From IMG/VR virus record IMGVR_UViG_3300022752_004592, positions 1 to 30,593 of that record: a stretch of DNA of 30,593 bases, one strand, 5' to 3'. Positions 1 through 30,593 of this stretch are shown here, piece after piece. The notes beneath the pieces were generated by a model. The model was not told the DNA's origin. It did not search any database and saw nothing but the letters and a program-made list of their open reading frames with translations. Source of the DNA: a virus. Numbering within the stretch: the first letter of the stretch is position 1; every line of letters begins with the position of its first letter. A program made the position numbers and the translations under genes.

Positions 1-163
1 AGGGGCTGGGCACTTAAACCTGTTATTAAGGGGACTAAACCCCTCAGGTAGTCTCTGAACCTTCCTCAAGTGTACTTGAGGCTTGGCTGCTGATTGCCTT
101 TCGGTTTCCAGCAATTCACCCAGTTTCGTCAATACTCTTACGAGTAAGGGACACCGATTAGTT
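1..163 (-). other. Group I intron in psbA (3' part outside window)
   Basis: Self-splicing intron RNA interrupting psbA. Reading the minus strand, the exon ends GACATT and pairs with an internal guide GGTGTC (155-150), giving a 6-bp P1 with the expected U-G pair at the splice site and loop AACTAATC. Next come a P2-like CTTAC/GTAAG hairpin, a P element AATTGCTGG (116-108), a CC-GAAA-GG P5 tetraloop, a Q element containing AATCAGCAGCC (95-80), an 8-bp P6 hairpin (81-64) and an R element GTTCAGAGACTAC (60-48). A 3' splice site and a clear S element are not visible, so the end lies left of the window. Without splicing, D1 would stop two codons past the exon (AAC TAA). Group I introns are known in psbA of marine cyanophages such as S-PM2. 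No endonuclease reading frame is seen in the visible part. Confidence 0.9.
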
Positions 164-343
164 AATGTCTACGGGAGGAGCACCGATGAATGCGACGATG
201 AAACAAGTGGTTGCAGCAAGCAACGTTGGAATCATCAAAACACCGAACCAACCAACATAAAGGCGGTTGTCGGTTGAAGTAACCCACTGGCAAAATTCTT
301 GCCAGAGGTTAGTAGATTGTCTTTGTGAAATAGTAGCAATCAT
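164..343 (-). CDS. psbA: Photosystem II D1 protein, exon 1 (partial)
   Basis: N-terminal 60 residues of the D1 reaction-centre core protein, which cyanophages express to keep host photosynthesis running during infection. The sequence shows the D1 signature [25 protein letters not shown], the first transmembrane helix (about residues 34-53) and the APPVDI motif, where the family continues D/N-GIREP. Here the frame runs straight into a stop because a group I intron starts after the ATT codon at 164, so the rest of the gene lies past the left edge. The ATG at 343 matches the usual D1 start. No Shine-Dalgarno sequence lies directly before it; the leader instead carries hairpins with GGAGG in the loops. 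Identification is certain; only the exon boundary is inferred. Confidence 0.97.
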
Positions 344-368
344 TTTTTCGTTAAAGGGGTAGGTAGTA

Positions 369-456
369 GTTCAGGAGGTGCTGAACGATAAAAGTATTCC
401 TATGCAACCCTCCTGCATAGGTATGAGAGACTATGTTTAACCTCCCCATAGGTCTC
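369..456 (-). promoter_or_regulatory. psbA 5' leader with three hairpins
   Basis: The psbA leader (about 160 nt) can fold into three consecutive hairpins. From the promoter side: 456-427 (GAGACCTATG paired with CATAGTCTC, one bulged base, loop including GGGGAGG), 421-399 (perfect 8-bp stem CCTATGCA/TGCATAGG, loop GGAGGGT) and 386-369 (6-bp stem GTTCAG/CTGAAC, loop CACCTC). The GGAGG-type loops are complementary to the CACCTC loop and to TCCTCCACCT at 470-461, so alternative pairings or loop-loop contacts are possible. Function is unknown; mRNA stability or translational control of psbA is inferred. Confidence 0.6.
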
Positions 457-509
457 GGTTAGGTGGAGGACAACATTAAAGATTTGTTACATTCCTTAAC
501 TTGTTGATG

Positions 510-543
510 TATTTATCATAGCATTGTTAGGAAATCCTGTCAA
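510..543 (-). promoter_or_regulatory. psbA promoter: sigma-70 site overlapping a late box
   Basis: On the minus strand TTGACA (543-538) is followed after exactly 17 nt by TATGAT (520-515), a host sigma-70 type promoter. The last bases of the -10 box are shared with GATAAATA (517-510), a match to the T4-like late promoter. Both would start psbA at nearly the same place, suggesting expression both early and late in infection. Confidence 0.75.
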
Positions 544-564
544 TAGGCAAAACAACCCAACTTC

Positions 565-572
565 AATAAATA
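565..572 (+). promoter_or_regulatory. Candidate late promoter for the plus-strand pair
   Basis: AATAAATA lies 20 bases upstream of the ATG at 593 and matches the late box in seven of eight positions. It would give a leader of about 15 nt. The region is AT-rich, so chance occurrence is possible. Confidence 0.45.
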
Positions 573-592
573 TTTTAAATCGCTTTCCCAAG

Positions 593-784
593 ATGCCACG
601 GGAATGGAATACTCCAATTCGGGAACCTTGGAATGGGCCCATACACAATGTCTTAAAGGCAATCGATAATCATACTCGTGAATATTTTACAAGCGGTGAT
701 GTGTGGCATTTAGAAAAAGCGGAAATGTTAAGATTATATTTGCACGAACTTAAAACTTGGATTCACAAACAAGAGGGAAGATGA
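593..784 (+). CDS. Small conserved cyanophage-type protein, unknown function
   Basis: A 63-residue soluble, mildly basic protein rich in Trp, starting MPREWNTPIREPWNGP and ending in a helical segment (DVWHLEKAEMLRLYLHELK). I chose the ATG at 593 over an in-frame ATG at 524 because the extra 23 residues are low in coding character and contain the candidate late promoter at 565-572. It overlaps the next gene by 4 nt (ATGA), so the two are translationally coupled. From memory, proteins of this type recur in marine T4-like phages; no function can be read from the sequence. It is one of only two plus-strand genes here and sits between divergent psbA and the convergent lysozyme gene. Confidence 0.75.
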   Translation: MPREWNTPIREPWNGPIHNVLKAIDNHTREYFTSGDVWHLEKAEMLRLYLHELKTWIHKQEGR

Positions 785-1020
785 AACTCAATTTAACCAA
801 ACTTATTTTTATAATTTGTTTGTCGATTATTGGATTTGTGGGAATTAATTTTATTTCTTGCAACTTTATATTCCCAGGATCAATTAATGGAGCAAATGCA
901 TTGGGCAAATTAAAAAATCCTCCTCCCTTAGATTGCAAAGAATCTGAGAAAAAAGGATATGAAACTTTATTAACAATTTTAACAACAGTAATTGCTTTAA
1001 GAACCAAAGTTGAGGATTAA
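781..1020 (+). CDS. Small membrane-anchored protein, unknown function
   Basis: A 79-residue protein with an N-terminal hydrophobic helix (about residues 7-26, LIFIICLSIIGFVGINFIS) followed by a Cys at 26, then a short polar segment (NGANALGKLKNPPPLDCKESEKK) and a second weakly hydrophobic helix (about 61-75). The Cys could mark a lipoprotein signal, although Phe at -3 is unusual for a lipobox. It starts at the ATG that overlaps the upstream stop. It converges on the lysozyme gene and the two stop codons overlap by 4 nt. Position beside a lysozyme would fit a holin or spanin role, but the sequence does not prove it; a plain membrane protein of unknown role is equally possible. Confidence 0.75.
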   Translation: MKLNLTKLIFIICLSIIGFVGINFISCNFIFPGSINGANALGKLKNPPPLDCKESEKKGYETLLTILTTVIALRTKVED

Positions 1021-1472
1021 GAAACCCAGAGTTTACCTTCTGCTTTTCTTCTTCTAAGTAATCCTGCTTCAACATTACTACCAGGATTACGATACATTTC
1101 AAGAGTTGCAGGAATTGTTTTCCAATCTTTTTCTTTTAATTTTTTGGTAATCGTATTGAATCCAGGAGCGTTAAAAAAATCAGCACCAAGATTATATGCA
1201 AAAGAAAGCAATGCTCCTTTTTGATTATCATTCATTTCACCCCAATAAGGAATCTTGGAAAGTTTAGGAAGAAAACGATTCAATATATCATGCTCTAAAA
1301 GACGATCAGCATATTCTTGCGTAATGACTTGATCTCTTTTAAAAGGCGTATTATTAAAGTCTCTTGTGCTTCCCCACCCAATTGTGATTGGAAGTCCTCC
1401 TGTTAGAGGATCTGGATATGCCTTTAAATGGCACCCCTCAAATTCTTTAATTAACTTGATCCCAGATTTCAT
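1017..1472 (-). CDS. Phage lysozyme, GH24 family endolysin
   Basis: A 151-residue muramidase that cleaves peptidoglycan glycan strands at lysis. The family motif is plain: IKEFEGCHLKAYPD followed by PITIGWGST, with predicted catalytic residues Glu12, Asp21 and Thr30 corresponding to the E-D-T triad of T4 lysozyme. Further matches are the NQKGALLSFAYNLGADFF helix region and the C-terminal GLLRRRKAEGKLW. Length is close to T4 lysozyme (164). There is no signal peptide or SAR helix, so a holin is needed for release. It begins with an ATGA overlap with the C39-like peptidase gene upstream, and both are downstream of a late promoter at 2183-2190. Confidence 0.95.
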   Translation of the reverse strand: MKSGIKLIKEFEGCHLKAYPDPLTGGLPITIGWGSTRDFNNTPFKRDQVITQEYADRLLEHDILNRFLPKLSKIPYWGEMNDNQKGALLSFAYNLGADFFNAPGFNTITKKLKEKDWKTIPATLEMYRNPGSNVEAGLLRRRKAEGKLWVS

Positions 1473-2161
1473 AAGAAAATCCTACCCCACCCATCGTTTC
1501 CATTTGGACACCAACGAGCAACTAATTCAGACTTCTTATAGATAGCACCCTTACCATTATAAACATCCCCAGTATAACCATCGTTAAGTGATCCATAAGG
1601 ATCATTTACAATATAATCACCACCTTCTGTCTTACCAACTACAACGACCATGTGGCCGCCAGTAGGATTAGACAAAGAACCTCTATGGAGAATGCCAATA
1701 ACCACAGGCCGTGCAGCAGACAACTCACGATCAAGATCTGCGAAAGACAGATCGTAACTAAACTCAGAACGGACACCGTAGTTAGACAATACTTTTGTTT
1801 GAACTTCGTGATCTGTTGTATCACCGATTGCAAAGACGTTGCGAACATACGCATCATCTCCTTTTACTCCTATTAAAGTACCTGGTTTAAAATACTGAAG
1901 ACACATTGCACAACTGGAACTATTACAGGTGCGTGATGCATCCGTATAATTATCAGTCTGTGGATAATAAGGAACATCTAAATGAATAGATGTCTTTGGT
2001 TTTTCTACTTTGGTTCTGTAAATACGAACCCAATTTGCACTATCCTCAAGCAGTGCCGCAGCATACTTCTCAATATTTGATCGAAGTTCATCTACTGCGG
2101 CAACATGCTTTGGATTTTTTGCATCATAATTCTTAAAAAAGTTATGCAAATCTATTTTCAT
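1469..2161 (-). CDS. C39-like papain-fold cysteine peptidase
   Basis: A 230-residue protein with a Peptidase_C39-like domain from about residue 60. The entry motif DVPYYPQTDN is followed by TCNSSSCAM with the likely nucleophile Cys79, then GGHMVVVVG with His170 and NDPYG with Asp187, giving a full Cys-His-Asp triad. Related phage and bacterial proteins are cell-wall or peptide-cleaving enzymes. Coupling by ATGA to the lysozyme gene suggests a shared role, perhaps cutting peptide cross-links while the lysozyme cuts glycan; this is inference. Residues 1-55 are a helical extension without recognised motif. No signal peptide. Expected to be expressed late from the box directly after hli. Confidence 0.85.
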   Translation of the reverse strand: MKIDLHNFFKNYDAKNPKHVAAVDELRSNIEKYAAALLEDSANWVRIYRTKVEKPKTSIHLDVPYYPQTDNYTDASRTCNSSSCAMCLQYFKPGTLIGVKGDDAYVRNVFAIGDTTDHEVQTKVLSNYGVRSEFSYDLSFADLDRELSAARPVVIGILHRGSLSNPTGGHMVVVVGKTEGGDYIVNDPYGSLNDGYTGDVYNGKGAIYKKSELVARWCPNGNDGWGRIFL

Positions 2162-2182
2162 ACAAATCTCTTTTATGCCCTC

Positions 2183-2190
2183 TATTTATT
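2183..2190 (-). promoter_or_regulatory. Late promoter for the lysis pair
   Basis: AATAAATA on the minus strand directly follows the hli stop codon (2193-2191) and lies 22 nt before the C39-like peptidase start. It matches the late box in seven of eight positions and would separate late lysis genes from early hli. Confidence 0.6.
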
Positions 2191-2400
2191 TCACCATAAC
2201 CCAGGAATAATCTGTCCTGTCAGAGCATACGCACCAAGAGCAGCAATTACTCCCAGCATCGCAAAACGTCCATTCAGTTTTTCTGCACGTTCGCTATAAG
2301 TTTCTTGTTCGTGTCTCATTTTATCTTCCTCTGTAATATACATTTTAGGTTCTTTGGCGAACATATTTTGGCGTCCACCATCTTCAGTCGTAACAGTCAT
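2191..2400 (-). CDS. hli: High-light-inducible protein (chlorophyll-binding helix)
   Basis: A 69-residue thylakoid membrane protein of the Hli/Scp family, which binds chlorophyll and carotenoid and protects photosystems from excess light. The diagnostic helix is ERAEKLNGRFAMLGVIAALGAYALTG (residues about 37-63, ExxNGRxAMxG motif), followed by IIPG. Residues 1-36 form a polar N-terminal extension typical of phage copies. It has its own strong sigma-70 promoter and so is probably made early, in keeping with a role in sustaining host photosynthesis together with psbA. The family assignment is firm. Confidence 0.97.
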   Translation of the reverse strand: MTVTTEDGGRQNMFAKEPKMYITEEDKMRHEQETYSERAEKLNGRFAMLGVIAALGAYALTGQIIPGLW

Positions 2401-2427
2401 TAGTGCTTTATTAAATTTTACAACAGT

Positions 2428-2456
2428 ATTATATAGAATAAAAGAGAGGGTGTCAA
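2428..2456 (-). promoter_or_regulatory. Sigma-70 promoter for hli
   Basis: TTGACA (2456-2451), 17 nt, TATAAT (2433-2428): a perfect consensus. The -35 box overlaps the stop codon of the last glycosyltransferase gene. Confidence 0.9.
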
Positions 2457-3265
2457 GTTTTTTCTTCCATGGACGGTTTAGTAACTGGTCTCATGTAATG
2501 ATCGTAGTAATCGAAATCCAACAGCACACTAATCGGAATAGAATGTCCATTCTCTTGCCAAAATTTCATAATTGCTTCTACGTTATGCTTGTGAAAAACT
2601 TCGATGTGATCTTGATGAATATTTGAAGCAAAATCATATCGATATAGGAAAAGAGGCATTGAATAAGTTTTGCCGGCATTAAAGAGAATCTCATCAGCAA
2701 CAGCACGAGGTTTCACACCATTATCCGTCTTATACTTGTCACCTCTAAAATGAAGATCTGCTAATTTTTGTGCATATCTTCGAGTGAATACATTACAAAC
2801 CGTACAAAAATTTGTGATAATTCTTGGATGCAAATTTGCTACTAGATTTCCAGTGCTAGTAATTGATAGTTGCAAACAATCCCAATCATATGGAAGGCTT
2901 TCCATAAAAAGTTTCCATGTAAATGGCCACCACTGCACAGTATCAAAGATAATATCATCTTCGCATATAATTGCAACTTCATCATCAGTTTCTTCGAGAA
3001 AATAACGAAGTGCTTTTAAATGAGAAAGTGTGCATCCCATTTCAGATTGAGACATTCCTCCTGGAAAATTACCTTCTAGGTATACACTTAGATCTTCCTT
3101 TCTTCCATCAAATCCAGAAATTCTAGTATTTGGGATTTCATAGAATTCAAAAAGTTTTTCTGCTTTTTCTTTTCTTTCAACATCACTATCAAGATTAATC
3201 CAATATAATGGACCAAATCCTTTCAACTTTTTCTTCACTGTAGAAGTATTAATTGGGTCAGTCAT
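2453..3265 (-). CDS. Glycosyltransferase family 25 (LPS-type)
   Basis: A 270-residue GT-A glycosyltransferase of the GT25 type, a family that adds galactose or glucose to lipooligosaccharide or protein. Seen motifs are YWINLDSDVERKEK (21-34), GCTLSHLKAL (77-86) and a metal-binding EDD at 102-104, followed by a CNVFTRRYAQKL segment typical of the family's second half. It is the last gene of the glycan operon and overlaps the preceding GT25 gene by ATGA. The two GT25 genes are adjacent but only the N-terminal motifs are clearly shared, so they are distant paralogues or separate acquisitions. Acceptor and donor cannot be inferred. Confidence 0.88.
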   Translation of the reverse strand: MTDPINTSTVKKKLKGFGPLYWINLDSDVERKEKAEKLFEFYEIPNTRISGFDGRKEDLSVYLEGNFPGGMSQSEMGCTLSHLKALRYFLEETDDEVAIICEDDIIFDTVQWWPFTWKLFMESLPYDWDCLQLSITSTGNLVANLHPRIITNFCTVCNVFTRRYAQKLADLHFRGDKYKTDNGVKPRAVADEILFNAGKTYSMPLFLYRYDFASNIHQDHIEVFHKHNVEAIMKFWQENGHSIPISVLLDFDYYDHYMRPVTKPSMEEKT

Positions 3266-3900
3266 AGTAATAAAATTGGTTCTGATCTAATGATTGATGG
3301 TTCAGTTACCTCTGCGATGCTTTGAGTAGTTCTATACTTTCTCAAGTCATGATAGGTGTGTGGTTTATTATAATTGTCTTGATAGAACATCGGATTATTT
3401 AAAGCATATACTTCATAATACTTTTCTATTTCCGCAATTGATTTATCAAAATGTTGATTTACTTTATATCCACAGTGAAATGCAATATTCTTTACCATAT
3501 TAGCATACTCATCCGACAAATACAACATCGCATGAGTTGATAACATATTATAAACTCTGCTTATATCTTCTGTAGCTTGCTCATATAAGACACAAGAAAT
3601 GTTTCCATTATAATATCCAAATCCAGAAACTCCCAAATAAACAAAATCAATGTCATTAGGAACACCCAACTCAATAACTTCATTTTTTAAGGCACAATCA
3701 TCCTCCAAAACGATGAATGGTGCCTTCAATCCTTCAGACAAAATCTTGTAGTGACTCTTTTCACATCCCCACTTTTCCTCTACTGCAGGGAATCTTTCAT
3801 AATTAAAATCTAAATTTGAAAGCATGGTTTCCATACTTTCTCTTTTTTCCTCATCTTTATCAAGATTAATATAATAAGTTTTAATTTCTTTCAGTTTCAT
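3262..3900 (-). CDS. Glycosyltransferase family 25-like
   Basis: A 212-residue GT25-like protein. It has the N-terminal YYINLDKDEEKRE (9-21), WGCEKSHYKIL (44-54, equivalent to GC-LSH) and LEDDCA with the metal-binding acidic motif at 66-68. It is shorter than its neighbour and the C-terminal half is divergent, ending in a His- and Tyr-rich stretch (MFYQDNYNKPHTYHDL). Both ends overlap neighbours by ATGA, so it is translated within the 14-gene glycan run. The family is probable; sugar specificity is unknown. Confidence 0.8.
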   Translation of the reverse strand: MKLKEIKTYYINLDKDEEKRESMETMLSNLDFNYERFPAVEEKWGCEKSHYKILSEGLKAPFIVLEDDCALKNEVIELGVPNDIDFVYLGVSGFGYYNGNISCVLYEQATEDISRVYNMLSTHAMLYLSDEYANMVKNIAFHCGYKVNQHFDKSIAEIEKYYEVYALNNPMFYQDNYNKPHTYHDLRKYRTTQSIAEVTEPSIIRSEPILLL

Positions 3901-4934
3901 AAGTTATCGTAAATATTTTTCCACTGTGTCAAAACTTTTTTTTCCAACTTTTCAGATGCTTCTGCACAATTTTCAGCAATACCCTCTTGAGAATTTTTAA
4001 TTGCCTCAACGAGAGAAGGAATTTGTTTAAAACTATTGTAATAGTATCTGCAGTTTATAAACTCTTCATCATACCATGCACACAGATTTAAGATAGAATC
4101 ATCAAAGTTTGCTGGAGCTAAAGCAATTCCATATCCTTCTTTCTTCCACAAAGAAGTTAAAAATTCTTTAGAGGGCAATATTGCAGGCACTCCCGCGTGA
4201 ATTAATTCATAAGCAATTAATTTTGAAATTTGCTCGGGAAGAATGTGAAAACAATAATAGTTGTCTCTTAAATCATTCCAATCTTTATATCTACCATCTT
4301 CACCACCACCAACCGTAAGACCCATTTCTTCCAGATTCTTTCTCATATTGGTAAACTTATTGTCATTCCAATAGCGAGATACCCAGATATCTTTTTTATT
4401 TGATGTATCTGAAGAAGAAAAATCTCGATAAATTTCAAACCCATTCAACTCAGAAATTGACCACTTACCAAGAGGAGTGATAGTTTCCCAATTATCAGTA
4501 CGAATTCCATTTGCATTACACCAAACTTTTTCAAATTCTGTGTAAGCCACTATAGTTACATTGTCATAATCATTTGCTTTGTCAAACAAGAGAGTCCATT
4601 CACCATCTTGCCAAATCTCATAATTATATCGATTGCAAATCCAAATAACAAGTTTCCCTGTAAATTCTTCAATGTTTTCTAAAATGACACGACTGATTGG
4701 CGTAGTATCTGAAGTTAAAACTACATCAAAAGAATTAAGATAATCTTTTGCTTCTTTCCAAACAATATTGGCAAGTGGTTTACTAACTCGATAAGTTTCA
4801 ATAGGATTAATAATTTCTAAAGTTTCACTCAATTTTTGAAAATTTAAAGAGGTAACTTCATGCCCCAGTTTTTCCAAAATATATTGCTTATCTTTTAAGC
4901 ACCCATAGTGTTGAGATAAATGTAAGATTTTCAT
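3897..4934 (-). CDS. Putative GT-B glycosyltransferase
   Basis: A 345-residue protein with the architecture of a GT-B glycosyltransferase. The N-terminal half opens MKILHLSQHYGC and has alternating beta strands and helices (VVLTSDTTPISRV, KLVIWICNRYN). The C-terminal half has a Rossmann-like region with VSRYWNDNKF and the nucleotide-sugar site pattern PEQISKLIAYELIHAGVPAILP (about residues 233-255), which resembles the C-terminal binding motif of GT1/GT4-like enzymes and of family 10-like fucosyltransferases. It sits in the glycan operon with ATGA overlaps at both ends. Fold assignment is moderately supported; donor and acceptor are unknown. Confidence 0.7.
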   Translation of the reverse strand: MKILHLSQHYGCLKDKQYILEKLGHEVTSLNFQKLSETLEIINPIETYRVSKPLANIVWKEAKDYLNSFDVVLTSDTTPISRVILENIEEFTGKLVIWICNRYNYEIWQDGEWTLLFDKANDYDNVTIVAYTEFEKVWCNANGIRTDNWETITPLGKWSISELNGFEIYRDFSSSDTSNKKDIWVSRYWNDNKFTNMRKNLEEMGLTVGGGEDGRYKDWNDLRDNYYCFHILPEQISKLIAYELIHAGVPAILPSKEFLTSLWKKEGYGIALAPANFDDSILNLCAWYDEEFINCRYYYNSFKQIPSLVEAIKNSQEGIAENCAEASEKLEKKVLTQWKNIYDNL

Positions 4935-5830
4935 AGATTTTCTTTAATCCAAGTTTCAAGGTTTACCTGAGGAGTCCATTCATAAACAGATTTAATTTTG
5001 TGAATATTAGCGCAACTAAATCGTGCTTCAGCAGGACGTGGTGGAATGTGTGTATGATTATCAGATATCATGCTCGCAATTTTTTTAATTGAAAAATTTA
5101 CTCCGGTACCAACATTATAAACTTCACCATATGTATTCGTGTCAATTGTTGCTGCTTTGATGTTTGCATTTACGATATCAGAAACGTGAATAAAATCACG
5201 AGTTTGATTTCCATCGCCAACAATTGTTAAACTCTCACCATTATCTTTTTGTCTTTTGAAAATTCCAATGACGGGTGCATATTGCCCCGATGCTGGTTGT
5301 CTTGGACCATAGGCATTAAAATACCGAAGAGAAACTGTGCTTAAACCATACAAATCAAAATACAATTTCATCAAATTCTCTCCAGAAAATTTAGAGAGAG
5401 AATAAGTATTCAGTGTTTCAACTGGCATAGTTTCGACACAAACTTTATCCGTGCTTCCGTAAAGTGCAGATGTAGAAGAAAACACAACTCGTTTAACTCT
5501 TGCTAAACGTGCTGCTTCTAAAATATGATAGGTTGCATTGATGTTATTTGAATATGATTGCATTGGATTTTCAATACAGTATTGTATTGAAACATCTGCT
5601 GCTAAATGAAAAACATAATCTGCTTCAGCACACAATTCTTTAACTATAGGAAAATTAATTGAATTTGACAAGTCAAGATAAAAATTCGATGCTTTAGAAT
5701 TTGTATGGTAATTTTGATTGCTCTTTGATGATTTATTATCAATTACAAAAACTTTATGTCCAAGATCGACAAGTCTATCAACAATATTTGATCCAATAAA
5801 TCCATGTCCTCCAGTAACGATGGATCTCAT
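4931..5830 (-). CDS. NAD-dependent nucleotide-sugar epimerase/dehydratase
   Basis: A 299-residue extended short-chain dehydrogenase acting on nucleotide-sugars, closest in motif to UDP-glucose or UDP-GlcNAc 4-epimerases. It has the Rossmann TGGHGFIGS (6-14), VFHLAADVS (73-81), the catalytic SST at 118-120 and Y143-x-x-x-K147 (YSLSK), then LRYFNAYGPRQ and GDGNQTRDFIHVSDI, all typical of the GalE/WbpP group. It would supply an epimerised sugar for the glycosyltransferases in the same run. The N-terminal MRSIVTGG leaves no room for a longer start. Substrate is uncertain; 4,6-dehydratase activity is less likely because the active-site pattern is SST-Y rather than TDE-Y. Confidence 0.92.
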   Translation of the reverse strand: MRSIVTGGHGFIGSNIVDRLVDLGHKVFVIDNKSSKSNQNYHTNSKASNFYLDLSNSINFPIVKELCAEADYVFHLAADVSIQYCIENPMQSYSNNINATYHILEAARLARVKRVVFSSTSALYGSTDKVCVETMPVETLNTYSLSKFSGENLMKLYFDLYGLSTVSLRYFNAYGPRQPASGQYAPVIGIFKRQKDNGESLTIVGDGNQTRDFIHVSDIVNANIKAATIDTNTYGEVYNVGTGVNFSIKKIASMISDNHTHIPPRPAEARFSCANIHKIKSVYEWTPQVNLETWIKENL

Positions 5831-6684
5831 AATACCTCCATGATTGTATTAACACGGTTTAAATAAGTGTGATTATGTTTTATAAACAACATTGCTTGCG
5901 GCATATAAACTCTTTTTGCAAATAAAGAATCTAACATATTTTGATAAAGCTCTTGTGGATTTGATCCAAAGACTACATGATCACCAAAGACTCTTTTGAC
6001 ATTGATAGAGTTTGTGCCCACAACTTGTCCATAACTAATCGTTTTAAAAATCCTGCATGGTATATATCCAACTTTAATGTGATGATAATTTCGAAAGTCG
6101 GGACAGAGAAATGAATCTCGAATCAATTCACGATTCTCTTCATCACTCACTCCACGATATAGTCTAAGTTGTTTATCATGATCTTGCAGAATTGATCCAA
6201 ATTCTTGAGCAAATTCAAGACCTTCTTCATACAAAGATCCAATATAATGCACATATTCTTTCGATTCGTCAAACTTACAATAATCCTTTTCATCAATTTC
6301 ATCAGGAAGCAAATCTGTTGCCCAACATTGATATAGGGTTTTAGTCTTGGAATCGAAGTAAGTTTGATCCTTTACCTTATCAAACTTCTCCACATCAACA
6401 ATATAATTGCCAAGATTTAATACATGATCAATGCCATCAAAAAAACTTGGTGAAATATGATGTGCAATATACTTGCAATCATTTCTCAAAGGCATTCCTC
6501 GTTTGACTTGATCTTCTGTAAAGAAAATGCAGTTTGAAAAGTCAAATCCAGAAACATCGTCTGTATGATCAAACCAAAAAACATCATATCCCAAAGACTT
6601 AAATGCTTTGAAATATGAATTATGAATATAAGAATGTGTGTGGGAATGTAATTTATGTCCCCAGATTATAATTTTATTATGCAT
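5827..6684 (-). CDS. Putative glycosyltransferase, GT-B like, unassigned family
   Basis: A 285-residue protein beginning MHNKIIIWGHKLHSHTHSYIH. I chose the ATG at 6684 rather than the in-frame ATG at 6723 because it gives an 8-nt overlap like the other junctions in the run and starts directly at a first beta strand. The body contains KSLGYDVFWFDHTDD, a central linker and a C-terminal segment IPCRIFKTISYGQVVGTNS-NVKRVFGD (about 215-245), resembling the donor-binding part of GT-B enzymes in which a Lys/Glu pair contacts the nucleotide. The opening is rich in His. No standard family can be named with confidence; context makes a sugar transfer role likely. Confidence 0.65.
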   Translation of the reverse strand: MHNKIIIWGHKLHSHTHSYIHNSYFKAFKSLGYDVFWFDHTDDVSGFDFSNCIFFTEDQVKRGMPLRNDCKYIAHHISPSFFDGIDHVLNLGNYIVDVEKFDKVKDQTYFDSKTKTLYQCWATDLLPDEIDEKDYCKFDESKEYVHYIGSLYEEGLEFAQEFGSILQDHDKQLRLYRGVSDEENRELIRDSFLCPDFRNYHHIKVGYIPCRIFKTISYGQVVGTNSINVKRVFGDHVVFGSNPQELYQNMLDSLFAKRVYMPQAMLFIKHNHTYLNRVNTIMEVL

Positions 6685-7378
6685 ATTTTTGATAGCAATA
6701 TTGTCTTTCAGTTTCCATTGCATTAATAAAGTCTTCTTGTTGTTGACTTTGACCTGAGTGAGATCGATTCGTCATTAATACATCATTTAGAAGAAAGGGA
6801 AGTCCGTGTGTTTTATACATTCTATAATAAAACTCACAATCCATCAACATGTTTAGGTTTTCATCAAATTCAATTTTTGCATCATTAAGAAATGCAATAA
6901 CTGTTGGACAACTGATTAAATTTTTTCCAAACAATGTTGCTTCTGGCTCATCAAAGTTTGGATAAAAATCCCTACAGTAAATTTCCAACTCATCATCATA
7001 ATGATTACATGCTGTAGCCAACCATTGACACTTTTCAGTATCAAATACTTTTTTAATTTCTTCCAGAGCAGTGTCTGCATAAAAGAAATCATCCTGATAT
7101 ACTGGTTTAATAATTCTTCCAGTAGACATTGAAAGACACTGGTTTGTATTATTTGAAAGATTTCCTCTCTTATTTTCGTTTCGATAATATTTAATATCAA
7201 ATCTATCTCCCTGCTCGGAAAGATAATTTTGAATCTCATCATCTTGACTGTGATCAGAAATGATGACTTCATAGTCATCGATGGTTTGTTTCTCAAGAGT
7301 ATTCAGAAGATGAGAGAGAAACTCAACTCCTCTTCCTTTGTATTCATAAGTAGGAATACAAATAGAAAATTCAGGCAT
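6677..7378 (-). CDS. Glycosyltransferase family 2
   Basis: A 233-residue GT-A enzyme of the large GT2 family. The N-terminus SICIPTYEYKGRGVEFLSHLLNTLEKQ, EVIISDHSQDD (37-47) and a metal-binding QDD at 95-97 (YQDDFFY) are characteristic, followed by MDCEFYYRMYKTHG, which takes the place of the ED-x-D/E general-base region. There is no membrane segment, so it acts in the cytoplasm on a soluble or lipid-linked acceptor. It overlaps the fucosyltransferase-like gene by 8 nt. Donor sugar cannot be read from the sequence. Confidence 0.9.
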   Translation of the reverse strand: MPEFSICIPTYEYKGRGVEFLSHLLNTLEKQTIDDYEVIISDHSQDDEIQNYLSEQGDRFDIKYYRNENKRGNLSNNTNQCLSMSTGRIIKPVYQDDFFYADTALEEIKKVFDTEKCQWLATACNHYDDELEIYCRDFYPNFDEPEATLFGKNLISCPTVIAFLNDAKIEFDENLNMLMDCEFYYRMYKTHGLPFLLNDVLMTNRSHSGQSQQQEDFINAMETERQYCYQKYA

Positions 7379-8123
7379 CGATCAACTCCCAATGCGAAAG
7401 ATACAAGTCATCGGTATTATGAGGAAGAGAAGGACCAAACCATCTCCGAGGTGCAACTACTGATTGACTGTTTGCCAACCATGCCCCCCACCAGGCAAGT
7501 GAGCTGTTTGAAAGAATGTGATGCTGACACATTGCCATCAAACAAAGGTCAACTTCCACAGAATTTCCTTCAGCAATCATAAATCGATCTGAAGAAAATA
7601 ACTCCTGCTCTCTACACCATTCTGGATCATCACTAAAGATTAATACAGGAATACTATCATCAAACTTAGAAAGTGCTTGCTCATAATATTCAACAGTGCA
7701 AGGTGGATGACAATCTGGTTTTTTCAGATAGTCTCCTCGTCTTACATGCAAGCTCATTCTTTCTGGAATTTCTTGAATCATTTCCCAGCATGGTCCGTAG
7801 ATATGCTTCTTAAAAGCAAAATCTTTACGAATATCATCTTCAATATGTTTAAAATATTTTTCGGATTGATAATATCCAAAAAGATCTACATCATATTGAA
7901 ACTTAGAAAACAACTCTTCATCGAAATGAAAATCGTTTTCTTGAAATACTGGAGAATTTCTTCTACCAATATTAGCACCAGCCATTTCAAAATGATCAAA
8001 GAGCTCCGTCCTTGGGACCATAAACTCTTGATTATTTTTTGCAGCAATTCCTTTTGTTGATGCGTATTGAAAGAGTTGATTTCCAAGTCTTCCAAGTTGT
8101 CCTAAGTTATTAAATGTAATCAT
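7371..8123 (-). CDS. Alpha-1,2-fucosyltransferase-like, GT11
   Basis: A 250-residue GT11-family enzyme, which transfers fucose from GDP-fucose to galactose-type acceptors. Motif GRLGNQLFQYA (11-21), the GDP-binding HVRRGDY (126-132) and the C-terminal SNSSLAWWGAWLA motif are all intact. Length fits the family. The ATG at 8123 is chosen because it forms an ATGA junction with the upstream gene; a TTG nine bases earlier would add three residues. No GDP-fucose synthesis genes (gmd, fcl) are in the window, so the donor would have to come from the host or from elsewhere on the phage genome. Family is firm; exact linkage is not. Confidence 0.92.
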   Translation of the reverse strand: MITFNNLGQLGRLGNQLFQYASTKGIAAKNNQEFMVPRTELFDHFEMAGANIGRRNSPVFQENDFHFDEELFSKFQYDVDLFGYYQSEKYFKHIEDDIRKDFAFKKHIYGPCWEMIQEIPERMSLHVRRGDYLKKPDCHPPCTVEYYEQALSKFDDSIPVLIFSDDPEWCREQELFSSDRFMIAEGNSVEVDLCLMAMCQHHILSNSSLAWWGAWLANSQSVVAPRRWFGPSLPHNTDDLYLSHWELIDA

Positions 8124-8785
8124 TGAGCCCAAGTAGGTAAACGTTTATGAAAACCGAAAGATTGCACTGTTTCGGGGACATTATTTTCAGTAGAAAAACG
8201 AGCAGCAACTTCTACGGGTGCAAACTTACATCCCATCAATTCATAGAGATGTCGATTATGCACACAAATATTTCCATCTTCATTGTATGATCCAGCATTC
8301 ATATGCTTATAAAAGTTTCCTTCATTCACTTCAAACGGAATATGAATATGCTTCGGCACATCCAGCAATCTTTTACTGCGAAGAGAGAAACCACCATTAC
8401 CGACACGAATGTGTCTACCAAAAGGATCAACAAATGCTTCATAACTCAAAGGCCATGGAGCACCAATGTAATCGTAGTCAAAAAATTCATCGGTCCAAAG
8501 ATCTGGACGAAGAATCCAACTATCATCATGGACATGCAAACAAAACTCTGTATGCACATGATTGGTCATATGATAAATGCAGTATTCACTGAATTGCTCA
8601 TAGTTAATTTTTTTACCAATATCTTCCCACACAATATCATCAGGAAGGTTGTTTGGTTTTTCATGAGTTGCCAAGACTACTCTACCAAACTTTGCATGTT
8701 GCATACTTCGATGAAGAGAAGCAATATGCTCATCAAACTTAACTGATGTAATTGCAAGTAGAGTTACATTTGATAAATCAAGCAT
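8120..8785 (-). CDS. DUF5672-like glycosyltransferase-type protein
   Basis: A 221-residue protein matching what I recall of DUF5672, a family found in sugar clusters. Visible features are LLAITSVKFDEHIASLHRSM near the N-terminus, the CLHVHDDSWI segment (about 83-92) that may serve as a metal-binding acidic site, DYDYIGAPWPL (103-113), and RVGNGGFSLRSKRLLDV (126-142), followed by NEDGNICVHNR. The GNGGFSLR pattern is shared with other GT-A enzymes as an acceptor-binding loop. It overlaps the adjacent GT11 genes by 4 and 8 nt. A sugar transfer role is inferred from family and context. Confidence 0.78.
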   Translation of the reverse strand: MLDLSNVTLLAITSVKFDEHIASLHRSMQHAKFGRVVLATHEKPNNLPDDIVWEDIGKKINYEQFSEYCIYHMTNHVHTEFCLHVHDDSWILRPDLWTDEFFDYDYIGAPWPLSYEAFVDPFGRHIRVGNGGFSLRSKRLLDVPKHIHIPFEVNEGNFYKHMNAGSYNEDGNICVHNRHLYELMGCKFAPVEVAARFSTENNVPETVQSFGFHKRLPTWAQ

Positions 8786-9671
8786 ACATACCAGATTCTA
8801 CTTTATATTTTTCAAACTCATTATAGCATTGCTCATAGTCAAAAAGCAACCCTTCACGATCTTGCCACATCCAATTCTGATATAAATTCTGCCCTGTTGC
8901 CCAATATCCATCAGACACATTATGTCGAGCCCAATATTTTGGAGCAATCACGTATTCCACGGTTTCACTTGTAAATGCTGGAAAACACCCAAAAGTTGAA
9001 TTGGAAAGAATTAAATACTTTGCGTTTTTGATGATTGCATAATCTTTAGCAATGTCAAAATGATATGCCTCAATTTCAGGAAACATTTCATTTGCCGCAG
9101 ATACATCTTCCGTCACGATTCGGAAATCCATTTCTGGATTAATCTTCATCATATGTTTAATTGCATTAATCCAATAATCTCTTGTTAGATACAATTCACG
9201 AAGTCTTCGATATTCTCCTCCACGAAAATTCATAATACAAATATCATCTTGGTGATATTCATAAGTATCATATTCTGGTTTGAGTTTTAACCACTCTTTA
9301 ATATCATCGAGATGATGATAGAAGTATCTTTCATCTTGCATAATACCTTCAATCAAAGTATTATCTTCTACATTTGCAAGATCAGAGTCATACAAACTTA
9401 CATCACAACCATGCGTCATATCATGATGGCAGGTATTCAATTTAATTCTTGTTGATTTTTCAGTGTAAGTATTTTCAACTTTTATTGGATCTTTTCCCAA
9501 ATCCAAATCCATAAAATACAATCCTTTAGAATTAAATCTTGGATCTCCTAAGTTTTCGGTGCCAAAAAATCCAAAGTCATATCCTTTATCTTTGGCAATA
9601 CATCTTGTGGTGACATAACAGAAGAGTTGATTGCCCAACCCTTGACCATGTTTAATTTCGTTAATAATCAT
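8778..9671 (-). CDS. Divergent GT11-like glycosyltransferase
   Basis: A 297-residue protein related to the GT11 fucosyltransferases. The first motif GQGLGNQLFCYV (9-20) is clear and the late LSNSTFGCFPAF matches the family's SNSSFSWW-type motif. The GDP-binding motif H-x-R-x-G-D-Y is altered to NFRGGEY (148-154), with the first His replaced by Asn and the Asp by Glu. This departure suggests a different donor or acceptor from the neighbouring GT11. It is coupled by ATGA to the GT17 gene upstream. Family membership is likely; activity with GDP-fucose is open. Confidence 0.8.
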   Translation of the reverse strand: MIINEIKHGQGLGNQLFCYVTTRCIAKDKGYDFGFFGTENLGDPRFNSKGLYFMDLDLGKDPIKVENTYTEKSTRIKLNTCHHDMTHGCDVSLYDSDLANVEDNTLIEGIMQDERYFYHHLDDIKEWLKLKPEYDTYEYHQDDICIMNFRGGEYRRLRELYLTRDYWINAIKHMMKINPEMDFRIVTEDVSAANEMFPEIEAYHFDIAKDYAIIKNAKYLILSNSTFGCFPAFTSETVEYVIAPKYWARHNVSDGYWATGQNLYQNWMWQDREGLLFDYEQCYNEFEKYKVESGMYA

Positions 9672-10501
9672 TTGATAATATACTGATATTTGTCTTGATT
9701 GTCCCTGATATATTGTGGGAATGTTGTATCAATTTTAACAACTTCAAACTTCGAAGGACGATAGAAAATGTCTTTGTTTGATTCTACATTCTCAACGATT
9801 CTACTTTTTACAGCATCATTATTAAATTCTTGATGGGCAGCACACTCAATTTTATGAGCAATCTTTTGCTCCGATGTCATGCTACCATCACTTCCGACAT
9901 AAGTAAAGTGCCATCCACCAGGAGAAATACGATATCCACACTCTTTCATGTGCGGTGCTCTCAACTCATTGACATTATGCTGCTTCAAAAATTGATATTT
10001 ACACAACTTTGATCCAAGCCACTTCTTCTCAACAACATTATTAAACTCTCCAGTATAAGAAAGAAGATTTCCAGATACTTCTTTAAGATTAAGATAGTAA
10101 TAAAAAAGATCTTGAGCAAAGTGATAAACTTTATCATTCTCACAAATGTCAATAAGTTGATCGACAATTTCTGGGTCGGGAATTTCGTCAAGATCACTCG
10201 TCAAAATGATATCATCATCTTCACAATCTTGAAGACCACGAATGATTGCATTCTTTTGAAAGACATCTCTCTCAAATGGATTCCCATCTGGAGTATCTTC
10301 AACTACAACATGAATAATTTTATTATTGAATTTTTCAAATCGATCTTTATTCTCTTGATAATAAAGAGGTTTATTCAGTCCAGAGAAAGTGACTGTGGAT
10401 TCTGTCAAAACAAAATAATCCACATGATCGTTTAAAACATTAAGTCGAATCTCAAGAAGATCCAACTCATTAAAGAATTGAAAGCAATCGTATATTTTCA
10501 T
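9668..10501 (-). CDS. Glycosyltransferase family 17 (GlcNAc-transferase-like)
   Basis: A 277-residue GT17-like enzyme. The family includes the eukaryotic bisecting beta-1,4-N-acetylglucosaminyltransferase and many viral and bacterial homologues. The signature YDCFQFFNELDLLEIRLNVL (4-23), the metal-binding SDLDEIPDP (102-110) and GGWHFTYVGS near residue 196 are all present. No signal anchor is present, unlike the Golgi enzymes, so it acts in the bacterial cytoplasm. ATGA overlaps join it to the RfbH-like gene upstream and the GT11-like gene downstream. Family is firm, substrate unknown. Confidence 0.9.
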   Translation of the reverse strand: MKIYDCFQFFNELDLLEIRLNVLNDHVDYFVLTESTVTFSGLNKPLYYQENKDRFEKFNNKIIHVVVEDTPDGNPFERDVFQKNAIIRGLQDCEDDDIILTSDLDEIPDPEIVDQLIDICENDKVYHFAQDLFYYYLNLKEVSGNLLSYTGEFNNVVEKKWLGSKLCKYQFLKQHNVNELRAPHMKECGYRISPGGWHFTYVGSDGSMTSEQKIAHKIECAAHQEFNNDAVKSRIVENVESNKDIFYRPSKFEVVKIDTTFPQYIRDNQDKYQYIIK

Positions 10502-11820
10502 ACGGGATGTTGTGCGACAGAAATAAATTTATCAACCACTTCTTCAATATAAAGAATCATATCGTCATTGATGGTTGGAGATGATCCGATAAAGAAAACA
10601 AAATCCAAAACTTTATTTGCATTTGGATAATGAATATAATCATCAAGATGTTTATATGCTGGATGCATTAATACATTGCCCGCAAAATAATTGCGAGTTT
10701 GAATCTTATTCTTCTCAAGAAATTTAACAAGATCTCTTTTGATGGTGATTGAATCACAAACAAAAGGTGTGCCAAACCAACTTGTTTCGGCATTGGGCAA
10801 TTCTGTTAGAGTGCGAATTCCAGGAATACGTTGGAAAATTTCATCCAATCTTTTTTTATTTGCTCTGCGAATTTCATGAATCTCATCAAACTTTTTCAGT
10901 TGCACAGATCCAATTGCACCCTGGAAATCAGTGGGTTTCAGATTATAACCCATGTTTGAGAAGACATACTTATGATCAACCGTTTCACCATATCCACTCA
11001 ACCAACGATCAAATCTCTTTCCACACACACCATTTGACAGGAGATTTTGTTGCCCCACGCAATAACATGCACGACCCCACCAAGCAAAACTACGTGCCAG
11101 ATCTATAATTTCTTTGACGTTGGATGATACCATTCCACCTTCAATGGTAGTAATATGATGTGCTGGATAGAAGGAGCAGGATGAAGCAACCGCATAATCA
11201 GTCAAATACTTTCCTTTCCATTTACTGCCAAGGCTATCGCAGTTATCTGCAATCAATTCAAGAAAATACTTCTCACAGATTTCATTGAGTCTTTCAATAT
11301 CATAAGGATTGCCAAGCACAGGAGAGGAAAATACTGCTTTGGTTTTAGGTGTAATTTTCTTCTCAATCTCACTCAGATCCCAATTCAAATCACCCCAAGA
11401 AATATCTACAAACACAGGCACCAATCCATTCTGAACAATGGGTGCAATCGTTGTTGGAAATCCCACACACGATACAATAATCTCATCACCATCTGCCCAC
11501 CCAAAGTATTTTTTGAGTGCCGCAATCATAACAAGATTCGCAGATGATCCAGAGTTGACCATCACAGAATATTCCTTATTAAACTTTTTGGAAAATTCTC
11601 TTTCAAATTTGTTAACTGCTTCACCAGAAGAAAGCCACTTTCCTTTCAGGACACTATAGAGAAGTGCTTCAACTTCTTGATCATCCCAATAGGGACCAGA
11701 GTAATAAACAGAATCTTTTTCTTTATCAAATTCCTTTTTGTTAGCAATAAATGGAAAAAGATTATCATCTTTTTCTTTTGCAGTTTTGATAAAATCAGAA
11801 ATTAAATGATTCAAAGACAT
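10498..11820 (-). CDS. RfbH/E1-type nucleotide-sugar 3-dehydrase (PLP, Fe-S)
   Basis: A 440-residue DegT/DnrJ-fold enzyme. Typical members are aminotransferases with a PLP-binding lysine; here the motif reads SFYPAHHITTIEGG with His221 in the lysine position, the hallmark of the 3-dehydrases RfbH/AscC (E1) and ColD, which remove the 3-hydroxyl of a 4-keto-6-deoxy sugar. Four cysteines, 194, 252, 254 and 266, give C-X57-C-X-C-X11-C; E1 enzymes use C-X57-C-X-C-X7-C to hold an Fe-S cluster, so the E1 type is favoured over ColD, which lacks it. NSGSSANLV (89-97) contacts the cofactor. Known E1 enzymes work with a reductase (E3) and a 4,6-dehydratase; neither reductase nor sugar nucleotidyltransferase is seen in the window. 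Product would be a 3-deoxy or 3,6-dideoxy sugar. Confidence 0.9.
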   Translation of the reverse strand: MSLNHLISDFIKTAKEKDDNLFPFIANKKEFDKEKDSVYYSGPYWDDQEVEALLYSVLKGKWLSSGEAVNKFEREFSKKFNKEYSVMVNSGSSANLVMIAALKKYFGWADGDEIIVSCVGFPTTIAPIVQNGLVPVFVDISWGDLNWDLSEIEKKITPKTKAVFSSPVLGNPYDIERLNEICEKYFLELIADNCDSLGSKWKGKYLTDYAVASSCSFYPAHHITTIEGGMVSSNVKEIIDLARSFAWWGRACYCVGQQNLLSNGVCGKRFDRWLSGYGETVDHKYVFSNMGYNLKPTDFQGAIGSVQLKKFDEIHEIRRANKKRLDEIFQRIPGIRTLTELPNAETSWFGTPFVCDSITIKRDLVKFLEKNKIQTRNYFAGNVLMHPAYKHLDDYIHYPNANKVLDFVFFIGSSPTINDDMILYIEEVVDKFISVAQHPV

Positions 11821-12629
11821 AATTCTTTAATACCGTCATTCAGGGAAATTTGAGATTCAAATCCAAGAGATTTAAGTTTAGAAACATCCATATAAAAATC
11901 ACGAGATTGCACAATATCGTGAAACTTTGGAGTGTCTATGGAATTAAATTTACTCGGACTATTTAGATATTGTTTTGCTTGCTCCATTATAGCACGAATT
12001 GCCACTGGTTGACCACTACCAATATTGTAAATGGAATTGTATTCACCCTGATCACAAACCAATTTGATTGCTCTACAAATATCTTCAACATGCATAAGAT
12101 CTCTTAGCACATATCCACCTTCATACAAATTAACATCCTCACCTTTCTTAAGCAAATCAATCATATATTGAATTGCATTTTTCTTCGCAGAAGATTTTCG
12201 ATCACCTACTCCATAAACATTTGATAACCGAAGAATACGATAATTCACTCCAAAAGTTTCACAGAAAGAAATTAACAACTGCTCTGCTGCTCTTTTAGTA
12301 ATGGAATAAAATCCCTTTGGATCGCAAGTGTCAGTCTCTCTTGCGGGAAGCCTTGATCTTCCATAAACAAACCAAGAGCTGATAAAATTAAAGACAATAT
12401 CTTGATCTCTACATTTCTCCAGCACATCCATCAACACTTTTAAATTTGTGTCAATATCGATGTGAAGATCGTCATACACATGATAATTGTGGACGGTTGA
12501 AATAAAATAAATGACTTTATTCGTCAGAGGATCTCTTTCATTTCTTTCGATTGGTAGAGTAATGTCAGAATACATTCTGCAAAAGTTTCCACCAACAAAT
12601 CCTGTGCCACCGTAAATTGAATATTTCAT
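11811..12629 (-). CDS. NAD-dependent epimerase/dehydratase (sugar SDR)
   Basis: A 272-residue extended short-chain dehydrogenase. It opens SIYGGTGFVGGNF with the Rossmann glycine motif (7-14), then FISSWFVYG with catalytic-region serines at 84-85, and Y108-x-x-x-K112 (FYSITK). RLSNVYG and LRDLMHVEDI match the nucleotide-sugar branch. Its neighbour is the RfbH-like 3-dehydrase, overlapping by 10 nt, which suggests that it reduces or epimerises the 3-deoxy-4-keto product, as abequose or paratose synthases do. That assignment is context only; a general 4-reductase or epimerase is equally compatible. Confidence 0.88.
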   Translation of the reverse strand: MKYSIYGGTGFVGGNFCRMYSDITLPIERNERDPLTNKVIYFISTVHNYHVYDDLHIDIDTNLKVLMDVLEKCRDQDIVFNFISSWFVYGRSRLPARETDTCDPKGFYSITKRAAEQLLISFCETFGVNYRILRLSNVYGVGDRKSSAKKNAIQYMIDLLKKGEDVNLYEGGYVLRDLMHVEDICRAIKLVCDQGEYNSIYNIGSGQPVAIRAIMEQAKQYLNSPSKFNSIDTPKFHDIVQSRDFYMDVSKLKSLGFESQISLNDGIKELCL

Positions 12630-13282
12630 GTTTTTTCTTTATAATCGCAAGTCCAAATTGAATAAAATGCTCTCTCTGCAAAGTGGGATTCTAAAGATAG
12701 TTTATCATGAGATACAATTTCTGCCAATCTTTCATAAAAAGATTTTGAATACTTTAGAATATTCCACTTTGGAACTACAAAATTTGCTCCAGGAGCAAAT
12801 CTAATGTATTGGGGATGGTGAGGAGATTCAAATAAAAGATTTAAAAAATCATTATATGTTGAAGCATATTTAGATGGATGATATGGAGCATACCAGTTAT
12901 TATTGGGCTCAACATACCCATTGTCATTTACGGTTAAGTGCGTAGATTCGTGATATCTTTCAATTAAAAAAAAAGTATTTAAATTTAAAGCCTTTTCAAA
13001 GTTTTCTAATGTTGTATGTGCCCTTTCAATTAAATTTCCCTTGATAAAAATAATTATATCATCTAAAGAATTATAGTTGTCTATAATATGAGTGCAATAA
13101 CTTAAAATGTTATATCCAACATTTGGAATTTGTTTGACTTTAAATGTTTGAAGATATTCAGTATTAATGACTTCACTTTTATCATAAAGATAACAAGTTA
13201 ATTTAGGATTTTTATTTAAAATTGGATATAACCATTTTAAATCATTATTATAATTTGAAATAACAAGGGATTTCGATAACAT
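12626..13282 (-). CDS. DUF3431-like protein, possible glycosyltransferase
   Basis: A 218-residue protein resembling DUF3431. Visible features are the N-terminal LVISNYNNDLKWL (6-18, as in family members with VVARYNEDLSWL), IPNVGYNILSYCTHIIDNYNSLDDIIIFIKGN (52-83, normally PN-GRE-TYL-HII-YD-LPD-T-FLQG), and RFAPGANFVVPKWNIL (about 161-176). The strong glycine-arginine pair of the family is reduced here. Many such proteins occur in sugar clusters but no reaction is established. It overlaps the SDR gene by ATGA and lies 3 nt after the methyltransferase. Confidence 0.72.
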   Translation of the reverse strand: MLSKSLVISNYNNDLKWLYPILNKNPKLTCYLYDKSEVINTEYLQTFKVKQIPNVGYNILSYCTHIIDNYNSLDDIIIFIKGNLIERAHTTLENFEKALNLNTFFLIERYHESTHLTVNDNGYVEPNNNWYAPYHPSKYASTYNDFLNLLFESPHHPQYIRFAPGANFVVPKWNILKYSKSFYERLAEIVSHDKLSLESHFAERAFYSIWTCDYKEKT

Positions 13283-13285
13283 AAT

Positions 13286-13822
13286 TTACTTTTTAATTCC
13301 CCAAAAATACAAATCACATGAAACATTTTCGACTTCAAAATCATATGAAGAGAATAAGGAATCTAAATCAAAATTTTCTTTAATATCTTCTTCTGTTAAA
13401 TTTTTATAATACTCCCAACCCTTTTGAATTGTTAAGGGAGAGCAATGTGGATATTGATTTTTTGTGCCATGCTCAGCTCTACCTGTGGTAGCACAAGTAA
13501 AAAATACTAATCCCTGATGCTTAGTCATACGAATCATATTTTGAAATGTTTCAACCCAATATGGATTATGCTCAAAACATTCTGTAGAGCAAGTTACATC
13601 ATATGAGCATTCAGAAGCTTCAAAATTTTGACCCTCGCAAACAATATCTACTCCAGGACCTTCACCAATATCAATTCCAATATAATCACAATCCGTAAAA
13701 AATTGACGAATTGTGCCATTAATATCTAAACTACCAACTTCCAAAACACTTTTATTTTCAAAGTAATTTGAAAATTTATTTTTTAACCTTTCAACAAATT
13801 CTTGTTGTGCTGGGTGAGACAT
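13286..13822 (-). CDS. SAM-dependent methyltransferase, class I
   Basis: A 178-residue Rossmann-fold methyltransferase. Motif I is VLEVGSLDINGTIRQFF (26-42), followed by DYIGIDIGEGPGVDIV with the acidic residue that binds SAM ribose, SYDVTCSTECFEHNPYW (motif IV region) and GLVFFTCATTGRAEHG. The short length without a target-recognition domain fits small-molecule or sugar methylation, such as capping or modifying a glycan; this is inference from being the first gene of the glycan run. The ATG at 13822 is preceded by T-rich leader without a Shine-Dalgarno sequence. Confidence 0.85.
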   Translation of the reverse strand: MSHPAQQEFVERLKNKFSNYFENKSVLEVGSLDINGTIRQFFTDCDYIGIDIGEGPGVDIVCEGQNFEASECSYDVTCSTECFEHNPYWVETFQNMIRMTKHQGLVFFTCATTGRAEHGTKNQYPHCSPLTIQKGWEYYKNLTEEDIKENFDLDSLFSSYDFEVENVSCDLYFWGIKK

Positions 13823-13837
13823 TTTTTTTTTAAATTC

Positions 13838-13873
13838 TTTTTATATAGGCAATAAAAAAGGGGTTGTTGTCAA
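13838..13873 (-). promoter_or_regulatory. Candidate promoter region of the glycan operon
   Basis: Two weak candidates precede the methyltransferase gene. TATAAAAA (13845-13838) differs from the late box at one position and would start about 10 nt before the ATG. TTGACA (13873-13868) is a perfect -35 box lying inside the terminator stem, but the nearest -10 (TATATA, 13847-13842) is 20 nt away, which is longer than the 17 nt used elsewhere here. Confidence 0.4.
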
Positions 13874-13877
13874 CCCC
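13854..13877 (-). terminator. Rho-independent terminator before the glycan operon
   Basis: On the minus strand GGGGTTG-ACAA-CAACCCC (13877-13860) forms a 7-bp GC-rich stem with a 4-nt loop and is followed by six T residues. It ends the transcript of the three small genes at 13922-14613 and separates it from the glycan run. Confidence 0.85.
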
Positions 13878-13921
13878 CCCAAATAACTCAGGATCTCCAC
13901 CAATTTAAAGTCCATCCATGA

Positions 13922-14149
13922 CTATGTATAATGACGATATGCCCCAGGATTGTCTGGATCTAACCATTTTGTATATTCAAAGTCTTCCATAGCAAGACCC
14001 ATTTGCATACCGTTATCACACAAATACATATCTTTGTATCTATTTGTAAAAGAATTCATCTTTTGAATTCGATAATCTGGCATGTTATTTTCAAGAATTC
14101 CACAATCAACGTATCGATATGGAAATCTTTCAAGAATGATTTTTGTCAT
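13922..14149 (-). CDS. Small protein of unknown function
   Basis: A 75-residue soluble protein starting MTKIILERFPYRYVDCGILENN, rich in Tyr, Met and Asp, ending WLDPDNPGAYRHYT. No family recognised and no membrane segment. It starts within the stop of the preceding gene (ATGA) and is the last gene before the terminator at 13854-13877, so it belongs to the early unit from the promoter at 14636-14664. Small uncharacterised early proteins of this sort are common in T4-like phages, often acting on host functions; nothing in the sequence proves that here. Confidence 0.75.
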   Translation of the reverse strand: MTKIILERFPYRYVDCGILENNMPDYRIQKMNSFTNRYKDMYLCDNGMQMGLAMEDFEYTKWLDPDNPGAYRHYT

Positions 14150-14391
14150 AGATGAAAAGGAAGATCATCACATTCTGAACCGGAAGCACCATATGCTGCC
14201 TGCTCAAAAATTTTTACACATTTTTTGACCAATTTTTGGTCTTCTTTTGATTTCCAATTCATACATTCGGTGATTGGGCGCATAATAGAAACGAATTTAA
14301 AAACTTCATTAGTTGTCAAAGAGACAACTTTATTTCCGGCACTTCCAGGAGTTTCCCGAAGAAATTCAAAGTGTGAGTTGGTAAGTTTCAT
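14146..14391 (-). CDS. Small protein of unknown function
   Basis: An 81-residue protein beginning MKLTNSHFEFLRETPGSAGNKVV and ending in an acidic stretch ECDDLPFHL. A helical middle part (SKEDQKLVKKCVKIFEQAAYG) is predicted. No domain is recognised. It lies 6 nt after the stop of the 14398-14613 gene and overlaps the following gene by ATGA, placing it in the middle of a three-gene early unit. Confidence 0.75.
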   Translation of the reverse strand: MKLTNSHFEFLRETPGSAGNKVVSLTTNEVFKFVSIMRPITECMNWKSKEDQKLVKKCVKIFEQAAYGASGSECDDLPFHL

Positions 14392-14397
14392 AATAAA

Positions 14398-14613
14398 TTA
14401 AACAACTTCTACAGGTTCAAGATCAGCAAGAACGTATTCTATAAGCATTTCATAGTCATCGAGAGGATCACCAGAGAATACTAGACCTTCGTTTTTATAG
14501 TAACGACAGACTTTTTTGTAAAGTTTTGGATTCTTTACGTCAAGATAGAAATCGCCGTTTGCTGCGCCACGAAGAGTGGAAAGATCTTTTTTGAATTTAA
14601 CCGTGAGAGTCAT
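14398..14613 (-). CDS. Small protein of unknown function
   Basis: A 71-residue protein MTLTVKFKKDLSTLRG through EYVLADLEPVEVV. The ATG at 14613 is chosen because an in-frame ATG at 14664 falls inside the -35 box of the promoter, so it would lie upstream of the transcript start near 14629. The sequence alternates beta-like (LTVKFKK, GDFYLDV) and helical parts (KLYKKVCRYYKNEG, DDYEMLIEYVLADLE) and is acidic at the C-terminus. No family recognised. First gene of an early three-gene unit. Confidence 0.75.
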   Translation of the reverse strand: MTLTVKFKKDLSTLRGAANGDFYLDVKNPKLYKKVCRYYKNEGLVFSGDPLDDYEMLIEYVLADLEPVEVV

Positions 14614-14635
14614 TGTTTTGAATGTTGACCTATGT

Positions 14636-14664
14636 ATTATAGGGTATGACAGGGATCCTGTCAA
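14636..14664 (-). promoter_or_regulatory. Sigma-70 promoter for three small early genes
   Basis: TTGACA (14664-14659), 17 nt, TATAAT (14641-14636): perfect consensus. The -35 box begins one base after the 3' end of the tRNA at 14666-14739. Confidence 0.92.
14647..14663. repeat. Inverted repeat inside promoter (possible operator)
   Basis: TGACAGG-GAT-CCTGTCA is a perfect palindrome with 7-bp arms and a 3-bp centre. It covers five bases of the -35 box and most of the spacer, the position expected for a repressor-binding operator. Part of the match is forced by the -35 sequence itself, so the remaining symmetry, not the whole length, is the evidence. Confidence 0.5.
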
Positions 14665-14665
14665 G

Positions 14666-14739
14666 TGCTCGTTGTCAGGATTGAACTGACCTCTGCCGAT
14701 TTATGAGATCGGTCCCTTCAACCAGATGGGTAAACGAGC
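14666..14739 (-). tRNA. tRNA-Met (anticodon CAT)
   Basis: Complete cloverleaf of 74 nt: acceptor GCTCGTT/AACGAGC, TA at positions 8-9, D-stem CCC/GGG, anticodon stem CCGAT/ATCGG with loop CTCATAA, T-stem GTCAG/CTGAC with loop TTCAATC, discriminator A. CCA is not encoded. A CAT anticodon could also be the lysidine-modified Ile tRNA reading AUA; the presence of a tRNA-Ile(TAT) next door makes Met more likely. Confidence 0.9.
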
Positions 14740-14762
14740 ATTCGCTATTCGCAAATAGCAAA

Positions 14763-14834
14763 TGGGAACACTGGGAATTGAACCCAGACTAAGCCCTTAT
14801 AAGGAGCCCGCTCTAACCATTAAGCTATGCTCCC
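14763..14834 (-). tRNA. tRNA-Ile (anticodon TAT)
   Basis: Cloverleaf of 72 nt: acceptor GGGAGCA/TGTTCCC (one G-U), D-stem GCTT/GAGC, anticodon loop CTTATAA giving TAT, anticodon stem GGCTC/GGGCT with two G-U pairs, T-stem CTGGG/CCCAG with loop TTCAATT, discriminator A. It would read the AUA codon directly, which is common in this AT-rich genome and rare in the host. A small stem-loop (14744-14759) separates it from tRNA-Met. Confidence 0.8.
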
Positions 14835-14841
14835 ATAAAAA

Positions 14842-15075
14842 TCACGATGCTTCTTCGTGATCGGTGTGAATTTTAACTATCTCTTCAAAATCCACATTTG
14901 ATTCTTCACATATTCGTATGACTTTGTTGTAAGGAACCATTATTGCATTTCCGTGCTCACTTTCTATCAAAAATGATTCTCCATTCTCAACTCTGTTTAT
15001 CAGATTATCAAAATCTGCCTGGAATTCTTCGATTGTAAATGATTGAAGTTCTTCGATTTCTTGATTCATTTTCAT
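14842..15075 (-). CDS. Phd/YefM-like antitoxin-type protein
   Basis: A 77-residue acidic protein starting MKMNQEIEELQSFTIEEFQ; a start at the second ATG (15069) is also possible. The arrangement of an N-terminal helix, DFDNLINRVENGESFLIESEHGNAIMVPYNKVIRI, matches the Phd/YefM antitoxin fold, in which residues like RVENGE-FLI---GN-IAVMV form the DNA-binding beta sheet and helices. No partner toxin is beside it: the next features are tRNA-Pro upstream and tRNA-Ile downstream. An orphan antitoxin could neutralise a host toxin or repress transcription. The upstream sigma-70 promoter at 15188-15216 would produce it together with tRNA-Pro. Confidence 0.68.
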   Translation of the reverse strand: MKMNQEIEELQSFTIEEFQADFDNLINRVENGESFLIESEHGNAIMVPYNKVIRICEESNVDFEEIVKIHTDHEEAS

Positions 15076-15091
15076 AAAGTGAGTTTTATGA

Positions 15092-15163
15092 TCGGGGTGA
15101 CTGGGATCGAACCAGTGTCTTCTTGCTCCCAAAGCAAGCCGTCTACCGCTGACTTACACCCCG
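15092..15163 (-). tRNA. tRNA-Pro (anticodon TGG)
   Basis: Cloverleaf of 72 nt with acceptor CGGGGTG/CACCCCG, anticodon stem CTTGC/GCAAG and loop TTTGGGA (anticodon TGG), T-stem ACTGG/CCAGT with TTCGATC loop, discriminator A. The 3' end is 17 nt before the start of the antitoxin-like gene. Confidence 0.93.
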
Positions 15164-15187
15164 TTTTTGTGTTTTGAATGTATGATT

Positions 15188-15216
15188 ATTATACCTAGGA
15201 TCGTAACAACTGTCAA
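15188..15216 (-). promoter_or_regulatory. Sigma-70 promoter for tRNA-Pro unit
   Basis: TTGACA (15216-15211), 17 nt, TATAAT (15193-15188): perfect consensus. It reads into tRNA-Pro, the antitoxin-like gene and the Ile/Met tRNAs. The 68 bp between this promoter and tRNA-Ser (15217-15283) contain no other feature I can support. Confidence 0.92.
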
Positions 15217-15283
15217 GATTGCTTTATAAAGACTCAACCAAACTTGACTTACTGTTAAAGTTTCTATTATTTTTAAGGTAATA

Positions 15284-15367
15284 CGGAAGGGGTGGGATTC
15301 GAACCCACGGTGCTCGTCACACGACAGTTTTCAAGACTGTTGCCTTAAACCACTCGGCCACCCTTCC
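15284..15367 (-). tRNA. tRNA-Ser (anticodon TGA)
   Basis: Class II tRNA of 84 nt: acceptor GGAAGGG/CCCTTCC, anticodon stem ACAGT/ACTGT with loop CTTGAAA (anticodon TGA), a long variable arm (GTG-TGACGAG-CAC region), T-stem GTGGG/CCCAC with TTCGAAT loop, discriminator G. CCA is not encoded. Confidence 0.93.
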
Positions 15368-15379
15368 AAATAAAAGTTC

Positions 15380-15631
15380 TTAACGAACTTCAAAATCAAG
15401 TCGCTTTACTTTACGTTGGCGACGAGCTTCTTGCCAAGCAATGTCTTCTGCAGAAAGAATTGGTGGTTTTTTATTTTTTATGTATGAGTTTAACATGACA
15501 ATTTGAGATAAGTCAACCGCAGAAATTCTATCTCCACAAATTGTAGCCATATTTGGACATCCACAACTCACAACTTTAGTCGGACTTCCTATTAATTCTT
15601 TGTTACATTCTTTGCATCTGATTGAAATCAT
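15380..15631 (-). CDS. Small zinc-ribbon-like protein
   Basis: An 83-residue protein starting MISIRCKECNKELIG. A CKEC pair (6-9) and a CGCPN pair form a plausible zinc-binding knuckle, followed by ISAVDLSQIVMLNSYI and a basic C-terminus (WQEARRQRKVKRLDFEVR). The ATG at 15631 lies 2 nt after the Dps stop and avoids a start inside it. No precise function; nucleic-acid or protein binding is likely for a zinc ribbon with a basic tail. Likely transcribed with dps from the late box at 16084-16091, ending in the tRNA-Ser. Confidence 0.75.
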   Translation of the reverse strand: MISIRCKECNKELIGSPTKVVSCGCPNMATICGDRISAVDLSQIVMLNSYIKNKKPPILSAEDIAWQEARRQRKVKRLDFEVR

Positions 15632-15633
15632 GA

Positions 15634-16071
15634 CTATTCCCTCAAAAATGATCTTAACATCCAAACAAATTTTCCATGTGTTTCTATTATTCCTTGAACT
15701 AAATTGGAAGTAGCATATAATCTTTGATCATCAGATTTTTCTGATACTTCGGTCAAAGTTTCGATTAGTTTTTTATTGTCAGCAAGCAACTGACTAATCA
15801 TCGATTCTGCAGTTGAGTTGGAAAGTGCTTCGGGTATGATCGAAGTTTCTGCAACTCTACTAATTGGCCCAACAATTTTCATGCGAAGATATCGCATATG
15901 CTCTGAAAGTTTGTCAATCTCTTCAAACATCGTATTATATTGTTCACCAAAAACTGTATGAAGTTGATAAAAATCTGAGCCCACAACATTCCAATGATAT
16001 ATCCAGGTTTTTTGAAACAAACAAAAAAGACTGGTTTGAGATTTGTGCAGTAATTCGTATAATTCGTCCAT
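15634..16071 (-). CDS. dps: Dps-type ferritin (DNA-binding iron-storage protein)
   Basis: A 145-residue ferritin-like protein. The Dps signature IYHWNVVGSDFYQLHTVFGEQY...EEIDKLSEHMR is intact. The intersubunit ferroxidase ligands His26, His38, Asp53 and Glu57 have the same spacing as His51, His63, Asp78 and Glu82 of E. coli Dps. Dps dodecamers oxidise ferrous iron with peroxide and may coat DNA, protecting against Fenton damage. The basic N-terminal DNA-binding tail of E. coli Dps is missing; the protein starts directly in the first helix, so iron and peroxide removal is more likely than DNA coating. A late box lies 13 nt upstream, so it may be made late when photosynthetic oxidants accumulate. 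Confidence 0.88.
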   Translation of the reverse strand: MDELYELLHKSQTSLFCLFQKTWIYHWNVVGSDFYQLHTVFGEQYNTMFEEIDKLSEHMRYLRMKIVGPISRVAETSIIPEALSNSTAESMISQLLADNKKLIETLTEVSEKSDDQRLYATSNLVQGIIETHGKFVWMLRSFLRE

Positions 16072-16083
16072 TATTTTTTTAAG

Positions 16084-16091
16084 TATTTATC
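16084..16091 (-). promoter_or_regulatory. Late promoter for dps
   Basis: GATAAATA (16091-16084) matches the late box in seven of eight positions and sits three bases after the 3' end of tRNA-Val and 12 nt before the dps ATG. Confidence 0.65.
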
Positions 16092-16094
16092 AAG

Positions 16095-16166
16095 TGGGCG
16101 ATACTGGATTCGAACCAGTGACCCTCTCCTTGTAAGGGAGACGCGCTACCGCTGTGCCAATCGCCC
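16095..16166 (-). tRNA. tRNA-Val (anticodon TAC)
   Basis: Cloverleaf of 72 nt: acceptor GGGCGAT/ATCGCCC, anticodon stem TCTCC/GGAGA with loop CTTACAA, T-stem ACTGG/CCAGT with TTCGAAT loop, discriminator A. Confidence 0.95.
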
Positions 16167-16170
16167 AAGG

Positions 16171-16243
16171 CTGCCCCACTTGGACTCGAACCAAGAACCC
16201 CAGAGTTAACAGCTCCGTGCTCTGCCAATTGAGCTATAGGGCA
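16171..16243 (-). tRNA. tRNA-Asn (anticodon GTT)
   Basis: Cloverleaf of 73 nt: acceptor TGCCCTA/TGGGGCA (one G-U), anticodon stem CGGAG/CTCTG with loop CTGTTAA, T-stem CTTGG/CCAAG with TTCGAGT loop, discriminator G. Only four bases separate it from tRNA-Val. Confidence 0.94.
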
Positions 16244-16269
16244 ATTCAATTAAGAACCCAAAGGTTCAG

Positions 16270-16341
16270 AGCGGATGACCCGATTCGAACGGGCGACGAA
16301 CTGCTTGGAAGGCAGCCATTCTACCACTGAATTACATCCGC
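16270..16341 (-). tRNA. tRNA-Gly (anticodon TCC)
   Basis: Cloverleaf of 72 nt: acceptor GCGGATG/CATCCGC, anticodon stem GCTGC/GCAGT with loop CTTCCAA, T-stem CCCGT/TCGGG-type with TTCGAAT loop, discriminator T. It is the first gene after the promoter at 16352-16380. Confidence 0.94.
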
Positions 16342-16351
16342 ATTTGAGACA

Positions 16352-16380
16352 ATCATAAATCTTTTATATTTGATTGTCAA
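16352..16380 (-). promoter_or_regulatory. Sigma-70 promoter for Gly-Asn-Val tRNAs
   Basis: TTGACA (16380-16375), 17 nt, TATGAT (16357-16352). The -35 box begins one base after the 3' end of tRNA-Ile(GAT), the same arrangement as at 14659-14666. Confidence 0.85.
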
Positions 16381-16381
16381 G

Positions 16382-16453
16382 TGGGAAATGGTGGATTTGA
16401 ACCACCGACCTTTCGATTATCAGTCGAATGCTCTACCCCTAAGCTAATTTCCC
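16382..16453 (-). tRNA. tRNA-Ile (anticodon GAT)
   Basis: Cloverleaf of 72 nt: acceptor GGGAAAT/ATTTCCC, anticodon stem TTCGA/TCGAA with loop CTGATAA, T-stem GGTGG/CCACC with TTCAAAT loop, discriminator A. Confidence 0.94.
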
Positions 16454-16456
16454 ATA

Positions 16457-16529
16457 TGGGTCAAGTGAGACTCGAACTCACGACTTACAGGTTAAAAGCC
16501 CGCTACTCTACCAACTGAGTTATTAACCC
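16457..16529 (-). tRNA. tRNA-Lys (anticodon TTT)
   Basis: Cloverleaf of 73 nt: acceptor GGGTTAA/TTGACCC, anticodon stem GCGGG/CCTGT with loop CTTTTAA, T-stem GTGAG/CTCAC with TTCGAGT loop, discriminator A. Confidence 0.93.
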
Positions 16530-16532
16530 TGG

Positions 16533-16605
16533 CGCTTCAGGTTGGATTCGAACCAACGGCTAACCGCTTAGAAGGCGGATACTCTGTCCCCTGAGTTACT
16601 GAAGC
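16533..16605 (-). tRNA. tRNA-Arg (anticodon TCT)
   Basis: Cloverleaf of 73 nt: acceptor GCTTCAG/CTGAAGC, anticodon loop CTTCTAA flanked by CCGC/GCGG, T-stem GTTGG/CCAAC with TTCGAAT loop, discriminator G. It reads AGA, a codon typical of AT-rich phage genes. Confidence 0.94.
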
Positions 16606-16619
16606 ATGTAAATATTCTA

Positions 16620-17036
16620 TCACTCCTTAGGGCAGTCGTCAATCCAAGGAGCACAAATTCTCATAGGAGGTGCAAGTGATTTACATTCATCAGTATAGCA
16701 CACAGTCTGATTATTTTTTTCTTCAACATATTTTGGTTTATATTTACGATCGTATTCGGAAATAATCTGATCATACTCTGGTGTTACATCATTAATTGCT
16801 TTGTTCACATCCCTCTGAACTCTACGATTCAGTTTCTCAGGATCTTTAAGTATAAACTCGTTAATAATAGTTTGTGGGAAATATCTTCTTTGAATTTCGT
16901 CAAATATGTCCCAAAGGTTGTTTTCGTGAATTTTAGTGCATTGTGAAAGTGCTGCAATAATAGATGTTAATACAATTCCTACAATTGCATATTGCTTAAT
17001 ATCTGGTTTTTTGTTTCCAAAATTAAATTTAAACAT
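16620..17036 (-). CDS. Single-pass membrane protein, unknown function
   Basis: A 138-residue protein MFKFNFGNKKPDIKQY followed by a transmembrane helix (about residues 18-33, AIVGIVLTSIIAALSQ), a Cys and a polar, probably extracytoplasmic domain with four or five cysteines at its end (TVCYTDECKS-ICAPWIDDCPKE). Paired cysteines suggest disulfides outside the cytoplasm. The ATG at 17036 is chosen because an in-frame GTG at 17060 lies in the terminator stem. The stop is 15 bp from tRNA-Arg, so the tRNAs may be part of the same transcript. No family recognised; a late box precedes it at 17068-17075. Confidence 0.75.
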   Translation of the reverse strand: MFKFNFGNKKPDIKQYAIVGIVLTSIIAALSQCTKIHENNLWDIFDEIQRRYFPQTIINEFILKDPEKLNRRVQRDVNKAINDVTPEYDQIISEYDRKYKPKYVEEKNNQTVCYTDECKSLAPPMRICAPWIDDCPKE

Positions 17037-17065
17037 AAAAAAAGGGGAGTTCTGCAGCACTCCCC
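17037..17065 (-). terminator. Rho-independent terminator after rlpA-like gene
   Basis: GGGGAGT/ACTCCCC 7-bp stem (17065-17059 with 17050-17044), 8-nt loop, followed by seven T residues that run directly into the ATG of the next gene (TTTTTTTATG). Confidence 0.85.
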
Positions 17066-17067
17066 AA

Positions 17068-17075
17068 TATTTATC
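17068..17075 (-). promoter_or_regulatory. Late promoter overlapping terminator region
   Basis: GATAAATA (17075-17068) lies between the RlpA-like stop and the terminator. A start six bases beyond the box (about 17062) falls inside the 5' arm of the hairpin, so late transcripts would not form the terminator. Confidence 0.6.
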
Positions 17076-17080
17076 AAATA

Positions 17081-17443
17081 CTATAAAGATGCATAGCAGA
17101 TGTTAGCGACTCCTTGTCCAGGTGAAGCAATAGAAGAGAAAGCACCATAGGATAGGTCAAGATCTCTACCACCCACATAAGGTCCTCGATCATTTACACG
17201 CACAATTACCGATTTACCATTCGATTGATTTGTCACTCTTAATCTAGTACCAAATGGTAACCATCGATGTGCTACTGATTTGCCATAAGCATTAAATATT
17301 TCCCCATTAGCAGTTGTCTGTCCATGATATCCATCACCGATTCCATAATGTGATGCGAGGGAACATCCGCTCGCTGCCTTTGCTTGAAGGGGTGCCAATC
17401 CTGAAATAGCAACGGCAAAAATTGAAAGTGTTTTAAAAAGCAT
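17081..17443 (-). CDS. Secreted RlpA-like double-psi beta-barrel protein
   Basis: A 120-residue protein: signal peptide about 1-24 (MLFKTLSIFAVAISGLAPLQAKA|AS) followed by one RlpA-type double-psi beta-barrel. The core ASHYGIGDGYHGQTTANGEIF, SVAHRWLPFGTRLRVTN and VIVRVNDRGPYVGGRDLDLS matches the family; His59 and Asp85 correspond to the catalytic pair reported for the lytic transglycosylase RlpA. There is no lipobox or SPOR domain, so it is soluble in the periplasm. It may loosen peptidoglycan at lysis or alter the wall of the infected cell; the role is inferred. The ATG at 17443 is preferred over an upstream TTG because it begins the signal peptide. Terminators lie on both sides. Confidence 0.85.
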   Translation of the reverse strand: MLFKTLSIFAVAISGLAPLQAKAASGCSLASHYGIGDGYHGQTTANGEIFNAYGKSVAHRWLPFGTRLRVTNQSNGKSVIVRVNDRGPYVGGRDLDLSYGAFSSIASPGQGVANICYASL

Positions 17444-17542
17444 TAAAATTGATAGAACTCTACATCCCAATAGAAAAAGCGCACTTCCCCCCTTTCAGAG
17501 GGCAATCTCCTGGGCTCTAATTGTCACTCAAAGTCTCATAAT
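17444..17542 (-). other. Leader region of rlpA-like gene
   Basis: About 100 bp between the terminator at 17543-17570 and the RlpA-like start. It contains a G-run (GGGGGG) and CCTTTC-type motifs but no good sigma-70 or late box close to the start. It is probably the 5' leader of transcripts beginning at the promoter at 17575-17603. Confidence 0.4.
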
Positions 17543-17570
17543 AAAAAAGCAATCTTTTTAAGGATTGCTT
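17543..17570 (-). terminator. Rho-independent terminator after the 17600 gene
   Basis: AAGCAATC/GATTGCTT 8-bp stem (17570-17563 with 17554-17547), loop CTTAAAAA, followed by six T residues. It ends transcripts of the small genes 17600-18348. Confidence 0.8.
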
Positions 17571-17574
17571 AAAC

Positions 17575-17603
17575 ATTATAAGTGATTATTTAGGGATTGT
17601 CAA
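17575..17603 (-). promoter_or_regulatory. Sigma-70 promoter for the rlpA-like gene
   Basis: TTGACA (17603-17598), 17 nt, TATAAT (17580-17575): perfect consensus. The -35 overlaps the stop of the 17600 gene. The expected start (about 17568) falls inside the 5' arm of the terminator at 17543-17570, so a new transcript cannot form the full hairpin. Confidence 0.9.
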
Positions 17604-17773
17604 TGCTCTGGGTCTAAGGAAACAATTTCAAGCTCATCGTCTTCGAATTCAATCCACTCACAAAACTCTGCAAGAATGGCACGAGCATCTTCTTTTGAAA
17701 TTTTTTTGTTGGCAGCACGATCTATAGACCACGATCTTACATGTGCCACAATGTCTTCAGTCGTTGCTGTCAT
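17600..17773 (-). CDS. Small acidic protein, unknown function
   Basis: A 57-residue protein MTATTEDIVAHVRSWSIDRAANKKISKEDARAILAEFCEWIEFEDDELEIVSLDPEH (shown in parts: helical N-terminal half, strongly acidic C-terminal half WIEFEDDELEIV). It overlaps the end of the GIY-YIG-like gene by 17 nt. A longer in-frame start at 17989 is rejected because it would lie across the body of that gene and gives low-complexity sequence. No family recognised. Confidence 0.7.
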   Translation of the reverse strand: MTATTEDIVAHVRSWSIDRAANKKISKEDARAILAEFCEWIEFEDDELEIVSLDPEH

Positions 17774-18200
17774 AATAATCTTTTCGGTAGTACCTTGAGA
17801 GGATGTTGCTATTGTAAAACGCTGGGACTCCTTTGTCAAGGGACTCTGTGAGGACATTATTGACGAAGAGCTGTCGTGTCTCTTCGTAGTTTGTTTTGCC
17901 CTTTGTTTTATGTAATGATAGGATAGTTCTACTAAAATTTTCTCTGCCAAATTTGATAATGTCTTCTTTAAGCTCTGGACAAGACCCATAATAATTCTTC
18001 CAATCTGATTCTGCTTTGACTTTGCGATTCTTGCCTTTTGGTGTTCTAAATTGCCACAGATATTTTCTACCTATGTATTTTCGGCCATTGAGTTTGTTTT
18101 CTATTATATAAACAAATCCAAAATAGTCTTGAATATCGGACGAAGTAAAAGATGCCCCATTATACATCCAAGGATTTTCATAGTCAATATCTATACTCAT
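17757..18200 (-). CDS. GIY-YIG-like nuclease domain protein
   Basis: A 147-residue protein with the GIY-YIG signature near the N-terminus: FGFVYIIENKLNGRKYIGRKY (residues 27-47; YII at 31-33 and YIG at 42-44, with a following Arg45). WYYGSCPELKEDI and KTNYEETRQLF resemble the later helices and the acidic residue of the fold. Free-standing GIY-YIG proteins in T4-like phages include homing endonucleases such as the Seg group, but this protein is short, lacks an obvious DNA-binding tail and I recall it as widely conserved in cyanophages, so a housekeeping nuclease role is possible. It overlaps its upstream gene by 17 nt. Confidence 0.8.
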   Translation of the reverse strand: MSIDIDYENPWMYNGASFTSSDIQDYFGFVYIIENKLNGRKYIGRKYLWQFRTPKGKNRKVKAESDWKNYYGSCPELKEDIIKFGRENFSRTILSLHKTKGKTNYEETRQLFVNNVLTESLDKGVPAFYNSNILSRYYRKDYYDSND

Positions 18201-18348
18201 CTATGATGTCAAGAACTTCATTCAGATATTTATGAGCAAGAACCTTTGGATTCGTTATAATTTGATTTACTTGATCCCCATATAACTTTTGCTTTAATTT
18301 CAATACACGAACTTTGATTTCGTCTTTACTCAGTTGATTTCTGGGCAT
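18184..18348 (-). CDS. Small basic protein, unknown function
   Basis: A 54-residue gene beginning ATGCCCAGAAATCAACTG; the product MPRNQLSKDEIKVRVLKLKQ continues with a helix and ends EVLDIIDEYRY. It is basic and helical in the first half. It overlaps the GIY-YIG-like gene by 17 nt, and its ATG directly follows the T-run of the terminator at 18349-18376. I recall similar short genes next to nrdB in cyanophages, but no function is known. Supported by length of the open frame, overlap pattern and coding character. Confidence 0.72.
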   Translation of the reverse strand: MPRNQLSKDEIKVRVLKLKQKLYGDQVNQIITNPKVLAHKYLNEVLDIIDEYRY

Positions 18349-18376
18349 AAAAAAGGGGGAGTGTTGATTACTCCCC
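18349..18376 (-). terminator. Rho-independent terminator after nrdB
   Basis: GGGGAGT/ACTCCCC 7-bp stem (18376-18370 with 18362-18356), loop AATCAAC, followed by six T residues that join directly to the ATG at 18348. It ends the primase-nrdA-nrdB transcript. Confidence 0.88.
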
Positions 18377-18384
18377 TATCTATA
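18377..18384 (-). promoter_or_regulatory. Late-like box upstream of the nrdB terminator
   Basis: TATAGATA (18384-18377) differs from the late box at one position. A start at about 18371 would fall in the 5' arm of the terminator, as at 17068-17075. The mismatch makes this tentative. Confidence 0.4.
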
Positions 18385-18391
18385 CTTGATA

Positions 18392-19579
18392 TTAAAGTTT
18401 AAAACCACTAAATGTGTTATTTTTCACATCTTGTTTAATTCCACCAACTACATAACTTTCTACTTCTGTTTCCTGGGGAGCCACCTGGAGACCTTTAGAG
18501 GAAATCCAGTGCTGAGTCCAAGGAAGTGGGTTATTGTTTGCTGAAATATCGTATTTTGGTTTAAGACCAATCGCCTTTAATCTTCTGTTGGCAATCCATT
18601 CAACATATTGTTGTAATAATTTATCATTTAATCCAATCATGCTGCCATCTTTGAACAGATAATCTGCCCATCTTTTTTCTTCATTTACAGCACGATCAAA
18701 CATATTGTATGTCCACTCTTCTTCCTCTTTCATAATCTGTTTCATTTCTGGATCATCCCCATCTTTCCATTTATTCAGAATATTCTGAGTAATGGCTAGA
18801 TGTTGATTTTCATCTCTTGCAATAAGTGAGATAATTTTAGCTGATCCTTCCATAAGCTTAAGTTCACCAAATGCGAAAGAGCAAGCAAAACTAACGTAAA
18901 AGCGAATACCTTCAAGAATATTAACGTTGGCGATTGCTCGATAGAGTTTTCGTTTAACATCGTTGAGAATTTGTTTTGCGTAAATTACTCCTTCAAGATT
19001 ATGCATCCACGTATCTGTTGATGCATACTGATGTGATACTTGAATAAATTCATCGTATGATTCGGTTACACTTTTAGCGCGTTCGAGAATGCGCTCATCA
19101 TTAATGATTGTATCAAACACCTCACTTGGGTCCGAATAAACATTCTTAATAATGTATGTGTATGAACGACTATGGATCATCTCCATAAATCCCCATACTT
19201 CCATACATGCTTCCAACTCAGGTAGTGAGCAATATGGAATGAAAGCCATTCCAGGTCCACGACCCTGAACAGAATCAAGCATGATTTGATATTTCAAGTT
19301 TGATGTATAAATGTGTTTCTGTTCTGGACGCAAAGTTTGATAGTCACCACGATCCTTCTGTAGAGACACCTCTTCGGGTCTCCAGAAGTATCCTAATTGC
19401 TGTGTAGTCAGTTTATCGAAGACTGGATATTTGTATGAATCATAACGTTGAATTCCTAAAGGTTTTCCAAAAAACATCGGTTGTTTTTTAAAGTCAACAT
19501 TCTCAGTATTAAAAACTGTTACCCCTTTAAGATCTGTTTTATTCTCTGTAGAAGAAATTTTAAACTGCACAGGATTCAC
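18392..19579 (-). CDS. nrdB: Ribonucleotide reductase class Ia, beta subunit
   Basis: A 395-residue R2 subunit that houses the di-iron centre and tyrosyl radical used by NrdA to make dNTPs. Metal ligands Asp102 (LDSVQGRGPG), Glu133 and His136 and the radical Tyr140 (EMIHSRSY) are all present, followed later by FAFGELKLMEG and ARDENQH with the remaining ligands. The start is the GTG at 19579, preceded by GGAGG six bases away and overlapping the nrdA end by 20 nt; the next ATG would lose the conserved N-terminus. Length fits T4 NrdB (388). Last gene of the primase-nrdA-nrdB operon, ending in a terminator. Confidence 0.97.
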   Translation of the reverse strand: MNPVQFKISSTENKTDLKGVTVFNTENVDFKKQPMFFGKPLGIQRYDSYKYPVFDKLTTQQLGYFWRPEEVSLQKDRGDYQTLRPEQKHIYTSNLKYQIMLDSVQGRGPGMAFIPYCSLPELEACMEVWGFMEMIHSRSYTYIIKNVYSDPSEVFDTIINDERILERAKSVTESYDEFIQVSHQYASTDTWMHNLEGVIYAKQILNDVKRKLYRAIANVNILEGIRFYVSFACSFAFGELKLMEGSAKIISLIARDENQHLAITQNILNKWKDGDDPEMKQIMKEEEEWTYNMFDRAVNEEKRWADYLFKDGSMIGLNDKLLQQYVEWIANRRLKAIGLKPKYDISANNNPLPWTQHWISSKGLQVAPQETEVESYVVGGIKQDVKNNTFSGFKL

Positions 19580-21854
19580 ACTCTCCCTCCTCTATTGAAC
19601 TTAACTCATTTAGCAAATTCTGAAGTTTGGGTTTATCTTCCGCCACTTCATCTGTTTTAATATCGTAGGTATTTTGATAGTAGGAAGTTTTCCACCCATA
19701 CTTATATGTAGTCAATAAATCATTTGCCATTATTGAAGTAGGAACTTCATTATCGGCATAATTTTCTGGATTATACGACCAGTTTCCAGATATCGCTTGA
19801 TCAAAGAACTTTTGCATAACTGCAACAATATGAATATACCCACGATTGCTAGGCATATCCCAAAGGAGCGTATAATTGTTTTTAAGTGTTTGATACTGGG
19901 GAACAATTTGCTTGAGAGGTCCTTTCTTTGATTTCTTAACGGACAAGTAGTCTCTAGGAGGCTCGATTCCATTAGTTGCGTTTGACACAACGGAACTGCT
20001 CTCCGATGGCATCTGTGCGGACAGTGTTGAGTGCCTGAGGCCGTGTTCCAAGATAGATGCTCTAAGCGTTTCCCAATCATGCTGGTAAGGAATAGAAGAG
20101 ATTTCGTCTACATCTTTTTTATATGTATCAATCGGAAGAATACCATCAGCATATTTAGTATTCGCAAACAGAGAACATGCTCCTTTTTCTTTTGCAAGTT
20201 GATTGGATGCTTTTAAGAGATAATACTGAAAAGATTCTGAAAGTCCATGCACCGCATCCCAAGCTTCCTGAGAATCATAATTGAATCCAAGTTTAGCCAA
20301 ATAATGAGCCAATCCAATAAATCCTATACCAAGCGATCTTCGCGCCTTTGTAGCAACTTCTGCAGCAACTACAGGATACTTTTGGTAATCAATCAATTCA
20401 TCCAATCCACGAACAGAAAGATCACAAAGATCTTCAAGCTCTTCATCAGATTTAACTTTACCAACATTAATTGCGGAAAGAATGCAAAGAGCAATCTCAC
20501 CTTCCCCATCAATATGTTGAAGTGGATCTGTTGGCAGAGTAATCTCTTGACAGAGATTAGACATATTGATCTTATCTTTAAATGAAGAGTGAGAATTACA
20601 ATGATCAATATTCATAATGTAGATTCTACCCGTTTCTGCTCTTTCTTTAAGAAGGCTAAGAATAAGTTCTTGTGCCTTAACAGTCTTCTTTGGAATGGAT
20701 GGATTATTTTCAAATCCAAGATAGAGAGAATCAAACTCAATTGTTCCGAAAGAATCATATAGTCCAGGTACATCATGCGGGGAGAAAAGCGTAATCTCAC
20801 CATCTTGAATAAATCTTTCATAAAATATTTTACTAATCTGAATTGAATAATCTAACTTACGAACACGATTGTCTTCAGTGCCTTTATTATTTTTAAGAAC
20901 CAAAATATCTTCTATTTCTTTGTGCCATATTGGAAAATGGACAGTAGCACTTCCACCGCGAATCCCGTTTTGTGTACAGCATCTAACAGTTGCTTCAAAC
21001 TTTTTGAGGAATGGGATAACACCTGTATGAGTAACTTCTCCCCCTCTGATCTTGCTGTTGATGCCACGGATTCTACCAGCGTTGATGCCGATACCCGCCC
21101 TCTGTGACACGTATCTGCCAATAGCCATATCACTGCTAAAGATACTATCGAGGGTGTCATCGATATCAACAAGAACACAGCTAGCAAATTGTCGAAGTGG
21201 AGTTCGCACTCCTGCCATGATTGGTGTTGGGATGTTGATTTTGAATTTTGAAATTGCATTGTAATACCTTTTAACGTAATCGAGTCTGATGTCTTTAGGA
21301 TATTTGGCAAAAATAATTAAAGATATCACAATATACATGAACTGTGGGGTTTCATAAACTCCACCATTGCTACGATCTTGCACCAAGTATTTGTCTACTA
21401 CTTGACGAAGACCGGCATATGTAAAATTAAAATCTCGATCATGATTTATAAAATTATTTACTTTATCAATTTCTTCTTTGGAGTATTTCAGTAAGATTTC
21501 ACCATCGTATACATTTTTGGAAATACAATTTGTAATATGATCCCAAAGATGAGGAAGTTCTTTCATCTTCCCATAAAGAGATTTTCTAATAGAAAACATT
21601 AACAACCTGGCGGCAACATATTGATAATTGGGATGATCCAAATCAATCAAATCAGAAGCAGATCGAATTAGAATTTCTTGAATTTCTGCCGTAGTAATTC
21701 CACTATAAAACTGAATGCCAGATTTCATTTCCACCTGACTCGCAGAAACTGCTTTAAGGTTGTTACATGCCTCTTCAACCATGATATGCATTTTATCTAG
21801 ATCAAGAGTTTCAATTAACCCATTTCGTTTGATTACATTAGTTCCGTTACTCAT
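19560..21854 (-). CDS. nrdA: Ribonucleotide reductase class Ia, alpha subunit
   Basis: A 764-residue R1 subunit. The catalytic set is complete: Cys226 and Cys457 (ASCVLVDIDD and ALCILSAINVG), Asn433, Cys435 and Glu437 (NLCQEI), the radical-transfer tyrosines in SYYQNTYD, and a C-terminal CESC pair for re-reduction by thioredoxin or glutaredoxin. The N-terminus (VIKRNG through residue 90) is an ATP-cone-like regulatory domain. Length is close to E. coli NrdA (761). It begins in an ATGA overlap with the primase gene and overlaps nrdB by 20 nt. Supplies dNTPs for phage replication. Confidence 0.98.
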   Translation of the reverse strand: MSNGTNVIKRNGLIETLDLDKMHIMVEEACNNLKAVSASQVEMKSGIQFYSGITTAEIQEILIRSASDLIDLDHPNYQYVAARLLMFSIRKSLYGKMKELPHLWDHITNCISKNVYDGEILLKYSKEEIDKVNNFINHDRDFNFTYAGLRQVVDKYLVQDRSNGGVYETPQFMYIVISLIIFAKYPKDIRLDYVKRYYNAISKFKINIPTPIMAGVRTPLRQFASCVLVDIDDTLDSIFSSDMAIGRYVSQRAGIGINAGRIRGINSKIRGGEVTHTGVIPFLKKFEATVRCCTQNGIRGGSATVHFPIWHKEIEDILVLKNNKGTEDNRVRKLDYSIQISKIFYERFIQDGEITLFSPHDVPGLYDSFGTIEFDSLYLGFENNPSIPKKTVKAQELILSLLKERAETGRIYIMNIDHCNSHSSFKDKINMSNLCQEITLPTDPLQHIDGEGEIALCILSAINVGKVKSDEELEDLCDLSVRGLDELIDYQKYPVVAAEVATKARRSLGIGFIGLAHYLAKLGFNYDSQEAWDAVHGLSESFQYYLLKASNQLAKEKGACSLFANTKYADGILPIDTYKKDVDEISSIPYQHDWETLRASILEHGLRHSTLSAQMPSESSSVVSNATNGIEPPRDYLSVKKSKKGPLKQIVPQYQTLKNNYTLLWDMPSNRGYIHIVAVMQKFFDQAISGNWSYNPENYADNEVPTSIMANDLLTTYKYGWKTSYYQNTYDIKTDEVAEDKPKLQNLLNELSSIEEGECESCAV

Positions 21855-22846
21855 ATTTTTTTCCAGGTGGTAAATTTAAGTTTTGCTTCTAATCCAGAAT
21901 AGATATTTGATTCTATCACAGACTGAACATTAAGTCCAGATAAAACCATGTCATTAATATCCTTCTCTTTTATCGAAGAAGGCCAGATGACAACTTTTTG
22001 TCCCATTTCGATAATACGGGAAATTCTTGATAAGATTTCTGAATTACGTGGTTCGTTATCGTATATCCAAACAGGATTGTTAATGCCCCACTTACTAATA
22101 TCACCATCAGCTCCACACATAGCAATCGCGTTTGGAAGGAAAGTTGAGTCGAAGGGACCTTCTGTGATGTATACAGTTTTGTTTTTTTTAACCTCATCGA
22201 GTCCATAGATTTTTGGTGCGTCATCATTCAACATTATAGTAATATATTTAATCTTGCTTTGGCCAAGTGCTCTACCTTGATATCCAACCAATGTTTGCTG
22301 ATAAAACAGAGGAATGATAATTCTATGTTCATCTTTAGAAGTATCATCAAAAACTTCTTTTAGGGAGTTTGTCCATTGTTTAAACTTTTCAGCATAATAA
22401 AAATTATTTGGATTTAAAAGTCTTTTTTCAAGATATTGTTTGGCAATAGGATTCTCTGATGCTTTTGGCAAATCCAACTTTTTCACTATATTCGCCTTTT
22501 CAGCATTTGTTGAAAATACTGGTTTTTGAAAATCGAATGCGGGTTCTTCTACTGTAAAATTTTTCCCAGTATATCCTTCTTTAAATTTTTCTAAACTGTA
22601 TTGTTTATACAGATTAATGTCTAGTTGTTTTAAAAAATTATTTAAAGATAAACTAGCACCACAATTATGACATTTAAAATTAGTGTTTGATTTTACTACA
22701 TAAAAATATCCTCTAGCCTTATTTTTATTTTTACTAGAATCTCCACAAATGGGGCAACGAAAATTATATAAAGATGCTTTTACTTTTTTAAATTTTTGCA
22801 GACGAGACGATAACAATCCAATATATTTGGCATCAATGGCGTCCAT
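21851..22846 (-). CDS. 61: DNA primase, T4 gp61 type
   Basis: A 331-residue primase that makes RNA primers for lagging-strand synthesis with the gp41 helicase. It has a zinc ribbon (Cys31, Cys34, Cys59, Cys62: CPICG and CHNCG) and a TOPRIM catalytic domain with YITEGPFD (Glu229), GADGD and YDNEPRN (Asp263-Glu265). Length fits T4 gp61 (342). It is the first gene of the early primase-nrdA-nrdB unit and is served by the sigma-70 promoter 23-51 bases upstream. The start ATG at 22846 is the only one before the zinc ribbon. Confidence 0.93.
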   Translation of the reverse strand: MDAIDAKYIGLLSSRLQKFKKVKASLYNFRCPICGDSSKNKNKARGYFYVVKSNTNFKCHNCGASLSLNNFLKQLDINLYKQYSLEKFKEGYTGKNFTVEEPAFDFQKPVFSTNAEKANIVKKLDLPKASENPIAKQYLEKRLLNPNNFYYAEKFKQWTNSLKEVFDDTSKDEHRIIIPLFYQQTLVGYQGRALGQSKIKYITIMLNDDAPKIYGLDEVKKNKTVYITEGPFDSTFLPNAIAMCGADGDISKWGINNPVWIYDNEPRNSEILSRISRIIEMGQKVVIWPSSIKEKDINDMVLSGLNVQSVIESNIYSGLEAKLKFTTWKKI

Positions 22847-22868
22847 TGCAAAGAAAATCAGATACCCT

Positions 22869-22897
22869 AGTTTACCAAATTCTCACTATCTTGTCAA
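22869..22897 (-). promoter_or_regulatory. Sigma-70 promoter for primase-nrdA-nrdB
   Basis: TTGACA (22897-22892), 17 nt, TAAACT (22874-22869). The -35 lies inside the last codons of the upstream coiled-coil protein gene. An early promoter for replication functions. Confidence 0.85.
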
Positions 22898-23302
22898 GGA
22901 TTCTTGGCGAATTCTATGAGCGTCTTGCATTCCAGAAGGTGTCCACCATCCAGACGCTAAAGTAGACATTGAAGTTGCTAAAACTGTAAGAACAATTCCG
23001 CAACCTATTGTCATCCATTTAATTTTAGATACCTCTCCAATTTCTTTTTCTAAAATTTCAACTCTGTCTACTAATTTATTGTAGTCTTTTTCATTTTCTG
23101 CTTTAATATCATCAATCATTTTAATAATCAAATTATCAGATTTTTCTTGATACTCGATTTTTTCTTCGTGAACAGCAAGCATTTTAATTACATTCGTATT
23201 AACTTCACTCAACTTTTCAATGGCAGCATCAATCTTAACAACAATGTGTTTTAAATCTTCAAGTTTTTGACCTAAAACGGCAACCTTAACTTCTTCTTCC
23301 AT
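22886..23302 (-). CDS. Coiled-coil, single-pass membrane protein (XhlA-like layout)
   Basis: A 138-residue protein with a long N-terminal coiled coil (about residues 1-92, heptad-rich, KIDAAIEKLSEVNTNV through LEKEIGEV) followed by one transmembrane helix (about 97-117, MTIGCGIVLTVLATSMSTLASG) and a short tail. This layout matches XhlA-type proteins of phage lysis systems, and similar proteins recur in T4-like cyanophages. A lysis or membrane-complex role is inferred, not shown. It overlaps the 23286-23519 gene by 17 nt. Confidence 0.75.
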   Translation of the reverse strand: MEEEVKVAVLGQKLEDLKHIVVKIDAAIEKLSEVNTNVIKMLAVHEEKIEYQEKSDNLIIKMIDDIKAENEKDYNKLVDRVEILEKEIGEVSKIKWMTIGCGIVLTVLATSMSTLASGWWTPSGMQDAHRIRQESLTR

Positions 23303-23519
23303 TGTTTTGTGTGGGGGTGGGTTTCCATCTTGATCTAGATCCTAATCCCAATGAAGCATACTTTTTTCTTCTCATCATTTTTGATATTGGTTGATCATAT
23401 CCAGCAGTTGGACCTTTTGCATCTGATGATGAAGAGAATCCTCCAGATCCTCCTGGTGGATTTGCCACCATTTCTTCTCTAAAAAAATCAAGAATCTTGT
23501 CAAATTTACTCTTTTTCAT
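23286..23519 (-). CDS. Small Gly/Ser-rich protein, unknown function
   Basis: A 77-residue protein MKKSKFDKILDFFREEMVA followed by a flexible Gly/Ser linker (PPGGSGGFSSSSDAKG) and a basic end (MRRKKYASLGLGSRSRWKP). Short conserved N-terminal FDKILDFFREE and basic C-terminus are features of small virion-associated peptides of marine T4-like phages that I recall, but no role is established. Overlaps both neighbours by 14-17 nt, showing tight coupling. Confidence 0.72.
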   Translation of the reverse strand: MKKSKFDKILDFFREEMVANPPGGSGGFSSSSDAKGPTAGYDQPISKMMRRKKYASLGLGSRSRWKPTPTQNNGRRS

Positions 23520-23892
23520 CGTAGATTAACTGCAAAGATCTATGACAATTTTCATCGACCGGAATATCATGAATATAGCATTTTGGAAATTCTGGCAATC
23601 TATTTAAATACACTATAAAACTTTTCATGACTGGCCACAAATCTTTATCAATTTTAAAAAATAATAAGGGAGTAGCCGCATCTTGAAAAATATTGTATAT
23701 GATAATAAAATGATTGATTACCAAACTATATTTCAAGATTCCTGTTTTTTTGTATCTTCTCAAAAGACGTTTGATGTATTTGAATCTCTTCATATCATCA
23801 AAAAAATCATCTTTTGTAGAAGCATGTAAGTTGCTATAATTTTTTATAGCAAACATCATATAGTTATCTTCATTCAACTCAGTAAATATCAT
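23506..23892 (-). CDS. Conserved-type phage protein, unknown function
   Basis: A 128-residue soluble helical protein (FDDMKRFKYIKRLLRRYKKTG-LKYSLVINHFIIIYNIF) with a hydrophobic central strand region (LLFFKIDKDLWPVMKSFIVYL) and a C-terminal CYIHDIPVDENC. Its length and pattern resemble a small protein found with the structural genes of T4-like cyanophages; no function is known. Its stop overlaps the next start. Confidence 0.75.
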   Translation of the reverse strand: MIFTELNEDNYMMFAIKNYSNLHASTKDDFFDDMKRFKYIKRLLRRYKKTGILKYSLVINHFIIIYNIFQDAATPLLFFKIDKDLWPVMKSFIVYLNRLPEFPKCYIHDIPVDENCHRSLQLIYDEKE

Positions 23893-23896
23893 TCAA

Positions 23897-24640
23897 TTAC
23901 GCTTTGATTGTTAAATATGTAACTCCAAGTCCTGCAGATGCATTTCCAACGGTTCCCGCTCCACCTACATTATATCGAATCGCTGCTTGACCAGAAATTA
24001 CTTTTGTAGCAACGTCTCCACTAAAATCAGTAATTGTGCCAACAACTGCAGTTCCGTAATTAATTATTAATGAAGAGTTGATTCCACTCACACCTGGAGA
24101 AGTGAATGTAAACGCAACTCTATTTGTAATTTGTCCATTAAAATGTCCATATTGTGGAAGAGAAACCCCAGTTGATGCTGCAGTTGCAACAACACTTGCT
24201 TGAACTGCGCCAGATGCATTTACTTGATCAATTCTCATTGTAGCACCTGCACTACAATAAACCAATTCGTTATAAACCAAATGCACTTCAGCAGATGTTG
24301 AAGTTGAAATAAAACTTGTGGATCCCCCTGCCACACTAATTGGAGATCCATTATTTACATCTTTAAAAAAGACTGCAACTGGAGTTGCTGCGCCCAATCC
24401 GGTTTTATTATCACCAGCTTCTGACCCGCTTAAAGGATATACAGGCACAAGAATTTCATCATAATAACTAGTTGAAAGTCCAGAAAACTTATTATCTCCA
24501 TAATGTCTATATTTCCATCCTTCGCTGCTTGCAAATCCATTGTGACGAAAGCGTGTTTTGTCAACGTCACTTAAAAATTTGGGAATAGCATAATTATTTG
24601 TAATAGTTTCAGCCGTGGTTGAAATTCCCCAGAGTGCCAT
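23897..24640 (-). CDS. Putative virion structural protein (beta-rich)
   Basis: A 247-residue protein without a signal peptide, starting MALWGISTTAETITNNYAIPKF. The sequence is rich in Gly, Ser, Thr and Val with repeated short beta strands (TSFISTSTSAEVHLVYNEL, RVAFTFTSPGVSG), suggesting an Ig-like or beta-sandwich fold used in tail fibres or head decoration. The N-terminal WGIS-TAE-TN--AIP-F pattern recurs in structural proteins of T4-like cyanophages. A perfect late promoter lies 34 nt upstream of the start. The exact location in the virion is unknown. Confidence 0.72.
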   Translation of the reverse strand: MALWGISTTAETITNNYAIPKFLSDVDKTRFRHNGFASSEGWKYRHYGDNKFSGLSTSYYDEILVPVYPLSGSEAGDNKTGLGAATPVAVFFKDVNNGSPISVAGGSTSFISTSTSAEVHLVYNELVYCSAGATMRIDQVNASGAVQASVVATAASTGVSLPQYGHFNGQITNRVAFTFTSPGVSGINSSLIINYGTAVVGTITDFSGDVATKVISGQAAIRYNVGGAGTVGNASAGLGVTYLTIKA

Positions 24641-24673
24641 TCTGTTTACCTATTTGCGTGATTATCCTCAAAA

Positions 24674-24681
24674 TATTTATA
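24674..24681 (-). promoter_or_regulatory. Late promoter for the virion protein
   Basis: TATAAATA (24681-24674), a perfect late box whose first T is the last base of the terminator T-run. Confidence 0.85.
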
Positions 24682-24712
24682 AAAAAAGGAGACCCCACTC
24701 TGAAGTCTCCTT
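24681..24712 (-). terminator. Rho-independent terminator
   Basis: AAGGAGAC/GTCTCCTT 8-bp stem (24712-24705 with 24693-24686), loop TTCAGAGTGGG, then seven T residues continuing into TATAAATA. It ends transcripts of the upstream small gene. Confidence 0.85.
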
Positions 24713-24729
24713 AACTATCGTAGTTGTTA

Positions 24730-24900
24730 TCAGCAATTCTTAAGGAGTGCTGTTTTTACTGTCATAGCAATTACATTGTCAACATCATTATCGGTTGTTT
24801 TTACATAACGATCAAGAAGATCACATACAAGTTTTTTAGTTGTACAAGAATTAAGTGCTGCGAAAAGAAGTGGTTTTACTAGATTTACTAATGCGGCCAT
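24730..24900 (-). CDS. Small protein, unknown function
   Basis: A 56-residue gene too short for usual cut-offs: MAALVNLVKPLLFAALNSC then a helix ending KTALLKNC. The start is supported by a strong Shine-Dalgarno sequence GGAGGA six bases before the ATG. The N-terminus is hydrophobic and helical. The stop is 17 bp before a terminator, and a perfect late box at 25013-25020 lies upstream, giving a clean one-gene late transcript. I recall similar short proteins near structural genes in cyanophages; function is unknown. Confidence 0.82.
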   Translation of the reverse strand: MAALVNLVKPLLFAALNSCTTKKLVCDLLDRYVKTTDNDVDNVIAMTVKTALLKNC

Positions 24901-25012
24901 GTTATCCTCCGTGTATATGGAAAGGTTTCCTAACTTATTTAGGAATCGTACTGCCCCATAATCATTTTAATGTATTCTTTATGTCCTAAGAATATTCTTT
25001 CATTTTTTACGT

Positions 25013-25020
25013 TATTTATA
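25013..25020 (-). promoter_or_regulatory. Late promoter for the 24730 gene
   Basis: TATAAATA (25020-25013), perfect late box, two bases after the stop of the 541-residue virion protein. The 112 bp between it and the 24900 start (leader) contain no other gene I can support. Confidence 0.8.
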
Positions 25021-25022
25021 TA

Positions 25023-26648
25023 TCAATCGTATCTTGAATGCATCAAATCTTTTCCTCTTTGTGCATTTATACGACGCTTTGCTACTTTCTGAGCAGGGGA
25101 TATTGGCCCACCATACTCGCCAGCTGCGGGAGGTTTTTTTCCAGCAACTTTTTTACGTTGTCCTGCAGGAGTTCCTTCCATTCCGCGAATGGTTTTTTTT
25201 ACCATTTCATATGCAGGATCTCTTGGTTTTCTTGGAGTATTGGATACTTTCTCTTCCTTTCTTCTTTCATCAAGGTTTTCAACTTCTTCTGCTGTTACGC
25301 TTGAATTATTCATCTTTGTGAGTGACTGTTTTCTCAATTGAGCAATTTGAGAGTCAATGTTTGCTTTTTGCCTTTGCTTTTGAAGTTCTTCAGGGCTCAT
25401 AGGACTTTGATCTGCAACTGCCTCAGCAACTTTTTTTGCTTGCTTTGTTGCTGTGGCATACATTACCTCTTTTGCTCTTTCACCATAACGTTGTTTAAAT
25501 CCTGCAAGATTTTTTTTCATTGACTTAACGATTTCTTCTTTCTTTTTCGTTTCACCTGAAGTAAGAGTTTTTTCATCAAGTTCAATTTCAACATTCAAAT
25601 CTTCATTAACTCCAGCACCTGCCTTATATCTCACATCTCCCGCTTTATATCTTTGATATGCTGGGGTATTTCCTTTTTTATCAGCAGCAGTTACTAACAT
25701 ACGAGTATCTTTTTTTTCTTCTTCCTTTCTTTTAGCATAATCCATATAGGATTCTTCATCAACCTCTACCATTTCGACCAACTCTCCACCAAGACTTTCA
25801 ACAGCCTCTTTCATTGGTGGATTGATAACAATTTTATTCTTTTTCCCTGCAGGAAGACCTTTGATTTCATTATCTTTTGAAGTTTCAGAATCAACTTTAA
25901 TTATTTCACGAAGATCTTGTCTCCAATTTGAGAAAGATTCTTTGCGAGTTGTAATTGCTTTGCCGATTGCTTTACGACGCTTAAGAAGATACTTGTCCGA
26001 CTTATCTACATCGCCGTCGTTATCAACATCAGCATCCTCTTTTCCTACTGGATCTAATGCTTCATTTTTAGGATGCATAACTTTTTTAGGGTCATAGTTA
26101 GGACTATGGGGATTACTTGGAGATTTCTTCCATCCTTTTTCAAACGCAGGAGTGTTCATTGCATTTACTCTTTTAGCAAACAGTTCTGTATTATCCTGTC
26201 TTTTAGGGTCAATTGCCTCGTCAAACTTTTTTCTTACTGTAGCAACCATATCTTTGTTTGCCTTTGTTTTCATCATATCTTTAACTGCTTTTTCATTTGC
26301 TTCACGACGCTTCTTCATATCAGTTTCAAGATGTGAAGACTCACCAATTTGATATTCTTCTGGAAATGGATTACCAACCGTATGTTTTGCTTTCTTAGTT
26401 ACCTTATCATGGGCAGCAATACTTTTTTCTTGATAACTCGCATAATCATTTCCCGTGCCTACCGAATACTTGCCCGCAACATGACTCTTTGTCCCCGGTC
26501 TTGATGCTTCTCTCTTTCTCTCAGCAGCACGTTCTTGTGCCATGAGTTTTCTCACCTCTCGATCTTCATTGATCGCAATAGATTCTCTATAAATTGCTCC
26601 CATATCATACAAAATATGACCAGATCCATAAGAATGTTGCTGAGACAT
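25023..26648 (-). CDS. Large virion-associated protein with EF-hand-like loop
   Basis: A 541-residue, very Lys/Glu/Ala-rich and probably elongated protein. It contains a calcium-binding EF-hand or dockerin-type loop at residues 207-218 (D207, D209, D211, G212, D213, D218), several short repeats of the kind found in T4-like cyanophage virion proteins (FKQRYGERAKEVMYATATKQAKK at about 386-408, KKEEIVKSMKK) and long coiled segments. No catalytic motif is seen. A role in the capsid interior or DNA ejection is inferred from context with the nucleotidyltransferase and peptidase genes, from late promoters and from composition. Two tandem late boxes precede the start. Confidence 0.72.
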   Translation of the reverse strand: MSQQHSYGSGHILYDMGAIYRESIAINEDREVRKLMAQERAAERKREASRPGTKSHVAGKYSVGTGNDYASYQEKSIAAHDKVTKKAKHTVGNPFPEEYQIGESSHLETDMKKRREANEKAVKDMMKTKANKDMVATVRKKFDEAIDPKRQDNTELFAKRVNAMNTPAFEKGWKKSPSNPHSPNYDPKKVMHPKNEALDPVGKEDADVDNDGDVDKSDKYLLKRRKAIGKAITTRKESFSNWRQDLREIIKVDSETSKDNEIKGLPAGKKNKIVINPPMKEAVESLGGELVEMVEVDEESYMDYAKRKEEEKKDTRMLVTAADKKGNTPAYQRYKAGDVRYKAGAGVNEDLNVEIELDEKTLTSGETKKKEEIVKSMKKNLAGFKQRYGERAKEVMYATATKQAKKVAEAVADQSPMSPEELQKQRQKANIDSQIAQLRKQSLTKMNNSSVTAEEVENLDERRKEEKVSNTPRKPRDPAYEMVKKTIRGMEGTPAGQRKKVAGKKPPAAGEYGGPISPAQKVAKRRINAQRGKDLMHSRYD

Positions 26649-26653
26649 TTTAA

Positions 26654-27949
26654 TTATTTTTTTACCTTATATTTATTTATGAAATCGATTGCATATGCCT
26701 TTCCACCGCTCTGAAGATTTTCTTTTCCAGTACCGATGGCACCGGGAGTTTTTCTTGCATAATTTATAACTGTGCCCTTTGCTCCAACCAAAGTGGTTGG
26801 ATGTATTTTGTCTCGCATGGGAGCATCCATTTTAACTTCAGTATATTCACTTAAATCTTTTATCCAAGATTTAAACATTAAACCATTTTCAGTGACGTAA
26901 ATTAAATAATTTGTGCCACGACGAATAACTTCTCCAACAATGCCCGTATTAACATTTTCAACTATATCGCCAACATTAAAAATTTTTCCCATAATATAAT
27001 TTTCTCTTAAATTTTTCCAATCAAATTTGGGAGCAATCTGCCACAATTCATATCCCTCCTTTAACTTCATTGAAGATCTAATTGAAGTAAATAACTTTTT
27101 AGTTTCATCATCATTTAATTCTTTTGGTATTCCTCTACGAAAAGATGTAAAATCATTTTCTGCTGCAGATTTTCTCATCTTAGATGCAGACATTCCCTCA
27201 ATACCCTCTGCATCTGCATCTCTAACTCCAGCAGAAACAACATTTATTTCTTCAAAATCATAGAGATCTCCGTTATACTTATTCGCAAGATTTTCAAATT
27301 CTGCTTGACGATCTGATCCAACAACAATATTAATACTTGAATATCCCTCTTCATTTGCAGCAACTAAAACATCAAAGATGGTTTTCATTTTATCATCATT
27401 AATAATCTTTTCACCAAATTTTGGAAACATCTTTCTCATGAAAGAAATTTTTGTATCTGGATTTAATGGATTTTTTTTTGGATCTTGACTTCTGGATGGA
27501 TATATTTTCAAATTTCCCCCAGTTGCAACTTTACTTGCACTATTCAAAAGTTTTTCATGCCCAATTGTTGGCGGATTAAATCTTCCAAATACAAGGGTCA
27601 AAGAATTTTTATCTTTTTTCTCTTCCGAAGATTTAGATTCTGCTTCTTTGCCAGAAACTTTTACTCTAGACTGTGCGGTTTTTTCTAGTTTATCTTCACC
27701 AGATATCGACTTTCTTTTCGCAATGCTTGAAGTAGTTCCAGGCGTCTGCTTTTCTTGAGAAACTTCTTGCTGTTTTCCTGCACCTCCAGATCCAAAAAAT
27801 TTAAGTTTACCTTCCTCTGTCTTTGCAACATACTTACCAGATTTATCTTTCCAACCTCCATGACCATCACCAACCAACCCAAGTTTTTTTGCTTGGGCAG
27901 CTGCCTGAGTTTCTCTTGCTTCCGTTAAAAATTGGAAAAAATTCTTCAT
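26654..27949 (-). CDS. Nucleotidyltransferase-fold protein fused to virion modules
   Basis: A 431-residue multidomain protein. Residues 1-55 carry a GDGHGGWKDKSGKYVAK module known from cyanophage virion proteins, residues 56-115 a charged linker. Residues 117-260 are a cytidylyltransferase-like HIGH-fold domain: LVFGRFNPPTIGHEKLL (119-135, TIGH in place of HxGH), NIVVGSDRQ and the late MSASKMRK (253-260) that fits the ISxSxxR motif. Residues about 320-365 resemble a small beta-barrel (KIFNVGDIVENVNTGIVGEVI). The transferase may attach nucleotides to protein, lipid or small molecules; substrate unknown. The product is late and likely carried in the virion. Confidence 0.8.
   Translation of the reverse strand: MKNFFQFLTEARETQAAAQAKKLGLVGDGHGGWKDKSGKYVAKTEEGKLKFFGSGGAGKQQEVSQEKQTPGTTSSIAKRKSISGEDKLEKTAQSRVKVSGKEAESKSSEEKKDKNSLTLVFGRFNPPTIGHEKLLNSASKVATGGNLKIYPSRSQDPKKNPLNPDTKISFMRKMFPKFGEKIINDDKMKTIFDVLVAANEEGYSSINIVVGSDRQAEFENLANKYNGDLYDFEEINVVSAGVRDADAEGIEGMSASKMRKSAAENDFTSFRRGIPKELNDDETKKLFTSIRSSMKLKEGYELWQIAPKFDWKNLRENYIMGKIFNVGDIVENVNTGIVGEVIRRGTNYLIYVTENGLMFKSWIKDLSEYTEVKMDAPMRDKIHPTTLVGAKGTVINYARKTPGAIGTGKENLQSGGKAYAIDFINKYKVKK
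26670..26681 (-). promoter_or_regulatory. Tandem late boxes for the 541-residue protein
   Basis: CATAAATA (26681-26674) overlaps AATAAATA (26677-26670). Both match the late box in seven of eight positions and would start transcripts 13-20 nt before the ATG at 26648. Confidence 0.6.
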
Positions 27950-27969
27950 ATTATATATTTTTATATCTT

Positions 27970-27977
27970 TATTTATT
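27970..27977 (-). promoter_or_regulatory. Late promoter for the nucleotidyltransferase gene
   Basis: AATAAATA (27977-27970), seven of eight late-box positions, 20 nt before the ATG at 27949, in the gap before the preceding gene's end. Confidence 0.6.
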
Positions 27978-27979
27978 AA

Positions 27980-29227
27980 TTAAGTATATCCATCAGGATT
28001 TTTAACAAGACATTTTTCTGTCAAAATAGTTTGAAATTCTTTGGTTATTGTTGCAAAAAATTGTGGTTGAGAAGTAAACGATCCTTTATATCTTAATTCC
28101 ATATCCAATATATTTACCTTTGCCTTTGAAAGTTTAAAGAATATTTTTGCTGCGTTTGCTTCTGCCTTTTTTTCAAAATCAACTACAATTTTATACGGAT
28201 CTTTGTTAGCTTCCAAATCGGTCAATCCACATAAAATTGTATGAAGATCAACTGCTTTACCTTTGGACACTACTGGTTTACCCTTAGATATTTCACCAAT
28301 GCCAGTTACAAGAGCAAATCCAAATGAATACTCTTTCAAATTTTTCATTGCAGATAATTCATCATACAGTTTAACTTTTAAAACCAAGTTGATTAATGTT
28401 TTTGCAAAAATATCCGCATGAGCATTCATGTAATCTGTCAGTCTTTTGAATAAAATATTATTTGTTTTTGAAAGTTCTTTATTTACAAATTTTCGCATAG
28501 CATCAGGTGCTCTATCATTTCCATATCCACCAGATAAACTTCCTTTAATATTAATATATGCCCTATCAAAAAGTTTTTTATCTCTTTTTTTAGATTCAAA
28601 CAATTCAAGATCGGGAAGTTTGTCTATATCTTTAATATAAAGAATTCCATCTTCATGAGCTTGCCTGACCAATCCAGCAAAATACTCCATTCTAATCTCA
28701 GTAATATCACTTTTAATAGCATTAAATTGACTTCCATTTAAAACCGTGTCAAATGCTTTATTGATTAAAGTTGGGTCTTGAGAATTTGGTTTTGGTTTTT
28801 TCTTTAGAGAAACTCCAAAATAATTTTTTTCTTTTGTTTTTACAATGAAGTCGGATGAATTATAATCATCAAATCCATATGCTTTAATCCTAAACTTCTC
28901 AACTTCATTTGGCCAAACGTTGCCAGTTAAAAACACTTTTTTTGCTATCGGATCATTGCCCTGGCCATGGTCACTTCGTAACCAATCTTTTATTGCCTTT
29001 GCTGCCGATATTCCAACAACTGCTTCCTTTAAAGCTTCTGGTGTCGGTTGCATAAAAGAGATAAATTCACTTCTAGAACTTCCAAATTCTACATCATTTT
29101 CCACTTTCTTTTTTGCTGCAATAATCCAATCTCCAAGAGACTGATTAGTTTCACATGCTTGAGACAATTCTGATTGCGAAAAAAACATGGCGCCTGCGGC
29201 CATGACTTCAGAATATTCTAACGCCAT
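27980..29227 (-). CDS. Putative virion-associated protein, possible nuclease-like core
   Basis: A 415-residue protein starting MALEYSEVMAAGAMFFSQSEL. Between residues 115 and 145 it has SSDFIVKTKEKNYFGVSLKKKP, where Asp126 and Ser140-x-Lys142 are arranged like a PD-(D/E)XK catalytic site, although Ser replaces the usual Glu or Asp. The remainder is helical and basic with no recognised domain. Gene order (after a short head-type protein, before the nucleotidyltransferase) suggests a virion role. Nuclease activity is speculative and the fold is my reading of the motif only. It overlaps the 29208-29477 gene by 20 nt. Confidence 0.65.
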   Translation of the reverse strand: MALEYSEVMAAGAMFFSQSELSQACETNQSLGDWIIAAKKKVENDVEFGSSRSEFISFMQPTPEALKEAVVGISAAKAIKDWLRSDHGQGNDPIAKKVFLTGNVWPNEVEKFRIKAYGFDDYNSSDFIVKTKEKNYFGVSLKKKPKPNSQDPTLINKAFDTVLNGSQFNAIKSDITEIRMEYFAGLVRQAHEDGILYIKDIDKLPDLELFESKKRDKKLFDRAYINIKGSLSGGYGNDRAPDAMRKFVNKELSKTNNILFKRLTDYMNAHADIFAKTLINLVLKVKLYDELSAMKNLKEYSFGFALVTGIGEISKGKPVVSKGKAVDLHTILCGLTDLEANKDPYKIVVDFEKKAEANAAKIFFKLSKAKVNILDMELRYKGSFTSQPQFFATITKEFQTILTEKCLVKNPDGYT

Positions 29228-29477
29228 CTATAACATCTTCAAGAACTTCAATCTCTTCTTTGCGGAGTTTTGCTAATACTGCACCAGCAACTTTTTTTCC
29301 ACGCTCTTCAGAACCATAACGCTTTGCGGCAGACTTTGCAATCTTTGCAAACATTTTTCCAGGTTTACCGATGTCTTTACCTGCTCTTGCTGCCTTTGCT
29401 GAATACGATACTTCATCAACAGGAGCATAAACTTCTGAATATGCTTCCATTAAACCGCGCAGTTCCTTAGGATTCAT
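29208..29477 (-). CDS. Small basic virion-type protein
   Basis: An 89-residue protein MNPKELRGLMEAYSEVYAPVDE followed by SYSAKAARAGKDIGKPGKMFAKIAKSAAKRYGSEERGKKVAGAVLAKLRKEE. The segment AARAGKDIGKPGK-FAKIA--AAKRYGSEE-G-KVAGAVLAKLRK is a module I recall in several T4-like cyanophage virion proteins. It is highly basic and helical. It starts after a perfect late box at 29499-29506 and ends inside the next gene. A DNA- or capsid-binding role is plausible but unproven. Confidence 0.78.
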   Translation of the reverse strand: MNPKELRGLMEAYSEVYAPVDEVSYSAKAARAGKDIGKPGKMFAKIAKSAAKRYGSEERGKKVAGAVLAKLRKEEIEVLEDVIDGVRIF

Positions 29478-29498
29478 TTTTTACAAATACTTTTCAAT

Positions 29499-29506
29499 TA
29501 TTTATA
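29499..29506 (-). promoter_or_regulatory. Late promoter
   Basis: TATAAATA (29506-29499), perfect late box, 21 bases before the ATG at 29477 and two bases after the stop of the metallopeptidase gene. Confidence 0.85.
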
Positions 29507-29508
29507 AA

Positions 29509-30018
29509 TCAAATCAATTTTTCTGGATAGTTATCACCATCAATATTTGTAGTTTTCTTTTTTTTCTTTTTTGCCCCATTGACAGAGGGGAATGTAAATA
29601 ATTCAGAATGCTTTTCACCAAACTTTCTTACAATAGTTCCTGCAAGTTTATTTGCTTCATTTTCTGTTGGGACACCGGCGTGGTCATTACCATATACTCC
29701 CTTTTTATGTTGACGATAATGCGTAAGTTCGTGAGCAACTGTTCTTAAGATATCCATTATTTGACGATTTTGAATATCAATCACAATACGATTATTTTTA
29801 ATCTGTCCGAATGCTGCAATTCTTTTTGCAAACTTTGGATCTTCAACGAAATGAATTTTTGGAAATTCTTTAATACTAAGTTCCTTCTTTACAAATGGAA
29901 GAAAAATATGAATGATTTTTTCAAAGTTTTGTTTTGATACTCCTTCTTCAATAAAAGATAAAGAAATATCAAACATCTCTTTGTTTTTTTGAAATTTTCT
30001 CCACTCAGAAAAATACAT
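29509..30018 (-). CDS. HEXXH zinc metallopeptidase-like protein
   Basis: A 169-residue protein with a zinc metallopeptidase motif VAHELTHYRQHKKG (His96, Glu97, His100) and a following Glu119 or Glu121 in GVPTENEANKLAG, which suits a gluzincin-type third ligand. A short N-terminal helical region (MYFSEWRKFQKNKEMFDIS) and a very basic C-terminal tail (KKKKKKTTNIDGDNYPEKL) flank it. Similar peptidases occur with T4-like cyanophage virion genes, where they may process structural proteins, but the phage maturation protease of T4 is a serine enzyme so the role here is open. A perfect late box lies upstream. Confidence 0.8.
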   Translation of the reverse strand: MYFSEWRKFQKNKEMFDISLSFIEEGVSKQNFEKIIHIFLPFVKKELSIKEFPKIHFVEDPKFAKRIAAFGQIKNNRIVIDIQNRQIMDILRTVAHELTHYRQHKKGVYGNDHAGVPTENEANKLAGTIVRKFGEKHSELFTFPSVNGAKKKKKKTTNIDGDNYPEKLI

Positions 30019-30033
30019 TATCGTTTTTCTAAG

Positions 30034-30041
30034 TATTTATA
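30034..30041 (-). promoter_or_regulatory. Late promoter overlapping the mazG stop
   Basis: TATAAATA (30041-30034), perfect late box whose TAA is the stop codon of mazG. It would start the metallopeptidase transcript about 10 nt before its ATG at 30018. Confidence 0.85.
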
Positions 30042-30450
30042 GATCTCCCTTTAAACGATTTTCTGAGCGATAAACATCAAAAGTACCTTCAGGATAACGA
30101 GCACTCAATTTTTCATAATTCATCTGAAGAATTTCTTCAAATGTAGTATCAAGTGCCATACAAGCTTGTGCTATATACCAACAAATATCACCAAGCTCCC
30201 TCTTCATATGAAAAACATTTTCTTCATTATAGGGTTTACCTTGCATAATGATCTTCTTTACAACCTCAGTAAATTCACCTGCTTCTGCAGTCATACCAAG
30301 AGCAGCAGTTAAAAGACGAGGAATATTTGCATCATCCGACACTTCAAGTTCGGTCATACGTGCAAGAAGTGCAGCAAAGTCACTGCTTGAAGAACTTGTA
30401 GTCTGTTCAACAAACTCAATATATTTTTTAGTATCAATAATTTGTGACAT
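30037..30450 (-). CDS. mazG: MazG-type nucleotide pyrophosphohydrolase
   Basis: A 137-residue all-alpha NTP pyrophosphohydrolase. The motifs MTAEAGEFTEVVKK (Glu56, Glu59, Glu62) and ELGDICWYI (Glu85, Asp88) match the metal-binding EExxE and ExxD sites of the MazG family. The Ser-rich stretch near residues 18-24 is a linker. Phage MazG copies in marine cyanophages are single-domain like this one and may remove ppGpp or deaminated and oxidised nucleotides; hydrolysis of dGTP and dCTP has been shown for some of them. It starts in a TAATG overlap with the upstream partial gene, so they are co-translated, early or middle in timing by their position. Confidence 0.93.
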   Translation of the reverse strand: MSQIIDTKKYIEFVEQTTSSSSSDFAALLARMTELEVSDDANIPRLLTAALGMTAEAGEFTEVVKKIIMQGKPYNEENVFHMKRELGDICWYIAQACMALDTTFEEILQMNYEKLSARYPEGTFDVYRSENRLKGDL

Positions 30451-30593
30451 TAGAATTTAAATCCCTCAAATGTTTTCTTAGGTTTCTTTTCTTCGTTATC
30501 ATACTCCTCTTCTTGCCCATTGTCAAGAATATCGTTTTGTGCAGTCTGATCTACATCATAAAGTCTCATTTTTGCGCGATCAATTCCTACAAC
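30450..30593 (-). CDS. C-terminal fragment of an unidentified gene (start outside window)
   Basis: Only the last 47 residues are visible, in frame from the right edge: VVGIDRAKMRLYDVDQT, then a strongly acidic and Lys-rich tail (NGQEEEYDNEEKKPKK) ending TFEGFKF. The first part would fit the end of a replication-type ATPase (a DnaB-like helicase or recombinase), and the acidic tail resembles protein-interaction tails of T4 replication proteins, but the fragment is too short to name. The stop shares one base with the mazG start. Confidence 0.6.
   Translation of the reverse strand, partial: VVGIDRAKMRLYDVDQTAQNDILDNGQEEEYDNEEKKPKKTFEGFKF

Follow-up and report, generated by a model that had tools for sequence, protein, structure and literature searches.

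In phage T4, early read-through RNA of genes e, soc, 49 and I-TevI folds into a hairpin in which the ribosome site is concealed (PMC3014915, PMC2988022). For e and I-TevI, which have been described in detail, late RNA lacks the 5′ part of the hairpin and is translated (PMC3014915, PMC2988022), and the late RNAs of e and 49 are reported to start inside the inhibitory hairpin (PMC3014915; PMC2988022). T4-like phages also possess PeSLs, which the account of Arbiol 2010 and Comeau 2014 given in PMC4503421 presents as composite early promoter/stem-loop cassettes.

The stretch of DNA analysed here (the window) is a 30,593-base IMG/VR virus fragment (IMGVR_UViG_3300022752_004592) that matches Synechococcus phages S-PM2 and S-CREM1 in sequence. 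It carries nrdA, nrdB and primase genes on its minus strand and comes from a T4-like cyanophage. A PhotoRC-II RNA (386–482) and ten clustered tRNA genes (14666–16605) were also found on the minus strand, with a second perfect sigma-70 promoter, TTGACA-17-TATAAT, inside the tRNA cluster at 15216–15188. Sites A, B and C and the junction at 24712–24674, all on the minus strand, combine a promoter with a hairpin (Table 1). Below we show how B and C compare with the T4 switch, and where A and 24712–24674 depart from it.

Promoter boxes and hairpins at sites B and C

The anatomy of sites B and C is established. Site B reads GATAAATA, two T, GGGGAGTGCTGCAGAACTCCCC, seven T and ATG, confirming the late box before a terminator that a first-pass annotation had placed there (box, 7-bp stem, T7 and ATG). 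Site C reads TATAGATA, GGGGAGTAATCAACACTCCCC, C, six T and ATG; the annotated order of late-like box and terminator is found here too, the box being a variant with one mismatch to the late consensus. A GC-rich stem followed by a T-run, as expected of an intrinsic terminator, is present at B, C and 24712, and in weak form at A (−8.4 kcal/mol). We found no −35 element at B or C, and Rfam matched no known RNA at the hairpins. Among relatives of site C, conservation starts at the box.

In the numbering of T4 late promoters, −13 is the first T of the box (PMC2988020). With the first base of the cyanophage box likewise taken as −13, +1 falls six bases past the box, so that the predicted starts, 17062 at B and 18371 at C, both lie within the 5′ arm. 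The full stems, with free energies of −13.8 kcal/mol at B and −11.9 kcal/mol at C, collapse to −3.5 and 0 kcal/mol, respectively, in RNA begun at the predicted +1. The first-pass annotation had put +1 in the 5′ arm at all three sites and had the new RNA lack half the stem; T4 spacing and this collapse in ΔG bear out both claims at B and C, and neither extends to A (see below).

The 3′ arms at B and C are CTCCCC-like, with the AUG 6–7 nt beyond the stem (the two are in contact in some relatives), and no Shine–Dalgarno sequence was found within the 3′ arm at either site. Just 3′ of the box stands a GC-rich GGGG, unlike the AT-rich stretch reported past the box of T4 late promoters (PMC2988020), and given this departure the promoter may be weak.

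Table 1. Positions of promoter elements, hairpins and T-runs at sites A, B and C and at 24712–24674 of the window.
Site	Feature	Position	Strand	Remarks
A	Sigma-70 promoter TTGACA-17-TATAAT	17603–17575	minus	TTGACA 17603–17598, TATAAT 17580–17575
A	Late-type box CCTAAATA in sigma-70 spacer	17594–17587	minus	Likely dual early/late promoter of rlpA
A	Hairpin AAGCAATCCTTAAAAAGATTGCTT, then TTTT	17570–17547	minus	8 bp, 3 GC; foot of new transcript
B	Late-promoter box GATAAATA	17075–17068	minus	Promoter-like box; ATAAATA biased to positions upstream of ORFs in cyanophage DNA
B	Hairpin GGGGAGTGCTGCAGAACTCCCC	17065–17044	minus	7 bp, 5 GC; compensating changes in relatives
B	T-run T7	17043–17037	minus	ATG 17036–17034 of phrog_3316 gene directly after
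C	Late-like box TATAGATA	18384–18377	minus	Adjoins stem; one mismatch to late consensus
C	Hairpin GGGGAGTAATCAACACTCCCC	18376–18356	minus	Predicted +1 (18371) in 5′ arm
C	Tail CTTTTTT	18355–18349	minus	Then ATG 18348–18346 of 54-aa phrog_566 gene, downstream of nrdB
24712–24674	Terminator stem and late box TATAAATA	Stem 24712–24686, box 24681–24674	minus	12-bp stem; T-run runs into box

Recurrence and conservation among cyanophages

Our main set of relatives was 2.63 Mb of T4-like cyanophage DNA, made up of the window and 131 pieces taken from 18 records, and contained 1,099 late boxes matching [AC]TAAATA. Three contigs of the 0.8-Mb replication set had been pre-chosen for carrying a late in-arm site, and a third set of loci represented mostly one genomic region. 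Expected counts were obtained from dinucleotide shuffles. Thresholds for stem score and T-run were chosen manually, and the later sigma-70 and intact-terminator counts used a tighter criterion for the T-run. Given shuffle-based expectations and orthologues that are not independent, p-values are optimistic.

Both forms of the late box are strongly oriented upstream of ORFs, with sense:antisense ratios in two cyanophage DNA sets of 182:11 and 151:4 for ATAAATA and of 63:1 and 77:3 for CTAAATA; the genome-wide strand bias of ATAGATA is weak. In the 2.63 Mb, 17 terminator stems begin at −3 to +3 nt relative to a late box compared to 0.6 expected, so that this spacing is not a random occurrence in relatives; relatives of B and C keep it nearly unchanged and with covarying stems. 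The combination of late box, stem, T-run and close ATG was found 18 times versus 0.03 expected (ATAGATA boxes counted too), and the replication set yielded six late in-arm cases versus 0 expected, its three contigs pre-chosen for one such site included. When 2.9 million viral contigs were scanned for box, hairpin and TTTT, at least 123 cases emerged; among the matches listed, 77/123 are followed by an ATG ORF, compared to 3/71 with permuted boxes (p about 1e-17), and one permuted-box match (L409) is itself an orthologous CTAAATA module. ATAAATA is the rarest 7-mer of five A and two T in the cyanophage DNA set, yet the commonest beside terminator stems (p = 5e-7). This rarity, together with the permuted-box controls, rules out A-tract bias as an explanation of the box.

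Late boxes do not use the in-arm spacing exclusively: an intact terminator lies within 25 nt downstream of 17 late boxes (~9 after removal of site A orthologues and sigma-70-carrying terminators), and we therefore rejected exclusivity. Outside site A, and pooled with the replication set, in-arm stems at late boxes nevertheless outnumber intact terminators by 20 to 10 (p = 2e-5), or by 17 to 10 once pre-selected cases are left out (p = 2e-4, with orthologues not fully independent). Terminators whose whole stem the promoter's own RNA would carry are under-represented. Overall, late boxes show start-in-arm geometry in ~10 gene contexts and sigma-70 promoters in ~8.

The position of the box relative to the stem is tightly kept within each family. 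At site C the box is flush against the stem (offset 0) in 59/73 distinct modules, with TATAGATA, TATACATA, GATAGATA or CTTAAATA as the box, and at site B, whose S-PM2 counterpart lies at 117799–117831, the distance stays at 0–3 nt. Stem pairs 1–6 covary both with and without a T-run, above all through G-C to A-T swaps. Outer pairs that covary sit 5′ of the predicted +1 and could not form in RNA begun at the box; that they are under selection speaks for RNA arriving from upstream. Median stem energies in the two families range from −11.5 to −13.0 for the full stem versus 0 to −3.2 from +1.

The T-run is less constant. Although a T-run of 5–7 follows 44/46 distinct site C hairpins of the first set, box, stem and nearby ATG are kept without one in 38/113 distinct modules of the phrog_566 and phrog_3316 families (23/73 for site C, 15/40 for site B). 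The constant part is accordingly promoter box, stem and start codon, with termination an addition; the T-run is not conserved along with the stem in the manner of an intrinsic terminator, and termination as the constant function, as in the insulator of the first-pass annotation, is not supported. In T-less modules the stem often lies 0–5 nt from the ATG, named examples of T-less modules being S-SM2 (TTAAATA, GGGGAAGTTAACTTCCCC, TC, ATG) and Bellamy. Genomes whose phrog_566 gene overlaps its upstream neighbour or comes directly after it have no such module (e.g. L016 and L024, and also Syn9 and P-SSM2, in which the gene overlaps nrdB).

Site A, its leader and other terminator–promoter layouts

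Site A does have the perfect sigma-70 promoter annotated previously (TTGACA, 17-nt spacer, TATAAT). CTAAATA is located within the spacer in 43 of the 46 site A relatives that have a promoter, and site A is likely a dual early/late (sigma-70/late) promoter of rlpA. Its stem begins 4 nt past the −10 element, and a start at the expected +1 (~17568, the third base of the arm) costs at most two A-U pairs, changing ΔG from −8.4 to only −6.6 kcal/mol. In nearly all relatives the hairpin starts 3–9 nt past −10, and the offset is 7–9 in 25/42, so that in most of them the new RNA keeps the whole stem; the S-PM2 counterpart has no hairpin. With the stem essentially intact in the new RNA and S-PM2 devoid of one, site A was rejected as a start-in-stem site. 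It is also the only site of the window at which the PeSL combination of a strong sigma-70 promoter and a terminator stem-loop is present in form.

Site A and the rlpA start are separated by a conserved structured leader (window 17536–17444, minus strand) with 16 predicted pairs, eight of which show compensatory double changes among 32 relatives (CCCA/TGGG versus CCGT/ACGG). The leader also occurs in S-PM2, and model R1 finds it in loci L213 and L229. Rfam gave no match to it, for which reason a glutamine riboswitch was dropped; the leader is possibly an undescribed cis-regulatory RNA. Also in this part of the window, a phrog_447 gene with homing-endonuclease matches (17757–18200) and the next gene, phrog_23981 (17600–17989), overlap by >200 bases in different frames.

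At 24712–24674, the late box does grow out of the terminator T-run as annotated. This is, however, no further case of nesting, the order being the opposite one, but an ordinary terminator-then-promoter junction, a separate layout by which the same gene separation is achieved. Late boxes 3–12 nt past a terminator stem are the commonest junction (52 vs 1.3 expected), and T-runs leading into late boxes number 19 versus 0 in the replication set.

Nesting was also observed with sigma-70 promoters. In a strict count of ~400 strong promoters, 12 terminator stems are in-arm (before +1) compared to three intact within 25 nt, with 0 expected of either; outside site A and pooled with the replication set the counts are 11 and 2 (p = 1.5e-4). 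Examples are Syn9 psbD/gp219 at 168293–168348, S-SKS1 after pstS, S-SM2 SSM2_226/227, Bellamy 235/236 and S-PM2 psbA/F-CphI, and the third set of loci, mostly from one region, contained no sigma-70 nesting outside site A. In many cyanophage sigma-70 promoters (L176, L180, L181, L195, L230, L479 and others), a terminator hairpin has the −35 TTGACA as its loop, and its T-run makes up the −35/−10 spacer. The class of stems ending before −10, which includes these very compact composites, counts 32 members versus 2.6 expected. In S-PM2, a triple junction after psbA (136594–136690; L459, L531) combines a sigma-70 promoter, a terminator hairpin and a late box arising from the T-run. It precedes the homing endonuclease F-CphI and is overlapped by the antisense Cyanophage Functional RNA 1.

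A proposed hairpin gate and its alternatives

Applied to T4, the scan used on the cyanophages picks up genes e and 49, whose stems lie at offsets of −3 and −1 from the box; gene e was placed by annotation, and the other match we take to be gene 49 from its start. As in the T4 e/49 switch, a late box (a variant one at C) abuts or overlaps a hairpin directly upstream of a gene at B, C and their relatives. The late RNA would likewise lack the 5′ arm, which in the cyanophage modules is predicted from the −13 numbering and the collapse in ΔG, and not at site A. In contrast to T4, cyanophage stems hold neither a Shine–Dalgarno sequence nor the AUG, most modules carry a T-run and so can terminate, and some use sigma-70 instead of a late promoter. 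Because the 3′ arm lacks a Shine–Dalgarno sequence, we liken the modules to the T4 switch without classing them as members of it. With intrinsic terminators, B, C and 24712 share a GC stem followed by a T-run, but the 5′ arm of the cyanophage modules carries the start of the downstream promoter, and relatives can do without the T-run. Like the modules, PeSLs, as far as PMC4503421 describes them, are composites of promoter and terminator at gene junctions. Of eight cases found in RB49, four have the stem before the promoter, whereas B and C have a late-type promoter with the stem behind its box.

B and C are most likely hairpin gates that disarm themselves in the manner of T4 e/49 and that in the window phage would also terminate transcription, and we think it fairly probable that both are start-in-stem gates whose gene is expressed solely from its own promoter. 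The function that we infer joins a predicted transcription start, termination, a translational block and timing. A putative promoter box (gp55-type late at B, a late-like variant at C) abuts a strong hairpin 6–7 nt before the start codon. RNA from upstream (from rlpA before B and nrdB before C) would contain the entire hairpin and, in the window, also a U-run, and would mostly terminate there; where it read on, the neighbouring stem would keep the start codon blocked. RNA initiated at the box would begin 3–5 bases into the 5′ arm, form no stem, and so be elongated and translated.

Overlap of terminator and promoter could also reflect pure compaction, the two being squeezed into 30–40 bp with no functional coupling between upstream and downstream gene. 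Cyanophages do exhibit several overlapping layouts, among them the abundant T-run-into-late-box junctions (52 vs 1.3) and the class with the −35 as hairpin loop (32 vs 2.6), and in Syn9 the psbD stop TGA stands directly before TATAAT. Yet positions that leave the whole terminator in the promoter's own RNA are under-used, with both sigma-70 (11 in-arm vs 2) and late promoters (20 vs 10), and modules that have lost the T-run still keep box, stem and start codon together, which makes compaction by itself unlikely in our view. The original proposal, that all sites are passive insulators at which upstream RNA is terminated and new RNA passes, accords with the strong stems and T-runs at B and C and with the near-constant T-run of the first-set site C hairpins; we judge it quite improbable, as the site A stem is retained in the new RNA and about a third of B- and C-family modules have no T-run.

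The hairpin might instead be a protective 5′-terminal stem-loop of the new mRNA, with the true start upstream of the stem. Such an arrangement would suit site A, where sigma-70 transcripts would start at the stem foot in most relatives (those at offset 7–9) and 7/42 hairpins lack a T-run, but the S-PM2 site A has no hairpin, and at B and C the stems lie only 0–3 nt from the box, which places a T4-spaced +1 inside the arm. We regard this explanation as very improbable. Returning to the hairpin gate, we propose, as a tentative extension, that T4-like cyanophages may employ, at gene junctions in general and with sigma-70 as well as late promoters, a version of the T4 hairpin switch that acts as a transcription terminator. 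Terminator and promoter would then be one 35-bp element, each start would disarm its own terminator, and T-less relatives would show interconversion with a translational gate.

The gate would connect the T4 late-promoter hairpin switch with composite promoter/terminators, both of them known already, and a self-disarming terminator would serve as a useful small insulator part. Behind cyanophage genes such as psbD, psbA, pstS and nrdB, the proposed gate would offer compact phage genomes a way to keep adjacent genes apart in time at no cost in DNA.
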